64,000 nt of DNA from Flavobacteriia bacterium 40-80 (GTDB lineage: Bacteria > Bacteroidota > Bacteroidia > Flavobacteriales_D > Crocinitomicaceae), in the NCBI GenBank assembly GCA_001899145.1, contig MKVF01000006.1, forward strand, positions 124,001 through 188,000, in the 5' to 3' direction. The notes beneath the pieces were generated by a model. The model was not told the origin of the DNA and ran no database searches. It saw nothing but the letters and a program-made list of their open reading frames with translations. Within the stretch, counting starts at the first letter, position 1, and the number at the start of each line of letters is the position of its first letter. Below are positions 1-64,000 of this stretch, piece by piece. The position numbers were made by a program, and so were the translations under genes.

Positions 1-511
1 GGCTTTTTCCTCTTGCCAGCGGAATAGTACAAAACGTACAGAAATAATCACAGCCATCCTGAATTTTCAGAAAGGTACGTGTGCGGTCACCGAGTGAAAA
101 TGAAGGAATGAATTCTTTCGTTTCCTTAATATTCTTGAAAGCTACTTTCGCGGCTTCTTTTTTCTGAATGTCTTCGATGTATTGAAGAATATCAAATTTT
201 TCATTTGCGCCCAATACCAGATCAACTCCCGGAATCCCGGCAATTTCTGTTGGTTTTAGTTGCGCATAACAACCAATGATGGCAACAAACGCATCCGGAT
301 TAATTTTTAATGCCTTTCGAACCAGCTGCGCACATTTTTTGTCTGCAAATTCAGTTACAGAACAGGTATTGATGACATAAACATCCGGCTGATCTTCAAA
401 ATCAACCCGTGCAAACCCGGCGTTCTCGAACAAACGAGCAATGGTTGAAGTTTCTGAAAAATTCAACTTACAGCCAAGTGTATGAAAAGCTACTTTTTTG
501 TACTGGTTCAT
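1..511 (-). CDS. mtaB: tRNA t6A37 methylthiotransferase MtaB, 3' part outside window
   Basis: Radical SAM enzyme expected to convert t6A37 of tRNA to ms2t6A37. About 170 N-terminal codons are visible; the gene runs off the left edge. The start is the ATG at 511-509. The protein opens with the family's FHTLGCKLNFSETS block, has the NTCSVT cysteine motif of the UPF0004 domain, and near the edge shows CDYFCTFC, the CxxxCxxC radical SAM cluster motif. The HTLGCKLN opening points to MtaB rather than MiaB. A TATCTTTG -7 box lies just upstream at 520-527, so it heads its own reverse transcript. Confidence 0.93.
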   Translation of the reverse strand, partial: MNQYKKVAFHTLGCKLNFSETSTIARLFENAGFARVDFEDQPDVYVINTCSVTEFADKKCAQLVRKALKINPDAFVAIIGCYAQLKPTEIAGIPGVDLVLGANEKFDILQYIEDIQKKEAAKVAFKNIKETKEFIPSFSLGDRTRTFLKIQDGCDYFCTFCTIPLARGKS

Positions 512-519
512 AGTCTGTA

Positions 520-527
520 CAAAGATA
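520..527 (-). promoter_or_regulatory. -7 promoter box for mtaB
   Basis: The reverse strand reads TATCTTTG, an exact match to the Bacteroidota TAnnTTTG -7 consensus, 8 bases ahead of the mtaB ATG. No convincing -33 TTTG is seen at the usual spacing. Confidence 0.5.
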
Positions 528-586
528 CATCAATTGACGGAATTTTTGGACATAGTTTAAAAGTTAGAAACTTTTTAAAATCTTTA

Positions 587-1669
587 TTACTTCACTAAAG
601 TCCATTTGTTGTTCTGGAAAGAATAGTGATTTTTACTTATATTCCATACTTCAATTGGAATATTGTTTTTAGTTTTCCCTCTAATTATTATATTTCCTTT
701 GTTATCTCTCATAATTATTTCTTTTTCAGTAGATTTATCTGTAAAATTTAGATAATCTATATACATAGCCCCACAGTAATCCTCAGGAAAAGGTACTATA
801 TCTTTAATACAAATAGAATCATAATACCATACATTGTTTTTCTGTCCGTTAAGATATTCTCCGGTGATAGTAATTTTGGAAAGAGTGTCAAAAGCAAAAA
901 TTGTTTCACAAACAGAAGTAGGAAAAGTTCTTTTTTTATTTCGTATGATTTTCACACTATTCGAAGATCTAAAATCATCAGCAAAAAAGGTGTTATTACT
1001 AAAGAAAGAGTAAAGATTTTTTTTGAATGTAATTGAAGATTCAATATAATATTCATTCCCTTGATAAACAGACTCTAAGTCCAATAAATCTAAAATGTTA
1101 GTTCGTAAATTAGCTTTATCAGACAGACAGTCGGTAGAAATAAATTCTTTTCTTTTTGAAAAAGCAGATAAACTTCCTAATAATGTATCAAATTGATTAA
1201 AAGTGACAAATTGTTGGATCGCTTTGTTGAAAATAGTGTCTTCGCTGATTTTTTTATTGTTGGGAACAATCGTTTTTTTTGAAAAAATCAGATCATCATC
1301 GGGAGGAAAAAAATTATTATTAAAAAGTGCTTCATTTGTTTCGAAAAGTAACAGACAGATAAGCTGTTTTTTTAAATAATTATCTGCAGAAGTTATGGAG
1401 ATAATATCAATAGTTTTATTGTCTTTAAAATGTTCAATAGTAGTGAGATTTTGAGTGTTTTTAAAAGTGATCTTCTCTTTATTGGAATTAACTCCTTTGT
1501 GACACCATGTTCCCTGTGGAATATAATTGATAAATCTTCCTTTCTTTTTAAATTGATCTAAGTGAGTTTCTAATTTTATTGAAATACTGTCTGAAAAAAT
1601 GATTTGCAGGAATGCTTGGTTTCCTGATAATAGTGAAAAAAGCAGAAAAAGGAGTTTATTTTTCAACAT
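587..1669 (-). CDS. secreted hypothetical protein with MORN_2-like C-terminus
   Basis: I do not recognise this 360-residue protein as a named family. The N-terminus MLKNKLLFLLFSLLSGNQ is a signal-peptide-like stretch. The C-terminal third contains GEYLNGQKNNVWYY and a second related NNIPIEVWNI stretch, similar to YwqK/MORN_2 repeats; this is a weak pattern match. The frame can be extended to an ATG at 1693, but that would start inside the terminator of the upstream gene, so 1669 is preferred. The gene is visibly more AT-rich than its neighbours and stands alone, which suggests a lineage-specific or acquired gene. Confidence 0.7.
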   Translation of the reverse strand: MLKNKLLFLLFSLLSGNQAFLQIIFSDSISIKLETHLDQFKKKGRFINYIPQGTWCHKGVNSNKEKITFKNTQNLTTIEHFKDNKTIDIISITSADNYLKKQLICLLLFETNEALFNNNFFPPDDDLIFSKKTIVPNNKKISEDTIFNKAIQQFVTFNQFDTLLGSLSAFSKRKEFISTDCLSDKANLRTNILDLLDLESVYQGNEYYIESSITFKKNLYSFFSNNTFFADDFRSSNSVKIIRNKKRTFPTSVCETIFAFDTLSKITITGEYLNGQKNNVWYYDSICIKDIVPFPEDYCGAMYIDYLNFTDKSTEKEIIMRDNKGNIIIRGKTKNNIPIEVWNISKNHYSFQNNKWTLVK

Positions 1670-1691
1670 ATTGCAAGATACACATTTTAAC

Positions 1692-1720
1692 AAAAAATCG
1701 CCGGAGTTACCCGGCGATTT
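1692..1720 (-). terminator. intrinsic terminator of the M49 peptidase gene
   Basis: A perfect 10-bp inverted repeat, AAATCGCCGG and CCGGCGATTT, surrounds a 6-base loop. Read on the reverse strand it is followed by a T-run, as expected for a factor-independent terminator 27 bases past the peptidase stop codon. Confidence 0.85.
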
Positions 1721-1746
1721 GTATCATTATTTACTAAAAAGTTGAT

Positions 1747-3780
1747 TTATATCAACGTGGCATATTTTTTTCCGTAATACAGCATCTGTTCCACAAATCC
1801 CTGTTTGTTGATCAGCTTCACATCAGTGATTTTGCCATTCGCATCTTTTACCAGCTCGTAAGTTGGATTCACAAAACCGCTGTATGGTGCGATGTTCAAA
1901 GGTTTAACACGTTGTAATACCTGCTCGTGTGTTGCTTTGTCCACTTTTGTTCCGTAGTTTTCCACAAGAGCTTTTCCGGCAGCGTAATCGCCTTCGGATT
2001 TGATGCGTTGAATTTCTCTCAGCAGCTCACCGAAAAGGACACGTAATTTATTGTAATCTTTGATATCGTAATAGATTTTTCCGTTCTTTATTACTTTCTC
2101 GATTACTTTGTCTTTCTGTCCTTTTTCAAACACCCATGCTGCCACCAGCTGACGGTTTTGCATGTGCTCTTCTTCCAGGTGGTTGCCTAATTCCAGGCGC
2201 TGTAATTGTGTTAATAAGCCATTTCGGATATAGGAATCATATTCCGCTTTTCCGACTTCAAGTGATGGCATTAATCCGATATTAACCAGTTTTTCATCCA
2301 GCAGGAAGTACAGGGCAACTAAGTCAGCGCGAGCTTCTTCCAAAGTGCTGGCAAAGTTTTTCAATGTTTCGTTGGGCTGGCCGACACCTTTATTAATTTG
2401 TCCTGACGCGTGTCCGATCACTTCATGCAGCGCAGTGTGTAATTTTCCTGCTAATGCAGCATGTTTTTTACCTCGTTCGATTTCTTCTTCATCGTGAGCG
2501 AATTCATTCAGCATTCCCGGTCCGCTTGCTTTGTCATAAGCAGTAATGATATTTCCTAAGCTTACGGATTTGGAACCGTGCTTTTCACGAATCCACTCGT
2601 TATTCGGAAGGTTTACACCAATAGGAGTAGAAGGCGAACAATCACCCGACTCACTAGCTACCTGTACCACTTTATAGCTGACACCGGTTACTTTCGCTTT
2701 TTTGTGTGCAGGAAGAATAGAAGAATTGTCTTCAAACCATTGTGCATTTGCTGCAACAACAGACATTTGTTTGGAAGCTTCGAAATCGTTGATTTCAATA
2801 ACACTCTCAAAAGTAGCTCTTTTTCCGATCGCGTCACCATATACTTCGATGAAGCCTAAGATGTAGTCAATATCACCTTCGGTTGCGTGTGTCCAGAGGA
2901 TATTATATTCGTTCCATAATTTCAGGTCACCTGTTCTGAAATAATCAATCAGCTTCAGCAATGCTTTTTTCTGGGGTTCATTTTCAGCATATTTAACGGC
3001 TTCTTTCAGGTTTTCGATCATCTTATCCATTGCCTTTCCGTAACGCCCGCCACTTTTCCATACATCTTCCGCCAGCTTGCCGTCTTTCAGGATCATGGTG
3101 GAATTCAGGCCGTATTCGATCGGCTCATGGTCGTTTTTGTCAATTACTTTTGAATAATATTCCTCGACCTGTTTTTGAGTAACACCTTCTCCGTAAAAGT
3201 TATTCGCAGATGCAGCAATCATGTCTTTATTGCTGTCTTTTACTTTTCTTTTTGCATACAGAGAAGGATTGAAAATCGCTTCAATGGCTTCGTTACTCAA
3301 AGAAGCATTATTTTCTTTCAGAAGCTTCTGGAAGTACTCTTTGCTGAATTCTGGCTTGAATTTATCCATTCCGTAATGATGGTGCAGACCATTTGCGAAC
3401 CAGAATTGTTTTGCGAATGTCAGGAATTTCTGATAATCCTCGTTTTTCTCATTTTTATAGTTTCCTACAATTGTTTCAAATGCTTTCCTGATTTCCAGAT
3501 TGTATTTGAAATTTTGGTCGTAATGAATGTCACGTCCGTAATGTCCTGCTTCTGACAGGTAATAAACCAGCAATTTTTGATTCAGCGAAAGGTTTTCAAA
3601 TCCTTTGATATCATAGCGCAGCACCTGGATGTCTGCAAACCGGTCAACAATAATATCACTGTTATTTTCAGCGATTTCTTCTGTTTCTTTCATATTATTT
3701 TGTTCTGAATGTTCATTTTTACAAGCGCTTAACGTTAGTGTGAGCGCCAAAAAAGAAAAAGGGACGATGTTTTTTCTCAT
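1747..3780 (-). CDS. dipeptidyl-peptidase III family (M49) lipoprotein
   Basis: A 677-residue zinc peptidase of family M49, predicted to release dipeptides from peptide N-termini. The zinc motif HEVIGH is at residues 452-457, the six-residue HExxGH form typical of M49, and the second family motif EEARAD is at about 481-486. The N-terminus ends in the lipobox LSAC (Cys20), so the enzyme should be membrane-anchored and act outside the cytoplasm, unlike the cytosolic eukaryotic enzyme. Its length fits the bacterial (Bacteroides-type) members. It is monocistronic with its own terminator at 1692-1720. Confidence 0.93.
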   Translation of the reverse strand: MRKNIVPFSFLALTLTLSACKNEHSEQNNMKETEEIAENNSDIIVDRFADIQVLRYDIKGFENLSLNQKLLVYYLSEAGHYGRDIHYDQNFKYNLEIRKAFETIVGNYKNEKNEDYQKFLTFAKQFWFANGLHHHYGMDKFKPEFSKEYFQKLLKENNASLSNEAIEAIFNPSLYAKRKVKDSNKDMIAASANNFYGEGVTQKQVEEYYSKVIDKNDHEPIEYGLNSTMILKDGKLAEDVWKSGGRYGKAMDKMIENLKEAVKYAENEPQKKALLKLIDYFRTGDLKLWNEYNILWTHATEGDIDYILGFIEVYGDAIGKRATFESVIEINDFEASKQMSVVAANAQWFEDNSSILPAHKKAKVTGVSYKVVQVASESGDCSPSTPIGVNLPNNEWIREKHGSKSVSLGNIITAYDKASGPGMLNEFAHDEEEIERGKKHAALAGKLHTALHEVIGHASGQINKGVGQPNETLKNFASTLEEARADLVALYFLLDEKLVNIGLMPSLEVGKAEYDSYIRNGLLTQLQRLELGNHLEEEHMQNRQLVAAWVFEKGQKDKVIEKVIKNGKIYYDIKDYNKLRVLFGELLREIQRIKSEGDYAAGKALVENYGTKVDKATHEQVLQRVKPLNIAPYSGFVNPTYELVKDANGKITDVKLINKQGFVEQMLYYGKKYATLI

Positions 3781-4009
3781 AGTTTACACTTTTGATGAAT
3801 TTTCCGTTTAAAGTTAATTATTATCATGGTGAAAAGAGAAAAAAATTGAAATTGAACTGAAAAAAGAGGTTGAAAGGTAAAATAAGGGGACGACGGAGTT
3901 AATTCTATAGGAAATAAACAGTAACAGTCCTGAAAATTACTTTTAAGCCCGGTGCATAACAATTGTTGAAATCTTTTCTTAAAAGACATTTAACATACCA
4001 AATAATAGT

Positions 4010-4017
4010 TAACTTTG
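4010..4017 (+). promoter_or_regulatory. -7 promoter box for the fur-purA cluster
   Basis: TAACTTTG matches TAnnTTTG exactly and ends 16 bases before the ATG of the Fur-family gene. The -33 element is weak. The rest of the 253-base gap 3781-4033 shows no gene; a short reverse frame there has no family features. Confidence 0.6.
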
Positions 4018-4033
4018 TGCTTTACCTAGAGAG

Positions 4034-4504
4034 ATGTTGACAGAAGATTTACAGTCGAGAGTTAAAGACATTTTTTCAGCTTATCTGGAGCAGAACGGTC
4101 ACCGCAAAACTCCGGAGCGTTTTGCAATTCTTGCTGAGATTTATAATTACAGCGGTCATTTTGATATCGAATCACTTTATATCAAGATGAAAAATAAGAA
4201 TTACCGTGTTTCCCGCGCGACTTTATACAATACTATCGAATTGCTTCTGGCATGTAGCTTAGTCCGCAAACATCAATTTGGTAAAAACATTGCTCAATTT
4301 GAAAAATCTCATGGCTCAAAGCAGCATGATCATGTTGTTTTAACGGATTCAGGCGAGGTTTTAGAATTCTGCGATCCCCGGATCCAGCAGATAAAAGCAA
4401 CGATCGAAGAGATTTTTGATGTTAAAATTTTACACCATTCGCTTTATTTCTACGGTGTGAAAAATAATGAGAAGAAACCGGAAAATCAGCCGGTTCACCA
4501 ATAA
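4034..4504 (+). CDS. Fur-family transcriptional regulator
   Basis: A 156-residue winged-helix metalloregulator of the Fur/PerR/Zur family. It shows the family order: [14 protein letters not shown] helix region, the recognition helix [14 protein letters not shown], then a dimerisation domain with the histidine cluster [11 protein letters not shown]. The C-terminal CxxC pairs that hold structural zinc in many Fur proteins are missing, as in a subset of Bacteroidota homologues, so the metal sensed cannot be named. It leads a forward cluster with a STAS protein and purA, 11 bases ahead of the next gene. Confidence 0.9.
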
Positions 4505-4515
4505 ATCAGTTTACA

Positions 4516-4854
4516 GTGGATTTTGAAGTAAAATTTATCAGCGATGATAGTGTTGTTTGTGAAATCAGAGGCCGTTTACTGATCGATGACGAGGTGAACA
4601 AAATTCTGTCGGTACTGGAATCACATCTGGAAAACAACATTATTCTGGACTTAGGACAGCTGACGTATATTTCAAGCGCCGGGCTTTCTCTCTTTATCAG
4701 GTTGTTGACCCGTACCCGTATTCACAATAAAAAGATTGTTCTTGTCAATCTCCAGGAAAATGTAGAAAAATTATTCCGGATAGCAAAGTTAAACGATATT
4801 TTTGCGATCTCGGATTCCATAGAAAACGCAGTAACTATTATTAAAAACAAGTAA
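4516..4854 (+). CDS. STAS-domain anti-sigma factor antagonist-like protein
   Basis: A 112-residue single-domain STAS protein of the SpoIIAA/RsbV type. The hallmark is the LDLGQLTYISSAGLSLFIRLL region, where one serine of SSAGL is the usual phosphorylation site. The frame begins with GTG at 4516 and no ATG is near. It ends in a TAATG overlap with purA, so the two are translationally coupled. No cognate anti-sigma kinase or phosphatase is present in the window, so its partner is unknown. Confidence 0.85.
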   Translation: MDFEVKFISDDSVVCEIRGRLLIDDEVNKILSVLESHLENNIILDLGQLTYISSAGLSLFIRLLTRTRIHNKKIVLVNLQENVEKLFRIAKLNDIFAISDSIENAVTIIKNK

Positions 4855-6125
4855 TGAGTGTAGATGTATTATTAGGTCTTCAGTGGGGAGACGAAGGAAA
4901 AGGTAAAATTGTGGACGTTCTGACGCCTCAATATGATATTATTGCCCGTTTCCAGGGAGGACCAAATGCAGGACATACGTTAGAATTCGAAGGCAACAAA
5001 CACGTGCTTCATACAATTCCTTCCGGAATCTTCAGAAAGGAAGCGATCAATCTGATCGGTAACGGTGTTGTTATTGACCCGGTTGTTTTCAAAAAAGAAA
5101 TAGACAAGCTGGCTCCGTATAACCTTGATTTAAAAAATGTGCTGCTGATCTCGAAAAAAGCACACTTGATCATACCAACACATCGTTTGCTGGATGCCGC
5201 TTCTGAAACTGCAAAAGGAAAAAATAAGATCGGTTCAACATTGAAAGGAATCGGACCTACTTATATGGATAAAACAGGAAGAAATGGTCTTCGTGTTGGT
5301 GATATCTTTTCCCCGAATTTCAAAGAGAAATACCAGACATTGGTGGATAAACACACTTCCATGCTGGGACATTATGAAGGTTTTGAATACGATTTATGTG
5401 ATTCTGAACCTGAATTTTTCGAAGGAGTTGAGTTATTACGCTCATTAACATGTGTTGATTCAGAACAATACATCAATGAGGCGATTAAAGCAGGAAAGAA
5501 AATTTTAGCGGAAGGAGCACAAGGTACTATGCTGGATATTGATTTTGGTACGTATCCGTTTGTGACCTCTTCTAACACTGTTACAGCCGGAACCTGTACA
5601 GGACTTGGTATTGCACCGACTAAAATCGGAAATGTGATTGGTATTTTCAAAGCTTATTGCACACGTGTGGGATCCGGACCTTTTCCTACAGAACTTTTTG
5701 ACGCAGACGGAGAAGCAATCCGCCAGGAAGGAAGAGAATTTGGTTCTACTACAGGTCGTCCGCGTCGTTGTGGCTGGATAGATCTGCCGGCAATGAAATA
5801 TGCGATCATGATCAATGGTGTGACGGAATTATCTATGATGAAAGCCGATGTATTGAGCGGATTTGATACAATAAAAGCCTGTACGGCTTATAAAATAAAC
5901 GGTGAATTAGTAGATTACATTCCTTTTGATATCGCAGATCATGAAATAGAGCCGGTTTATATAGATTTAAAAGGCTGGAAACAGGATCTGACAGGATTAA
6001 GTAATTACAACGAAGCACCGCAGGAATTAAAAGAGTATGTGTCGTTCCTTGAAAAAGAGCTTGAAGTTCCGGTAACAGTTGTTTCCGTTGGGCCGGACAG
6101 ATCTCAGACGTTAAACACGAAGTAA
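4854..6125 (+). CDS. purA: adenylosuccinate synthetase
   Basis: PurA catalyses the GTP-dependent condensation of IMP and aspartate to adenylosuccinate, the first committed step to AMP. At 423 residues it has the normal length. Visible signatures are QWGDEGKGK (residues 10-18, GTP/IMP loop), NAGHT, the IGPTYMDKTGR segment and GTYPFVTSSNT. The start codon overlaps the stop of the STAS gene by one base. The fur-STAS-purA-ostA order suggests one transcript from the promoter near 4010. Confidence 0.98.
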   Translation: MSVDVLLGLQWGDEGKGKIVDVLTPQYDIIARFQGGPNAGHTLEFEGNKHVLHTIPSGIFRKEAINLIGNGVVIDPVVFKKEIDKLAPYNLDLKNVLLISKKAHLIIPTHRLLDAASETAKGKNKIGSTLKGIGPTYMDKTGRNGLRVGDIFSPNFKEKYQTLVDKHTSMLGHYEGFEYDLCDSEPEFFEGVELLRSLTCVDSEQYINEAIKAGKKILAEGAQGTMLDIDFGTYPFVTSSNTVTAGTCTGLGIAPTKIGNVIGIFKAYCTRVGSGPFPTELFDADGEAIRQEGREFGSTTGRPRRCGWIDLPAMKYAIMINGVTELSMMKADVLSGFDTIKACTAYKINGELVDYIPFDIADHEIEPVYIDLKGWKQDLTGLSNYNEAPQELKEYVSFLEKELEVPVTVVSVGPDRSQTLNTK

Positions 6126-6127
6126 AA

Positions 6128-7702
6128 TTGACAGGAAATTCAAAAATATCATTTATTAAAATTGCGCTTTTTATCAGCGCAATTTTTTTGCTTTTTCCAA
6201 TTGGATTAAAGGCACAGAAAGGTGTTATTGAATTATTGCCGGGAACACAAAAGCTGACATACGACAGCAAATCCGGCGCTCAAAAGCTTTTGGGCGGTGG
6301 TGTCAACCTGAATTATGAAGGAAATAAAGTGTATTCCGATTCCGCTTATTATTACGAAAATAAAAAGCTGATCAAGGCTTACGGACATGTGCACGTTACC
6401 AAGAACGATTCTTTAAATCTTTACTGCGATTCGCTTTGGTATTATACGGATACAAAAAAGGCAAAGCTGTTCAGCAGGGTGCGTGTAATGGACAATGAAT
6501 ACCGTCTGACGACCAATTTGCTGGATTATGATGCCGGAAGCGGGCTGGCAGTTTACCAGACAAGAGGAAAAGTGGAGAATCTGCTGAAAAATGAAGTGCT
6601 TACAAGCATCAGAGGTTACTTGTATCCGAATGAAAAAAACTTCCATTTCAGCGGAGATGTCCGTTACCGGAGTGATTCGCTGGATATGGATACCGATACG
6701 CTTCAGTATAAATACATAGAAAAAAAGGTCTATTTCTTTGGAGAAACAGTTATTAAAACAACTGATGCGGACATGTACTGCAATAAAGGCTGGTATCACA
6801 CGGAAAAACAGGATGCTGTGCTGGAAGACAATGCGTTTGCCATTCAAAACGGAAAGCAGATTTGCGGGGACAGTCTTTATGTGAGTGATTCTGAGAAAAT
6901 GGCTATCGGGCGAAAAAATGTTCATTTTATAGATACAGCGAATAAAATGGAATTTCTGTCACAAATGGCCTATTTTTCCGAGAAGCAACGGAAAGGGTTT
7001 ATAACGGACAGCGCCTGTATCATTTACCAGCTGAAAGACGACACTTTGTACATTCACAGCGACAGCATCTGGATCTATACCGATTCATCCAATAAGCTGG
7101 AACGTGCGGAATTGTTTTGGGATGTACAGATTTACGGAACAAAAATCCAGGGTTCCTGCGACTCCATGACCTTAGACAAGCCGATTGAACGAATCACGCT
7201 TCACCGGGAGCCAATGATGTGGAATGAAAATTCAGAGCTAAAAGCAGACACCATGTTTGTTTTTATAAATGATTCAGTCATCCGGAAAGTTGATCTGATC
7301 CAGCGTTCGACAGTAGTAATGGAGCTTGATTCCGGTAATTATTATAACCAGGTAGGAGGAAAGCTGATAGAAGCCTTTTTCAGAGAAAATAAGTTGATAC
7401 GCGTTGAAGTCAACCAAAATGCCCAGACGAATTTCTTTCCGCAGGATACTTTACGAAGCGATACGCTTGTGGAAATCAAGCGCCAGGGTATGTCGCGCTT
7501 GTATGCCAGCAGCCTGAAAGTATATCTTGACAGCGGAGAAGTGACAGGAGTAACGTATTTCGGAAATCCGGACGGCGCTTTTTACCCGATCCCTTTGATT
7601 CCTAAAGAGGAGCTGTTTGTCAAGAATTTTTCTTTTAACCCTGAATTCAGGCCTAAAACCCGAAAGGATATTTACCGGAGAAAACGGGGATTTAAGAAAT
7701 AA
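6128..7702 (+). CDS. OstA-like LPS export / organic solvent tolerance protein
   Basis: A 524-residue OstA family protein (LptA/LptD N-terminal fold) expected in the periplasm or outer membrane in LPS transport. A signal peptide with a clear hydrophobic core ends around LKAQ (about residue 30). The body is a long series of short beta strands with repeated YxxDSxxYY and DSLxxxTDT patterns, typical of the beta-jellyroll. The start is TTG at 6128, two bases after the purA stop. The following gene is convergent and ends five bases away. Confidence 0.85.
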   Translation: MTGNSKISFIKIALFISAIFLLFPIGLKAQKGVIELLPGTQKLTYDSKSGAQKLLGGGVNLNYEGNKVYSDSAYYYENKKLIKAYGHVHVTKNDSLNLYCDSLWYYTDTKKAKLFSRVRVMDNEYRLTTNLLDYDAGSGLAVYQTRGKVENLLKNEVLTSIRGYLYPNEKNFHFSGDVRYRSDSLDMDTDTLQYKYIEKKVYFFGETVIKTTDADMYCNKGWYHTEKQDAVLEDNAFAIQNGKQICGDSLYVSDSEKMAIGRKNVHFIDTANKMEFLSQMAYFSEKQRKGFITDSACIIYQLKDDTLYIHSDSIWIYTDSSNKLERAELFWDVQIYGTKIQGSCDSMTLDKPIERITLHREPMMWNENSELKADTMFVFINDSVIRKVDLIQRSTVVMELDSGNYYNQVGGKLIEAFFRENKLIRVEVNQNAQTNFFPQDTLRSDTLVEIKRQGMSRLYASSLKVYLDSGEVTGVTYFGNPDGAFYPIPLIPKEELFVKNFSFNPEFRPKTRKDIYRRKRGFKK

Positions 7703-7707
7703 ATCCT

Positions 7708-7926
7708 TTATACTATCGGTTCGGCTTTAAAGCCCTTACTCTTGATAAGCGCTATTATTTCCTCTTCTGTAATGCCTTCTGACTTTACGGTAAGTATTTT
7801 GTCTGCGTTTGTAATGTTCACATCCCATTCGGAGATTCCTGCTGCCTGATCCAGGCCGGGTTTTACTTTTGATACACAACCACCGCAATTAAGATTGGTT
7901 TTGAACTGAAACTCTTTATTTTCCAT
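7708..7926 (-). CDS. small heavy-metal-associated (HMA) domain protein
   Basis: A 72-residue single HMA domain, CopZ/Atx1-like, with the metal site LNCGGC (Cys14 and Cys17) after the first strand. This fold binds Cu(I) or similar soft metals and hands them to P-type ATPases. It lies about 7 kb from the copper-ATPase-like gene at 14926-17343 and could serve it, but no direct operon link is visible. It is convergent with the ostA-like gene with only five bases between stops. Confidence 0.87.
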   Translation of the reverse strand: MENKEFQFKTNLNCGGCVSKVKPGLDQAAGISEWDVNITNADKILTVKSEGITEEEIIALIKSKGFKAEPIV

Positions 7927-8033
7927 TGCTTTAAAATTGATAGTACAAATTTCGGTACAATAGCATTAGAAATTGTTGTAGAATTTCCGGTTTGATTTGT
8001 GAGATTTACGGTGAAATAACAGGGTTTTCCGCA

Positions 8034-8948
8034 TTATTTCTGAATGAGCAGCCATTTTATCAGCTCATTATTGTCCACGATGCTCCAGGAATGAGGATGC
8101 CGGGTATTGTTGGGTTTTCTGTATCCTTTGTTCTGTGTTAAAATTAATTCGGCTTTTTTGTTGCCAAGTCTGTTCAGTTCGTTAATGAACGCGGAGCATT
8201 CTGTCACATTCATGGATGTCAGATCCGCGTTTCTGTTTGTTAACCACCACTGGATATCCGGTTCGGAATATATTCTGACGGGAGTTTTCAGTATATTTTT
8301 TAAAGCCCTTTGTGAAGTATCCGAAAACGAGTAGGGTGAGAGCCTGTAATAACTTTCAATATTTGTTTCCGGTGTACCATTTGCCTCTTTTTCAATTCTG
8401 TCGATCATGTAAACATTCTCTCTGTTTACTTCCGTATCTTTAGGCAGCCTGATATCTCTTTTGGCGGAATTGTAAAATCTTTCGAAATCAAGCGGCGGAT
8501 CAATCGCAAAGACAGCGACAGGCTTGATCGTTGCATTTTCAGCGTATTTGATCGCACAGCTTCCCCCGATTGAAAAGCCACCGATGAAAAACCGCTGATC
8601 CATCAGCTTGTGTCTGCTGGTGACATCCTGCAGAATGGCATTGAGCGACTGCTGGCTTAAGCTGTCAACACCAAATGACAAAACCCCGTCCTGAAAGTTG
8701 GGAATAATTGTCAGAAGCCCGTTCTGTGCGGTTAATTTCGGGAGATCGGTTTGCAGAAATACACTTTCCGCAGTTTCTCCAAATCCGGGAATGAGAACGA
8801 TGTATCCTGTCCAGGGAAGCTTCGGCGGATAGATTATGGTGTAGCAGTTCTTGGTGCTGTCTGTTTTATCAAGATAAATTTTATCGGCTTTCTGACCGTA
8901 AACCGAAGTCAGAAAAAAAGTCAGTGCAATTAATAATATGTTTTTCAT
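8034..8948 (-). CDS. secreted alpha/beta hydrolase-fold protein
   Basis: A 304-residue protein with an N-terminal signal peptide (MKNILLIALTFFLTSVYGQ). The nucleophile elbow is GGFSIGG and the preceding strand IVLIPGFGETAES supplies the oxyanion region, which place it in the alpha/beta hydrolase fold. A DPPLDFERFY segment and a late RHPHSW histidine could complete a Ser-Asp-His triad. The substrate is unknown. A partial TTCTTTCC half-site like the response-regulator boxes lies upstream at about 8995-9003 but is not convincing. Confidence 0.8.
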   Translation of the reverse strand: MKNILLIALTFFLTSVYGQKADKIYLDKTDSTKNCYTIIYPPKLPWTGYIVLIPGFGETAESVFLQTDLPKLTAQNGLLTIIPNFQDGVLSFGVDSLSQQSLNAILQDVTSRHKLMDQRFFIGGFSIGGSCAIKYAENATIKPVAVFAIDPPLDFERFYNSAKRDIRLPKDTEVNRENVYMIDRIEKEANGTPETNIESYYRLSPYSFSDTSQRALKNILKTPVRIYSEPDIQWWLTNRNADLTSMNVTECSAFINELNRLGNKKAELILTQNKGYRKPNNTRHPHSWSIVDNNELIKWLLIQK

Positions 8949-9003
8949 CGTTTGTGTATTTACGTTGCAGTTGATAAGATCAAAGAACGCAACAGGGAAA
9001 GAA

Positions 9004-9816
9004 TTATTCGAAATTCTCTTTTATATTTTTTTTTGATCGTTTTTGGAACTTAAACGGATTTTCTATTACAATATCAAATGCTATGTAATGTACATTATAG
9101 GGATTTTTTCTGCCAATCAAATTGTTCATATATCCTATGCTGAAAATAAACGGCAGCGTTTTGGGTGAATACGAATAATATAATGAAAACCGGCTTTCAC
9201 GATAATTGAAGTCTGTCCAGGTACCGGGCGTATTTTCTTTGCTGACTGAAAATAATTGTTCTGAACTTAATGTTACAGCTTGTGTTTTCGCTTTGTTCAG
9301 TGAGGCTACAATTTGTAAACGAAAACGTGAGCGGAACTGAAAATTTTCATCTGCATTTTTAAAGTCGGGTGAATAGAATTTGCGGAATTCCTGCCTTAAT
9401 GTCGGTACAAATTTTATATAGGAAGTTTTGAGTATGTATGAAAGTCTGCTATACAAACGAAATTCCTGTTTTGATCTCAGTTTGTCGTGTTCGTAAGGAG
9501 AATTTTCTGAGTATTCGTCTTGTCTGCGGTAACTTAATGCAAATGAATACTGCCACGTTTTACGAGACTGATGATAGAATTCCTGGTTAAGAACAAAAAT
9601 TGCAGGTTTGTAAAACGGGTCGTAATTGTCCGGATTGCTTTTTCTCCCGACACCAATGTACGACATGGATTGCCAGCTTTTTTCGATCTCCTGCCGGATG
9701 CCAAAAGCAAACCAGCCTGCTGTGCGGGCTTTGCCTTCTCCAGGCGGGCTGATTTGCGAAAAGGCTTTGCCTGTAAACAAGCCAAAAAACAAAATGCTTA
9801 GGCAATACTTTTTCAC
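9004..9816 (-). CDS. DUF2490 outer-membrane protein
   Basis: A 270-residue DUF2490 family protein with a signal peptide ending around GKAFSQ. The rest is rich in alternating aromatic strands (RQEFRKFYSP, SRFSLYYSYSP), consistent with a small outer-membrane beta-barrel of unknown function. It follows the PepSY-like gene directly (stop at 9817, start at 9816), so the two form an operon reading from the box at 10341-10357. Several overlapping frames on both strands at 9530-9820 are shadows. Confidence 0.82.
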   Translation of the reverse strand: MKKYCLSILFFGLFTGKAFSQISPPGEGKARTAGWFAFGIRQEIEKSWQSMSYIGVGRKSNPDNYDPFYKPAIFVLNQEFYHQSRKTWQYSFALSYRRQDEYSENSPYEHDKLRSKQEFRLYSRLSYILKTSYIKFVPTLRQEFRKFYSPDFKNADENFQFRSRFRLQIVASLNKAKTQAVTLSSEQLFSVSKENTPGTWTDFNYRESRFSLYYSYSPKTLPFIFSIGYMNNLIGRKNPYNVHYIAFDIVIENPFKFQKRSKKNIKENFE

Positions 9817-10296
9817 TTAGTCGGCAACTTTGCTTAAAATAGCTCCTTCAGCATCAAAAGACACTTTCCATTCTTCGCTGAAAGATTTTAATTCAATTTT
9901 GTAAATTACTTTGTCGCCTTCTGTGATTTTTTCTACATCATCCACACGATAGTCTTTAAAATCGCTGTTGATTTTCGCCACTACTTTCTGAGGCAGATCG
10001 CTTTTGGAAATTTCTTCTTTGTGGCGAATTAACTTTCCTGTTTTGTCGTACCAGGCGTCGTGATCTGTTCCAAGCAAACCTATTTCAAATTCTACCTTGT
10101 AATGCTCTCCCTTGAGTTTCCATTCTACGTCATACGCTTTGGGAAACGATTTTTGAAAACTGTTTACAATTACAGATGGAACCTGGCTTTGCGAAATACG
10201 CTGTGCCAAGGCGGTATTGCTGAATAATGTCAACGCAAACAAACCCGTTAAAAATACTTTTTTGCAAATAGCATTTGTTGTTTGATTTCGCTTCAT
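9817..10296 (-). CDS. periplasmic PepSY-like domain protein
   Basis: A 159-residue secreted protein with a signal peptide ending near NTALAQ, followed by a tandem PepSY-like fold. The repeated pattern VPSVIVNSFQKSFP...VEWKLKGEHYKVEF and LPQKVVAKINSDFKDY...IYKIELK is the usual signature of the Bacteroidota PepSY_like family. These proteins are exported and often sit beside two-component systems; their biochemical role is not established. A TAACTTTG promoter box (10321-10328) and a response-regulator-type box (10341-10357) lie directly upstream. Confidence 0.88.
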   Translation of the reverse strand: MKRNQTTNAICKKVFLTGLFALTLFSNTALAQRISQSQVPSVIVNSFQKSFPKAYDVEWKLKGEHYKVEFEIGLLGTDHDAWYDKTGKLIRHKEEISKSDLPQKVVAKINSDFKDYRVDDVEKITEGDKVIYKIELKSFSEEWKVSFDAEGAILSKVAD

Positions 10297-10320
10297 TTCT
10301 TAAAATTTAAAATTATAATA

Positions 10321-10357
10321 CAAAGTTAAAAGCAACAATCTGGAAAGAACCGGGAAT
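10321..10357 (-). promoter_or_regulatory. promoter and response-regulator-type box for the PepSY-like gene
   Basis: On the reverse strand the -7 box is TAACTTTG (10328-10321). Upstream, 10357-10341 reads ATTCCCGGTTCTTTCCA, a direct repeat TTCCC-N6-TTCC with 11-base period. The same arrangement, with identical spacing to the -7 box, precedes the response-regulator gene. It sits where a -33 element would be, typical of promoters activated by OmpR/PhoB-type regulators. Confidence 0.65.
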
Positions 10358-10359
10358 TT

Positions 10360-11160
10360 TTAAGGTTCATAAATAATCCGCAAAAATGAATTGTAACTTT
10401 CATTCTTTTTATTTATCGGAATACCTGTAATTAAACCGATTGCCATTTTTTTGCTCAACTTAATTTTGACCTGTGGCCGGATAGTTATTTCAAATTTTCC
10501 GTTATTGATTTCTTTGTTCAGTTCGACACCAATAAAATGTTTGGTGTGTGGAATGGTATAAAGGAACGACGAGTTAATCTGCCAGTTAACGGCTAATTTA
10601 TTTGTTGCAAAATCATGTTCAAGCAAAGGTGAAGCGTAGATCAGTGTGTGAAAATTTTCGCCCCAGCGTTTAGCAGCAATAAAAAACGGATTATAAGCTG
10701 TGCCTGTAACTAGGTTGTTTTTGCCAAAATGTCTGAAGTCGGTAAATTCAACAAGTTGTGTGTAACCAACAGCTAACGTAGTTTTCAGCCTGGTTGAAAT
10801 AAAAAATGAATATTGTGTTGAAAATCGCAGGCATTCTAATTTGTTGTCAGGAATCTCAGCATTTTGTGCTGCTCTTTTGAAAAAAGAAAAATCAGCCTCT
10901 ACTTCAAAACCCAGGCGGTTGATTGGTGCAAATTCATATTCGACTAAAAAAGCATTTTTGTTATAATGTCTGAAGTTTGAAAAATCAAAACCTGCATTAA
11001 ACTCTTTTTCGCCTTTTCTCGCCCCCAAATCACGCACTAAGTCAAAATATAAAGGTTCTGCATGTGAAACCTTATCTGTTCTTACAGTTGTCTGAGTAAA
11101 ACCATTACCAGCAAACGTAACGATTGCAACAGCTGAGAGATATGTTTTTATCACGTTCAT
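10360..11160 (-). CDS. outer-membrane-like protein with conserved HAEPLYFDLVRD start
   Basis: A 266-residue exported protein; the signal peptide runs from MNVIKTYLSAVAIV to about GFTQ. The mature N-terminus carries HAEPLYFDLVRDLGARKGEKEFN, here split as HAEPLYFDLVRD and LGARKGEKEFN, a block I associate with Bacteroidota proteins next to PepSY/two-component genes. The remainder has the alternating pattern of a beta-barrel, including YEFAPINRLGFEVEADFSFF. The ATG at 11160 is preferred over 11175 because it begins the signal peptide. It follows the histidine kinase with its own box at 11184-11200. Confidence 0.75.
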   Translation of the reverse strand: MNVIKTYLSAVAIVTFAGNGFTQTTVRTDKVSHAEPLYFDLVRDLGARKGEKEFNAGFDFSNFRHYNKNAFLVEYEFAPINRLGFEVEADFSFFKRAAQNAEIPDNKLECLRFSTQYSFFISTRLKTTLAVGYTQLVEFTDFRHFGKNNLVTGTAYNPFFIAAKRWGENFHTLIYASPLLEHDFATNKLAVNWQINSSFLYTIPHTKHFIGVELNKEINNGKFEITIRPQVKIKLSKKMAIGLITGIPINKKNESYNSFLRIIYEP

Positions 11161-11183
11161 GTTGCAAAACAACAACGTGAATC

Positions 11184-11200
11184 AGGAAAAATTTGGGAAT
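11184..11200 (-). promoter_or_regulatory. third response-regulator-type box
   Basis: The reverse strand reads ATTCCCAAATTTTTCCT. It keeps the TTCCC-N6-TTCC direct repeat found before the PepSY-like and response-regulator genes, and ends 24 bases before the ATG at 11160. The following -7 region (TTGTTTTG) is poorer than at the other two sites. Confidence 0.5.
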
Positions 11201-11201
11201 A

Positions 11202-12482
11202 TTATTTAAAACGAATTTTAAAATAATGCAAATCATTTTCAAAACGATAGTCGACAGAAAAACCGTATAGATCGCAAATTGCTTTTACAATTGCTAACCC
11301 AAGTCCTGTACCGTTGGTGCTGTTTCCGGATTTGTGAAAGCGTGAAAATAGCTTCTGTTCGTTTACCGGTGTTTTTATTCCTGTATTGCTGACGGTAATT
11401 GTTTTTTCCGAAATTTCAACATTGACAATTCCGTTGAGAATATTATGAAAAATGGCATTTCTCAATAAGTTTGAAATGGCAACGCCGGCGAGAGAAGCAT
11501 CCATGTGCATGGTTACGTCTGCTGTTTCTGAAATTGAAATTTCCACATTTTTAAATTCAATAACTTCTTCCAGATCACAGACCGTTTGGTGAACAACTTT
11601 ATTAAGAGAAACGGGTTGATTGTCTAAAAACTGCTTGTTTTCTATTTTGGTTAACAGCAACAGCGATTTGTTTAATCGTATCATCCGTTCAATTATCTGC
11701 ATTACTTCGGCGATGCTTTCTGCTTGCTCATTTTCCAGGCTTCCTTTTTCTATCAGCAGCTCCAGCTTGTTGGTGGTGATTGCCAGAGGAGTCTGCAATT
11801 CGTGTGACGCATTCCCGATAAATTGCTTTTGTTGCTCATAAGTTTCAATTGTATGCTGCAATAATATGTTCACGGCATTTTGCAGGTCGGCAAATTCTTT
11901 TGTCTGAGTCTTGATCTCCGGAAATTTCTTACTGCTCCCGATCCGGTAATTCTTCAACTGGCTGAGAAATGAATAAAAAGGTTTCCAAAGCCGTTTCAAT
12001 ACAAGATTATTGATTAAAATAATGCTTATAATCAGAATCAGATAAAGACCGATCGTTTCCCGCAGCAGCTCTTCTACCAGATCGTCTTCTTCCACCATTG
12101 AATTGATAATGTTCAGCTCGTAGTAATGACCGTTATTTTCAAAAGCGGTTGTGAGCATCCGAACAGGTTCCGGCTCCGGTTCTTCATCGTCTGCATCCTG
12201 CATATACATTAACGTATCGATGTAGGTGTCTTTTATGGAAATTGCTTTTGCCTCCGGGATTTTGTGAATGGCAAAAAAGCTTTCCTCAAAATTACTTTTT
12301 GCAATGATGGAAGTATCTTTTTGTAATTGGTAAATTATCTGCCGTTTGTAATTATCCAGGCCTTCATCAACACTTTCTTTAATTTCATTGAGCATGTTAA
12401 AATAGAAGACAACCGACCATGCTCCAATGATGAAAAACAAGGAAACAGAAAGATAAATAAGTGATTTGTTCAGTAATTTCAT
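11202..12482 (-). CDS. sensor histidine kinase
   Basis: A 426-residue membrane kinase. TM1 is at about residues 8-30, an acidic periplasmic loop (DADDEEPEPEP around 96-105) follows, and TM2 is at about 145-162. The dimerisation helix carries the phospho-acceptor His227 in SHELQTPLA, and the ATP domain shows the N box (LLRNAIFHN) and GTGLGLAIVK. It is 56 bases downstream of the response regulator in the same direction, so they are a cognate pair. The acidic loop could bind cations, but that is speculation. Confidence 0.95.
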   Translation of the reverse strand: MKLLNKSLIYLSVSLFFIIGAWSVVFYFNMLNEIKESVDEGLDNYKRQIIYQLQKDTSIIAKSNFEESFFAIHKIPEAKAISIKDTYIDTLMYMQDADDEEPEPEPVRMLTTAFENNGHYYELNIINSMVEEDDLVEELLRETIGLYLILIISIILINNLVLKRLWKPFYSFLSQLKNYRIGSSKKFPEIKTQTKEFADLQNAVNILLQHTIETYEQQKQFIGNASHELQTPLAITTNKLELLIEKGSLENEQAESIAEVMQIIERMIRLNKSLLLLTKIENKQFLDNQPVSLNKVVHQTVCDLEEVIEFKNVEISISETADVTMHMDASLAGVAISNLLRNAIFHNILNGIVNVEISEKTITVSNTGIKTPVNEQKLFSRFHKSGNSTNGTGLGLAIVKAICDLYGFSVDYRFENDLHYFKIRFK

Positions 12483-12538
12483 CTGCTCATATTTTGCTTT
12501 TAATCATGAAGATAGTTTCAGATTGTTGAAGTAATAAT

Positions 12539-13216
12539 TTATCTATCTGTCAGTTTGTAACCAATTCCATAAACGGCTTCAATCTCAATATCTGCGTTTG
12601 CAGCCTGTAATTTTTTACGCAGGTTTTTTATCTGGTAGTAAATAAAATCGTAGTTATCGGCCTGGTCAATGTTATCGCCCCAAACGTGTTCAGCTAATGC
12701 GTTTTTTGTTACCAGCCGGTTTTTGTTGAGTAAGAAATAATTCAGGATATCAAATTCTTTTCTGTTCAGCGGAACGTTCTCATTGTTTACAGCAAACGTT
12801 CTTTCCTGCAAATCCAGAAGAATATTAGCAGTCTCAATTGTATTTTTACCGTCTAATTTATTTCTTCGCAAAACGGCCTTTACCCGTGCATTAAGCTCTG
12901 CAATGTGAAAAGGTTTTGTAAGATAATCATCTGCGCCGAGCTCAAGCCCTTTCAGCTTATCATCAAGGGAGTCTTTAGCGGAAATGATGATGATATTTCC
13001 GGATTTCCCTGTGTTTTTGAGTTGTTCCAGCAGTTGTAATCCGTTGCCATGTGGCAGCATAATGTCGAGCAAAATGCAATCATAACTGTAAATTTCAATT
13101 TTTTCACTTGCGGAATAAAAATCACTGGCCGTTTCAATAACGAAATGTTCTTTTGCCAATGAAGCTACAAGCGTATTTAACAGTTCTTCTTCGTCCTCAA
13201 CAATCAAAATTTTCAT
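12539..13216 (-). CDS. OmpR-family response regulator
   Basis: A 225-residue regulator with a receiver domain (acidic pocket VEDEEE, phospho-acceptor Asp51 in LLDIMLP, conserved Lys in LTKPF) and a C-terminal winged helix (DFIYYQIKNLRKKL, GIGYKL). The frame runs upstream to 13264, but the ATG at 13216 starts exactly at the receiver domain and lies just behind a TATCTTTG box, so the longer form is rejected. It is first in the operon with its kinase and likely controls itself through the 13241-13257 box. Confidence 0.95.
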   Translation of the reverse strand: MKILIVEDEEELLNTLVASLAKEHFVIETASDFYSASEKIEIYSYDCILLDIMLPHGNGLQLLEQLKNTGKSGNIIIISAKDSLDDKLKGLELGADDYLTKPFHIAELNARVKAVLRRNKLDGKNTIETANILLDLQERTFAVNNENVPLNRKEFDILNYFLLNKNRLVTKNALAEHVWGDNIDQADNYDFIYYQIKNLRKKLQAANADIEIEAVYGIGYKLTDR

Positions 13217-13220
13217 ACTG

Positions 13221-13257
13221 CAAAGATAGTTATTGAATTTGGGAAAGAATCGGGAAT
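13221..13257 (-). promoter_or_regulatory. promoter and autoregulatory box of the two-component operon
   Basis: The reverse strand has the -7 box TATCTTTG (13228-13221) only four bases before the ATG, and ATTCCCGATTCTTTCCC at 13257-13241. The 17-mer is nearly identical to the one ahead of the PepSY-like gene and sits at the same distance from the -7 box (21 bases between corresponding positions). Confidence 0.65.
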
Positions 13258-13322
13258 GTCTCATGATCAGTCATCCGCCCGGCCTTTATGTACTTTTTTG
13301 ACTGTTAACGTTGAATGCCCGG

Positions 13323-13826
13323 TTATTTTTTTAGCGCTAACAACAACTCGTCCAATTGGTTGAAGTCTATTGTCATTCCTTCTTTAAAACCCATTGTTAA
13401 GGTTGTTTCAAGGTCTGCCAATGTATCGAAGGTAAGCAACATATCTACCAATACTTTATCGTCTTTCTGGCTGAAGCTGTTTTCCAATAAGTTTTGAGGG
13501 TATTCGGGGTCCATTGTCCCGTTTTCATCACAAAATCCGTCTTTTTGGGTAAAGGATTTTTCTTTTATAATCTTAATATAATCGGCTTTGCTCCAATGTT
13601 TTTCACCTTCGGGACCTACCATTGCATACAACCAGGACCCGCCTTCCCGGAAATCCATTGTTTTGGTTTCTGCCCGCCATGGTTTTGGTCCCCACCATTG
13701 ATCAAGAAGCTCGGCTGTTGTCCATGCTTTCCAGACTAATTCAAGATTGGCGTTAAATTCACGTTGGATGTGAATGGTATTGTTTTCCTTGTTGACCGTA
13801 AAGTCAAATAATAAATTACTGTTCAT
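13323..13826 (-). CDS. SRPBCC / AHSA1-domain protein
   Basis: A 167-residue START-like (SRPBCC, AHSA1 subfamily) protein. The classical markers are IHIQREFNANLELVWKAWT, LLDQWWGPKPW and the FREGGSWLYAM strand. These proteins form a hydrophobic cavity; the ligand is unknown. It is third in an operon with an ArsR regulator and a DUF1697 protein, an arrangement very common for AHSA1 proteins, so it is probably derepressed by whatever the ArsR protein senses. Confidence 0.9.
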   Translation of the reverse strand: MNSNLLFDFTVNKENNTIHIQREFNANLELVWKAWTTAELLDQWWGPKPWRAETKTMDFREGGSWLYAMVGPEGEKHWSKADYIKIIKEKSFTQKDGFCDENGTMDPEYPQNLLENSFSQKDDKVLVDMLLTFDTLADLETTLTMGFKEGMTIDFNQLDELLLALKK

Positions 13827-13836
13827 ATTTTTTGTT

Positions 13837-14406
13837 TTAATGTTGCGTATTGTTTTGCATCTTTTTTAAAGTCTTTTCAAAAGTGTTCAGGTTGCGGGAG
13901 GTAAAAGCATCTTTAAGGTTTTTTCGCCCTAATATTTTCCCGAATGATGAATCAAGTGTATTGCCTTTCGGCACTTTCCAATAAAAATTATTTGTAACGA
14001 TTTGTGCTTCTTCACCTTCTGTTTTTACCGACTTTTCAAATTCTGCCATCAGTGTTTTTTCAATACCGTCAATTCCCGTAAAGCCGTAAATGTGAAAATC
14101 AGCATTTGCCGCAAAAGGATTGTTGCTAAAAACAGCTTCCACCTCATTTTTATCTTTTACAAAAAGAAAGGCTTCGTAATTAAAATGTTCCGACATGGAT
14201 TTCTCCAACAGCTTCTTCAATTCGCTCTTGCTTCTCGCTGATGAAAAAAGGATATTCCCCGAAGCCAATACGGATGATACATGCTCCATGCCCGCTTTTT
14301 CAAATACAGAACAAACATCTGCCATTTTCATATTGGTACCTTTTACATTTACACCACGCAAAAAGGCGCAATAACTGTTATTCTCAGTCTTATTTTTCAT
14401 ATTCAA
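13837..14406 (-). CDS. DUF1697 protein
   Basis: A 189-residue DUF1697 protein, recognised by the N-terminal [12 protein letters not shown] motif, the [11 protein letters not shown] segment and the C-terminal [15 protein letters not shown]. The function is not known. The start overlaps the ArsR stop by four bases (either ATG, 14406 or 14400, is possible), so it is translationally coupled in the ArsR-DUF1697-SRPBCC operon. Confidence 0.88.
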
Positions 14407-14714
14407 TTTTTGATTGTTGCCAATAAATCGTCGAGTTGATTAAATTTTGTTTCCCAAATTTTGCGGAACTGTTCCAGCCACTTATCTATTTCTTTCATTT
14501 TGTCAATTTCGAGAGAATAATAAATTTCCCTGCCTTTGTGCTCCTGTTTTATCAGCTCGCATTCTGTCAAAATACGTAAATGCTTGGAAACTGCCTGCCG
14601 GGTAGTATCAAAGTGTTCAGCAATGGTTTTGGGTGTCATTGCCTGTAATGCAATTAAAGAGATGATTGCCCGTCTTGTCGGGTCTGCGATTGCCTGAAAA
14701 ATATCTCTTCTCAT
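14403..14714 (-). CDS. ArsR-family winged-helix regulator
   Basis: A 103-residue ArsR/SmtB-type repressor. It begins with the [18 protein letters not shown] helix and carries the recognition helix [13 protein letters not shown] plus the wing [12 protein letters not shown]. It lacks the ELCVCDL-type metal site, so it belongs to the non-metal group usually paired with SRPBCC proteins. A TAAATTTG -7 box (14758-14751) overlapped by an AACC-N4-GGTT palindrome (14738-14749) suggests autorepression. Confidence 0.92.
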
Positions 14715-14737
14715 TTTATTCTGACTTGTATTTATGA

Positions 14738-14758
14738 AACCAATAGGTTACAAATTTA
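14738..14758 (-). promoter_or_regulatory. promoter with AACC-N4-GGTT operator for the ArsR operon
   Basis: The -7 box TAAATTTG on the reverse strand is followed by the palindrome AACCAATAGGTT (14738-14749), placed at the expected transcription start. A repressor bound there would block its own operon. Confidence 0.55.
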
Positions 14759-14840
14759 AATGCAACTTTTCGGTTTCGCAAATTTTTCCTTGATTTTTTT
14801 TATTTGATTACAATCGGATTCTGATAAAATACAGCTTTAA

Positions 14841-14890
14841 TGGAACGCAGATGACGCTGATTTTTTATGATTTTTACCTGTGTTATCAGT
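14841..14890. repeat. possible decayed dispersed repeat in the gap before the ArsR operon
   Basis: The gap 14759-14925 has no gene. Part of it, GGAACGCAGATGACGCTG followed by a T-rich stretch and GATTTTTACCTG, resembles a short imperfect direct-repeat phrase (GCAGATGACGCTGATT) that I associate with dispersed intergenic repeats in Bacteroidota. The identification is by resemblance only. Confidence 0.25.
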
Positions 14891-14925
14891 ATTTTATTGA
14901 TTTTCGCCGAAATACGGCCAGGTTC

Positions 14926-17343
14926 TCACTTTTTCCATTTCAATCTCAAACTGTTACTCACTACACTTACACTGCTCAATGCCATTGCTGCTCCTGCAAT
15001 CATGGGGTTCAGCAGGAAACCGTTGATCGGGTAGAGGATACCTGCTGCAACCGGAATGCCGATGAGATTATAAATAAATGCCCAAAATAAATTTTGCTTG
15101 ATAGTGGCTACAGTTTGTTTTGATAAACGGATTGCCTGTGGGATCTTAGTGAGGTCGGAAGAGATGATCGTCATTTTCGCAACGTCCATGGCAATATCCG
15201 AACCTTTCCCCATTGCGATGCTTACGTCAGCTGTTGCCAAAGCAGTGCTATCGTTAATACCATCACCGACCATTGCAACAGTTTTTCCTTGTTGCTGCAA
15301 TTCTTTTACAAAATCGGCTTTATGCTGTGGCAATACTTCTGCTTTGTAGTGTTTTATGCCTGTTTGCTCTGCAATGGCTTTGGCGGTTGCTTCATTATCG
15401 CCTGTGAGCATATACAGCTCAATGCCCATTTCCTGTATTTCTTTGATTGCCTGTACGGATGTTTCTTTGATTTTATCTGATATGGCAATAACGGAAAGAG
15501 CTTGTTTGCTGTCCGAAAACCAAATAACGGTTTTGGATTGTTTACCCCATTCATCGGCTTGCTTTTGTAGTTGCTCTGCAATGCTGATGTTGTTTTCAGC
15601 TAACAATTTTTTATTTCCTGTAAAATAAGTCTCGTTATTGTAATTGGCTTTGGCTCCTTTGCCTGTAATGCTGTCGAAGCTTGATAAACCTATGGCAGCT
15701 TCACCGTCCAAATGCTTTATTACCGCTTCTGCCAACGGGTGTTCGGATTGTTTTTCTATGCTGAATAAAATACCTTTGGTTGTATCGTCATTATTGAGCC
15801 ATTGAATGTCTGTTACCTTTGGTTTACCTTCGGTAATCGTTCCTGTTTTATCTAAAATAACGGCATCCACTTTTTGGGCTAACTCCAGGCTTTCGGCATC
15901 TTTTATCAGAATACCCTTTTCAGCACCTTTACCAACTCCAACCATTATGGCCGTAGGTGTAGCCAGTCCCAATGCACAAGGACAAGCGATTACCAACACC
16001 GTAACTGCGGCTAATAATCCCTGTATTACTCCGTTATCGCCACCTAAAAAGAACCATAGAATAAATGTGAGAACAGCAATACTCATCACAACAGGAACAA
16101 AAATGCCTGCAATCTTATCTACCAATTTTTGAACGGGAGCTTTGCTTCCCTGTGCGTCCTGCACCATCTTGATAATTTGGGCAAGCATCGTTTCTTTTCC
16201 GACTTTAACCGCCTTAAATTGAAAACTTCCTTTTTGGTTAATCGTTCCTGCAAATACGCTGGAATTTTCTTTTTTCAATACAGGTACAGGCTCACCGCTC
16301 AGCATACTTTCGTCCACGTAGGAACTGCCCGAAATAACCAAACCGTCCACTGCAATTTTTTCGCCCGGTTTTACGAGGATAACATCACCTGTGCTTATTT
16401 CTTCGATAGTCGTCTGCTTCTCTGTTCCGTCCGTCTGTATCACGATAACGGTTTTAGGTTGTAAGCCCATGAGCTTTTTAATGGCGGAAGAGGTGTTGCC
16501 TTTGGCTTTTTCCTCCAACAATTTGCCTAAGAGAATAAATGCGATAATAACGGATGCTGCTTCAAAGTAAACGTGTGCGTGTAATCCTCTCTGATGCCAG
16601 AAATCTGCAAACAGCATATTGAACACACTGAACAAATATGCAATACCTGTACTTAATGCTACCAATGTATCCATATTGGCAGAGCGGCGTTTTGCCTGCT
16701 TCCAGGCATTGATGAAAAAATCTTTTCCTAACCAGAAAACTACAGGAGTTGAAAACAGCCACATGATTTCGTTACCATAAGGCATATCCATAAAAAACAT
16801 ACCAATAATAACTACAGGCAATGAAAGTATAATTGCCCCGATTGTTCGGGTTTTTAATTGCTGAAATTTCTTTTCATGGATAGCTTCTAACGTCTCCTGC
16901 TGCCTGGTCTCCTCTTCAATTAACAGATCATAGCCGATACTTTGTACTGCTTTTTGCAGCCTGTCAGCATTTGTCATATTGGGAAGGTATTCCACCGTAA
17001 GGTTCCCGGTCGCAAAGTTGACCGATGCACTGATTACTCCGGGCTCACTTTTTACAATGCTTTCAGCACTTCCCGCACAGGAAGCACAAGACATTCCCAA
17101 TACAGGCAATGTCTTTTTAATGGTAGTAACACCATAGCCAAGGTCTTTAATCGCCTTTACCGCTTCGGGTACTGTTTCGTTGTTATCTACGGTGATGATA
17201 GCTCTTCGGTTATTCAGCTCTACTTTGTGATCTTCTATACCTTTAACCTGTTCCAGTCCCTTCTCAACAATTAATGCGCAGTGTTCGCTCTCCACACCTT
17301 CCAATGGGAGATAAATGATTTCTTTATTGTTATTTGTTGCCAT
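14926..17343 (-). CDS. copA: copper-type heavy-metal P1B ATPase
   Basis: An 805-residue P1B ATPase predicted to export Cu(I) (or Ag+) from the cytoplasm. Domains in order: a degenerate HMA domain (about 9-76, SxxC with Ser19/Cys22 in place of CxxC), an intact HMA domain with CASC at 86-89, two membrane helix pairs, an actuator domain with SGEP at 349-352, the membrane metal site CPC at 454-456, phosphorylation motif DKTGT at 498, HP at 535-536, and GDGINDS. The CPC site and intact HMA support copper specificity. A palindrome with 7-bp arms lies just upstream (17351-17371). Confidence 0.93.
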   Translation of the reverse strand: MATNNNKEIIYLPLEGVESEHCALIVEKGLEQVKGIEDHKVELNNRRAIITVDNNETVPEAVKAIKDLGYGVTTIKKTLPVLGMSCASCAGSAESIVKSEPGVISASVNFATGNLTVEYLPNMTNADRLQKAVQSIGYDLLIEEETRQQETLEAIHEKKFQQLKTRTIGAIILSLPVVIIGMFFMDMPYGNEIMWLFSTPVVFWLGKDFFINAWKQAKRRSANMDTLVALSTGIAYLFSVFNMLFADFWHQRGLHAHVYFEAASVIIAFILLGKLLEEKAKGNTSSAIKKLMGLQPKTVIVIQTDGTEKQTTIEEISTGDVILVKPGEKIAVDGLVISGSSYVDESMLSGEPVPVLKKENSSVFAGTINQKGSFQFKAVKVGKETMLAQIIKMVQDAQGSKAPVQKLVDKIAGIFVPVVMSIAVLTFILWFFLGGDNGVIQGLLAAVTVLVIACPCALGLATPTAIMVGVGKGAEKGILIKDAESLELAQKVDAVILDKTGTITEGKPKVTDIQWLNNDDTTKGILFSIEKQSEHPLAEAVIKHLDGEAAIGLSSFDSITGKGAKANYNNETYFTGNKKLLAENNISIAEQLQKQADEWGKQSKTVIWFSDSKQALSVIAISDKIKETSVQAIKEIQEMGIELYMLTGDNEATAKAIAEQTGIKHYKAEVLPQHKADFVKELQQQGKTVAMVGDGINDSTALATADVSIAMGKGSDIAMDVAKMTIISSDLTKIPQAIRLSKQTVATIKQNLFWAFIYNLIGIPVAAGILYPINGFLLNPMIAGAAMALSSVSVVSNSLRLKWKK

Positions 17344-17350
17344 ATTTCGC

Positions 17351-17371
17351 TTGTATTACCGTACAATACAA
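17351..17371. promoter_or_regulatory. inverted repeat upstream of copA
   Basis: TTGTATT (17351-17357) and AATACAA (17365-17371) are perfect 7-bp inverted arms with a 7-base spacer, 8 bases before the copA ATG. A GAATTTTG sequence on the reverse strand next to it is a near-match to the -7 consensus. It may be a regulator site; the regulator is unknown. Confidence 0.4.
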
Positions 17372-17443
17372 AATTCGCAATAAGAAGGGAAGGTATTATT
17401 GTAGTTTTATGGAATTGATTTGTAAAATTCAAAGAAGACCGAT

Positions 17444-17893
17444 TTATTTTACAGCAATAAAAATTTCTACTTCTGAATTTTCACTGTTTTGCGATTTCTC
17501 TCCGTACACCTCAAAATCATACGTATAGCTTCTGTTGAGCTCCTTGTCTTTTTGCCAGATTTCTTTCCATGTTTCAGCTATTGCATTTGGCATTGATCCT
17601 TTAGCAGTAAACTTTTTGAAGTTCGCACCTTCAAATGTTCTCCCGACAAGCCCGTCAGGAATGAGATCAAGAGAAGAAACCGGTGAACCGATTATCGTAG
17701 TGTATTTTCCTGTATGATCACTTTCATAATCGGTATAGACAGAATACACTTCATTACCTGTTTTGTTTGGGATCTTTTCGATTACGTTTTCAGTATAAAA
17801 CTTTCCCCAAAGTGCACCTAAATCGGTGATTGCCTGTCCGTTTTCGTTTGTCGTTTCGATGGAAATTCCGATAATTTTAAAGTTATTGCTCAT
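17444..17893 (-). CDS. GyrI-like / effector-binding domain protein
   Basis: A 149-residue stand-alone GyrI-like (AraC effector-binding, SOUL-type) domain. Recognisable parts are the N-terminal IIGISIETTNENG strand, LGALWGKFYTENV, and the C-terminal EVEIFIAVK strand. The family binds small hydrophobic ligands or acts as a regulator domain; no DNA-binding domain is attached here. It begins 12 bases after the MORN gene and may share its transcript. Confidence 0.85.
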   Translation of the reverse strand: MSNNFKIIGISIETTNENGQAITDLGALWGKFYTENVIEKIPNKTGNEVYSVYTDYESDHTGKYTTIIGSPVSSLDLIPDGLVGRTFEGANFKKFTAKGSMPNAIAETWKEIWQKDKELNRSYTYDFEVYGEKSQNSENSEVEIFIAVK

Positions 17894-17904
17894 ATTGTTT
17901 TGAT

Positions 17905-19017
17905 TTATTGTACATTACCATCTTTGTATATTAGAATGCTGCCGTTAATATCCGTAAATGTGCCATTAAAATAGTGTCCGTTTACAAATTCACCTTTATA
18001 TTCACTTCCATCAGCAAAACGATAAGTGCCTTTTCCATTTATTATGCCTTTGGAAAACTCTCCTGTGTAAACATCTCCATTTTCTAAAATCAGCTTTCCG
18101 GTTCCTTCGAATTGACTCTCTTTGAATTCTCCTTCGTACACTTGTCCGTTTGAAGAGGTAATTTTTCCTTTTCCGTCCGGCTTATTATTTTTAAATTCTC
18201 CTTCATATTTTGTACCGTTTTCATATAACAAAGTACCTGTCGTATTCATTGTGCCTTTCGAAAATTCACCCATATAAACATCCCCGTTTTTAGAGATCAT
18301 CTTACCGGAGCCTTCAAACTGTCCGTTTTTGAAGTCCCCTTCATATTTCCAGCCTTCAGCAGAAGTATATATGATCTTTCCATAGGGAATTCCCTGAGAA
18401 AAGTCCGCTTCAAGTATATTTCCATCCGGGTAAATTAATTTACCGTGTCCGTTCAGATCATCACCGCTGAATTCACCCTCATAAACATGCCCGGATGAGA
18501 AAAAGAATTTTCCCTTTCCTGATCTTTTGTTGTCTTTATATTCTCCTTCATAACGCTCTCCTTCGGGAGATACAGAGATCCCGTAACCGTCTCTCAATCC
18601 TTTTTTAAAGTGTCCTGAATATTCTGATCCCGCTTCTCTGTATTTTCCGGATCCGTTATAATAGCCATCAAGAAACTCTCCTTCATACGTGTTTCCATCA
18701 TGAAAGGTGAGTATTCCATATCCGTTAAAGTCACCGTTTTTTACCTGTCCGGTATAGGTCGAGTAGAGTAGTTTGCCTGAAAAAACTTTCAATGTCCCTT
18801 TTCCCTGAATATAGCCATCACGGCATTCGCCATCCCATTCTATACGTACATTTTCTATTTTATAAGCATCTTTATAACGGCACTCTGTTTCAGGTTTTAC
18901 AGCTAAATTCTGACCATTTAAGCTAAATGAAAAGAAAAAGCAAAGCACAACAATTCTGTATGCCTTTCCAAAACCATAAGAGCTGATCATCCGGTTGTAT
19001 AACTTTTTGTTTTTCAT
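17905..19017 (-). CDS. secreted MORN-repeat protein
   Basis: A 370-residue protein with an N-terminal hydrophobic stretch (VVLCFFFSFSLNG) followed from about residue 65 by roughly a dozen MORN repeats of about 23 residues, each like YEGEFxxGxxxGxGxxxxxxG. The repeats build an elongated beta-sheet scaffold; in bacteria the role is not fixed. Expression is probably controlled by a TAAATTTG -7 box and a perfect 14-bp palindrome (19022-19035) directly upstream. Confidence 0.9.
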   Translation of the reverse strand: MKNKKLYNRMISSYGFGKAYRIVVLCFFFSFSLNGQNLAVKPETECRYKDAYKIENVRIEWDGECRDGYIQGKGTLKVFSGKLLYSTYTGQVKNGDFNGYGILTFHDGNTYEGEFLDGYYNGSGKYREAGSEYSGHFKKGLRDGYGISVSPEGERYEGEYKDNKRSGKGKFFFSSGHVYEGEFSGDDLNGHGKLIYPDGNILEADFSQGIPYGKIIYTSAEGWKYEGDFKNGQFEGSGKMISKNGDVYMGEFSKGTMNTTGTLLYENGTKYEGEFKNNKPDGKGKITSSNGQVYEGEFKESQFEGTGKLILENGDVYTGEFSKGIINGKGTYRFADGSEYKGEFVNGHYFNGTFTDINGSILIYKDGNVQ

Positions 19018-19021
19018 ACTT

Positions 19022-19044
19022 TCATAACGTTATGACCAAATTTA
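19022..19044 (-). promoter_or_regulatory. promoter and 14-bp perfect palindrome ahead of the MORN gene
   Basis: TCATAACGTTATGA (19022-19035) is a perfect palindrome between the -7 box TAAATTTG (19044-19037, reverse strand) and the ATG at 19017. The position at the transcription start suggests a repressor operator. Confidence 0.5.
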
Positions 19045-19071
19045 CGAAAAAATAAGGTGAATTATGCAGCC

Positions 19072-19635
19072 TTAAACTTCATCCAAAGGCTTTCTCTTGT
19101 TCCCGCGTATTTGTTTAAAGTGGCTTGGTGTAAGCCCGGTTACTTTTTTGAACTGATTGCTCAGATAGGCTACGCTTGAATAATTTAAACGGAAGGCAAT
19201 CTCGCTCAAAGACAGTTCATCATAGACTAGTAGTTCTTTTACTTTTTCTATTTTTTGAGCGATAAAATATTTTTCAATAGTCGTGCCTTCTACTTCTGAA
19301 AACAGGTTGGACAGGTAATTGTAATCATGGTGCAATTCAGTGCTCAGTACCTCTGACAGATTTGTTTTCATGTTGTTGTCCTGATGATGAATAAGGTCAA
19401 TAATTACATTTTTGATCTTCTCAATAATCCGGCTTTTCTTATCGTCAATAAGCTCAAATCCAAGTGAATTAAGCACTTTTACCAGATTTTGCTTCTGCTC
19501 ATCGGTTAACTCTTTTTCCAGCAGCACTTCGCCCAAGGTTATGTTTTTAACGCTAAGGCCGAGCTTCTCCATTTCATGCTGCACTACCATGATACAGCGG
19601 TTACAGACCATGTTTTTTATAAAAAGTGTGTGCAT
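19072..19635 (-). CDS. HMA-AraC fusion regulator
   Basis: A 187-residue protein with an N-terminal HMA-like domain (residues 1-65, metal-site pattern MVCNRC with Cys11 and Cys14) joined to a C-terminal AraC-type double helix-turn-helix (SLSEIAFRLNYSSVAYLSNQFKKVTG, shown here by its core SLSEIAFRLNYSS). It is probably a metal-responsive transcription factor, and the copper-type ATPase 2 kb away is a reasonable target. The longer frame to 19662 overlaps the upstream peptidase gene; the ATG at 19635 starts the HMA fold. Confidence 0.88.
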   Translation of the reverse strand: MHTLFIKNMVCNRCIMVVQHEMEKLGLSVKNITLGEVLLEKELTDEQKQNLVKVLNSLGFELIDDKKSRIIEKIKNVIIDLIHHQDNNMKTNLSEVLSTELHHDYNYLSNLFSEVEGTTIEKYFIAQKIEKVKELLVYDELSLSEIAFRLNYSSVAYLSNQFKKVTGLTPSHFKQIRGNKRKPLDEV

Positions 19636-19658
19636 ATTCCGGCTTATATTGTGCAGTG

Positions 19659-21956
19659 TCACTTCCCGGAATTCAACCGGTTATTCTTCTGCATCAGGTT
19701 TTCTCTGGTTCTGGATTTTGTATAGCTTTCAAAACGAGTAGGTTGCTTTTGAGGCGGCCAGAAATTATTGTCCAGATCACAATCTGCTGTTTCGAGATAA
19801 GGATCTAAACGGAATTGTTTTACTTTTTTATTGAAGATAAAAACTTTCGTGATGGTCTGGTCGTTCATCCGCCAGATTTCGGCCGGAATATAAACTGTTT
19901 CGTACGTATCATCTTCAAATATTGCTTGTACAATAACAGGCATTACTAAACCGCCTGCGTTTGTAAATGTCAGCTCATACAGCTGAATGTTCTGATTCAG
20001 CAGCTGCTTCTGATTTTCAGATAAACTGCTCAGATAGTGCTCATATTCTTCGTAATCGATTTTATCGGCAACGTAAATATCTTTTTTCGCATAGAAATCA
20101 TCTATTGTTGAATCGAGCTCGTTGATAGTTTGAGGAATACCCGTTTTGTTGCGGAGCTCAGAAATATAAACATCCCGTTTTTCGCTCTGGGCTTTTTGTT
20201 CTTTTTTTATTTCTGCAGGATCAGAAGCCATTAATTGCTTATGAGCAACCTTATCCAGTGAAATGTCCACAAATTCGGTCGTGTAGAACCATCCTCTCCA
20301 GAACCAGTCCAGGTCAACAGCGGAAGCATCTTCCATCGTTCTGAAAAAATCTGCCGGGCTCGGATGCTTGAATTTCCAGCGTTCGCAATAGGTTTTGAAA
20401 GCATAATCGAATAATTCCCTTCCCATGATTGTTTCGCGAAGGATATTCAAAGCGGTAGCGGGTTTTCCGTAAGCATTGTTTCCGAATTGTTTGACAGATT
20501 CGGAATTGGTCATGATCGGATTGATATTTTTCTGATCACCTCTCATATAATCAACAATCAGTGGGGCAGGGCCTCGCCGTGAAGGATAGTTACGCTCCCA
20601 TTCCTGCTCTGTCAGGTATTGTACAAACGTGTTCAGACCTTCGTCCATCCATGACCACTGGCGCTCATCGGAATTAATGATCATCGGGAAAAAATTATGC
20701 CCGACTTCATGGATAATCACCGACCACATTCCGTATTTTGTTTCTGCGGAGTAAGTTCCGTCCGGTTCAGGGCGTCCTCCGTTAAAGGAAATCATCGGGT
20801 ATTCCATTCCGATATTCTTGGAGTGAACGGAAATAGCCACCGGATAGGGATAATCAATCGTATATTTGGAATACGTTTTCAGCGTATGTGCGACCAGCTT
20901 TGTCGAATAGCGTTCCCAAAGCGGATTTCCTTCTTTCGGATAATAGGACATTGCCAGAATATTCTGATTGCCGATCTTTACATTCATGGCATCCCAAATG
21001 AACTTTCTGGAAGAAGCAAAAGCAAAATCACGGACATTAACGGCTTTAAAAATCCATGTTTTTGTTTTTGTCTTTGTTTTTTTCTCTTTTTCCGCTTTCC
21101 GAGCTTCTTCCTCTGTCACAATAAGAACAGGCTGGTCTGACGTCTGTGCCTGCTTAAAACGATTGCGTTGTTCTGCTGTCAATACGGTAGAAGCATTTTG
21201 TAATTCGCCTGTTCCGGCGACAATATGATCTTCCGGTACGGTAATGCTCACTGTGTAATCACCAAAAGGAAGCGTAAACTCTCCCTGTCCTAAAAATTGT
21301 TTGTTCTGCCAGCCTTCTACGTCGTTGTAAACACACATTCGTGGGAAAAACTGCGCAATGGTGTACAGGTAATTATTTTCTTCTTTAAAATATTCCATTC
21401 CTGAACGTCCGCCAACCTTATCCCGGTCGTTAATGTTATACCACCATTTTATCCGGAATGAAACACTTTGTTTTGAAGCCAAAGGTTTTTCCAGGTCAAT
21501 GCGCATCATGGTTTTGTTGATAAAGTAGCGTATCTTTTGCCCGGTAACGGAAGCTACTTCTTCAATTTTAAATCCGCCATCAAAGTTAATCTGGCGGTGT
21601 TCGTATTGTTCAATGCTTTTAAAATCATTCATGTCGTCCACACGGATCAGCTTTGAATCGGAGTTTTTATCGTAGATGTTCTGATCCAGCTGAATCCATA
21701 GATAGGAGAGCAAGTCCGGTGAATTATTAGTGTAAGTAATTGTTTCTAATCCTTTGATCTGCTGATTTTCATCATCTAAAATGATTTCTATTTTATAATC
21801 GGCTTTCTGCTGGTAATACTGATGCCCGGGAGCTCCGGAAGCAGTACGGTAAACATTCGGAGTAGGCAGCAAATCATAGAGCTGGGCAAATTTATCCTGC
21901 GAAAAAGCAAAGCCGGCTACACTCAAAAAAGCTGTAAGAACAATTCGTTTTACCAT
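19659..21956 (-). CDS. M1-family metallopeptidase (gluzincin)
   Basis: A 765-residue secreted M1 peptidase. The signal peptide ends near GFAFSQ. The zinc site is HEVGH (416-420) with the third ligand Glu439 in WMDEGLN, giving HExxH-x18-E. The GxMEx exopeptidase motif appears as NIGMEYP. An odd basic stretch KKTKTKTKTW (about 292-301) comes from a short repeated codon run. It overlaps the end of the DUF6702 gene upstream by 7 bases, so they are cotranscribed. Confidence 0.92.
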   Translation of the reverse strand: MVKRIVLTAFLSVAGFAFSQDKFAQLYDLLPTPNVYRTASGAPGHQYYQQKADYKIEIILDDENQQIKGLETITYTNNSPDLLSYLWIQLDQNIYDKNSDSKLIRVDDMNDFKSIEQYEHRQINFDGGFKIEEVASVTGQKIRYFINKTMMRIDLEKPLASKQSVSFRIKWWYNINDRDKVGGRSGMEYFKEENNYLYTIAQFFPRMCVYNDVEGWQNKQFLGQGEFTLPFGDYTVSITVPEDHIVAGTGELQNASTVLTAEQRNRFKQAQTSDQPVLIVTEEEARKAEKEKKTKTKTKTWIFKAVNVRDFAFASSRKFIWDAMNVKIGNQNILAMSYYPKEGNPLWERYSTKLVAHTLKTYSKYTIDYPYPVAISVHSKNIGMEYPMISFNGGRPEPDGTYSAETKYGMWSVIIHEVGHNFFPMIINSDERQWSWMDEGLNTFVQYLTEQEWERNYPSRRGPAPLIVDYMRGDQKNINPIMTNSESVKQFGNNAYGKPATALNILRETIMGRELFDYAFKTYCERWKFKHPSPADFFRTMEDASAVDLDWFWRGWFYTTEFVDISLDKVAHKQLMASDPAEIKKEQKAQSEKRDVYISELRNKTGIPQTINELDSTIDDFYAKKDIYVADKIDYEEYEHYLSSLSENQKQLLNQNIQLYELTFTNAGGLVMPVIVQAIFEDDTYETVYIPAEIWRMNDQTITKVFIFNKKVKQFRLDPYLETADCDLDNNFWPPQKQPTRFESYTKSRTRENLMQKNNRLNSGK

Positions 21957-22447
21957 GATATTAATTTAATACATGAACCCGGAAGAAATACTTCCGTTAT
22001 TTTTTTATCCTCAGCAACAAAGGTGATCTTATTTTGTTGTTCGCTGAAAACGTCCATTAAATTACAAAAAGCAATTTCAATTTCACGTTTTTCAAGCTCA
22101 ATTTTATCTGATTCAATGTAAATATACAACAATCCGTTTTTCTGAATTTCATAGTCGAGAATGTGTAAGGGAATGTTTTGCAGCTTATATTTCAGGCGAA
22201 AATTCTTCAGCAGATAGCGCTCAAGAGCATGGATCGTTGTGTCGTTTTTTTCTATATATGCCAGTCCTTTTTTTATGAAATTAACCCGCAATAAAGCGTC
22301 TTCCACATCATGCCCGGTAAAAGAAAGTGTTCCCTGAAACGTTTTTGTCTCTTCATTGTATTGCAGCTCTGCAAAAGCGAAATAAAAGTCATGCGCCCGC
22401 AATTGAGCCGATAAAAAGAGGAAAAATGTAATAAGGAAGTATTTCAT
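21950..22447 (-). CDS. DUF6702-like secreted protein
   Basis: A 165-residue protein with signal peptide MKYFLITFFLFLSAQLRA and the mature start HDFYFAFAELQYN, which is the pattern of the Bacteroidota DUF6702 family. These genes commonly sit directly in front of M1 peptidases, as here, but their role is not known. It starts one base after the GH3 gene stop and overlaps the M1 gene. Confidence 0.82.
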   Translation of the reverse strand: MKYFLITFFLFLSAQLRAHDFYFAFAELQYNEETKTFQGTLSFTGHDVEDALLRVNFIKKGLAYIEKNDTTIHALERYLLKNFRLKYKLQNIPLHILDYEIQKNGLLYIYIESDKIELEKREIEIAFCNLMDVFSEQQNKITFVAEDKKITEVFLPGSCIKLISW

Positions 22448-22448
22448 A

Positions 22449-23606
22449 TCATTTCAAAATTCCCAGGCAGATCTTCATGCGGATAATACGTTTTACCGAA
22501 GTATCCATTTGTGTTTTGAAGGCATTGTCAGACTGATATTTAGCGATTATATCTTTGAATGCTTTATCAGTATTGACAGGCATCAGCGCAATGTCACATC
22601 CCGCTTCGATCGCTTTTACATCACAGTTGGGTACACTTGCGACTCCTCCCATATTCAGGGCATCTGTCACAACAATTCCATCAAATTTCATCTCTTTACG
22701 AAGCAGATCCGTAACGATTTTCTTAGACAAAGTAGCCGGTAATCCGTTTGTGTTATAGTTCGGGTTATTAACAACTGCCAGGTGGCCAACCATGATGGAA
22801 AGCACTCCGTCCCGGATCAGCGGCGGATAATTCTGGATTTCTTTCAGCTCTCCGTCAATTGACTGCAGCGATTTATGCGTATCGCCGGAAACCAGTCCAT
22901 GACCTGGGAAATGTTTTGCTGTTGCAATGATACCGTTTTCCTGGCTCGTCTGAATGAATGCTGCTGACCATGGAATGATATTTTCCGGAACAGCACCGAA
23001 GCTTCTCCAGCCCACTGTTTTATTGGGGCTCATATCTACTACCGGAGCAAAGTTATAATTGATGCCGATTGCTTTCAGCTCTTCGGAAATCGTTTTTGCG
23101 CATTCCCGTACTTCTTCTATTGTTTTAAGCTCATTCGCCTTTTTAACGGGTTCCGAACCGGTAATTTTGCGGTTAATCAAAGACGGCTCGGCGTCTGCAC
23201 TGTATAAAAATGCAGGGACTCCAAGCTGTTGATTGATATCGTTGATAGAGTCAATCCAGGACTTGAATTGTTCTTTTGTTCCGTTCAGCATTAAAATTCC
23301 TCCGATTTTCCGTTCACGGACCAGGCGGAAAATTGTTTCTGTCGGCTGTCCCAAACGGCCCATTGCCGGCATGATCACCTGAGCTACTTTGGAAGTATCG
23401 TCCAGCTTAGCGAAGTATTCTTCTACTTTTTTATCCAAATCGCTGTTGGAAGTATAAAAATCCTTCAGTGTAAATGAATGTCCTTTTGTATCGTGTGAAA
23501 CTTCCTGTTTTTTAACTGTTTTAACTTGTGATTCTTCCTGTTGTTTTTGTGAGCATGCGCAAAAGCTGACGGCAAGAACGGGAAGTGTGATCAATAATTT
23601 TCTCAT
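22449..23606 (-). CDS. GH3-family beta-N-acetylhexosaminidase-like lipoprotein
   Basis: A 385-residue family GH3 N-terminal-domain enzyme, NagZ-like, expected to hydrolyse beta-linked N-acetylglucosamine, for instance from peptidoglycan fragments. KHFPGHG is at 231-237 and the D-x-H dyad is intact (Asp242-Thr-His244); the nucleophile aspartate is in VVTDALNMGG. The lipobox SFCAC (Cys16 or Cys18) indicates a lipoprotein. It lies 4 bases after the threonylcarbamoyl-AMP synthase gene stop and shares its operon. Confidence 0.9.
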   Translation of the reverse strand: MRKLLITLPVLAVSFCACSQKQQEESQVKTVKKQEVSHDTKGHSFTLKDFYTSNSDLDKKVEEYFAKLDDTSKVAQVIMPAMGRLGQPTETIFRLVRERKIGGILMLNGTKEQFKSWIDSINDINQQLGVPAFLYSADAEPSLINRKITGSEPVKKANELKTIEEVRECAKTISEELKAIGINYNFAPVVDMSPNKTVGWRSFGAVPENIIPWSAAFIQTSQENGIIATAKHFPGHGLVSGDTHKSLQSIDGELKEIQNYPPLIRDGVLSIMVGHLAVVNNPNYNTNGLPATLSKKIVTDLLRKEMKFDGIVVTDALNMGGVASVPNCDVKAIEAGCDIALMPVNTDKAFKDIIAKYQSDNAFKTQMDTSVKRIIRMKICLGILK

Positions 23607-23610
23607 AACT

Positions 23611-24159
23611 TTATTTTCTTATTACCCGGATAGATGAATCCAGGCCTATTTTTATAATTTGAGACGGAGTTGTGCAAATAGCGTGCAAACGTTCTTTGAC
23701 GATCGCGTCTGCTTTTGATTTCAATTCATCGGAAATATCATCAAAGCAAGTAGGGCTTTTCTCACCTGAAAAATTCGCGGAGGTAGAAACAATCGGTTTT
23801 TTCAGCTGACGTATTAATTTTACACAGACAGGATCATTCGTAACCCGGATTCCGACAGAGCCGTCTGCCGCTTTCACTCTTTCCGACAGAGAACGTACCG
23901 AGGGATAAATGATGGTCAACGGTTTGGTGGCATAATCAATCAGATCGTAGCAGACCGACGGAAAATCCGTTGTATAATGTTCCAGCATCTGAATGCTGTC
24001 CACCAGGACGATAAAGCTTTTTTCCGCCCCGCGCTGCTTTAAAGCTATAAGCCTTTTGCACGCTTCATCGTTCGTCGCATCACATCCCAGTCCCCAGATC
24101 GTATCGGTAGGATAGAGGATGATCCCTCCGTTTTTAAGTGTTTCAATTACCTTCTCCAT
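23611..24159 (-). CDS. L-threonylcarbamoyladenylate synthase (YrdC/Sua5 domain)
   Basis: A 182-residue YrdC-domain enzyme that forms threonylcarbamoyl-AMP from threonine, bicarbonate and ATP, the first step of t6A37 tRNA modification. Signatures are [30 protein letters not shown] and STSANFSGE. The frame extends to 24225, but the ATG at 24159 begins the family's normal N-terminus; it then overlaps trmD by 17 bases. The mtaB gene at the left edge works on the product of the same pathway. Confidence 0.93.
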
Positions 24160-24832
24160 GTTCCAGTAAATCCGGTCGTCGTTGTTTTGTACGCTCCAAA
24201 GCCTGTTCTTCGCGGTATTTTTCAATTTTATTAAAATCTCCTGAAAGCAGCACCTCAGGAACTTTCAAGCCTCTGAATTCCGGTGGCCGGGTATAAACAG
24301 GAGGAGAAAGTAAATTGTCCTGAAAACTGTCTGTCAGCGCGCTTGTCTCATCGTTCAGCACCCCCGGAATCAAACGGATGACAGAGTCCGCAAGAACGGC
24401 AGCCGCGAGCTCTCCTCCTGACAAGACATACGAACCGATGGAGATTTCCCGGGTAATATACAGCTGACGGATCCGTTCATCAACGCCTTTGTAATGCCCG
24501 CAGAGAATGATGATATTTTTTAATAAGCATAATTGATTACTGATATTCTGTTCCAATAATTCACCGTCCGGTGTCATGTAAATGATCTCATCATAATCAC
24601 GTTCTGCTTTCAGTTTATCGATCAGAGAAGCTATTGGTTCACACATCATTACCATTCCCGCGCCGCCTCCGTATTGATAATCATCCACATTTTTATGCTT
24701 GCTAGTGGCATAATCACGAATGTTGTGAATATGAACTTCACACAGGCCTTTTTGCTGCGCCCGGTGCAGGATCGAAGCGCTGAAAGGCCCTGATAATAAT
24801 TCGGGAAGTATCGTTAAAATATCAATTCGCAT
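24143..24832 (-). CDS. trmD: tRNA (guanine37-N1)-methyltransferase
   Basis: TrmD transfers a methyl group from SAM to N1 of G37 in tRNAs. The 229-residue length is normal. Visible motifs are the N-terminal [13 protein letters not shown], the [13 protein letters not shown] segment, the knot motif [12 protein letters not shown] and [12 protein letters not shown], which form the SAM-binding trefoil knot. It heads a reverse operon with the YrdC and GH3 genes. A TATTTTTG -7 box lies 4 bases upstream. Confidence 0.97.
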
Positions 24833-24836
24833 AAGG

Positions 24837-24844
24837 CAAAAATA
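24837..24844 (-). promoter_or_regulatory. -7 promoter box for trmD
   Basis: The reverse strand reads TATTTTTG, matching TAnnTTTG, ending only four bases before the trmD ATG. The leader would be almost absent. Confidence 0.45.
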
Positions 24845-24913
24845 AGCTTAAAAAAGTTGGATAAGTTAATGAAGGCAACTATTTTCGCTATATACAATTG
24901 TTAATAACTCATT

Positions 24914-25681
24914 TTGGAAGGGCACTTATTACAGCGTATAATAGAAAAATCAAGTATAATTATTGCTCTCTGCGCTGTATGTACATTAGCGACTTTTTCC
25001 GTTTACTTCGATCAAAACATTGATTCCTTTTATTATTACCTGTTATTCTGCGGATCTTACCTCGCGTATGATTTCTTTCGTCATAACTACAAAAAAAACC
25101 GCCACTGGCTTTATTATCTTCTTTTGATCAGCCTTTTGATCGGGGCTCTTGATGCTTTTTGGGAAGTTTCGGCGGAATCGAAGCTGAAGGTTGGAATACT
25201 GGCGCTGCTGACATTTTTTTACAAGCCGGGAATTCCTTTCTTAAATCCGATAAGAGAGATCCCATTTCTGAAAACTATTGTTATCACTATCGTGTGGATG
25301 GGAATGTGCACACTTCCATTTTCCCTGAAATTTATCATTACTCATTCTTTTTTCTGGAGTGAATTTATCTTTGTCTTTATCCTGGTTCTCCCTTTTGATT
25401 ATTTTGACAGGGATATAGATGGCTTTTCAACATTAATAAAAATCGTCGGTATTGAAAAAATGAGGTTTTGGATCATGGTTATTCTGGTGCTGATCTGCTT
25501 CGTGAATCTGACTCTTAATACACCTTACTTCCTTCATTTTTATTTTGTTGCGCTGATTCTGGCTTTCCTGGTTTATTTCTGGGATCGCTGGGAAGAAAAA
25601 TGGGAACAGTACCTCTTATTTGACGGCCTGCTGATTCTGCAGTTCTTATTCTTATTAGGAGAGAAAGCGCTTTCGCTGTGA
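24914..25681 (+). CDS. UbiA-like integral membrane protein
   Basis: A 255-residue polytopic protein with about seven to eight hydrophobic segments. The segment DYFDRDIDGFSTLIKIVG resembles the second Asp-rich motif of UbiA prenyltransferases (DxxxD with following TL), and FFYKPGIPFL...REIPFLKTIVI resembles Bacteroidota UbiA-like proteins. The first NxxxDxxxD motif is not clear (FFRHNYKKN occurs instead), so catalysis is uncertain. The start is a TTG at 24914; no ATG fits better. The 3' end overlaps the convergent next gene by 27 bases. Confidence 0.65.
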   Translation: MEGHLLQRIIEKSSIIIALCAVCTLATFSVYFDQNIDSFYYYLLFCGSYLAYDFFRHNYKKNRHWLYYLLLISLLIGALDAFWEVSAESKLKVGILALLTFFYKPGIPFLNPIREIPFLKTIVITIVWMGMCTLPFSLKFIITHSFFWSEFIFVFILVLPFDYFDRDIDGFSTLIKIVGIEKMRFWIMVILVLICFVNLTLNTPYFLHFYFVALILAFLVYFWDRWEEKWEQYLLFDGLLILQFLFLLGEKALSL

Positions 25682-26056
25682 AGGAGTAGGGAAGTAGCAT
25701 TTCGGATTTTGAAGCCTGCGTCTTCTTTTTGCAACAAAGTCATATACAGCATCCGTCAGGAATAAGGGCAAAAAGCGGAAAATACGCAGTACTCTGTAAG
25801 GGAACCGCAATTCTTTTAAGAGTTCAAAAAAACCTTTGGATTTTGAATAAATCCGGTTGTCTTTCAGATAATAAAATGTTGAATAATTAATTTTTATTTC
25901 TTTCTCAGCAAGCAATGTTTGTGCAAAGCCGGATTGTAAAGGGGCGAAGCGCAGCATTTCATTTTTTTCGTTTTCCAGAATGAACCCTACAATGTAGTTG
26001 CAAAAACCACAATCGCCGTCGTAGAATACTATTTTATTTTCCCGGTTTTGTTCCAT
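25655..26056 (-). CDS. DCC-family (DUF393) thiol-disulfide oxidoreductase-like protein
   Basis: A 133-residue DUF393 protein with the family motif YDGDCGFCN (CxxC at 16-19) directly after the N-terminus. The fold is thioredoxin-like; physiological substrates are unknown. The frame reaches 26155, but the extra 33 residues do not resemble the family and the ATG at 26056 gives the usual start. Its 3' end overlaps the convergent UbiA-like gene. Confidence 0.9.
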   Translation of the reverse strand: MEQNRENKIVFYDGDCGFCNYIVGFILENEKNEMLRFAPLQSGFAQTLLAEKEIKINYSTFYYLKDNRIYSKSKGFFELLKELRFPYRVLRIFRFLPLFLTDAVYDFVAKRRRRLQNPKCYFPTPSQRKRFLS

Positions 26057-26209
26057 AATTAACTGCAAAATAAGCAAAAATGCGCCAATAAAGCAGTTGT
26101 TAACATATTGACTTTCTGATGTTGAAAAGTATATTAACCATTTTATAACATCCATTCGGATTTATTTCTAATATTGTTCAGTAATTAATAATTAACAAAT
26201 ACTATTTTT

Positions 26210-26815
26210 ATGAAAATCGATGTACGTTTACAGGAGAGCTACTCCAGAGGAGAATTATTGTTAAGGACGTTTTTTGGTCTGTTTTATATCATCATTCCTC
26301 ATGCTTTTTGTTTATTGTTTTTAGGAATCGCAAATATGTTTGTGAAATTAATCGCTTTCTGGGCAATCCTTATCACGGGAAAAATGCCAAGAGGTATTTT
26401 TGATTTCCAGCTGAACATGATACGATGGGGATTAAGGTTAAATGCCAGAATGATGAATTTATCCGATGGGTATCCGGCTATCGGGTTAAATAAAACGGAT
26501 AATAATACCATTATTGATATTGAATACCCGGAAACAATCAGCAGAGGTTCCATGCTGCTAAGAGCATTCTTCGGTGTGTTTTATGTTTACTTGCCGCATA
26601 TATTTTGCCTGGTGTTTGTCAGCCTGGGTGTAGGTATTGTGAGTTTTATCAATTTTTGGGTGATCCTTATTACAGGAAAGCACATCCCCGCTTTACACGG
26701 TTATTTGACAGGGCTTCTCAGATGGGGAATCCGTATAAATCTATATTTGAGTTATTTAACTCAGGAATACCCGCCGTTTTCTCTTAAAGGAAATGAAAAC
26801 GACTGGACCGTTTAA
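26210..26815 (+). CDS. DUF4389 membrane protein with internal duplication
   Basis: A 201-residue membrane protein of the DUF4389 type. Residues about 5-92 and 100-195 are two copies of the same module: SRGELLLRTFFGLFY / SRGSMLLRAFFGVFY, then FWAILITGKMP / FWVILITGKHIP, then MIRWGLRLN / LLRWGIRIN, and YPAIGL / YPPFSL. Each half has two hydrophobic helices. The function is unknown. It ends at a clear terminator at 26836-26872. Confidence 0.88.
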   Translation: MKIDVRLQESYSRGELLLRTFFGLFYIIIPHAFCLLFLGIANMFVKLIAFWAILITGKMPRGIFDFQLNMIRWGLRLNARMMNLSDGYPAIGLNKTDNNTIIDIEYPETISRGSMLLRAFFGVFYVYLPHIFCLVFVSLGVGIVSFINFWVILITGKHIPALHGYLTGLLRWGIRINLYLSYLTQEYPPFSLKGNENDWTV

Positions 26816-26835
26816 TTAAATAATAACAGATGTTC

Positions 26836-26872
26836 AAAAAATGAGAGCTTGTAAAAGGTTCTCATTTTTTTA
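26836..26872 (+). terminator. intrinsic terminator after the DUF4389 gene
   Basis: AATGAGA and TCTCATT arms with an inner CTT/AAG pairing enclose a short loop, followed by a T-run. It lies about 20 bases past the stop codon. Confidence 0.8.
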
Positions 26873-26896
26873 TTAGCTTTATCTCAAACAAAGAAT

Positions 26897-27337
26897 ATGG
26901 AAGAACACTTGCATCTGCCACATAATGAAGAGGAATTTTCCGGAACTCCGGAAAAGACAGGATCAAATTTTATTGATGTTCAGTACATAAAAAATGAAAT
27001 TGATGAGCTTACAAGGTGGATCCGCATTTTCTCGTTCACAAGCATCGTTCTCCTGATTTTAAATCTGGTGACCAATTTTTGGAGCATATTCTATGTAAAA
27101 GATTATTCCAGTATTTTGGGGATGATTATAGGAGTGGTTGCAGATATTATCATTCTGGACAAATTGTTCAAAGCAATAAATTCATTCAGTAAAGTAAACG
27201 CTCAGGATGATCTCGGAAGCCTGCTGGAAGGATTCAGCCACCTGGAGAAGAAGTTTTCCATCACTTTCGTATTTTCCATTATCGCAATTATCCTTTTTGC
27301 TTTTTCCCTTATCTTCTTAATAACGCTGATACCATGA
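26897..27337 (+). CDS. small two-TM protein, DUF5362-like
   Basis: A 146-residue protein with a polar acidic N-terminus (about 1-37) and hydrophobic segments at about 44-65, 72-95 and 120-145. The arrangement, with a conserved central KAINSF and a late LEKKFSITFVFSIIAI, resembles the DUF5362 group of small Bacteroidota membrane proteins; I am not certain of that. Its stop overlaps the next gene by four bases (ATGA). The two are probably partners of a pair. Confidence 0.7.
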   Translation: MEEHLHLPHNEEEFSGTPEKTGSNFIDVQYIKNEIDELTRWIRIFSFTSIVLLILNLVTNFWSIFYVKDYSSILGMIIGVVADIIILDKLFKAINSFSKVNAQDDLGSLLEGFSHLEKKFSITFVFSIIAIILFAFSLIFLITLIP

Positions 27338-27771
27338 AAACAGATCATTACAATATGTACTATACGCTTTCTCATTTAAAAGATGCTGTGAAGCGAAATT
27401 TTATTTCTTCTATTATTTTATTAGGCTTTTTGCTGGTATTTGTTGCTGTGGCGCTCATTACGGGAATGAAGCAGGCAGCTCTTACAGATCCGGGGCAGGA
27501 GGCCTTCGTAAAAGGAGTTGTGGTTATTGTATATATATTGTTTGCAGGACTGTTTGTGGGGCTTTACTTCCTGGTTTCAAACTACATGCTGAAGTTTACC
27601 AGATTTACCGAAGCTTTTCTGAACCATGAGAAACAGGAAGATCTGCTTCAGGCAATCAGAATGTTAAAGATCTTTTACAGAAATACATCCATCTGTTTAT
27701 TTATCAATATTGCTTTTATTCTTCTGAGTTTTATAGCCGCATTTGGCTTTGTTGCCGGTTCTGTTATGTAG
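27334..27771 (+). CDS. small membrane protein paired with the previous gene
   Basis: A 145-residue protein with a topology like its upstream neighbour: hydrophobic segments at about 20-45, 58-80 and 112-140, and a polar stretch with a KxxFTEAFLNHEKQEDL-type core between them. It could be a diverged DUF5362-like paralogue, and the ATGA overlap implies translational coupling. I cannot assign a function. Confidence 0.7.
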   Translation: MKTDHYNMYYTLSHLKDAVKRNFISSIILLGFLLVFVAVALITGMKQAALTDPGQEAFVKGVVVIVYILFAGLFVGLYFLVSNYMLKFTRFTEAFLNHEKQEDLLQAIRMLKIFYRNTSICLFINIAFILLSFIAAFGFVAGSVM

Positions 27772-27798
27772 TTTCTGAGAAAAAAATAAAAGGAATGC

Positions 27799-27828
27799 TT
27801 TGTCAGCGGTTCTGAATCATTAATTTTG
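27799..27828 (+). promoter_or_regulatory. complete -33/-7 promoter of the aminotransferase gene
   Basis: TTTG at 27799-27802 and TAATTTTG at 27821-27828 are separated by 18 bases, a full match to the Bacteroidota promoter. The -7 box ends 12 bases before the ATG at 27841, so the leader is very short; a GTG at 27826 lies inside the box and cannot be the start. Confidence 0.75.
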
Positions 27829-27840
27829 TGTAAAAAACTA

Positions 27841-29121
27841 ATGAAAAATTTAAATACTTCAGAGCTGAAAGTTTCTCAATTAGCAGAAAATATTATTGGT
27901 TCTGAAATCATTAAGTTAGCTGCAGAAGTTAATCATTTAATTGCTCAGGGTCAGAAAATATATAACCTTACTATCGGGGATTTCAACCCGAAACAGTTTC
28001 CGATTCCCGCAGAATTAAAGGAAGCCATCATTGAAGCTTATCAGAACGATCAGACTAATTATCCTGCTGCGGATGGAGTTCCGGAACTGAGAAAAGCGGT
28101 TTCCAACTTGCTGAAGGTAAGAGGAAATCTGGAATATTCACCGGATGAAATCCTTATCGCGGGTGGAGCACGGCCTGTTATTTACAGTATTTTTTCTGCT
28201 TTGGTGGATCCGGAGGATACAGTGATCTTCGCTGTTCCGTCCTGGAATAACAATCATTACGCTTACCTTCACCGTGCTAAATCCGTGGTGATCGAAGGGA
28301 AGCCTGAAAATAATTTTATGCCTTCAGCAGCAGATATTCGCCCATCTATTCGCGAGGCAGCTCTTGTCGCGCTTTGTTCACCGCAAAACCCTACAGGAAC
28401 GGTTTTTACGAAGGAAGGGCTGGAAGAAATCTGTGATCTGATATTAGAGGAAAACAACAGAAGAGGACCGGAAGATAAGCCGGTATATCTAATGTTTGAC
28501 CAGATTTACTGGGAACTGACAATGAAAGGCACACAGCATTTTAATCCGGTGGTGCTTCGCCCTGAAATGAAAGAATATACTGTTTTTGTGGACGGAATTT
28601 CAAAGTCGCTTTCTGCGACGGGTGTCCGTGTAGGCTGGAGCTTCGGACCTAAAAAGGTGATTGCAAAAATGAAATCACTGTTGTCGCATATCGGTGCATG
28701 GGCGCCAAAGGCAGAGCAGATCGCTTCCGCTAATTATTTATCTGATCTGGATACTTACAGTACATTTCTGGATGGACAACGTGAGAAGATTTATGCACGT
28801 TTAAAATCTTTGTATGATGGTTTTCAGGCACTGAAATCAGAAGGACACGCGGTTGATGCAATCACGCCTCAGGCAGCAATTTATCTGACAATTAAATTTG
28901 ACTTAATTGGAAAAACAACCGCTGAAGGAAACGTATTAGCTGAAACAAAAGATGTAACGGGTTATATTTTGAATGAAGCAAAAATTGCCGTAGTTCCTTT
29001 TTATGCCTTTGGAACATCTGTAGATTCTCCGTGGTACAGACTTTCTGTAGGTACCTGCGCTGTAGAGGATACGGAAGAAATCATTTCGAATTTGAGGGTG
29101 GCGTTGGAAAAATTGAGGTAA
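27841..29121 (+). CDS. class I/II PLP-dependent aminotransferase
   Basis: A 426-residue fold-type I aminotransferase of the aspartate aminotransferase class. Visible features are NLTIGDFNPKQFPIP, the YPAADGVPELR region, the cofactor contacts around SPQNPTGTVF, and the PLP lysine in VDGISKSLSATGVRVGW. The amino donor and acceptor cannot be deduced; it is annotated in relatives simply as pyridoxal phosphate-dependent aminotransferase. Start chosen at ATG 27841 because of the promoter at 27799-27828. A terminator follows at 29138-29170. Confidence 0.93.
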   Translation: MKNLNTSELKVSQLAENIIGSEIIKLAAEVNHLIAQGQKIYNLTIGDFNPKQFPIPAELKEAIIEAYQNDQTNYPAADGVPELRKAVSNLLKVRGNLEYSPDEILIAGGARPVIYSIFSALVDPEDTVIFAVPSWNNNHYAYLHRAKSVVIEGKPENNFMPSAADIRPSIREAALVALCSPQNPTGTVFTKEGLEEICDLILEENNRRGPEDKPVYLMFDQIYWELTMKGTQHFNPVVLRPEMKEYTVFVDGISKSLSATGVRVGWSFGPKKVIAKMKSLLSHIGAWAPKAEQIASANYLSDLDTYSTFLDGQREKIYARLKSLYDGFQALKSEGHAVDAITPQAAIYLTIKFDLIGKTTAEGNVLAETKDVTGYILNEAKIAVVPFYAFGTSVDSPWYRLSVGTCAVEDTEEIISNLRVALEKLR

Positions 29122-29137
29122 GGAGAAATACTGAATA

Positions 29138-29170
29138 AATAGCCGGAAAGTTTAATTCCGGTTATTTTTA
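29138..29170 (+). terminator. intrinsic terminator after the aminotransferase
   Basis: AATAGCCGGAA and TTCCGGTTATT pair around a 7-base loop and are followed by T-rich sequence. It lies 17 bases after the stop codon. The rest of 29171-29303 shows no gene. Confidence 0.8.
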
Positions 29171-29303
29171 TAAATATTCTATTTAACATAATAGAAATTA
29201 TAAGACAAATTAGACGGCTGAGTCAAACAGGGGTTAAACGACGCTCTATTCCGTTTGTTTTCTACACTTTTCGCGTAAGGGCCGGTTTTTAGATTCGGAT
29301 TCT

Positions 29304-30215
29304 TCAGACAATCTTTTTACCAATATATCCAATCCAACATATCCGTTTGGTTTGATCAGGTACAAAATGCATTCTTTGACCATGTAAGGAGAAATTGCAG
29401 TGTAAAGAAAATAAACGAATTTCACTATCAGGACATACAATATTAAGACGATTGTTGAATTGATTTATTCTTGTTTGCGACTCTAACCTGGAATTACCTC
29501 CAAATGCATTTCTATCAAAATTACCGGTCCTCCAATTTGAAAAATAGTGATTCATTTCTATCAGACGATTTATAAGGTTTACAAGTAAATCACCTGAAAA
29601 ACTAGCAATCTGTTGTTCAATTTGAGAACAAAAAGATAATGATGGAAAAAGCTCCTGCCTTTGTATCCACAACATAGCTCCAGAGTCTATTTCTAATGCT
29701 TCAAGTTTGTTATCTCTTAAAATACTTTGATCTATATACGATTCATGATACTGAACAGAATCTCCATCGTATGCATGTCGTACTTCGACATTCTCCTCTA
29801 CTAATGAATTAGAGTCTTCATCTATATATTCCAATTTGATTGGTAAAGTTGTATGCTGCCATAATTGATCCATATCGAAGCTAATTGCTAACAAGTCATT
29901 TTCAAAGGCGTAGCCAAGACCTTTAGAATTTTCACCATTAAATGAGTAGTATGGATAATCTAGAATTAATGGTGACTTTGATACCATTGAAATAATAAGA
30001 TTTTTCAAATCCTTAGTCTGACCTGAAACCCATTGTTGGAATAGTAAATCTTTATGAAAGTTAAACTCTGAAAAACGATTTACAGATATGATACTAGCTT
30101 TTCTGTTATGCGACTTTCCAGCATTAATACACATTTTAAAAAATGAATCATATAGATTGGAAACTTCTGCTACGGAACATTCTTTAATTGAAAGCTCATT
30201 CAATACGAGTCTCAT
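29304..30215 (-). CDS. unknown protein, last gene of candidate defence cassette
   Basis: A 303-residue protein I cannot assign to a named family. It has no signal peptide or clear membrane helix. The final 35 residues, HCNFSLHGQRMHFVP then RICWIGYIGKK, resemble a C-terminal block seen in proteins encoded next to DUF3696-type ATPases. A conserved-looking IEMNHYFSNWRTGNF...NRLNIVCPDSE region precedes it. It starts one base after the ATPase stop codon, so it is cotranscribed and probably the effector or sensor partner. Its base composition is AT-rich, like the two upstream genes. Confidence 0.65.
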   Translation of the reverse strand: MRLVLNELSIKECSVAEVSNLYDSFFKMCINAGKSHNRKASIISVNRFSEFNFHKDLLFQQWVSGQTKDLKNLIISMVSKSPLILDYPYYSFNGENSKGLGYAFENDLLAISFDMDQLWQHTTLPIKLEYIDEDSNSLVEENVEVRHAYDGDSVQYHESYIDQSILRDNKLEALEIDSGAMLWIQRQELFPSLSFCSQIEQQIASFSGDLLVNLINRLIEMNHYFSNWRTGNFDRNAFGGNSRLESQTRINQFNNRLNIVCPDSEIRLFSLHCNFSLHGQRMHFVPDQTKRICWIGYIGKKIV

Positions 30216-30216
30216 A

Positions 30217-31320
30217 TTATATTAGCTTCATTAAGTTATTATCCCATTCATCAAAAAAACCATCAGGCCAGAAATCTATTCTTCCATCAGAATCTAGTTT
30301 CGGACAAGAAATTTTGGAAAAATGCTCAGAAGAATTTAAGTCTCTATGAAGGAAGAATATTTTCACGTTACTTGAAGGTATACCAGATGAAACGGCAACT
30401 CTTATTCCATTTAACACATGATCGCTATGTGTTTCCACGAACAGTTGAACTCCTAATTTAGAGACTAGAGCTAATAATTTACCCATTATTGATTGTCCTT
30501 TAGGATGTAAATGTGATTCAGGATTTTCAATTATCAAGATATCTCCTGATTTGGCTGATAATAGTGATACAATTACCGGTAAAACATACGTCAAACCAAA
30601 ACCGACATTGCTAGGCTTAATTTCATTTGTGAATCCGTCATTTGTTTCAAATTGATATTCTAATCGAACAGCGTCAAAACCTTTTAATTCCTCAACATTG
30701 ATTTTTGTTCCTGGGGTTATCTCACCCATCCAAGCCCATACTTGATGTATCAAAGTATTTGAACGTGAGTTTTTAAGACATAATTCTTCTGAAACCAATT
30801 CATTTCCGTAAACAGAAAGATAATGTGCAACAAACTCGCCTTTATTTCCAATATTTCCATTTTGAACAACTTCAAAATCAGATCTATCATAAAACTTTTC
30901 AGGAACAAATCTTTCTGCATTTAAATATTGGAAGTTTTGATTAAAAAGACTTATACTTTCGTAATCAATGTTTTCAGGTGCTTGGTTTTTATATGGTAAA
31001 ATGTCTGAATCTGAATTATAGGCAAAATCCCAATCAATAGTATTATTATTTTCAAATTCAAGAGAAAATATTATTTCTTCTCTTTTTGCGGATTGATAAA
31101 GAGCATCTTTACCTACTCCAACATCTACATAATTACCTTTCAAGGCTAAACCATTATTTTTTAAATAGCCGTTTTTGTAAGACTGTCTTAACAATAACAG
31201 GGTTTGTAACGCTGTTGATTTGCCCATACCATTTATTCCCGAAAATAAATTCAGGTTTGAACATTCAAACTTACCGTTCTCAAGAACTTTAAAGTTCTTA
31301 ATATCAATTTTTTTGATCAT
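30217..31320 (-). CDS. AAA/ABC-type ATPase with DUF3696-like C-terminus
   Basis: A 367-residue ATPase of the OLD/RecF-like ABC class. Walker A is GINGMGKST (28-36), an ABC-signature-like SNVGFGLTY is at about 237-245, Walker B is IIENPESHLHP (263-273), and the switch histidine is in ETHSDH (296-301). The C-terminal GFFDEWDNNLMKL matches the end of DUF3696 proteins. Such ATPases are frequent nucleotide-dependent sensors in anti-phage systems. Overlaps the upstream DUF262 gene by 17 bases and leads into the unknown 303-residue protein. Confidence 0.88.
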   Translation of the reverse strand: MIKKIDIKNFKVLENGKFECSNLNLFSGINGMGKSTALQTLLLLRQSYKNGYLKNNGLALKGNYVDVGVGKDALYQSAKREEIIFSLEFENNNTIDWDFAYNSDSDILPYKNQAPENIDYESISLFNQNFQYLNAERFVPEKFYDRSDFEVVQNGNIGNKGEFVAHYLSVYGNELVSEELCLKNSRSNTLIHQVWAWMGEITPGTKINVEELKGFDAVRLEYQFETNDGFTNEIKPSNVGFGLTYVLPVIVSLLSAKSGDILIIENPESHLHPKGQSIMGKLLALVSKLGVQLFVETHSDHVLNGIRVAVSSGIPSSNVKIFFLHRDLNSSEHFSKISCPKLDSDGRIDFWPDGFFDEWDNNLMKLI

Positions 31321-32785
31321 GATTCAATACCTCAGATATTATTTTTTTTATCTCTCTAAATCTTATTCTTACTTGTCCTACTCCACCAGTTCCTGAACTA
31401 ATTGCTCCCAAAAAATGATCATCGCTATTCATCAAGTTTAAAAACTTCGTATTCAGCAATTCTTTATTTTCAATTAGACCAACTAATTCTGCATCATTTA
31501 GTTTAGCTAATGAAGTTGACCAGACTTCAAAAAGAGCTTTATTAATTGGTTTTCTTCGTGTCTCAGTAATATCAAATCTCTTTCTGAAAGCATAGACATT
31601 AAATAATTCAAATGAAGTATTCATAGCTTTTGTAAAAATTTTTTGAATTTCGTTAAGTGATTTGTCATCTAACTTATTCAATTCAGCCATTGCTTCATTT
31701 AAATACGTGTCTAAGTCTGGTTTATAATTCTTAATCGGATCCTTCAGGTAAAAAGCAATGAATCGATTCACAAAGTCTCTATCCATCATGCGATCGGAGC
31801 TTATAGAATAAGTTGTAGCTTTTTGAAACTCATCGGATTCGGCTAATTGTCTCACTAACTCGGAGGCTTTTCCCTGATTAAGAGCATGTCTAATTTCTTG
31901 CGCTGATAATACTAGTCCTCCTGTGTTAATACGCTTGAAAACATTGTATTTTACTTTTTCTGGAGTTCCAGCATTAATAACATAGATTGTAATTTCGAAT
32001 TCTTCAATTCGTCGTTGTAAATCTCTAGGTAAATCGGAGAATTTAAAATTATTGTACTGATGCAAAAATTCTAGATTTTCCAATCTTAAATCCAAGTCTA
32101 TGACAAACCTTTTAAGTGCAGTTATCCGTTGAAGACCATCAACTATAAGCCATTTGTTGTCGTTAGATCCGTCAAAATAAAATGCGGGTAGAGGAAATCT
32201 AATTAGTATTGATTCAATTAGTCTGCTTTGTTTCGTATCATCCCATAATCCACCTTTTCTTTGAAATCCGGTTAAGAGATCAATCTCTTTATTTTTCAAC
32301 CTTTTAAAGATAGCTTCAAGTATCAGAGGTTTTGAAGTAATATCGACTAATTTTGGATCGAACGGTTCATCTATTATTGTATCAGAGCTGTCATCTTCTG
32401 CTTCTACATCTTCATTATATATATCAGTTTCAATATCATCATTCTTAACCGATTTCTCAATTTGTGAAGAAGTCGCGACACTTTTTATTTGATCTACGTT
32501 CAGGTCAGAAGTCGACACTCCTAATGCTGTTAAACTCCAAAGAGTTCTTTGATTACTTTCTATTAATCCCGCATTTTTCAAATAATAACGAGCCCAAGCT
32601 AGCCGATATCCAAGTTCAGTTCTTCCACCTTCTTGATGATTATGAATCTCATTCCTGTCTTCTTCACTAAGGTTTAGATGATCCGCTACATATTTTTCTA
32701 TTGCATAAATCGATGCAGTCCCTCCTGAAAATTTAATTGAATCAAGGGTTATTTGAAATAATTGATCAAATTTTGGAACTCCCAT
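31304..32785 (-). CDS. Mrr_N winged-helix / DUF262 fusion protein
   Basis: A 493-residue two-part protein. Residues 1-85 resemble the Mrr N-terminal winged helix (VPKFDQLFQITLDSI, RLAWARYYLKNAGLIES, LWSLTALG). An acidic linker (about 114-142) follows, then a DUF262 ParB/Srx-like NTPase domain (about 150-370) with LTGFQRKGGLW, VDGLQRITALK (motif DGxQR at 216-220) and FKRINTGGLVLSAQEIRHAL. DUF262 is the GmrS half of modification-dependent GmrSD endonucleases; no DUF1524 HNH nuclease domain is visible in the C-terminal 120 residues. Sits between a small XRE regulator and the ATPase. Confidence 0.87.
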   Translation of the reverse strand: MGVPKFDQLFQITLDSIKFSGGTASIYAIEKYVADHLNLSEEDRNEIHNHQEGGRTELGYRLAWARYYLKNAGLIESNQRTLWSLTALGVSTSDLNVDQIKSVATSSQIEKSVKNDDIETDIYNEDVEAEDDSSDTIIDEPFDPKLVDITSKPLILEAIFKRLKNKEIDLLTGFQRKGGLWDDTKQSRLIESILIRFPLPAFYFDGSNDNKWLIVDGLQRITALKRFVIDLDLRLENLEFLHQYNNFKFSDLPRDLQRRIEEFEITIYVINAGTPEKVKYNVFKRINTGGLVLSAQEIRHALNQGKASELVRQLAESDEFQKATTYSISSDRMMDRDFVNRFIAFYLKDPIKNYKPDLDTYLNEAMAELNKLDDKSLNEIQKIFTKAMNTSFELFNVYAFRKRFDITETRRKPINKALFEVWSTSLAKLNDAELVGLIENKELLNTKFLNLMNSDDHFLGAISSGTGGVGQVRIRFREIKKIISEVLNHDQKN

Positions 32786-32786
32786 T

Positions 32787-33002
32787 TTAGCTTAATAATT
32801 TAATTTCTTTACAAACCTCTTTCAACAACTCACAAGGATCAACATCTATCGCCAAAGCAATCAAATACAACTCGTCTACCCGCAATTTCGTGCTGGAGTT
32901 ATTTGTCAACTCACTTAATCGTGTTTTGCTAATCCCAGTTTTCCTGGAAACGTCTGAACGATTTACTGATTTTCGGGAAAGAAATAATCCTAATTCGGTC
33001 AT
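32787..33002 (-). CDS. small XRE-family helix-turn-helix regulator
   Basis: A 71-residue single HTH protein of the Cro/C1 type: LGLFLSRKSVNRSDVSRKTG then ISKTRLSELTN as recognition helix, and a final VDPCELLKEV. The frame extends to 33098, but the extra residues do not resemble an XRE protein and cover operator-like repeats, so the ATG at 33002 is used. It stops one base before the DUF262 gene and should regulate the whole cassette through the sites at 33046-33119. Confidence 0.85.
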   Translation of the reverse strand: MTELGLFLSRKSVNRSDVSRKTGISKTRLSELTNNSSTKLRVDELYLIALAIDVDPCELLKEVCKEIKLLS

Positions 33003-33045
33003 TATTGTCTGTTTTTCTGAACATAAATGTACCAAAACAGAACAA

Positions 33046-33119
33046 TTTTTCCGAAAATCTGAAAAATGATTTGGAATTTTATCCGAAATTCGATACATTT
33101 GTTTAGAAAATCGGATAAA
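33046..33119. promoter_or_regulatory. three related 18-bp operator-like sites before the XRE gene
   Basis: Three copies of one motif occur in 74 bases: TTTTTCCGAAAATCTGAA (33046-33063), TTTATCCGAAATTCGATA (33078-33095) and, on the reverse strand, TTTATCCGATTTTCTAAA (33119-33102). The shared core is TTTaTCCGAnnTTCnnnA. This arrangement between a self-regulated XRE gene and the divergent DUF763 gene is what cooperative repressor binding would need. Confidence 0.55.
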
Positions 33120-33214
33120 TCATTTCAAAAATAAGAATATGTCATTTTAAAAAACCTAACAATCCTCTATTAGTTAAAATATTTATTTTAACTTATCTTC
33201 CCAAAACCAATTAC

Positions 33215-33222
33215 TAATTTTG
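33215..33222 (+). promoter_or_regulatory. -7 promoter box for the DUF763 gene
   Basis: TAATTTTG matches the consensus and ends 10 bases before the ATG at 33233, implying a leader of only a few bases. The -33 element is not clear. Confidence 0.5.
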
Positions 33223-33232
33223 TTAGTAATTC

Positions 33233-34456
33233 ATGAAGAGATCCGGCAGCGCAGATTTACCTTTACATTATGGCCACGTTCCACCATGGCTGGCAGAACG
33301 CATGGCTAAATTAGGCAAAGCCGTTGTAGAAGAAATTCTGGCCGATCAGGGCAAAAACGCCTTATTATCCAAATTAAGCGATCCCTTCTGGTTTCAGAGC
33401 TTAGGAGCAGTAATGGGAATGGACTGGCATTCTTCCGGTATTACCACTTCGGTCATGGGAGCTTTAAAAAGAAGCATCAATCCGTTTACTAAAGAATTCG
33501 GTATTTTTATCTGTGGCGGTAAGGGCAAGCAATCAAGAAATACACCGAATGAGCTGTTACGGTTTGCGGAGATCAATGGCTTAGCCGCGCAGGATCTGAT
33601 TCGGAGCAGCAAGCTGAGCGCAAAAGTGGATAATACGGCTGTTCAGGATGGATTTCAATTGTATCAGCATCATTTTATCGTAAGCGATGAAGGCCAGTGG
33701 ACAGTCATACAACAAGGAATGAATGACAACAGTTCTACTGCCCGCCGTTACCACTGGCACTCCCCTTCCGTAAGATCGTTTACAGAAGAACCTCATACGA
33801 GTATTTACGGAGCGAATCAGGGTAATATTCTCAATCTTACCGATAAAATGGCACAGCCTTTAAAAGCAGCCATGATGGAGGTAACGACAGAAAATCCCGA
33901 TAAAATGTTATCTGAGATTTCTAAGATCAGACACCTGGTGATGCCCGGACATCATGATGTAAAGGCAAAGGATGTGGATCTAAAGCGCTTAGGAGCTGTT
34001 TTATGGCTGGCACAGGAAAAGAACGTGAGCAATTTTGAAGAATTATTGCTGCTGGAGGGTTTAGGCCCGAGAACGCTGCAGTCTTTAGCTTTGGTAAGTG
34101 AAGTAATTTACGGGCAACCGTCACAATTTAAAGATCCTGCGCGTTTTTCGTTTGCTCACGGTGGAAAAGATGGCCACCCCTTCCCTGTTCCCACCAGCGT
34201 CTATGATGAAACGATCGATACTTTACAGCGGGCAATACAAAAATCGAAGCTCGGACAACGGGATAAAATCCAGGCGATCCAGTCGCTTTCAAAGATAACA
34301 GACCGGATGGCAGAAGATTTTGTACCGGATGGAAGCCTTAATGAATTAATTGCTCATGAAAGGGCAAACTCCTGGAAATATGGCGGCAGAACAATATTTG
34401 GTAAAGCGAAGCCTCCTAAAAACCGACAACTGGATTTATTCAATGATCAGTTATAA
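33233..34456 (+). CDS. DUF763 protein
   Basis: A 407-residue DUF763 protein, recognised by the N-terminus KRSGSADLPLHYGHVPPWLAERM (core SGSADLPLHYG), the FGIFICGGKGKQSRNTPNEL motif and LLLEGLGPRTLQSLALVSEV, which resembles a helix-hairpin-helix DNA-binding unit. The family function is unknown but is often linked to DNA metabolism. It overlaps the endonuclease V gene by 14 bases, strengthening that link. Base composition returns to the genome norm here, marking the right edge of the AT-rich cassette. Confidence 0.9.
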   Translation: MKRSGSADLPLHYGHVPPWLAERMAKLGKAVVEEILADQGKNALLSKLSDPFWFQSLGAVMGMDWHSSGITTSVMGALKRSINPFTKEFGIFICGGKGKQSRNTPNELLRFAEINGLAAQDLIRSSKLSAKVDNTAVQDGFQLYQHHFIVSDEGQWTVIQQGMNDNSSTARRYHWHSPSVRSFTEEPHTSIYGANQGNILNLTDKMAQPLKAAMMEVTTENPDKMLSEISKIRHLVMPGHHDVKAKDVDLKRLGAVLWLAQEKNVSNFEELLLLEGLGPRTLQSLALVSEVIYGQPSQFKDPARFSFAHGGKDGHPFPVPTSVYDETIDTLQRAIQKSKLGQRDKIQAIQSLSKITDRMAEDFVPDGSLNELIAHERANSWKYGGRTIFGKAKPPKNRQLDLFNDQL

Positions 34457-35153
34457 TAATCTTACATTACCCCAGGCAACAGCCATACAGGAGGAGCTGA
34501 GAACACAGCTGCGGTTTGATCTTGTAAAAGAACAGGATTTCAATACCATTGGCGGAGCAGATATTTCTTTTAATAAGGGTAGTAACCAGTTTTTTGCAGC
34601 TATTGTTATGCTTAGCTTTCCGTATATGACCTTGCAGGGATACGCACTGGCCAGAGGAAGCAGTGATTTTCCTTATGTTCCGGGGTTTCTGGGCTTCAGG
34701 GAAATCCCCAGCTTGCTAAAAGCATGGGAGATGATTCCGGACAAACCTGATCTGCTGGTACTGGACGGACAGGGTATTCTCCATCCGAGAAAAATGGGAA
34801 TTGCCTCTCATTTTGGTGTGCTTACCCAGCATCTCACCATTGGCTGTGCCAAGAATTCGCTTTTCGGAAAGTATGAAGAACCCGGCCTGCAGAAATATTC
34901 AGAGAGTCCTATATACGGGCATAATGAAATTTCAGGCTATGCGCTCCGCACTAAAGACCGTACGCAACCGGTATATGTTTCTCCGGGATACGGATTAAAT
35001 GTGTCACAGGCATTAGCTGTTATCCGCAAATGTGTAAATAAATACCGTATTCCCGAGCCTACAAGAATAGCCCACGAAATCGTAAACCAATTCAGAACAG
35101 GTAAGTTAAAAGAAGGCTATCACAAGGTCATTCAAAACCCGGAGCTGTTTTAG
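34443..35153 (+). CDS. nfi: endonuclease V (deoxyinosine 3'-endonuclease)
   Basis: A 236-residue endonuclease V, which nicks DNA one nucleotide 3' of deoxyinosine to start alternative excision repair. Motifs: GGADISFNKG (catalytic Asp), the YVPGFLGFREIP motif, LLVLDGQGILHPRKMGIASHFG with the second Asp, and the ISGYALRTK segment. The frame can be extended to 34350, but the ATG at 34443 gives the standard N-terminus. The gene overlaps the DUF763 gene and is probably cotranscribed with it. Confidence 0.93.
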   Translation: MISYNNLTLPQATAIQEELRTQLRFDLVKEQDFNTIGGADISFNKGSNQFFAAIVMLSFPYMTLQGYALARGSSDFPYVPGFLGFREIPSLLKAWEMIPDKPDLLVLDGQGILHPRKMGIASHFGVLTQHLTIGCAKNSLFGKYEEPGLQKYSESPIYGHNEISGYALRTKDRTQPVYVSPGYGLNVSQALAVIRKCVNKYRIPEPTRIAHEIVNQFRTGKLKEGYHKVIQNPELF

Positions 35154-35287
35154 ATTCCCACATACGATCTGAAATTGTATATTTCCAAAACACCTGGTAC
35201 ATTATGTTAAATAAAACCATAGACAATGTACATGTATTTTAAGAATTAAATTGAAAACAAACCTTCGTCAATTCGGAATATTAAAAG

Positions 35288-35295
35288 TAAATTTG
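35288..35295 (+). promoter_or_regulatory. -7 promoter box for ribBA
   Basis: TAAATTTG ends 11 bases before the first possible ATG (35307). No FMN riboswitch-like structure is apparent in the short 154-base gap 35154-35306. Confidence 0.55.
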
Positions 35296-35306
35296 TAAAA
35301 CAAACA

Positions 35307-36542
35307 ATGTGTTTTATGAAAATCGTTCTTAATACAATTGAAGAAGCAATTGAAGATATAAAAAAAGGCAAAGTCATTATTGTTGTAGATGATGAAGACC
35401 GTGAAAACGAAGGTGATTTTATCGCTGCTGCAGAGATGGTTACACCGGAAATGATCAACTTCATGGCTACTTCCGGCCGCGGCCTGATCTGTGCTCCTCT
35501 GACAGAACGACGTTGTGAGGAATTGGAGCTCCACCTGATGGTAACCAACAATACGGTTCTACACGAAACACAATTTACCGTATCCGTTGACCTGATCGGT
35601 CAGGGCTGCACGACAGGTATTTCTGTTCATGACCGCTCGAAAACGATTAAAGCATTAGTAGATAAAAATACAAAACCGGCTGATCTGGGCCGTCCGGGAC
35701 ATATTTTTCCTTTAAGAGCCAAAAAAGGCGGAGTTCTGAGACGAACCGGGCATACAGAAGCAGCGATCGACTTAGCAAGGCTTGCAGGGCTGGAACCGGC
35801 AGGGATTCTTGTGGAAATCTTAAACGAAGACGGTACCATGGCACGCCTGCCCCAGCTGGTAGACGTTGCGAAGAAATTTGATCTGAAGCTGATATCTATT
35901 GAGCAGCTGATAGAATACCGTATGAAGCACGATTCATTGATTGAAGAAGTCGTGAATGTGCACATGCCGACAAGCCTGGGTGAATTTCAATTGTACTCAT
36001 TTAAAGAAAAGCTGACGGATCAGGAGCACCTCGCTCTTGTGAAAGGCACATGGACAGAAGATGATCCGATTTTAGTACGTGTACATTCCTCCTGCCTTAC
36101 CGGTGATATTTTTGGTTCCTGCCGTTGCGATTGCGGTCCGCAGCTGCACAAAGCAATGGAATTAATTGAGCAGGAAGGAAAAGGCGTGATTGTTTACATG
36201 AACCAGGAAGGCCGTGGTATAGGACTGACCAATAAGCTGAAAGCATACAAGCTTCAGGAGGAAGGATTAGACACTGTAGATGCGAATCTTCAGCTGGGCT
36301 TCAAATCAGATTTGAGAGATTATGGGATCGGCGCTCAGATCCTTCGTCATCTGAACGTAGGAAAAATGCGCCTGATGTCGAACAATCCGAAAAAACGTAC
36401 CGGCCTGATCGGCTATGGACTGGAAATAGTGGAAAATGTTCCCCTGGAAGTGGGAAGAAATAAGTTCAACGAGAGCTATTTAAGAACAAAACGGGATAAA
36501 ATGGGACATTCCCTTCACCTGGATGCCACAGACAATGATTAA
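35307..36542 (+). CDS. ribBA: bifunctional 3,4-DHBP synthase / GTP cyclohydrolase II
   Basis: RibBA makes both riboflavin precursors: 3,4-dihydroxy-2-butanone 4-phosphate from ribulose 5-phosphate, and diaminohydroxyribosylamino-pyrimidinone phosphate from GTP. The N-terminal RibB half (1-205) shows [12 protein letters not shown] and [12 protein letters not shown]; the RibA half (210-400) has the zinc site [20 protein letters not shown] and the NQEGRGIGL loop. At 411 residues both halves are complete; an ATG at 35316 is an alternative start. It overlaps lolD by 8 bases. Confidence 0.97.
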
Positions 36543-37188
36543 AGTTTCAAATTTACATAAAGCGTATCAGTCACTTGAAGTTTTAAAAGGTGTCGATCTC
36601 ACAATAAACAATGGGGAGATCCTTTCGATTGTCGGTTCTTCCGGCGCGGGAAAAACCACACTGCTGCAAATCCTCGGCACCTTGGAATCTCCATCCAAAG
36701 GAACAGTATATTTTGGTGATATTGATATCTTTAAGCTCAAAGAAAAAGAGCTTGCAAAATTTCGTAACACTGAAATTGGCTTTATCTTCCAGTTTCATCA
36801 GCTGCTTCCGGAATTTAACGCTGTTGAGAATGCTATTTTACCGGCGCTGATAAAAGGTGTCTCTAAAGAAGAAGCGATTCAACAGGCGGAAGCACTTTTC
36901 AGAATTCTTCATATTGAACATCGGAAAGATCATTTTCCGAATGAGCTTTCGGGAGGGGAACAGCAGCGTGTTGCCATTGCAAGGGCTTTAATCAATAACC
37001 CTAAATACGTTTTTGCGGATGAACCTTCCGGGAACCTGGATTCTCAGAATGCAAAAGAGCTGCACCAGCTTTTTTTTGATCTGCGGGAGAAATTCGGAAC
37101 GGCTTTTATCATTGTTACACATAACCAGGAGCTGGCAGATATGGCTGACCGTAAATTAACAATGAAGGACGGGATAATTGCCGAATGA
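36535..37188 (+). CDS. lolD: LolD-type ABC transporter ATP-binding protein
   Basis: A 217-residue ABC ATPase of the LolD/MacB class, which powers release of lipoproteins from the inner membrane or similar substrate extraction. Walker [10 protein letters not shown] (34-42), Q-loop [13 protein letters not shown], signature [15 protein letters not shown], Walker [12 protein letters not shown] and switch histidine IVTHNQ are all intact. The start is the ATG at 36535, overlapping ribBA. The permease subunits (LolC/E) are not adjacent, which is usual in Bacteroidota. Confidence 0.92.
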
Positions 37189-37230
37189 ATTCCATTTAAA
37201 ATAATCCTTATTTCCTGATAAAAAATACAA

Positions 37231-37986
37231 ATGACAACCCAAGAGCTGAAAGACTTCCTGGATTTTAAAGCGGAACAGTATAACTGTCCGGATTTCATAA
37301 AAGATGATCCGATTCAGCTGCCCCATCAGTTCAGGCGACGGGAAGATATTGAGATTGTCGGTTTTATTATCGCGACAATTGCATGGGGAAACAGAAAAGC
37401 CATTATCAAGAGCGGTGAAAAGCTGATTAAGCTCATGGGAGAAAATCCGTATGAATTTGTCATGAATTATGAAGGACAGCCGCTTTCTTTTGTTCACAGA
37501 ACCTTCAATCATCAGGATTTATCCTTTTTTATCAGCTCGTTGCAGAATATTTATCAAAAATACGGCAGTCTGGAAAACGCTTTTTCATTGAATTCCTCTG
37601 AAAAAGGAATGCAGCAACGGATTATGAATTTCCGTGAAAAATTTCTTGAAATCCGGCATGATCCGAGATCAGATAAACATTTATCCAATCCGGCAAGAGG
37701 GGCGTCTGCGAAACGGATTAATATGTTTTTACGCTGGATGGTTCGAAATGACGGAAGAGGTGTAGATTTCGGAATATGGAAAAGTATCTACCCTTCTGAA
37801 CTATATCTGCCCTTAGATGTTCATACGGGAAATATCAGCCGGAAATTGGGATTGCTTACGCGGAAACAAAACGATTGGAAAGCATTGGAAGATATTCAAA
37901 AAATACTGATCGAATTTGATCCGTCCGACCCCGTAAAATATGATTTTGCGCTCTTTGGGCTGGGTGCTTATCAGGAATTGGACTGA
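37231..37986 (+). CDS. TIGR02757 family protein
   Basis: A 251-residue conserved Bacteroidota protein matching TIGR02757, with the blocks IVGFIIATIAWGNRKAII, RGASAKRINMFLRWMVR, GVDFGIWKSI, LPLDVHTGNISRKLGLL and KYDFALFGLGAYQ. The LDVHTGNISRKLGL block resembles the helix-hairpin-helix/DNA glycosylase fold, so a DNA repair role is possible but unproven. Its 3' end overlaps the convergent tatA gene by 16 bases. Confidence 0.88.
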   Translation: MTTQELKDFLDFKAEQYNCPDFIKDDPIQLPHQFRRREDIEIVGFIIATIAWGNRKAIIKSGEKLIKLMGENPYEFVMNYEGQPLSFVHRTFNHQDLSFFISSLQNIYQKYGSLENAFSLNSSEKGMQQRIMNFREKFLEIRHDPRSDKHLSNPARGASAKRINMFLRWMVRNDGRGVDFGIWKSIYPSELYLPLDVHTGNISRKLGLLTRKQNDWKALEDIQKILIEFDPSDPVKYDFALFGLGAYQELD

Positions 37987-38423
37987 TTCTGATTTTCCTT
38001 TTCCGGATGTTCAGAACTGTTATTTTCTGTTATTGCTGTACCTTCTGTAGTATCCGTTAGCGCATTCTCTTCCTCCGGAATATTGTAAACAGGAGCCGGA
38101 ATAGGTGACTTTGGGGTATAAGATATCGAATTCAGCGCATGATCTACTTCATTGACTTCTTTTTCAAGGGGAGCGACAATTTCTCTTTCAATTTCATCGG
38201 ATGTATCTTTTAAGATCTTGTCGAGATTCAGCTCTTTTTTTATCTCCATTCCTGACTTGGTGATTTCCGATTTCAGCTCATCTGAGGCCTGTTTGATCTG
38301 ATAAATGGTTTTACCAAACGTTTTTGCGATTCCCGGAATACTTTTCGGACCGAAAAAAATCAGGATTACTAATAAAATCAGTAATACTTCAGAACCTGCA
38401 ACATCACTTAAAAAAAGAAGCAT
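37971..38423 (-). CDS. tatA: Sec-independent translocase TatA/TatE-type subunit
   Basis: A 150-residue Tat pore subunit. The N-terminal hydrophobic helix (about 8-22) is followed by the FGPKSIPGIAKTFG hinge motif and an amphipathic helix GKTIYQIKQASDELKSEI. The C-terminal 90 residues are long, acidic and low in complexity, more like a TatB tail, which is usual for Bacteroidota homologues. A TAACTTTG -7 box is at 38444-38451. No tatC is adjacent. Confidence 0.9.
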   Translation of the reverse strand: MLLFLSDVAGSEVLLILLVILIFFGPKSIPGIAKTFGKTIYQIKQASDELKSEITKSGMEIKKELNLDKILKDTSDEIEREIVAPLEKEVNEVDHALNSISYTPKSPIPAPVYNIPEEENALTDTTEGTAITENNSSEHPEKENQNQSNS

Positions 38424-38443
38424 TTATTCAAGATTGATATCAG

Positions 38444-38451
38444 CAAAGTTA
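38444..38451 (-). promoter_or_regulatory. -7 promoter box for tatA
   Basis: The reverse strand reads TAACTTTG, an exact consensus match 20 bases before the tatA ATG. Confidence 0.5.
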
Positions 38452-38488
38452 CTAAATTGAGCGGAACTAATCATTTTTTGTCGAATTA

Positions 38489-40720
38489 TTAACCTTCTCC
38501 GGCTTTCACAGCAGAACTTCCGGTCAGGAGTTTCATTTTCTTCACCTCTCCTACTATCCAGATAATATCTCCTTTTCTGAGTATAAAATCAGATTGCGGA
38601 TTCAGGATCCTGCGACCGTCTCTTTCGATACCGACTACCATTCCTCCTGTGAGCTCCTTGATTCGTGATTCCCGGATGTTTTTGCCATACAGCTCTTCCT
38701 TTTTTAGCTCGATATTTTTCAATGCGATGTCCTGTTCTTCCAGGTCTAACGTTGCAATTAAGGTTTCTTTCAGATAGTTTGAAAACGCATTGATCTGATT
38801 ATCGGAGCCGATTATATACAGCTCGTCACTTGGGTACAGAATATCTGTTTTAGTAGGAATGTAGATGGAAATCTCTCCCCTTTTTATGATCGCGATATTT
38901 ATTCCGAATTTTTCCCGCAGCTCCAGATCTCCCAACTTATATCCTGAAACACCGGATTCCTGAGGGACAATAATTTTAGTCATGTGACCGTCCCAGGGTG
39001 TAAGATGGCTTTTGCCTTTTATTGCTTCATTTGCATCACGGCTGTTCAGATTTTTAAGGAAGTGATTTTCAAGTTTCTGATACCATAATTGTATTTTTTT
39101 TGGCATTGTAACCAGCAGAACAACGATCAGCAAAAAGGCGATTATAGCCGTTTGCCAGCTGAAGAAGCTCGAGATGTAGAATCCTAAAACCAGAAGGGCC
39201 AGGATCATCCTGAATAAGATTATAATGGAAACAGGTCCGATAAATTTTCTGTTCAGGCGCAGCTCCTGCATCGCTTGGACTGCCAGCCTTCTGAACGCCA
39301 GCGCCCATAAGAATGGAAGCAGGGAAAGCAATGTCAGGAATGCAAGGATAAATCCTCCGTTTTTAACCAAGCGTTCAGCTTCGTCCGTAAAGCTGGAGGA
39401 AATCAGAATGATAGCAACTACTACTACCGTGATCAGGATAATATGAGTAACATTCGCTCGGAGCACGATCTGCCAGGCTGTCTGCGTTTTTACTTTTTGT
39501 GTGTTCGCTGAATACCGGTCGATCATTCTTTTTACCTTTTTGGGTAAAAAATGTTCCAGGAAACGGTTGACCCTGTCTGTCCAGATAATAAAATAAGGAG
39601 TTGTAAACGTGGTTATTGCAGATACGGCAACGATAACCGGATAAATAAAATCACTGATCACTCCAAGTGACATACCTAAAGTGGCGATAATAAAGCTGAA
39701 CTCCCCTATCTGCGCATGGCTCATCCCTGTCTGTACGGATTGCTTTAAAGGCTGTCCTGCAAGTAATGCTCCTGCGGTGGTAGAGATTATTTTACCGAAA
39801 ATCACTACCAGTGTTATAACAACAACCGGAATAAAATAATTTACCAAAGCGGAAGGATTGATCATCATCCCGACAGATACGAAGAAGATCGCCCCGAAAA
39901 GATTTTTTACAGGTTCGATCAGGTGCTCGATTTTTTCAGAATAAATTGTTTCTGCAATAATAGATCCCATTACAAAAGCTCCCAATGCCGGCGAAAAACC
40001 TGCTTTATAGCCCAGGATCACCATCAATAGGCACAAGCCGAGAGAAAGGATCAGAAGCATTTCATCATTCAGGTGCTTTTTGGTTTTCCGAAGCAAGGTC
40101 GGGATAAAGAAAATTCCTACTAAAAACCAGATGATCAGGAAGAAAGAGAGCTTTAAAAAGGAGAATAACAACTCCTCTCCGGCAAACTGCTTGCTGACGG
40201 ATATGGTTGTGAGCAATACCATGAGCAATATCGCTACAATATCTTCAATAATCAGAGCTCCGAATACAACAGAAACGAATTTCTTTCCTTTGAGGTTCAT
40301 TTCATCAAAAGCACGAAGAATTATTGTTGTGGAGGACATGGAAAGCATTGCTCCTAAAAAGATGCTGTCAATTATTGTCCAGTTCAGCAAAATTCCGGTA
40401 AAAAAGCCGGCAACAAGCATAAAAACAATATGGACGCCTCCGGTAATCAGGGCGCTGCCTCCTACTTTCATTAATTTTTTGAAGCTGAACTCTAAACCAA
40501 GGCTGAACAATAGGAAAATAACACCTATTTCTGCCCAGACTTCTATACTGTGAGGATCCTGAACGGTTGGAAAAAAGGAAAAATAAGGCCCTGCCAGATA
40601 CCCCGCAATAATATATCCCAATACAAGCGGTTGTTTCAGAATCTTAAATAATACCACAGATATTGCAGCTGTAATAAGAATTAATCCCAGGTCATTTATG
40701 AGTGGTGGTAATAGCTCCAT
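38489..40720 (-). CDS. CPA2-family cation:proton antiporter with TrkA-C domains
   Basis: A 743-residue inner-membrane antiporter. Residues about 5-400 form a Na_H_Exchanger domain with about 12 helices, including LLFSLGLEFSFKKL and the MLSMSSTTIILRAF and FGALIIEDIVAILL motifs. Three to four extra hydrophobic segments occupy 430-550. The cytoplasmic C-terminus carries two RCK_C/TrkA-C domains (about 590-655 and 670-735), a ligand-gating unit. No RCK_N (NAD-binding) domain is seen, unlike KefB/C. K+ or Na+ is the likely cation. Confidence 0.9.
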   Translation of the reverse strand: MELLPPLINDLGLILITAAISVVLFKILKQPLVLGYIIAGYLAGPYFSFFPTVQDPHSIEVWAEIGVIFLLFSLGLEFSFKKLMKVGGSALITGGVHIVFMLVAGFFTGILLNWTIIDSIFLGAMLSMSSTTIILRAFDEMNLKGKKFVSVVFGALIIEDIVAILLMVLLTTISVSKQFAGEELLFSFLKLSFFLIIWFLVGIFFIPTLLRKTKKHLNDEMLLILSLGLCLLMVILGYKAGFSPALGAFVMGSIIAETIYSEKIEHLIEPVKNLFGAIFFVSVGMMINPSALVNYFIPVVVITLVVIFGKIISTTAGALLAGQPLKQSVQTGMSHAQIGEFSFIIATLGMSLGVISDFIYPVIVAVSAITTFTTPYFIIWTDRVNRFLEHFLPKKVKRMIDRYSANTQKVKTQTAWQIVLRANVTHIILITVVVVAIILISSSFTDEAERLVKNGGFILAFLTLLSLLPFLWALAFRRLAVQAMQELRLNRKFIGPVSIIILFRMILALLVLGFYISSFFSWQTAIIAFLLIVVLLVTMPKKIQLWYQKLENHFLKNLNSRDANEAIKGKSHLTPWDGHMTKIIVPQESGVSGYKLGDLELREKFGINIAIIKRGEISIYIPTKTDILYPSDELYIIGSDNQINAFSNYLKETLIATLDLEEQDIALKNIELKKEELYGKNIRESRIKELTGGMVVGIERDGRRILNPQSDFILRKGDIIWIVGEVKKMKLLTGSSAVKAGEG

Positions 40721-40815
40721 TGAGTTTTTTTTAAACTTTAATCTAAATAAGACGAGTTGTTTTCAACCCCGGAAAAGTTACACAAAAATAAATTGTGCTC
40801 TTGTTATTTTCGGTA

Positions 40816-40847
40816 CAAAAGTACTAAAAACAGGCGGTTTTATCAAG
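40816..40847 (-). promoter_or_regulatory. promoter of the CPA2 antiporter gene
   Basis: On the reverse strand CTTG (40847-40844) is followed after 20 bases by TACTTTTG (40823-40816), a good -33/-7 pair. The leader to the ATG at 40720 would be about 90 bases and shows no obvious riboswitch-like structure. Confidence 0.5.
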
Positions 40848-41649
40848 CCTTGTCCTTCACGATTGCTTTCAGATCAATAATTTCTTTCTTGATAGATAAG
40901 ATGGAAGCTCTCAGATCATTGTCATCCAGTTTTACAGATGGAAGCTCCGGAGAAATGTAGTTGACAAATTTCCATATTTCGATCACCTCGTTAACATGGA
41001 CAAAATAAGGCTCATACAGCGGGTTGGTCGATACCAGCTGAAAAGATTGCTTGTCATCTAAAAAGTTGTTGACGATTTTAAATACGATTCCATCTTCCTT
41101 TGTAACGACAATACACGGTGTTCCGTTTTTGATCAGCCGCCAGTTCTGGATAAATTCAGCAACGACAAAAGAACCATGAGTAACAGGAGGCATCGAATCC
41201 CCTTCGATCGGAAAAGAACGGTATTTTTTTTGCTTTGAAAGAAACGGAAGGGAAAATGTCGGAAGCACTTTCAAATATTCCGGGTCCGCATAACCACTGG
41301 TATAACCTGCTCTCGCCTTTTGAGGAATCAATTCTATCAGCTCATTGTCTTCTGAATCAATGGTCTGTGTCAGAATGCGGATTTTTTTTCCTTCCACGTC
41401 CATTTCCTGACTGCTTATAAACTGCCTCCACTCATCTTCTGAGAAAAGAGAAAAATTATTTTTCAGAAACGCATCACAGGATATTTTATAATATTCACAA
41501 ATTTCCAGCAGCTTTTCCAGGCTCGGCTCCGCTACTCCGTTTTCGTAACCACTGTAAGTGGACCTTGTTAACCCGAAAACAGCAGCTAATTCTTCCTGTG
41601 ATTTACCTGTGGATTTTCTTAAAAATTTTAAATTACCGCCAATATTCAT
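40843..41649 (-). CDS. XRE regulator with S24/LexA-like domain
   Basis: A 268-residue two-domain regulator: an N-terminal HTH (about 5-60, FLRKSTGKSQEELAAVFG with recognition TRSTYSGYENG) and a C-terminal S24 signal-peptidase/LexA-like fold with the Ser motif IEGDSMPP and a Lys in IVFKIV. It could be cleavable or a non-cleaving sensor like CI-type repressors. There is no prophage around it, so it is probably a chromosomal regulator. Start at ATG 41649, before the HTH; a TAATTTTG -7 box (41693-41686) precedes it. Confidence 0.88.
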   Translation of the reverse strand: MNIGGNLKFLRKSTGKSQEELAAVFGLTRSTYSGYENGVAEPSLEKLLEICEYYKISCDAFLKNNFSLFSEDEWRQFISSQEMDVEGKKIRILTQTIDSEDNELIELIPQKARAGYTSGYADPEYLKVLPTFSLPFLSKQKKYRSFPIEGDSMPPVTHGSFVVAEFIQNWRLIKNGTPCIVVTKEDGIVFKIVNNFLDDKQSFQLVSTNPLYEPYFVHVNEVIEIWKFVNYISPELPSVKLDDNDLRASILSIKKEIIDLKAIVKDKA

Positions 41650-41690
41650 GATTATATTTTTATCATCAACTGACGTAAAAGTAATCAAAA

Positions 41691-42614
41691 TTATTTATTT
41701 TCCAATGGCTGGTACTTAGAAATTACAGGCTGGTTGGTTAATTCTCCGTAAGCGGCTGAAATACTTGCTCCTATAAAAATAGCCTGTGAACCATAATAAA
41801 CAAAAGCCAGCAAAATCAGGATCACGCTGATCACGCTTCCCGACTTTGCGAAATAAGCGACATTCATATAATACTGAATCACAAATTGTCCTATTTGCAG
41901 TAACACAGACGCGAAAAAAGCCCCCACCAATGCCACCCTGAATTTCACGATCGCGTCGTTTAGAAAACGGTAAACAAAGGTCAGAAAGATCATCATTAAC
42001 AGGATAGAAAGTCCATGCTGTGTAACACCCAGCCAGAACTTTGAAATAAATACAGAATTGTTCAGCATCGCTTTTCCGAATGAATTGAAAAGCAATTGCG
42101 CGAAATATGCAGCCATCAGGAGAACTCCGAAGCCACCCAGCAAAGCGATAGAGATCAGCCTAGAAATGAGGTTTACGAAAAACTTTTTCTTTCCGGACTC
42201 AAAATGTGGTGTTATTCCATAGAAATAGTTTACGCTGGTTTTCAGTGAAATAAAGATCGCAGAGCTCGAAAACAGCAAAATAACAATACCAACATTCTGA
42301 AACACGACATTATCTCCCCCGAATTTTATGGATTCCAAAAAGGACAATATCCCGCTGAAATCGCTGATCCCGAAGTATTCAATCAGATATTGATTCAATA
42401 CATTTGTCACCGTTGCTCTTCCTACAATCGACCCAACCACATTTACCGCAAGATATAATAACGGAATCAGTGTGAAAATCAGGTAGAAAGATAAAGCGGC
42501 TCCGTGAAACAATCCCATATCAAGTGTGAACCGGGAGAATACACCTTCAAAGATCTGCTTTTTGTGTGTCCACGACAAATCCCTAAATCTCTTCCTTTTG
42601 CCTTTTTGATTCAT
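41691..42614 (-). CDS. YihY/BrkB-family membrane protein
   Basis: A 307-residue member of the YihY (BrkB/virulence factor, formerly wrongly called ribonuclease BN) family with about six membrane helices. Recognisable blocks are FTLDMGLFHGAALSFYLIFTLIPLLYL and the C-terminal FVYYGSQAIFIGASISAAYGE. The transported substrate is unknown. The frame also permits GTG at 42647, but a near-consensus -7 sequence lies between that codon and the ATG at 42614, favouring the shorter form. Confidence 0.9.
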   Translation of the reverse strand: MNQKGKRKRFRDLSWTHKKQIFEGVFSRFTLDMGLFHGAALSFYLIFTLIPLLYLAVNVVGSIVGRATVTNVLNQYLIEYFGISDFSGILSFLESIKFGGDNVVFQNVGIVILLFSSSAIFISLKTSVNYFYGITPHFESGKKKFFVNLISRLISIALLGGFGVLLMAAYFAQLLFNSFGKAMLNNSVFISKFWLGVTQHGLSILLMMIFLTFVYRFLNDAIVKFRVALVGAFFASVLLQIGQFVIQYYMNVAYFAKSGSVISVILILLAFVYYGSQAIFIGASISAAYGELTNQPVISKYQPLENK

Positions 42615-42692
42615 ACTTCGAAAATAAGCATCTTCAAAGAGAATCACGTTAAAAACAACTAAAAATAATTTGGGGATTTAAGCTTTTATCTA

Positions 42693-43043
42693 TCAGGAGG
42701 CATTCGCCACTCCACGGAAAAACTGAACCGCGCCGAAGATAATTGCTCCCCATGCGACGACATATTTTCCTCCTCCGCTCGCAGACGAATAAGTGACAGC
42801 AGTAACCACTATTCCTCCGATACACCATAAAGCACCGTATAACATATCTTTCTGAGCTCTTTTCTTTTTGGCATCTCCGATATGGGTTCCCAAATTGTCA
42901 ACAACAATTCGCGCCGTTTCTTCATCCAGCCCTTTTTCAACCAGGGAATCAATCACTTCATCAGGCGATTTTTTCTCTTTTACCAAAAGATGAGCTGCAT
43001 ATTCATAGATTTGGCTTACAGCCTCTTGTTCATTCTGTTCCAT
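42693..43043 (-). CDS. small membrane protein with UBA-like N-terminal helix region
   Basis: A 116-residue protein I cannot assign. The N-terminal 50 residues are helical and charged (SPDEVIDSLVEKGLDEETARIVV reads like a small three-helix UBA/CUE-like element, by pattern only), followed by two hydrophobic segments at about 67-85 and 90-108 rich in Gly and Ala. Similar short two-TM proteins occur widely in Bacteroidota. It is monocistronic. Confidence 0.7.
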   Translation of the reverse strand: MEQNEQEAVSQIYEYAAHLLVKEKKSPDEVIDSLVEKGLDEETARIVVDNLGTHIGDAKKKRAQKDMLYGALWCIGGIVVTAVTYSSASGGGKYVVAWGAIIFGAVQFFRGVANAS

Positions 43044-43167
43044 GGCTTTTAATTAGTTTTCTATTGTATATAGTTCACTTCAAAGGTCGTAAAAAATGAT
43101 AAAAAGTTACCAATTTCTCTATTTTATTTGTTAATTTAGTAAGAATATGTTTTAAAATCTGGAAGTT

Positions 43168-44085
43168 ATGAAATACGGTTTACTCTTCTTTTTATGTGTT
43201 ATTTTTTTGCCGCTTCTCTCTCAAGGCTGGCTGAAATCCGGGGCGGAATGGCACTATTATTCCAACGGGGAAGGTCTTCAGGTGTATCATCACATGAAAT
43301 TAGAAGGAGATGTAATTATCTCGGGAAAAACCTATCAGAAAGTATTCAACCAGCGCTATTTATATTTCCCTGTCTCTCCTTCCAAGGATACATTAACGAA
43401 TTATGGCAGCGAATCGTTTTTATACAGAATGAACGGCGATACTCTTTTTCAATTAATACATTTCCAAGATACTACTTTTGAAGATATTGTTATTATCTTC
43501 CGGGACCAGGCACATTGGCAATCGAGAAGTAATCTGAACGATACTTCATGTACCCAAACACCCGATTATACAAGCACGTTTTACAATACTGAAACCGTCA
43601 ACGGTATAACAGATAGCATTTTTATCGTAACTGTTTCAAATGTATATGATCGTGAAGATTTTATGATGGGACCGTATAGCCGTAGATTTGGTTGTAACTC
43701 AGGAGATTTTACACCCAGATACGATTGTATTCATGAAATAGCCATATTCTCTGTCTATTATCAGCTTTTGTGTTACCAGGATAATGAAGGCTTTTCAATA
43801 AAAAATGTACAAAATGAATGTGATTATTACTTGACATTAAATACGGGCGAATTAAGTCGTAACAATATTTCTATATATCCGAATCCTGCTACATCAAAAG
43901 TTACTATACAATCAGAGATAGCACTTGATGAAGTAAGCTTATATGACCTGCAAGGGAAAAAGCTTCCGGTTCAGTTAGACTTTAACTTGAAACAAATTGA
44001 TATAAGTAATTTTAAACCGGGGATTTACTTTTTGGAAATTACTTTCGAAAAAATGAAGATAACTGAAAAGTTAATGATCGAATAA
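43168..44085 (+). CDS. T9SS type A sorting-domain secreted protein
   Basis: A 305-residue secreted cargo. A signal peptide (about 1-18) precedes a 200-residue region of no recognisable family containing several cysteines. The C-terminal 75 residues form a type A T9SS sorting domain: ISIYPNPATSKVTI, VSLYDLQGKKL, ISNFKPGIYFLEI and the final EKLMIE. It should be exported through the outer membrane by the type IX system and processed at the sorting domain. The 3' end overlaps the convergent ABC ATPase gene by 15 bases. Confidence 0.9.
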   Translation: MKYGLLFFLCVIFLPLLSQGWLKSGAEWHYYSNGEGLQVYHHMKLEGDVIISGKTYQKVFNQRYLYFPVSPSKDTLTNYGSESFLYRMNGDTLFQLIHFQDTTFEDIVIIFRDQAHWQSRSNLNDTSCTQTPDYTSTFYNTETVNGITDSIFIVTVSNVYDREDFMMGPYSRRFGCNSGDFTPRYDCIHEIAIFSVYYQLLCYQDNEGFSIKNVQNECDYYLTLNTGELSRNNISIYPNPATSKVTIQSEIALDEVSLYDLQGKKLPVQLDFNLKQIDISNFKPGIYFLEITFEKMKITEKLMIE

Positions 44086-44997
44086 ATAAACTTTTTGAAT
44101 GGTACTCAACGATTGTTCAGCATACAGGACAACCGTTTCTTTTTTATTTGTAGTAAAATAATTCGCATAATAAAATCCTTGAAAAACAACATCTTTAAAG
44201 TTCAATAACAGCTCATTTTTTTCTTCCCCCTGCAATGTGTATTGATTCGGACGGAATAATAGTTTCTTCCTGTTTCTGCTGATTTGATTGATCTCTCCAA
44301 AAAAAGAAGCTTCAAAATAATCGGTCGGGTGAAAATAGAAATCTTCCGCCTTTGCAGACCGGGTGAATTTTCCGGCTCTGAGAAAGTGGATGGTATCGCA
44401 CATTGCCATTGCTTCCGACCCGTTATGAGTAACTAATAATAAAGTAGTTTTGCGTACTTTCCGTAACTTTAAAAAATACTGTACGATCTTCGATTTCAGA
44501 TGAACATCCAGATGGGCAAATGGTTCATCCAGCAGGATTACTTTGGGCTCTTTTGCAAGCGCTCTTGCCAATGCCAGCCGTTGCTGCTCTCCTCCCGAAA
44601 TCTGATGTGCTTTTAAGTTTTCAACGGATTTTAAATCAAACAATTCCAGTAATTCTTCTATCATTGCTTCCCGGTCTTCTACTGTAAGATGCTGTGCCTG
44701 AACTCGTATGTTTTCACGAACTGTATGATAGGAATCCAGCGCGTAATCCTGGTTCACCAATTGAATGTCTTCATATCCGGGAATCATCTTTTCTGCCGGA
44801 CCGATAATTTTCTTTCTCTCAAATGTGATTCTTCCTTCCGAATAATCCAAAAAGCCACCAATCAGCTTTAGCAAAGTTGATTTTCCTGCTCCGCTTACTC
44901 CGACAATACCATGGATTTCTCCTCTTTTCAGCTCGAAAGAAATGGAATTTAATAATTGCTTATCAGTAGCGTAAGAAAGATTTTTAATCGAGATCAT
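44071..44997 (-). CDS. orphan ABC transporter ATP-binding protein
   Basis: A 308-residue ATPase resembling the Fbp/Pot-type importer ATPases. Walker A GVSGAGKST (33-41), signature ISGGEQQRLALARAL, Walker B VILLDEPFAHLD and switch histidine LLVTHNG are intact. A C-terminal extension of about 90 residues follows the catalytic domain and includes a beta-rich end that could be a regulatory domain. No permease or binding-protein gene is next to it. It shares a 14-base overlap with the upstream hypothetical 44984-45424, so they are coupled. Confidence 0.85.
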   Translation of the reverse strand: MISIKNLSYATDKQLLNSISFELKRGEIHGIVGVSGAGKSTLLKLIGGFLDYSEGRITFERKKIIGPAEKMIPGYEDIQLVNQDYALDSYHTVRENIRVQAQHLTVEDREAMIEELLELFDLKSVENLKAHQISGGEQQRLALARALAKEPKVILLDEPFAHLDVHLKSKIVQYFLKLRKVRKTTLLLVTHNGSEAMAMCDTIHFLRAGKFTRSAKAEDFYFHPTDYFEASFFGEINQISRNRKKLLFRPNQYTLQGEEKNELLLNFKDVVFQGFYYANYFTTNKKETVVLYAEQSLSTIQKVYLFDH

Positions 44998-45424
44998 TTA
45001 ATTTCAGGCTTTTAGGAAATTCCTTTGACGCGATAAAGATTCCCGGCATTTCATTCCAGAACGGTTCATAATCACGAATATAGATTCTGATAACCGTATG
45101 CTCCGGAGTTCCTTCCTGTTCAAAATCCAGCAGCATTGACTCGGAAACGCCCATGTATCCTTTTTGTCCGCCTTTCAATATCAAAACAACCAGAAACATA
45201 TTAGGAACAGCTTCATTAAAAGCTTTTCCATCAGCGAATTGTCCCTCAAGATGAAAAACAGCATTTCGCTCCACCTCTACTTTTTCAAGTGACTCGGAAA
45301 CTTCCAGCTCATCCTCCCAATCGTATTTTAAATTGTTCTCTGATTCCTCTCCATTGTGATGCGCAGCCGCATGCTCTGGTGAAAAATCACTGTTTACCTG
45401 GAAAAAATGGACACTTACTTTCAT
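44984..45424 (-). CDS. hypothetical protein coupled to an ABC ATPase
   Basis: A 146-residue protein of no family I recognise. It has no signal peptide. A His/Asp/Glu-rich N-terminal third (AAAHHNGEES and DWEDELEVSE) could bind metal, which is an inference. The remainder is a mixed alpha/beta region with a final acidic FPKSLKLNDLD. The four-codon overlap with the ABC ATPase and a clear TACATTTG -7 box at 45443-45450 support a real gene in a two-gene operon. Confidence 0.7.
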   Translation of the reverse strand: MKVSVHFFQVNSDFSPEHAAAHHNGEESENNLKYDWEDELEVSESLEKVEVERNAVFHLEGQFADGKAFNEAVPNMFLVVLILKGGQKGYMGVSESMLLDFEQEGTPEHTVIRIYIRDYEPFWNEMPGIFIASKEFPKSLKLNDLD

Positions 45425-45442
45425 GCTGATGTATTATTCCTG

Positions 45443-45450
45443 CAAATGTA
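45443..45450 (-). promoter_or_regulatory. -7 promoter box for the ABC ATPase operon
   Basis: The reverse strand reads TACATTTG, 18 bases before the ATG of the hypothetical gene. Confidence 0.5.
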
Positions 45451-45485
45451 AGTAAAACTTAGTGTTCTGACCGGTACTTTATTCA

Positions 45486-45515
45486 GTTGAACTTTAAAAA
45501 TTCTGATTAATTTTG
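45486..45515 (+). promoter_or_regulatory. promoter of rpe
   Basis: GTTG (45486-45489) and TAATTTTG (45508-45515) are 18 bases apart. The -7 box includes the TTG at 45513, so the ATG at 45531 is the correct rpe start. Confidence 0.65.
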
Positions 45516-45530
45516 TCAAAAAAAGAATTT

Positions 45531-46181
45531 ATGTCCACCATCATCTCCCCTTCTGTTTTATCCTGTAATTTTGCAAATGTTCAGCGTGACGTTGAAATGA
45601 TCAATGCTTCCGCCGCAGACTGGTTTCATATTGACATTATGGACGGAGTTTTTGTCCCGAACATTTCCTTCGGATTTCCGGTGATGGAAGCCATTCATAA
45701 GCATGCAAAAAAGCCGCTGGACGTACATTTGATGATCAAGGATCCGAATCCGTATATAGGAGATTTCAAAAAAGCCGGAGCGGAAATACTTACGGTACAT
45801 TATGAAGCGTGCACGCATCTGCACAGAACCATTCAGGAGATAAAAGCCTCAGGAATGAAAGCGGGTGTGGCGCTGAATCCGCATACACCTGTTCATTTAC
45901 TGGAAGAAGTCATTCAGGAGCTGGATCTGGTGCTTATCATGTCAGTCAATCCGGGATTCGGAGGACAAAAGTTCATTCCTTCTGCAGTTGAAAAGGTTAA
46001 AAAGTTAAAGCAGTTAATCATTGAAAAAAATGCTTCTGTTATTATTGAAGTGGATGGGGGTGTCAATCTGGAAACAGGCAGGCTGCTGGTTGAAGCCGGA
46101 GCTGACGCGCTGGTAGCAGGAAGCTTTGTTTTCAACAGTGAAAATCCTCAGAAGACAATAGAAGCTCTAAAACAACTTTAA
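45531..46181 (+). CDS. rpe: ribulose-phosphate 3-epimerase
   Basis: A 216-residue TIM-barrel enzyme that interconverts ribulose 5-phosphate and xylulose 5-phosphate in the pentose phosphate pathway. Motifs in order: SPSVLSCNFANV, FHIDIMDGVFVPN with metal His and Asp, LDVHLMIKDP, VALNPHTP, LIMSVNPGFGGQKF, EVDGGVN and AGSFVF. Length is normal. A TTG at 45513 would add six residues but lies in the promoter. It is coupled to the DinB gene by a TAATG overlap at 46181. Confidence 0.97.
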   Translation: MSTIISPSVLSCNFANVQRDVEMINASAADWFHIDIMDGVFVPNISFGFPVMEAIHKHAKKPLDVHLMIKDPNPYIGDFKKAGAEILTVHYEACTHLHRTIQEIKASGMKAGVALNPHTPVHLLEEVIQELDLVLIMSVNPGFGGQKFIPSAVEKVKKLKQLIIEKNASVIIEVDGGVNLETGRLLVEAGADALVAGSFVFNSENPQKTIEALKQL

Positions 46182-46621
46182 TGCTCTCTTTGTTCGAAAA
46201 ATGGTTCGCGTACAATTTCGAAGCCAACAAAAGCTGGTCGAAACAATTAGCATTGTTTGAGAACGACCTGACGGATTATTGCATTCGTTCCATGTCTCAT
46301 ATCATTAACGTAGAACACCTGTGGCTTTCAAGAATCCTGGGAAAAACCGTTGAATCCGGGGATTGGGATATCCTTCCTCTCTACCACTTTGAACGTTTTC
46401 ATGTGGATAATCACGTGCTGTTCGAACAGATTTCGCTTCAGTTTTCGGAAGACCAGCTGATCACTTACACCAATTCAGAGAAGATGATCCGAAACAAGCT
46501 GTTATCTGATCTGTTGTTTCATGTATTGAGCCATTCCAATTATCATCGTGCCCAGATCGCAAAAGAATTCAGATTATTGGATCTGCCCGTGATTCCGACC
46601 AATTATATTGAATTTTGTTAA
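46181..46621 (+). CDS. DinB-family four-helix protein
   Basis: A 146-residue DinB/YfiT-like protein predicted to bind a divalent metal through three histidines: one in MSHIINVEHLWL, and two in HVLSHSNYHRAQIA. DinB proteins are thiol-dependent transferases or damage-inducible proteins; in organisms with bacillithiol some are BSH-dependent S-transferases, and bshA is in this window, so that role is possible here. The start codon overlaps the stop of rpe. Confidence 0.85.
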   Translation: MLSLFEKWFAYNFEANKSWSKQLALFENDLTDYCIRSMSHIINVEHLWLSRILGKTVESGDWDILPLYHFERFHVDNHVLFEQISLQFSEDQLITYTNSEKMIRNKLLSDLLFHVLSHSNYHRAQIAKEFRLLDLPVIPTNYIEFC

Positions 46622-46660
46622 TCAAATCCGGAAACTCCTGATTTCTAAAACAGAAAAACA

Positions 46661-47473
46661 ATGCTACAGCTGAAAAATCAAATTTACACCGGAAGCAATC
46701 ACAGAAAAAGTGTGTACGATCTGAACATTCCGGATAATTTCAATAATAAAATCATTGTTTTTATCCACGGATATAAAGGCTTTAAGGATTGGGGCGCATG
46801 GCAGCTGATGGAAGCGGCTTTTGTTTCAAAAGGTTTTGGATTTTGTAAATTCAATATGTCACACAACGGCGGGACAGTGCAGCAACCGATAGATTTTCCG
46901 GATTTGCAGGCATTTTCCGAAAACCGTTATTCGTATGAAGTAAACGACGCCAAAACAATAATTACGCTTATTCATAAAAAATACCCGGATGCTTCCATTA
47001 TATTAATGGGGCATTCAAGAGGCGGCGGAATCGCTTTGCTCTGCGGAACACATCCGGCTGTTCATTCAGTAATTACACTTGCTGGTATTTCTTCCATTGA
47101 AAAGCGATTTTCCGATAAAAAGATGCTGGAACAATGGAAAGCGGACGGTGTCCGCTACGAAACCAATTCCCGTACCGGTCAGGAAATGCCGTTGAAATAT
47201 ATTCAATACGAGGATTTTATTGTGCATCAGAAAGATCTGAATATCGAACAGGCCTGTGAGAAAATTGAAAAGTTTTGCCTGCATTTTCACGGAACAGATG
47301 ACTCCGCAGTTTCTATTCAGGAAGGCATTGAAATCGCTTCCCGGACAAAAGGACCACTATATGTTTTGGGCAACAGCAATCATACTTTTGAAACCGCACA
47401 TCCATGGAAGGAAGCAAAAATGAGCGAAGCACTTTCTTTTATTGTTGAAAAAAGTATAACTTTCCTGTCATGA
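46661..47473 (+). CDS. alpha/beta hydrolase
   Basis: A 270-residue alpha/beta-hydrolase with nucleophile elbow GHSRGGG at about residue 117, oxyanion-region FIHGYKGFKDWGAWQL, a late Asp in HFHGTDDSAVS and catalytic His in GNSNHTFE. The GxKD-W motif resembles cytoplasmic dienelactone-hydrolase-like enzymes; the substrate is unknown. The stop overlaps the pentapeptide gene (ATGA). Confidence 0.88.
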   Translation: MLQLKNQIYTGSNHRKSVYDLNIPDNFNNKIIVFIHGYKGFKDWGAWQLMEAAFVSKGFGFCKFNMSHNGGTVQQPIDFPDLQAFSENRYSYEVNDAKTIITLIHKKYPDASIILMGHSRGGGIALLCGTHPAVHSVITLAGISSIEKRFSDKKMLEQWKADGVRYETNSRTGQEMPLKYIQYEDFIVHQKDLNIEQACEKIEKFCLHFHGTDDSAVSIQEGIEIASRTKGPLYVLGNSNHTFETAHPWKEAKMSEALSFIVEKSITFLS

Positions 47474-48024
47474 ATTTTTACGATGAAATATTTGAAAAAA
47501 CGACTGATCTTTCGATTGGAACTTATGAAAACTGCACATTTACTGATTGTGATTTTTCTAACAAACCGTTTTCCTCTTCTAAATTTATCGACTGTACATT
47601 TGAACGCTGCAATCTTTCAAACGCTTCCATAGCAGGAACCGCTTTTCAGTCCGTTACTTTCAGCGAGTGTAAACTGATCGGGCTGCTCTTCGAGCATTCA
47701 AACGATTTCGGTTTTTCAGTCAATTTTTCCGGCTGTATTCTTGATAACAGCGTGTTTTACAAAAAACATCTGAAGAAAGCAGCTTTTATTAATTGCTCGC
47801 TGAAATACACAGATTTCACGGAAGCACAGCTCAACGAAGCCATTTTTCACGGAAGCTCGCTGCTTCATGCTGTTTTTGACCGTTCGCAGCTGGAAAAGGC
47901 TGATTTTTCAAAAGCGCATCACTTCCAGATAAATCCTCAGAACAACCAGCTGAAAAAAGCTAAATTTTCCGAACAGGGATTACGCGGATTGCTGAGCGGA
48001 TTGGATATTGTTATCGTAGATTAA
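47470..48024 (+). CDS. pentapeptide-repeat protein
   Basis: A 184-residue pentapeptide-repeat protein forming a right-handed quadrilateral beta-helix. Repeats such as CTFTDCDFSN, CTFERCNLSNASIAG, TFSECKLIG and LEKADFSKAHHF follow the A(D/N)LxX pattern with Phe or Leu at the centre. Function unknown; it is coupled to the hydrolase gene. Confidence 0.85.
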   Translation: MNFYDEIFEKTTDLSIGTYENCTFTDCDFSNKPFSSSKFIDCTFERCNLSNASIAGTAFQSVTFSECKLIGLLFEHSNDFGFSVNFSGCILDNSVFYKKHLKKAAFINCSLKYTDFTEAQLNEAIFHGSSLLHAVFDRSQLEKADFSKAHHFQINPQNNQLKKAKFSEQGLRGLLSGLDIVIVD

Positions 48025-48167
48025 TTGTATCAGAAGCTGCAAATTTCAGGATAACTTATCCCGTTTAATTAAAGCTGTATTAATTTTTTAAGCGCCATTG
48101 CTTTTATAATCCCGGCCTGTTGCTTTTTACCCATCTTTTCTTTATTTTTAGGCAAAAAAAATAATTT

Positions 48168-49058
48168 ATGGAAAACTACATCATTATTGCTATCCTCGTA
48201 TTATTATTCCTTAGCACTATTATTATTGTCAAGGAACAGACCTCTGTTATTATTGAAAGATTCGGTAAATTCAGCCGTGTAGCACATTCAGGGATCAACT
48301 TTAAAATTCCGCTGATTGACAGAAAGGCATCCACACAAAACCTTCGTGTACAGCAGCTGGACGTCCTTGTGGAAACGAAAACATTAGACAACGTGTTTGT
48401 GAACGTGAAAGTATCTGTACAATTTAACATAATAAGATCCAAAGTAAAAGAAGCTTATTATTCCTTAGACAATGCTAAGGGCCAGATTGCTTCTTATATT
48501 TTTGACGAAGTAAGAGCGGAAGTTCCCCGTCTGGATCTGGATGACCTGTTCTCCAAAAAAGACGATATCGCAAATGCGGTAAGAGATAACATTGCAGAGA
48601 TCATGGATGCTTACGGTTATTCCATCATTAAAACGCTGATCACCGATATTGATCCGGATGCGAAAGTAAAAGAGTCCATGAACCGTATCAATGCAGCTAA
48701 ACGTGATCGTGATGCGGCATTGCAGGAAGCGGAAGCAAAGAAAATCACTATTATCAAAGAAGCAGAAGCAGAAGCGGAATCAAAACGGTTAGCAGGTGAA
48801 GGTATTGCCAAGCAGCGTCTGGAAATTATCCGTGGTTTCAAGGAATCCGTAGAAGATTTTCAACGAAGTTTACAAGGTGTGACGCATGAAGAAGTAATGC
48901 AATTTGTATTGATGACACAGTATTTTGATACGTTGAATAATATCGGGACAAATTCTAAAAATTCCGCAATATTAGTTCCGCATTCACCTGGAGCATTAAA
49001 AGATTTTCAGGAGCAGATTATTTCAGGTACATTCCTCGCAGATCATACGAAGAAATAA
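48168..49058 (+). CDS. SPFH / band-7 (stomatin-like) membrane protein
   Basis: A 296-residue stomatin-type protein with a single N-terminal membrane helix (about 4-22), then the SPFH domain with VKEQTSVIIERFGKFSR, the strand block FVNVKVSVQFNI, DEVRAEVPRLDLDDLF and the long coiled coil AAKRDRDAALQEAEAKK...EAEAEAESKRLA. It oligomerises in the inner membrane and is thought to shape membrane domains or protease access; no NfeD-type or protease partner is adjacent. Ends at the terminator 49077-49108. Confidence 0.93.
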   Translation: MENYIIIAILVLLFLSTIIIVKEQTSVIIERFGKFSRVAHSGINFKIPLIDRKASTQNLRVQQLDVLVETKTLDNVFVNVKVSVQFNIIRSKVKEAYYSLDNAKGQIASYIFDEVRAEVPRLDLDDLFSKKDDIANAVRDNIAEIMDAYGYSIIKTLITDIDPDAKVKESMNRINAAKRDRDAALQEAEAKKITIIKEAEAEAESKRLAGEGIAKQRLEIIRGFKESVEDFQRSLQGVTHEEVMQFVLMTQYFDTLNNIGTNSKNSAILVPHSPGALKDFQEQIISGTFLADHTKK

Positions 49059-49076
49059 GCCATTATAAAATCAGGG

Positions 49077-49108
49077 AACGGTTGTCAGTAAAAAGGCAAC
49101 CGTTTTTA
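49077..49108 (+). terminator. intrinsic terminator after the SPFH gene
   Basis: AACGGTTG and CAACCGTT form an 8-bp stem around a 12-base loop, followed by a T-run. It ends 14 bases before 49122. Confidence 0.8.
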
Positions 49109-49184
49109 GTAGGAATATAAAATGGAAAAGACACTATTTGATATTGCCTTTTCTGTTAATTTTACTTCCGTTCAAATAAAGAAT

Positions 49185-49616
49185 ATGCAAGAAGAATTAC
49201 GCAATACAGAAACTCCTCAAAGAGTAATGGAAATCATGATGGAAAAAGACGAGTTCACCAAATGGCTGGGAATTGAGTTTATATCCATTGAATCCGGTGC
49301 CTGTCAGCTAAAATTCAAAGTCCGCAAAGAAATGCTGAATGGCTTTAATTCGATTCACGGTGGAGTGCTTTTCAGCGCTGCGGATTCTGCATTCGCTTTT
49401 GCCTGCAATTCTTACGGTTTGTTGAACGTCGCTTTAGAATGTAATATTTCATTCACACGTCCGGCATTCGAAGGACAGGAGTTGTTACTTACGGCGAAAG
49501 AAATTAACAAGGGAAAAACAACTGCCATTTATGAGGTTTCCGTTGTAAATGAAGAAGAAAAGCTCGTCGCTTTATTCAAGGGAGTTGCTTTCAATACACA
49601 GAAAGTACACGGATAA
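49185..49616 (+). CDS. PaaI-family hotdog thioesterase
   Basis: A 143-residue hotdog-fold acyl-CoA thioesterase of the PaaI type. The catalytic region FNSIHGGVLFSAADSAFAFACNS (core HGGVLFSAADSAFA) and the strand ALECNISFTRPA are diagnostic. An upstream ATG at 49122 would add 21 residues unlike the family, so 49185 is chosen; this is a judgement. The gene is convergent with nhaA, one base apart. Confidence 0.88.
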   Translation: MQEELRNTETPQRVMEIMMEKDEFTKWLGIEFISIESGACQLKFKVRKEMLNGFNSIHGGVLFSAADSAFAFACNSYGLLNVALECNISFTRPAFEGQELLLTAKEINKGKTTAIYEVSVVNEEEKLVALFKGVAFNTQKVHG

Positions 49617-49617
49617 A

Positions 49618-50793
49618 TCAGCTTTTCGCTTTACTGCGTTTCAGAACCACATATCCGATAATCCCGGCAGTAATCGAGGCAATTAAAATGGAAAACTTTG
49701 CTTCATTTATATGGGCAGCGTCCTCAAAAGAGAGCAATGATACAAAAATGGACATCGTAAAGCCGATTCCGCCAAGCAACCCTACCCCTATCATTTGTCT
49801 CCAGTTAGCCTGCTCCGGCAACGAAGCGATTTTTGCTTTTGTGGCAATATAGCAGGTAGCTACAATTCCCACCACTTTTCCTATGAGAAGTCCGGCTATA
49901 ATGCCAAGTCCCAGAGGTGTTGTCAAACCTCCCAGCATTCCTTCCTGATAGGTGATGTTGGTATTGATGAGCGCAAAAACAGGAACAATGAAATAATTAA
50001 CCGGTTTGGTTAAAAAGTGCTCTAATCGTTCCAAGGGAGATTCTTCTGCTGTTTCATTGGTTGGAATGGTAAACGCGATCAATACTCCTGCAATTGTTGC
50101 ATGGATACCGGAATGGTGGACAAAATACCAGACGAATATTCCGGGGATCAGATAAAAGAAAAGATTCGTTATTTTCAGCCGGTTGAAAGCTACCAGCAAA
50201 GCAAGGATTGCAGCGGCATAAAGCAAATATGTAAAATTTAATTCTGTAGAGTAAAATAATGCGATTACCAATATTGCGATCAGATCGTCCACGATCGCCA
50301 GCGCTGCCAGGAAAATCTTTAAGCTGGCCGGAACCGATTTACCCAATAGCGAAATGACCGTCAATGCAAAAGCAATATCTGTTGCCATCGGAATTCCCCA
50401 ACCATGAACGGTATCCTGATTGTAATTCAGGAACAGATAAATGAATGCAGGAACAACCGCTCCGCCAACGGCTGATAAAATAGGCAAAGCCGCTTTTTTG
50501 AACGAAGACAACTCTCCTTCCACCAGCTCCCGCTTGATTTCTAAACCTACCAGAAGAAAGAAAACCGCCATCAGGCCGTCATTAACCCAGTTTTCAATGC
50601 TGTACTTCAGATGCACGGAACCTGACTCAAAGCCCACGGAGTATTCCAGCAATGACTGAAAGCTTTCCGCAATGGATGAATTAGCAATTATAAGTGAGAT
50701 GATCAGGCAGGCGAACAAAACAAAGCTGCCGAAATACGCTGTATTTACAAAATCGACAAAAGACTTTAAATTTATTTTCCCTGATAATTTCAT
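49618..50793 (-). CDS. nhaA: Na+/H+ antiporter NhaA
   Basis: A 391-residue NhaA antiporter with 12 predicted helices. The pore aspartates are in AIVDDLIAIL and the ATDIAFALTV motif is present, as is the VFALINTNIT region. It exchanges Na+ (or Li+) for H+ and supports salt and alkaline pH tolerance. It lies 33 bases after bshA in the same direction and might share its transcript. Confidence 0.96.
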   Translation of the reverse strand: MKLSGKINLKSFVDFVNTAYFGSFVLFACLIISLIIANSSIAESFQSLLEYSVGFESGSVHLKYSIENWVNDGLMAVFFLLVGLEIKRELVEGELSSFKKAALPILSAVGGAVVPAFIYLFLNYNQDTVHGWGIPMATDIAFALTVISLLGKSVPASLKIFLAALAIVDDLIAILVIALFYSTELNFTYLLYAAAILALLVAFNRLKITNLFFYLIPGIFVWYFVHHSGIHATIAGVLIAFTIPTNETAEESPLERLEHFLTKPVNYFIVPVFALINTNITYQEGMLGGLTTPLGLGIIAGLLIGKVVGIVATCYIATKAKIASLPEQANWRQMIGVGLLGGIGFTMSIFVSLLSFEDAAHINEAKFSILIASITAGIIGYVVLKRSKAKS

Positions 50794-50826
50794 ACTACTG
50801 ATTACAAATACATTTTGATATCCTAA

Positions 50827-51960
50827 TTAATTTTTTGATTCAGATAAAACCTGCTTATACAGCTGTTCGTATTTTGGTATGATCTTATCAAACGTAAACA
50901 CTTTGGAGCGTTCCAGCGCATTCTGCTTAAATTGGTTCAGCACTTTTGGATCTTTTAATATTTTCACTGCATTTTTTGCCATGTCCTCTACATTTCCGAC
51001 ATCCGATAAATAACCTGAATATCCCTGGATATTAACTTCCGGGATTCCTCCGGTATTGGAAGAAACTACCGGCACTCCGACCGCCATTGCTTCTAAAGCA
51101 GCCAGCCCGAAGCTCTCCGTTTGTGACGGCAGCAGAAATAAATCTCCGAATTCCAGCACTTCCTGTGTATTACGGACTTTTCCGACAAAACGGACAGATC
51201 CGCAAAGATCCAGGTCACGACACATCTTTTCCGCAATTGCACGCTCCGGGCCGTCTCCGACCAATAACAACCTGGAAGGTATCTCTTTATGTACCAGGTC
51301 AAATATCTTCATTACATCATCAATCCTTTTGACTTTACGGAAATTAGAAATATGGATCAGGATCCGTTCATCATCTTGGGCATAACATCTTCTGACATTC
51401 GGATTGACGTGTGGAATCTGCGGTACCGTGTGAATAAAATTCGGGATTACTGTGATCTCTTTATCTACCTTAAAATGCGCATAAGTATCTTTTTTAAGTG
51501 ATTCAGAAACGGAAGTCACCGCATTTGAATTGTTGATACAAAACGTAATGACCGGCTCAAATGACGGATCTTTACCTACCAGCGTAATATCCGTTCCGTG
51601 AAGCGTGGTAATAAACGGAATTTTGATATCCTGAGCTTTCAGGATCTGCTGGGCCATATATGCTGCCGATGCGTGAGGTATTGCATAATGAACGTGTAAT
51701 AAATCCAGCTTTTCATATTTAATAACATCCACGATCTTAGATGCGAGCAATGTTTCGTAAGGCTGAAATTCAAAAAGCGGATAGTCCGTCAGAGATACTT
51801 CGTGATAGTAAATATTCTTTTGAAACATATTCAGCCGGACAGGCTCTTTATACGTGATAAAATGCACTTCGTGGCCTTTTTTTGCCAGCTCGTTTCCTAA
51901 TTCGGTTGCTACTACTCCGCTTCCTCCGAATGTGGGGTACAATACAATTCCAACTTTCAT
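50827..51960 (-). CDS. bshA: N-acetyl-alpha-D-glucosaminyl L-malate synthase
   Basis: BshA is the first enzyme of bacillithiol synthesis, transferring GlcNAc from UDP-GlcNAc to L-malate. The 377-residue GT4 glycosyltransferase opens with MKVGIVLYPTFGGSGVVATELG, cited here by its core YPTFGGSGVVATELG, and has LHVHYAIPHA, TLHGTDITLVG and the donor-site LLPSQTESFGLAALEAMA motif. Length and motifs are normal. The start overlaps the GH3/beta-lactamase stop by one base, so it is the second gene of that operon. No bshB or bshC is in the window. Confidence 0.95.
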   Translation of the reverse strand: MKVGIVLYPTFGGSGVVATELGNELAKKGHEVHFITYKEPVRLNMFQKNIYYHEVSLTDYPLFEFQPYETLLASKIVDVIKYEKLDLLHVHYAIPHASAAYMAQQILKAQDIKIPFITTLHGTDITLVGKDPSFEPVITFCINNSNAVTSVSESLKKDTYAHFKVDKEITVIPNFIHTVPQIPHVNPNVRRCYAQDDERILIHISNFRKVKRIDDVMKIFDLVHKEIPSRLLLVGDGPERAIAEKMCRDLDLCGSVRFVGKVRNTQEVLEFGDLFLLPSQTESFGLAALEAMAVGVPVVSSNTGGIPEVNIQGYSGYLSDVGNVEDMAKNAVKILKDPKVLNQFKQNALERSKVFTFDKIIPKYEQLYKQVLSESKN

Positions 51961-54851
51961 TATTTACCTTGAATTAATTCGTAAAACATCCGGTGTATTT
52001 TGGGCCGTACACCTTGTTGTGTGATCTTCCAGTTTTCCGCATCCGGATAAACGCGGTTGGACAGAAATACAAATATCAGCTCATTTTTGGGATCTACCCA
52101 CACATAAGTTCCCGTAAATCCGGAATGCCCGTAACTCTGCACTGAGACCAGATCACATGCCGGACTTTTGGGATTTCCTACTGCCGGCCGGTCAAAGCCT
52201 GCTCCTCTCCGATTCCCTGAAAACTGCGCTCTGGTATATTCTTCCACAACTTCCTTTTTTATCAGCTCTTTTCCGGCGTAAGAACCTTTATTCATGAACA
52301 TCTGTAAAACAGCCAGCAAATCGGTGGCATTTGAAAAAACTCCTGCGTGCCCTGCAACGCCACCCTGCATTGCGGCTCCCGGATCATGAACAAAACCGTG
52401 AACCAGTTGTTTTCTGAAAAGGGTGTCGTTTTCTGTCGGAGCGATTTTCGAAAGCGGGTAATAAGATAACGGATTATAGCCCGTGCGGTTAAGCCCCAGC
52501 TCTTCATAAATATGTTGCAGGACAAATTTGTCTAAGGTTGTATTCGCTTCTTTTTCCACGATCCGCTGCACAAAATAATAACCCAGATCCGAATAGAGGT
52601 ATTTTCCGGGAGTTCCCAGCGGTGTTCTCAAGAGTTCAGCCATCATCGTATCCCTGTAATTTCCATCAATCCAAAGATTGGCGGCCACCTGTTTGCTGTA
52701 GAAATCCGTCTGCTCCTTGTTGTAAACGGAAGCTTTTAGTTCCCGTAGCAGCATCGTTCTTTTATAAAATGGTATGAATGCTTTAAATCCGGCCTGATGT
52801 GCCATCATGGAACGTAAAACAATATTTTTAACTACTGAATTCTCCACCAGCTCCGGCAGGTAATCCACCAGCTTTTTATCCAGTGTGAATTTCCCTTTGC
52901 TCTGTAAATACATTAAGGCGGAAGTGCTGGAAACAATCTTTGTAACCGAAGCCAGATCGTAAATATCATCGTTTTGCACTTCTTCATTTCCTTCGTAGGT
53001 CAGCTTACCAAAGCTTTTATTGTAAATCACTTTTCCTTTATATGCGAATGCAACCTGGCAGCCGGGAAATACACCTTCACTGATGCACTTCTGAATATAA
53101 GCGTCTATTTCACCAAGCTTCTCACGCGACAGCTTAAATTCTTCCGGATCGGAGAATGACAAACGGTTTAATGCGGGATAAGTTATTCCGGCATTTACAT
53201 TCAGGCGATCATTGAGATGATACGGTAATTTTCCCTGCATCGGTAAGGCACCACAAATAACCTGAGCAGTCCTGTTCTGCACAAAACCGGTGTTTTCATA
53301 CGCAAAAACCACTGATTCAAAGACATCCAGAAATACCGTATCTGTCAATATAAAAGGAGAACCGAAAACAACCAGTCCTTTTCGTGCCTGCTTCGGCGCG
53401 TGTTCTAATAGAAATTTAGGTAATTCCTTCTTTATTTCGCTGATCTCCTGCTCAGAGCTGTTTTCTAAATGCAATGTCAGTAGAAACTGGTTGACATGCT
53501 TATATTTATCCAGCTTATTTCCGATGTCCTTCAGGGATTTAAAAGATAATATCTGTGTATTGGTCAGATTAGACATCATGGAAGTGAACGGATAAGTGTA
53601 GTTTCCCGCCGAAACGATCAATCCTTCTACATTGTGTGTGGTAAAAGGGAAAAAATCAGCTTCATTTTTAACCATCGTCACCGCCTTTTCAGCGACTTTG
53701 TTCTTGAAATAGCTGACCTCATTAGAATTGATCTCTTTTACCGGAATGTTTTTTACTCTGTAAACATAATCGTATTTGAAGGAAAGGATCCGGCTTACCT
53801 TTTCGTTGATCTCTTCTATGGATATTTTCTTACGGTCAATTTCTTTTTTGATCAGCTGAATACTTTCCTCAACCGCTTTCGTGTTCAGCAAAAGGTCACA
53901 GCCTGCTTTATAGGCTTTCAGATTCAGCTCCGCAGGTTCTCCGAATTCCTTCAGAGCAAGCATATCCATTCCGTCGCTTATTACCAGTCCCTTAAACTGA
54001 AATTCAGAACGCAGCAGCTCTTTTATCACTTTAGCAGATAAGCTTGCCGGAACATCGTCCAATACGGGTACTTTCAGATGCCCGACCAAAATTGCAGGAA
54101 GCTGTTTTTTTAAGACTGACTTGTAAACAGGAAAATCGTATTTTTCCAGTGTTTTCCGGTCGTGATCGAGCAACGGTAATGTGGTTCTCGAATCTCCGGT
54201 AGTTGTTCCGTGTCCCGGAAAATGTTTGAGTGTTGTTAAAACAGCGTTTTCAGAAAATCCTTCAACAATAGCGGTTACCTGGCGCTCTATTTTTTCGACA
54301 GAAGAGCCAAAAGACCGTGCTCCGATAACAGAATTAGGGGAAACAATATCCGCGACGGGAGCTAAATTCAGGTTAAAGCCCAGCTCTCGGAATTCTCCCG
54401 CCATAGCGTATGCCAGCTGACGGGTCAGATAAGGATCGTTTGCAGCAGCAAATGTACCGGGTTGCGGAAAGGTCATCACATCCTTGACTCTCATTCCAAT
54501 ACCTGCTTCTCCGTCAATCGACATAAACAGGGGAACTTTTGAAGCGGATTGAAACGAATGAATCGCTGCTTTCAGCACTTCTGTGTCACCATTATAAAAC
54601 ACAACACCTCCGATCCGGTTATTTTTTATCTGATTTAAAACCGCCTCTTTACTTTGCTTATCATTCGGCGAAAAGCTGACCATGAATGACTGCGCGATTT
54701 TTTCCTCCAGCGTCAAAGCTTGCAACTGCTGCGCAATCCATTCTTCTTTCGGTAAAAAATCTTCTGACCTGACAGTTACTGTCTTATCTGAGAAAGAAAA
54801 AACACTGATTATCAGTAGAAAAAATATGATCGGGCGAAATTTAGGTTTCAT
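51960..54851 (-). CDS. GH3 glycosidase fused to a serine beta-lactamase-like domain
   Basis: A 963-residue secreted fusion. The GH3 domain (about 45-360) has KHFPGHG (209-215) and nucleophile Asp293 in VISDGMDML; where NagZ enzymes have the D-S-H dyad it reads Asp220-Ser-Arg222. A beta-sandwich linker (about 400-560) leads to a class C beta-lactamase/esterase domain (575-963) with SVTK (635-638), YSDLGYYF and GHSGFTG. Such fusions occur in Bacteroidota and may act on peptidoglycan or glycans. A signal peptide is at the N-terminus. bshA follows directly. Confidence 0.93.
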   Translation of the reverse strand: MKPKFRPIIFFLLIISVFSFSDKTVTVRSEDFLPKEEWIAQQLQALTLEEKIAQSFMVSFSPNDKQSKEAVLNQIKNNRIGGVVFYNGDTEVLKAAIHSFQSASKVPLFMSIDGEAGIGMRVKDVMTFPQPGTFAAANDPYLTRQLAYAMAGEFRELGFNLNLAPVADIVSPNSVIGARSFGSSVEKIERQVTAIVEGFSENAVLTTLKHFPGHGTTTGDSRTTLPLLDHDRKTLEKYDFPVYKSVLKKQLPAILVGHLKVPVLDDVPASLSAKVIKELLRSEFQFKGLVISDGMDMLALKEFGEPAELNLKAYKAGCDLLLNTKAVEESIQLIKKEIDRKKISIEEINEKVSRILSFKYDYVYRVKNIPVKEINSNEVSYFKNKVAEKAVTMVKNEADFFPFTTHNVEGLIVSAGNYTYPFTSMMSNLTNTQILSFKSLKDIGNKLDKYKHVNQFLLTLHLENSSEQEISEIKKELPKFLLEHAPKQARKGLVVFGSPFILTDTVFLDVFESVVFAYENTGFVQNRTAQVICGALPMQGKLPYHLNDRLNVNAGITYPALNRLSFSDPEEFKLSREKLGEIDAYIQKCISEGVFPGCQVAFAYKGKVIYNKSFGKLTYEGNEEVQNDDIYDLASVTKIVSSTSALMYLQSKGKFTLDKKLVDYLPELVENSVVKNIVLRSMMAHQAGFKAFIPFYKRTMLLRELKASVYNKEQTDFYSKQVAANLWIDGNYRDTMMAELLRTPLGTPGKYLYSDLGYYFVQRIVEKEANTTLDKFVLQHIYEELGLNRTGYNPLSYYPLSKIAPTENDTLFRKQLVHGFVHDPGAAMQGGVAGHAGVFSNATDLLAVLQMFMNKGSYAGKELIKKEVVEEYTRAQFSGNRRGAGFDRPAVGNPKSPACDLVSVQSYGHSGFTGTYVWVDPKNELIFVFLSNRVYPDAENWKITQQGVRPKIHRMFYELIQGK

Positions 54852-54955
54852 TCTGGGTAAAATTCGTTATAAATATAATAGTTCCGAAGGCAAAAGCCAG
54901 TCCAAAACATATCATTAACGAAAAGCTATGAAAAGATTACCCCTGAATTTAATTT

Positions 54956-54981
54956 TGAATATTGAATATTGAATATTGAAT
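54956..54981. repeat. short 7-base tandem repeat
   Basis: TGAATAT is repeated three times with a partial fourth copy in the 145-base gap 54852-54996. No gene is present there. Confidence 0.8.
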
Positions 54982-54996
54982 GGCAGGATTACCTAT

Positions 54997-56694
54997 CTAG
55001 TATTTAATACTCAAAGCTGCTTCAAATTCAGGAGGAACTTCAAACTGCATGCGGCATTTTAAGACCGGATGGTAAAAATCAATATAACCAGCATGAAGAT
55101 ATAAACGCTGTGCAGGTTTCCCATACAGATCATCGCCCAGAATCGGTAAATGAAGCCCTTTTTCATGAGAAGCATGCATTCTTAACTGATGTGTTCTCCC
55201 GGTTACCGGCCAGAAATGAACATGCGTAAACCGGTCCTCCAGCACTTTTATTTTCTGATATTTAGTCAGTGCGTCTTTCCCGTATTCATAACATACTACC
55301 TGTCTTGGGCGGTCGTTCAGATCGACACGCAAAGGCAGATTAATTTCTCCGGAATCGGCTGTTAAAACTCCGTCCAGAATGGCATCATACCGCTTGATGA
55401 TGCTGTGATCAAGAAATTGCTGTTGTAATAACTGATGTACTTTTTTCTCTTTTGCAGCAATGAGAATGCCTGAAGTGGACATGTCTAGCCGGTGAAGCAA
55501 TAACGGCCCTGTTGCGTCCGGATAGCGTGTTTTCAGCCGTTCCAGAACAGAATCTGTATAAAGATTTCCCGGAACGGAGAGAAAACCTTCCGGCTTATTA
55601 ATAAGCACCAGATAATCATCTTCGTAGATGATCGCAAGCTCTTTTACTTCCTCTGATTTTTGGCGTAAACGAACCAACATCGGATTTTCCTCTACTTCCA
55701 GTCCTTCCAGCATGTGCGAAAGAATCGGTTCACATTTTCCCTTACAGGAAGTATAAAACTGACCATGCTTTCGTATTTCCGATTTAGGAGATTGTCCCCA
55801 CCAGAACTCCGCCAAAGCCAAAGGCTTTAAATTGTTATTATACGCATATTGAAACAACTTCGGCGCAGCGCACTCACCTGCTCCGGCAGGCGGTAAAACA
55901 CCAAGCGTTTGGGTAAATAGCTGATCCAGATCTTTTTCCTCGCCTTTTGCATTCAGGAAGCGGAATTCCTGAAAGATCTTCAGCTGAAGCTGACCGGAAA
56001 GCTGCGCACGTTGCTCTTTCTTGATTTCTATAAGGTTCGTAAGCTGCTGAAGCTTCGATCTCAAATCTTCAATTTCACCGTTTTTTTCTCTTTTAAACCG
56101 TTTGAACTGAATATGCTCCGTTGCGCTCTGACGATTCAGTTCTTCCAGCTCTTTCTGTTGTGAATCCTGCAACGCCACACGGTAACGGTCCCGCTGTTCT
56201 TTTGAAATTTTTAGTGCATTTCGCTGGTTTTCAATCTCTTTTTCAATCGATTGGATTTTATTGAGAATGAATTGCTTTTGCTGTGGCAGCGTTTCATCCG
56301 TTTCCAGTTCCCTGAGCTCTGCATTGATCTGGTTGATCGCTTCTACTTCTGTAAGGAAAAATCCATCCGGATCCAAAATATCAAATACCGGCGGCACAAA
56401 ATAATCGTAAATATTCTTGTCACCCAGTTTCCCTGAAAAACCGGCTAAAAAGCCGATTTCACCCTTCAACGATTCGCACACCAGCACACCGAACATCTTC
56501 CCGGAAACGGTTCCTTCGTATTCCTTCTCTTGTTTAAAATCGTGCCGGATTTCATCTGAAACGGATAAATAACGCTTTAACTCATCTGCTGCCTGTATCG
56601 CCCAGTCATGTGGATTATAATTAAATGGATAATTTAATTTATCAGGTTTATTAATATTATTTTCAATATTTTGTAATAAATGAAATTTTTCCAT
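54997..56694 (-). CDS. RluA-family pseudouridine synthase with N-terminal extension
   Basis: A 565-residue protein. The first 145 residues and a coiled coil (about 140-245) form an N-terminal extension with GECAAPKLFQYAYNN and the cysteine-rich FYTSCKGKCEPIL, before the RluA catalytic domain (about 365-560) with the catalytic Asp in HRLDMSTSGILI and PVTGRTHQLRMH. It should isomerise specific uridines in rRNA or tRNA. The ATG at 56694 directly follows the upstream paralogue's stop; a longer frame to 56715 overlaps it. Confidence 0.9.
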   Translation of the reverse strand: MEKFHLLQNIENNINKPDKLNYPFNYNPHDWAIQAADELKRYLSVSDEIRHDFKQEKEYEGTVSGKMFGVLVCESLKGEIGFLAGFSGKLGDKNIYDYFVPPVFDILDPDGFFLTEVEAINQINAELRELETDETLPQQKQFILNKIQSIEKEIENQRNALKISKEQRDRYRVALQDSQQKELEELNRQSATEHIQFKRFKREKNGEIEDLRSKLQQLTNLIEIKKEQRAQLSGQLQLKIFQEFRFLNAKGEEKDLDQLFTQTLGVLPPAGAGECAAPKLFQYAYNNNLKPLALAEFWWGQSPKSEIRKHGQFYTSCKGKCEPILSHMLEGLEVEENPMLVRLRQKSEEVKELAIIYEDDYLVLINKPEGFLSVPGNLYTDSVLERLKTRYPDATGPLLLHRLDMSTSGILIAAKEKKVHQLLQQQFLDHSIIKRYDAILDGVLTADSGEINLPLRVDLNDRPRQVVCYEYGKDALTKYQKIKVLEDRFTHVHFWPVTGRTHQLRMHASHEKGLHLPILGDDLYGKPAQRLYLHAGYIDFYHPVLKCRMQFEVPPEFEAALSIKY

Positions 56695-56695
56695 T

Positions 56696-58354
56696 TTAAA
56701 AACCGGCTTTATCATAAAACGTGAGAAGCTGACGACTTACCGGATGATAAAAAGTCAATTCCTCTGCATGCAAAAATAAACGTTCCGCGGGAGTTCCGTA
56801 CATATCATCACCGACAATCGGGGCATTTAATCCTGAAATGTGTGCCGCATGCACCCGCAATTGATGCGTTCTTCCGGTTTTCGGATAAAAATTCACTTTT
56901 GTCAGTCCTGCTTTCCGCTCTATCACTTCAAAATAGGTCAAAGAAGGCTTTCCGTTTACTTCATTTACTTTCTGGAACGGAGGATTCCATTCATCAGCAG
57001 AAAGAGGAAGCTCAACAGTGCCCTTATCCACTTCCAGAATTCCGTTTAAAACAGCGGTATAACGCTTGGAAACGCGCTTTTTTACAAACTGCTGCTGAAG
57101 ATTCGCCTGTGCTTCCTTCGTTTTAGCGAATACCATTATACCGGAAGTCGGCATATCCAGCCGGTGTACTACCAACAGTTTTTGTTTTATCGTTTCTTCC
57201 AGTAGCGATAGCAATGAAACCTCCTGATTATTACCGGGAACTGCACATAAATTCGCTGGTTTGGAGGCAACGACAATTGCTTCGTCCTGAAAAAGTATTA
57301 CAGGTTCATCGACTAATTGATTTTCTTTTTTCAGCGGATTCTCTTCAAGGGCAATTCCCTGAAGCATGAAATCCAGGATCGGCTTGCATTTTCCGGTACA
57401 CGCAGGATAAAAATCCAGGTGTTTCCTTATTTCTGATTTCGGAGGTTTCCCCCACCAAAATTCACCAAAAGCCAAAGGTTCATAACCATTTTTAAACGCG
57501 AATTGGAGCAGTTTAGGTAAAGCGCAGTCTCCGGCAGCTGCAGGCGGTACTTTCTGAACAGTTTCTGCAAACAGATCACGGACATTTTTTAGTTCTCCGG
57601 ATTGATTTAAAAAGTTGTATTCATCAAAAAGCTGCTGTTGTAACTGATTCGATTTTAAATTTCTTAAATTTTTTAATTTCAGTATTTTATTTTCTATTAA
57701 TTCAATTTCTGATTTAATTAATTCCTGCTTATTTAAAAGGCTTTTCTTTAATTGCTGTAATTGAATTTTATCGAGTGAACTTTGCTTGTTAAGAATTTCT
57801 ATTTTTGCGAAATCTGATTTTAAAATACTTATTTCCCGATTTTTATCTCTTTCTTTTTTATTGTTTTTATGAAATTCTTTTAAATCCGCTAATTTTTGCC
57901 GGCTTTCATCAATTACTTTTTGAAGATCATTTTTTAATTCAACCAATTGAAAATCTGACTCTAATCGCTCTATTTCTGCATTTAGCTCATTAATTTCCTG
58001 TTCTCCTTTTAAAAAGAACCCATCTTCTTTCAGCATGTCGAAAACCGGGGGAACAAATCCCCTGACATGATTAACACCAGCGAGTTTTCCGGAAAAACCT
58101 GCTAAATAACCGATCTCATTGCTCTTTCGAACTAACAATACACCAAACATTTTTCCAATTACCATTAATTCAGGATGGTTGCCCAATCCAAAATTATGTG
58201 GCAAGTCAAAATTATGCTGTAAATAATCCTGGACTTCTTTTGCGGCTTTTTGAATCAATTCATGAGGCTGGTAATAAAACGGAAAGGTGAACTTATCGGG
58301 CAATTCACCTTTTACATTTTCTAACTTATGGAATTGATTTTCAACAGAGAACAT
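56696..58354 (-). CDS. RluA-family pseudouridine synthase, paralogue of the next gene
   Basis: A 552-residue paralogue of the following gene with the same layout: an N-terminal block with PDKFTFPFYYQPHELI, a coiled coil at about 120-240, GDCALPKLLQFAFKN, GEFWWGKPPKSEIRKH, the FYPACTGKCKPIL cysteine motif, then the catalytic domain with HRLDMPTSGIMVF and PKTGRTHQLRVH. The two genes are one base apart and clearly arose by tandem duplication, with sequence now well diverged. Target uridines cannot be predicted. Confidence 0.9.
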   Translation of the reverse strand: MFSVENQFHKLENVKGELPDKFTFPFYYQPHELIQKAAKEVQDYLQHNFDLPHNFGLGNHPELMVIGKMFGVLLVRKSNEIGYLAGFSGKLAGVNHVRGFVPPVFDMLKEDGFFLKGEQEINELNAEIERLESDFQLVELKNDLQKVIDESRQKLADLKEFHKNNKKERDKNREISILKSDFAKIEILNKQSSLDKIQLQQLKKSLLNKQELIKSEIELIENKILKLKNLRNLKSNQLQQQLFDEYNFLNQSGELKNVRDLFAETVQKVPPAAAGDCALPKLLQFAFKNGYEPLAFGEFWWGKPPKSEIRKHLDFYPACTGKCKPILDFMLQGIALEENPLKKENQLVDEPVILFQDEAIVVASKPANLCAVPGNNQEVSLLSLLEETIKQKLLVVHRLDMPTSGIMVFAKTKEAQANLQQQFVKKRVSKRYTAVLNGILEVDKGTVELPLSADEWNPPFQKVNEVNGKPSLTYFEVIERKAGLTKVNFYPKTGRTHQLRVHAAHISGLNAPIVGDDMYGTPAERLFLHAEELTFYHPVSRQLLTFYDKAGF

Positions 58355-58745
58355 TATAAATAAATATTAATCTTTTTTGATTACTGTAACAAAAAATACA
58401 GGAAATTAAAATTACGACTATATTAAAATTCACAATGGTCAAATTCCTTAATTGTTATAATTCTTACTTTACTTTTTTTCCGCAAAAAAGTAACAAAAAA
58501 CTCGTCGCCGGAAATTTCTAGTCACCAAAATGTATTTATTACCTACAAAAATAAAACTCGCTATGCTCAAACAATTATTTTTGTTCCAGCAATTTCATTG
58601 TTTTGGTACCGACCTTAAAATTTATGCGACGTCACAAATTTCGTTTTAGTTCTCGTTTATCATTATAATTTACCATATCCAAATAAAAACCAGCCTGAAT
58701 AATGAATATTGAAATACAAATATTTTCACGTTTTGATAAAGAATA
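58355..58745. other. 391-base gap without a gene; low-information relic
   Basis: No frame with family features is present. It contains a 10-bp hairpin (TTACTTTTTT / AAAAAAGTAA, 58469-58493) followed by an A-run, and the phrase CAAAAAAGTAACAAAAAACTCG, split here as AAAAAAGTAAC and AAAAAACTCG, that looks like a decayed dispersed sequence common in Bacteroidota intergenic regions. Neither a promoter nor an RNA can be supported. Confidence 0.5.
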
Positions 58746-59888
58746 TCATCTGTAATAAAAGTACTGTAACTCTCTCAGATTGTAATTGGAAGCCATCACT
58801 TCGCCATACGCTCCTGCACTTCGGATAAGCAGGTAATCATTTCTTTTTAAAATGGGTAATTCCACTTCTTTTCCAAACACATCCGAGCTTTCGCAAATAG
58901 GCCCGACAATATCGTACGGAAGTACCAGTGAGGAATGATCGTTCAGTTTTTCTATTTTATGAAAAGCTTGATACAGCGCAGGCCGCATTAGTTCTGTCAT
59001 TCCGGCATCTACTACCGCAAAGTTCTTTTTAATTCCTTTTTTGATATATAATACTTTCGTAATCAAAGCTGCGCATTGCCCGACAACGGCTCTTCCCAAT
59101 TCAAAATGAATTTCCTGTCCGGCTCTCCGCTCGATAAAATCATTAAAAATCCGGAAATAGGTTTCAAAATCTGGGATATCGCCGTCCGGTTGGTGGTAGT
59201 TTATCCCTAATCCGCCTCCGACATTAATAACCTTTAAGAAAAAACCGCGGTCTTCAAACCAGCTTTTCCATTCATTCACTCTCACACACAGGCTCTTAAA
59301 AACACTCAAATCAAGTATCTGTGAACCTACATGAAAATGAATCCCTACAAAATTAAGGTGGGCAGAACGTTTTAAAACTGCCAATACATCCGGCATATCG
59401 TAAGAGCTGATCCCAAATTTATTTTCATCTAAGCCAGTGGTAATGTAATGGTGCGTTTTGGCATCTACATTCGGATTGATTCGGATTGCCACATTGGCAA
59501 TAACGTTCATTTCCTCAGCCAATCCGTCAATTACCTCCAACTCTTCCAGCGATTCTACATTAAATGCAAAAATCTGCTGCTGAAGCGCATACCTGATCTC
59601 CTCATCAGACTTTCCGACACCCGCAAAAGTAACTTTTCCGGCTCCAAAACCTGTTTCAATAGCTTTTTTAACTTCATTTCCGCTCACGCAGTCAGCACCA
59701 AGACCTTTCGCTGCAATCCGCTCTAAAACCTTATCATTACAGTTTGCTTTCAACGCATAATGAACATGAAAATTAGGATAACGGCTGAATTTATTGATGG
59801 CTTCCAGTGTTTCATCTAAAAACTGCAGATCATAATAATAGCAGGGTGTTTTAAAATCTTCCGGTAATCGTATTTCTGCTGCTCTCAT
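58746..59888 (-). CDS. lysA: diaminopimelate decarboxylase
   Basis: LysA decarboxylates meso-diaminopimelate to L-lysine using PLP. The 380-residue protein has the PLP lysine Lys47 in YALKANCND, the GGGLGINYH phosphate site and the substrate cysteine in CESSDV. It starts one base after lysC and forms a two-gene operon with it. Confidence 0.96.
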   Translation of the reverse strand: MRAAEIRLPEDFKTPCYYYDLQFLDETLEAINKFSRYPNFHVHYALKANCNDKVLERIAAKGLGADCVSGNEVKKAIETGFGAGKVTFAGVGKSDEEIRYALQQQIFAFNVESLEELEVIDGLAEEMNVIANVAIRINPNVDAKTHHYITTGLDENKFGISSYDMPDVLAVLKRSAHLNFVGIHFHVGSQILDLSVFKSLCVRVNEWKSWFEDRGFFLKVINVGGGLGINYHQPDGDIPDFETYFRIFNDFIERRAGQEIHFELGRAVVGQCAALITKVLYIKKGIKKNFAVVDAGMTELMRPALYQAFHKIEKLNDHSSLVLPYDIVGPICESSDVFGKEVELPILKRNDYLLIRSAGAYGEVMASNYNLRELQYFYYR

Positions 59889-59889
59889 C

Positions 59890-61203
59890 TCAAAATAATC
59901 TTGCGTGCAACGATCTCAAAACTTCCTTTTTGTGTTCTGTTTCCAGTAAGATGGAAACATTAAAATCGGATCCGCCATACGAAACCATCTGCACCGGTAA
60001 GTGCTTCACGGCATCCAGAACTCTGGCAACATAACCGTGCGAATTACGCCCGAAATCACCTACAACACAAACAATGGTCTGGTTTTCGTCAATATCAACG
60101 CTTCCGAAAGATTGTAAATCTTCAATGATCTCTTTTAAATAGGTAATATCATCAATGGTAATGGAAACGGCGACTTCGGATGTCGTAATCATGTCGATTG
60201 GAGTTTTGTAGCGCTCAAACACTTCAAAAACCCGGCGTAAGAAACCATAAGCCATCAACATCCGGCTGGATTGAATATGAATCGCAGTAATACCATCTTT
60301 AGCGGCAACTGCACGAATTGCTCCTTTTTGCTGCCCGTTCGCGGAAATCAACGTTCCGGGCTTTTCAGGTTCCATCGTATTCAACAGCCGCACGGGAATG
60401 TTGTATTTCTGAGCAGGAAGAATACTTTGCGGATGCAGGATTTTCGCACCGAAATAAGCCAGCTCGGCTGCTTCCTGGAAGGATAAGTTACCGATTGGTT
60501 TTGTTCCGCTTACAATACGCGGATCATTGTTGTGCATCCCGTCAATATCCGTCCAGATCTGTACTTCTCCGGAACGAATCGCCGCACCGATCAGCGAAGC
60601 GGAATAATCCGAGCCACCACGGCGAAGGTTGTCAATATCTCCAAAAGCATTTTTACAAATATACCCTTGGGTAATGAACCATACGGGCGTTTCCGTAGTT
60701 TCCAAAAGAGGTGAAAGCTTTTCTGTGATGTATTCAACGATTGGTTCGTTTTCTTCATCAATCCTCATAAAATCCAGTGCAGATAACAGCTTTGCCGGAA
60801 TTCCTGTTTCCTGGAGGTAATGAAAGAAAAGACCTGTGGACATCAGCTCGCCCTGAGCCAGCACAATCTTCTCTTCTACTATGGTAAATAAATCGTTCGA
60901 AAAACCCTCAATCAATGAGAAATGACGATTAATAAGCTCTGTTGATTTTTGCTTGCACTGCTCATTCTCATAAAGCTCATCAATAAGAGCATCGTATTGA
61001 GCCTTTAGCTTGGTTAATTTTTCTAATCCTTCCTGTTTCTTATTTTCTGAAAAATCCTTTGAAATTTCCACCAGCGAATTTGTGGTGCCGGATACTGCTG
61101 ATAAAACAATCAGCTGTGTTTTGTTTCGGTCAATTATATTGGTTAAGTTTTTAATTCTTGCCGCGCTCCCGACAGAAGTCCCTCCGAATTTTAATACGTT
61201 CAT
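59890..61203 (-). CDS. lysC: aspartate kinase
   Basis: A 437-residue aspartokinase: phosphorylates aspartate to open the lysine/threonine/methionine pathway. Markers are KFGGTSVGSA at the start, VLSAVSGTTN, RGGSDYSASLIG, and C-terminal ACT domains (about 300-437) for feedback control (KTPIDMITTSEVAVSI). The ATG at 61203 is chosen over 61224 because it directly precedes the KFGGTS strand. A TATTTTTG -7 box lies at 61222-61229. Cotranscribed with lysA; no homoserine dehydrogenase fusion. Confidence 0.96.
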   Translation of the reverse strand: MNVLKFGGTSVGSAARIKNLTNIIDRNKTQLIVLSAVSGTTNSLVEISKDFSENKKQEGLEKLTKLKAQYDALIDELYENEQCKQKSTELINRHFSLIEGFSNDLFTIVEEKIVLAQGELMSTGLFFHYLQETGIPAKLLSALDFMRIDEENEPIVEYITEKLSPLLETTETPVWFITQGYICKNAFGDIDNLRRGGSDYSASLIGAAIRSGEVQIWTDIDGMHNNDPRIVSGTKPIGNLSFQEAAELAYFGAKILHPQSILPAQKYNIPVRLLNTMEPEKPGTLISANGQQKGAIRAVAAKDGITAIHIQSSRMLMAYGFLRRVFEVFERYKTPIDMITTSEVAVSITIDDITYLKEIIEDLQSFGSVDIDENQTIVCVVGDFGRNSHGYVARVLDAVKHLPVQMVSYGGSDFNVSILLETEHKKEVLRSLHARLF

Positions 61204-61221
61204 TTTATTGGAAAATAAGCG

Positions 61222-61229
61222 CAAAAATA
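61222..61229 (-). promoter_or_regulatory. -7 promoter box for lysC-lysA
   Basis: The reverse strand reads TATTTTTG, 18 bases before the lysC ATG at 61203. It overlaps the longer possible frame, again favouring 61203. Confidence 0.45.
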
Positions 61230-61346
61230 ATGACTTTTGATGAAGAATCAGGAATCAAAAATAAATTCCGAAGGTCTTTTTGCAGATTATAGCGTTTTTA
61301 GAGCGGGGAACATTTACCTGAAAGTAATAGTTCATTCAAATAAAAA

Positions 61347-61610
61347 CTATCTCCTTGCTCCTATTTCATACAACCGGCGAATCCGGATTTCTTCATCCGG
61401 CTCTTTTTTTAATTTTCCGAAATAATCTTCGGTCAGCATCCGCCGGAAAAACCGTTCGATCTGCTGTATGGAATTCCTGGAAATATTTTTCATATGAAAA
61501 ACAGATTCATCTGAAAATTGAAGAAGCGTTCGGTCTAATTCTTCATCCGTTCTGAACACCTGGATTTCAAAAGAATTCACCGCTGATTTTATAATTAAAA
61601 TTGCTGCCAT
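61347..61610 (-). CDS. small hypothetical protein
   Basis: An 87-residue protein, probably helical, with no hydrophobic segment; its C-terminal half is highly charged (FGKLKKEPDEEIRIRRLY). I do not recognise it. It begins 13 bases after the stop of the next upstream gene, with an AGGGGA ribosome-site-like stretch just before the ATG, and would be cotranscribed with it. A forward frame at 61237-61425 overlaps it but has no start signal, so this reading is preferred. Confidence 0.5.
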   Translation of the reverse strand: MAAILIIKSAVNSFEIQVFRTDEELDRTLLQFSDESVFHMKNISRNSIQQIERFFRRMLTEDYFGKLKKEPDEEIRIRRLYEIGARR

Positions 61611-61623
61611 CGTCCCCTGTTTA

Positions 61624-61962
61624 TCAATCTAATAACCAATTGATTACATGAAATGGATCTGTATAATTCAGAAGAAGAAATAAAATTCCGATTCCTGTCA
61701 TTAGAGCTGTTTTCTTTTTGCTAAAGTGAAAAAAGCAGGTGATAACAAACAAGGTAATTAAAACAGCTACTCCAAATACCCATAAAAACAAATTCAATGA
61801 GCTCCACGATGAAAAAGGCAAGCTTTTAGGATCATGTAGTAGCAGTTCATTACCTAATATTCCATACACTACTGCAGCATATGTATAGAAAGAAATAATT
61901 ATCAGGACAAAAAGGCCGATAATTGAGCTTTGCAAGCTGTTAATGTTATAACTTTTAATCAT
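61624..61962 (-). CDS. small three-TM membrane protein
   Basis: A 112-residue protein with three hydrophobic segments at about 12-32, 52-75 and 82-100 and no recognised family. The ATG at 61962 precedes the first helix; an earlier ATG at 62001 would add 13 polar residues. It may form an operon with the small gene at 61347-61610. Confidence 0.6.
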   Translation of the reverse strand: MIKSYNINSLQSSIIGLFVLIIISFYTYAAVVYGILGNELLLHDPKSLPFSSWSSLNLFLWVFGVAVLITLFVITCFFHFSKKKTALMTGIGILFLLLNYTDPFHVINWLLD

Positions 61963-62082
61963 CCGCAGTATTTTCAATATTGATTTACTTCTAAACTCCA
62001 AAAATCCACAATGCTAATTTATGCTTAAAATCCATTCAGTTAAAAACTTCCCTATTGATTTTTTCTAACTTTAATTTTTCGA

Positions 62083-63108
62083 ATGAAAATCAGCATGAGC
62101 AAATTTATTCACGATGTCAAATTGTCTGTTCTCGAGCTTTCCGTTATTAAAGAGAACGGAACAGCGCGGGAAGCACTGAGCAATTCTGTAAAAATAGCAC
62201 AACATATCGAAAAGCTGGATTTTGAACGTATCTGGTTTGCAGAGCACCATAACATGCAATACGTGGCAAGTTCCGCACCTCAGATCCTGATTGGGCATAT
62301 TGCTGAAAAAACAGCTTCCATCCGTGTGGGTTCCGGCGGAATTATGCTTCCGAACCACACTCCTTTGATCATCGCAGAGCAATTCGGCACACTGGAGACA
62401 CTTTATCCGGGCAGAATTGACTTAGGGCTCGGACGCGCGCCGGGAACAGATCAGATTACTGCTGCAGCGATCCGGAAAAACAATATGCACCGTTCCATGA
62501 GCTTTGAGGAAGATGTTCTGGAACTGCAGTCTTATTTTGACAATGAGAATGAACAGAAAGCCGTTCGCGCATTTCCCGGAGAAGGAAAAAATATTCCGCT
62601 GTGGATATTGGGTTCCAGCCCTGACAGTGCCGTTTTAGCAGCCAGACACGGGTATCCCTACGCATTTGCGAGCCATTTTTCTACTAATTATTTCGAAATG
62701 GCTTTATCGACTTACTATAATCAGTTCACACCTTCTAAGCACCTGCAAAAACCGTATGTGATGGCGGGTGTGAATATACTTGTAACAGACACGAAAGAAG
62801 AAGCCGAGTTTTTAAAATCATCCTTAATCAAAATGTTTTTAGGAATCGTTACCGGGCAGAGAGTTCCTTTACAAAAACCGGGACCATTACCCGATATTTA
62901 CTTTGAACCGGAAGTGCAGCACACTGTGAACAGCTCTCTGAAGTTTACATTTGCCGGAACAAAAGAAACTGTTCGAAAAGAATTGTCAGATTTTATTTCC
63001 CGTTATCGTATAAATGAGCTGATGATCAGAACGACGGTTTATGATTTTGAAACAAAGCTGAAATCTTTCAGCCTGCTTCACGATGCACTGCTGAAAGACG
63101 AAATTTAA
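62083..63108 (+). CDS. LLM-class (luciferase-like) flavin-dependent oxidoreductase
   Basis: A 341-residue luciferase-like monooxygenase-fold protein of the MsnO8/YhbW-type group. It opens with [19 protein letters not shown] and continues with [47 protein letters not shown] and [14 protein letters not shown]. These enzymes use reduced flavin; the substrate is not known. Start at the first ATG after the gap. Confidence 0.93.
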
Positions 63109-63112
63109 TTAC

Positions 63113-63120
63113 TACATTTG
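63113..63120 (+). promoter_or_regulatory. -7 promoter box for the lipoprotein gene
   Basis: TACATTTG matches the consensus and ends 18 bases before the ATG at 63139. A TTG at 63118 falls inside it and is therefore not the start. Confidence 0.55.
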
Positions 63121-63138
63121 ACTATCATAATCAGCGAG

Positions 63139-63549
63139 ATGAAAAAAATTATTTTCCCATTTATCCTTTTAGCTTTATTATCCTGTGATAAGGTCAATTC
63201 CAGAAGGCAGTTTTTCGGCGAATGGCTGGTGCTGAAAAAAGAACAGCAGGATGCAAACGGAGACTGGCAGGACATCACAAAAGAATGTGAAAAGGATGAC
63301 AGCGAAGCTTTTCGAAATATGGGGAAATGGTATTATTTTCCGGGGAGCTTACGTTGCAGCAATACAGATAAGGAGGCGGTTGGGAGCTGGAATTATGAAT
63401 CATCCGAAAAACGTCTGGTATTTGCCAACAGCGCAAATATCAATACCTCGGAAGCCATCGTCGAATCTATTGATGATAACGGAATGGTGCTGAATATGAA
63501 TATCGCGGATACAATGAAGATGAGAATAACTTATCAACGAGTGAAATAA
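63139..63549 (+). CDS. small lipoprotein, lipocalin-like
   Basis: A 136-residue lipoprotein: signal FPFILLALLSC with a lipobox Cys15. The mature part has a pattern of short strands (FFGEWLVLKKEQQD, KWYYFPGSLRC, AVGSWNYES, LVFANSANINTSEAIV) like Bacteroidota lipocalin-like proteins. Ligand unknown. Possibly cotranscribed with the next gene, another lipoprotein, 45 bases on. Confidence 0.75.
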   Translation: MKKIIFPFILLALLSCDKVNSRRQFFGEWLVLKKEQQDANGDWQDITKECEKDDSEAFRNMGKWYYFPGSLRCSNTDKEAVGSWNYESSEKRLVFANSANINTSEAIVESIDDNGMVLNMNIADTMKMRITYQRVK

Positions 63550-63594
63550 GAAATTTTCCTGACTTAATTGAAAACGATTACTTTTCATTAAATC

Positions 63595-64000
63595 ATGTAC
63601 ATATCGCTGACAGCATTCATATTGTTTTTATCGCTTTCAACTGGTTGTAATCCTCCTTCTGAGAATAAAAGTTCATTCCGGGAAGCGGAAAGAAAACTCA
63701 TTGAAGCCAATATACCGGATACAAATCCTCCGTCTTCTATTGAGGATACAAGAAAAAAAGCAAAGGAAGCATTGACTTATTGTAGGTTCAAAGGAATGAA
63801 CGAAGCTTTTTGCATATTGATTGATATGAAAATTCATTCCGGCCGTAACCGGTTTTTTGTATGGGACTTTACAAAAGACACCATTTCACATAGTTTTTTA
63901 GTCGGCCATGGATGCTGTAACAATCCCTGGAGCGGTGATTATTCAAAAGAAAAACCTGTTTTCAGTAATACGGGAGAGAGTCACTGTTCTTCTCTGGGAA
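63595..64000 (+). CDS. lipoprotein with murein L,D-transpeptidase-like domain, 3' part outside window
   Basis: The first 135 codons of a gene that runs off the right edge. The signal ends in the lipobox STGC (Cys18). The following IHSGRNRFFVWDF, HSFLVGHGCCNNPWSGDY and FSNTGESHCSSLG match the Bacteroidota YkuD-like (YkuD_2) murein L,D-transpeptidase catalytic domain family. It is expected to act on peptidoglycan in the periplasm; the catalytic Cys motif is not yet reached, so the call depends on the rest of the gene. Confidence 0.8.
   Translation, partial: MYISLTAFILFLSLSTGCNPPSENKSSFREAERKLIEANIPDTNPPSSIEDTRKKAKEALTYCRFKGMNEAFCILIDMKIHSGRNRFFVWDFTKDTISHSFLVGHGCCNNPWSGDYSKEKPVFSNTGESHCSSLG

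Follow-up and report, generated by a model that had tools for sequence, protein, structure and literature searches.

A Menshen-type operon with an Mrr-type winged helix on its predicted sensor protein NsnA

The window analysed here, a 64,000-nucleotide stretch of DNA from Flavobacteriia bacterium 40-80, contains what is probably a Menshen-type anti-phage operon, one in which the sensor protein NsnA has acquired a winged helix of the Mrr type and triggers the toxin NsnC by way of the ATPase NsnB. The nsnA gene (31304..32785, - strand; 493 aa) encodes, in order, an Mrr_N domain, an acidic linker, a DUF262 domain and a helical domain. ORF analysis identifies it as a real gene residing within a tight operon, in which it is followed by nsnB (30217..31320, -), which overlaps nsnA by 17 nt and encodes a 367-aa AAA/SMC-like ATPase with a C-terminal DUF3696, and then by nsnC (29304..30215, -), which encodes a two-domain protein of 303 aa that is the predicted effector. 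The PADLOC profile for NsnA (PDLC03877) matches residues 107-488 of the 493-aa protein over profile positions 9-384 of 385 (E=3.5e-138), that for NsnB (PDLC03878) matches residues 1-367 of the ATPase (E=2.2e-119), and that for NsnC (PDLC03879) matches residues 1-302 of the third protein (E=1.6e-66). Because all three profiles match at approximately full length and in the proper order, nsnA-nsnB-nsnC is, as judged by its sequence, a complete Menshen system; Menshen is a known defence system, and an anti-phage role is predicted for this operon. The candidate explanations that nsnA is an orphan fusion gene or an artefact were rejected, since the operon is complete by PADLOC. NsnB matches AAA_15 and DUF3696 in Pfam (E=4.1e-16 for the latter) and retains both a Walker A motif (GINGMGKST) and a Walker B-like motif (LIIENPE); a scan of NCBI families returned only general ATPase families for the operon and nothing further.

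The N-terminal domain of NsnA, residues 6-91 (32513..32770, -), matches the Mrr_N winged-helix domain (PF14338) with E=1.5e-16 and a score of 60.7 bits, the cut-off being 29.5, which bears out the first-pass annotation, where the first 85 residues had been likened to Mrr_N. This assignment is that of the Pfam profile alone. The AlphaFold2 model of NsnA has a mean pLDDT of 69, which drops to approximately 60 in the Mrr_N region, and residues 1-100 are too poorly modelled for a fold test. The acidic linker that had likewise been described between Mrr_N and DUF262 is placed at approximately residues 107-140 (32366..32467, -), a position inferred from the acidic sequence and from low pLDDT at 117-142. 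Beyond it is DUF262 (also GmrSD_N, a ParB/Srx-like NTPase domain) at residues 169-302 (31880..32281, -; PF03235, E=1.3e-20). The two motifs originally noticed in this domain are present, namely the nucleotide-pocket motif DGLQR at residues 216-220 (32126..32140, -) and FKRINTGG at residues 283-290 (31916..31939, -), and their key residues (D216, G217, Q219, R220, F283, R285, N287, G289 and G290) show no variation among seven homologues aligned from four phyla (Bacteroidota, Aminicenantes, Leptospirales and Streptomyces).

The remainder of NsnA, residues 324-493 (31307..31816, -), is predicted to form an all-helical C-terminal domain, well modelled over approximately residues 370-490, in which no nuclease was found. 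Neither HNH nor DUF1524 is matched by Pfam anywhere on NsnA, even at E<=1, as had been proposed from the sequence. This absence is meaningful because the identical scan does detect HNH in a protein from another genome that combines DUF262 with that domain. The Mrr catalytic PD-(D/Q)xK domain likewise has no Pfam match on NsnA. No solved relative emerged from a sequence search of the PDB, and Foldseek with the NsnA model gave nothing useful. The best structural match is to residues 1-421 of BrxU (Z 7.3 over 283 residues, with an rmsd of 16.6 Å that reflects misplaced domains in the NsnA model), followed by SspE (Z 4.4). The DUF1524 nuclease of BrxU sits in its C-terminal remainder, beyond residues 1-421, and the C-terminus of NsnA thus corresponds to the helical part of BrxU. 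A hidden nuclease in this region was considered and rejected: there is no Pfam nuclease, and the only sensible structural matches are to the non-nuclease part of BrxU and to SspE. For the final 120 residues, where a nuclease fold had been named as the finding that would overturn the early view, the fold check uncovered only the helical, BrxU-like part.

The likely effector of the system is an RNase-fold toxin domain of NsnC, rather than a DNA nuclease. Although NsnC has no Pfam match, its AlphaFold2 model (four input sequences; pLDDT 77 on average, with block means of 67-93 over residues 190-303) places a RelE/YafQ/YoeB-like (BECR) toxin fold at residues 188-303 (29307..29654, -). In a VIA-align comparison of the model with solved structures, each of the 23 best rows is a RelE, YoeB, YafQ, HigB, ParE or similar toxin aligned to this segment. 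YafQ is matched with Z 8.3 over 83 of 90 residues at 2.7 Å, YoeB with Z 8.0, and HigB and RelE with Z 7.1, where a Z near 8 marks the edge of the range attained by unrelated folds. RelE and YoeB are also among the Foldseek matches of NsnC, none of which reaches E<0.001. In three other NsnC proteins, the same C-terminal slot is occupied by a Pfam-detectable YoeB toxin (E=5.4e-16, 3.4e-11 and 5.3e-10). The C-terminus of NsnC is predicted, from these models and comparisons, to be a RelE-fold toxin domain. The type of toxin domain found in the window is common to 11 NsnC, in which F195, H272, R281 and G299 are invariant, and H272 and R281 are candidate catalytic residues. No sequence-level link between this domain and either the YoeB-type NsnC or a named toxin family was obtained by hhalign profile comparison, Pfam or PDB profile search, and the protein, which ends in GYIGKKI, lacks the histidine that terminates YafQ. 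Residues 1-159 weakly resemble the PIN protein SSO1118 (Z 5.4, 107 residues), a likeness of the kind described for PtuZ by Gerdes (PMC11980606). A further six NsnC carry at the C-terminus another, unassigned domain, which ends in a similar way (TTGRNxxE in most of them), and are evidently equipped, to judge from these sequences, with a different type of effector. The first-pass annotation had supposed that cleavage would come from the partner proteins or that the system might act without cutting. The role that it gave to a partner fits the predicted toxin fold of NsnC, which is likely that of an RNase rather than of a DNA nuclease, so that action without cutting DNA is the nearer of its two options.

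Similar comparisons can be extended to the N-terminus of NsnA across 41 Menshen loci, each with NsnA and NsnB, that were gathered by genome searches and include some near-duplicates. Their NsnA range in length from 370 to 625 aa. The PADLOC NsnA profile excludes Mrr_N, its match beginning only after that domain. Mrr_N occurs on NsnA at just two of the 41 loci, the window and Aureibaculum luteum (Pfam E=2.5e-13); the two Mrr_N parts are 50% identical over 102 aa, and the Aureibaculum protein also bears an additional domain of 130 aa. The fusion of Mrr_N to DUF262 is unusual. What the first-pass annotation missed is that the gene is nsnA of a known Menshen operon, where a missing DUF1524 is usual. 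Plasmid and phage matches to NsnA, among those listed, cover only the part after Mrr_N.

Other modules are found in the same slot. The NsnA of locus L106 (3977-5347) begins with HARE-HTH (Pfam E=5.2e-14), a winged-helix-related domain of restriction enzymes, and those of loci L050 and L054 have in common an N-terminal module of 170-205 aa (47% identity). This module also forms the N-terminal half of an HNH_2 nuclease whose gene comes immediately after the L050 operon (phmmer E=6.4e-14, ORF set). Taken together with Mrr_N and HARE-HTH, this sharing indicates that NsnA carries in its N-terminal slot modules that restriction enzymes also use, and at L050 one reader module seems, by sequence similarity, to be common to a restriction enzyme and the toxin system. 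The L050 locus (4376-7445, 1146-2273) has an overlapping C5 methyltransferase gene before its Menshen operon and the HNH nuclease after it. Elsewhere (L073:4524-6092), a DUF262 protein without an adjoining nsnB begins with an MTaX1 domain (methylase-associated X1; E=4e-28). In the literature searched, which did not extend to the survey of Menshen domain polymorphism, neither the NsnA variants with Mrr_N, HARE-HTH or the shared module nor the pairing with methyltransferases is described. The Menshen chassis itself is already known.

Of the 41 loci, three have a C5 cytosine methyltransferase within the flanks that were fetched (Aureibaculum, L050 and L054), and these are exactly the three with the longest NsnA and the longest N-termini. 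If random, this coincidence would have a chance of 1 in 10,660, a figure that concerns only three loci, was noticed post hoc and is affected by the near-duplicates among the loci. The methyltransferase gene overlaps nsnA in Aureibaculum (Pfam E=1.5e-85) and in L050 (E=3e-84). In L054, it lies 3 kb upstream and adjoins a LlaJI-type restriction enzyme (E=1e-67), to which it may belong; at this locus (2589-10644), the LlaJI-type restriction-modification genes are directly upstream of the Menshen operon. Between L050 and L054, identity amounts to 69% over 381 aa for the methyltransferases and to 36% for the full-length NsnA proteins, which fits a reader and a methyltransferase that travel together, as far as sequence comparison can suggest. 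No methyltransferase was found in the window operon or its flanks. The sole C5 methyltransferase found in the source genome is divergent, and its gene is on a small contig, close to mobile genes. The genome also encodes an ordinary Mrr of 305 aa (L111:4227-5144, contig C21), with a tyrosine recombinase gene slightly more than 1 kb away.

Upstream of nsnA is a gene for an XRE/Cro-type HTH regulator (32787..33098, -; Pfam HTH_26, E=7.4e-9) that ends 1 bp before nsnA and is absent beside all other Menshen loci examined. Its true start may be downstream of 33098, at an internal ATG approximately 30 codons later. Near the annotated start is an imperfect palindrome with 20-nt arms (33078..33119), equalled by 4 of 200 dinucleotide shuffles and thus weak, which could possibly be the operator of the XRE protein. 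A terminator-like hairpin follows nsnC (29143..29161, -), such sites being no commoner than expected by chance. The operon has a G+C content of approximately 0.32, compared with approximately 0.40 in its surroundings, and this low G+C suggests that it was acquired. Insertion was not demonstrable by an empty-site test, in which the DUF763 neighbour was found in only two of the relatives searched, without conserved synteny. No viral homologues were found, and a BFVD fold search with NsnC gave no informative match.

No settled account of the Menshen trigger was found in the literature searched. In the mechanism that we favor, the docking of NsnA onto invading DNA through Mrr_N would follow a logic like that of type IV restriction. 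Its target would most likely be modified DNA because the operon is without a DNA methyltransferase, and the absence of a neighbouring methyltransferase has elsewhere been taken as a sign of modification-dependence (PMC11037411). Several type IV restriction enzymes rely on a winged helix to detect methyladenine (PMC11037411), and Mrr_N of NsnA could, by its family membership, read DNA methylation. Binding to DNA would alter the NTP state of DUF262, as in SspE and BrxU, a step suggested by the conserved motifs. The change would then be passed on to the NsnB ATPase, which would free or activate NsnC, and the RelE-fold domain of NsnC would cut mRNA or otherwise poison translation, halting the infected cell. 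In more general terms, the N-terminus of NsnA may read DNA sequence or methylation and trigger an RNase toxin.

Conceivably, it is NsnA itself that attacks DNA. It would then behave as a type IV factor whose ParB/Srx-like DUF262 nicks DNA after binding through Mrr_N, leaving NsnC as an accessory. DNA nicking is possible for proteins of the ParB/Srx fold (PMC12839542), and PtuX has been termed a putative nuclease by Gerdes (PMC11980606). This arrangement is nevertheless unlikely, given that NsnA has neither HNH nor DUF1524, that its DGLQR pocket is of the NTPase-type DUF262, and that the clear YoeB toxins at the ends of other NsnC make that protein better suited to the role of effector. The Mrr_N domain could instead persist from a gene fusion as a passive relic, or mediate contacts between proteins, in either case without a part in recognition. 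Its rarity and its absence from most Menshen NsnA would be understandable in that case, but the identity that it has kept between two lineages and the repeated occupation of its slot by other DNA-reading modules make such a role very unlikely.

A somewhat more plausible arrangement, though still a doubtful one, follows the sequence-specific logic of restriction-modification, in which Mrr_N reads a site that lacks methylation and self DNA is shielded by a host methyltransferase encoded elsewhere. The overlap of nsnA with a C5 methyltransferase gene in Aureibaculum, the only other case of Mrr_N, and likewise in L050, is in line with this arrangement, as is the XRE gene of the window operon, a type of regulator found in many restriction-modification systems. 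Against it, the additional domain of the Aureibaculum protein could be the sequence reader there, no methyltransferase adjoins the window operon, and the only one found in the genome is the divergent gene among mobile genes described above.

The favored reading, in which NsnA senses modified DNA and NsnC is the effector, could be part of a broader scheme that we propose tentatively. Menshen would be a plug-in chassis in which NsnA borrows the DNA-recognition modules of restriction enzymes, sometimes along with a cognate methyltransferase, and recognition leads to RNA-cutting abortive infection rather than to DNA cleavage; the window would then contain a methyltransferase-free version that reads modified DNA. 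If the N-terminus of NsnA is indeed a swappable reader of DNA or its methylation, the trigger of Menshen becomes directly testable, and DNA recognition as in restriction-modification and RNA cleavage by RelE-type toxins would be joined in one device.

In relation to known systems, the window operon has the three genes, the gene order, the full-length profile matches and the lack of DUF1524 that characterize Menshen (NsnA-NsnB-NsnC; Millman 2022; PMC10952713), and differs from it by the Mrr_N domain on NsnA and the preceding XRE gene. DUF262 comes without DUF1524 in Menshen, Dazbog and PD-T4-2, according to a 2023 perspective, and loss of the DUF262 gene abolishes defence by Menshen and Dazbog (PMC10952713). 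As described in the ptuXYZ section of Gerdes 2025 (PMC11980606), that system combines a DUF262 protein without HNH and a P-loop ATPase with a third protein, whose N-terminus is PIN-like and inactive and whose C-terminus is YoeB-like (BECR). The missing HNH of NsnA is unsurprising, since DUF262 without HNH is usual in both Menshen and ptuXYZ. By the gene content given in that section, ptuXYZ and Menshen appear to be one system with two names. The window shares with it the DUF262 without HNH, the ATPase and the two-domain third protein, and differs in that Pfam does not recognize its toxin domain as a YoeB and that Mrr_N goes unmentioned in the ptuXYZ section. GmrSD, BrxU and SspE have in common with NsnA a DUF262 with DG(Q/L)QR, and the BrxU and SspE matches extend to its helical domain, whereas the DUF1524/HNH nuclease is missing from NsnA. 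Mrr_N is likewise common to NsnA and the type IV enzyme Mrr, whose catalytic (PD-QxK) domain NsnA is without. The winged-helix fusion type IV enzymes (PMC11037411) also resemble NsnA in their modular winged helix, which in them reads DNA methylation and is sometimes fused to an NTPase; their output is DNA cleavage, whereas an RNase toxin is the output predicted for the window operon.
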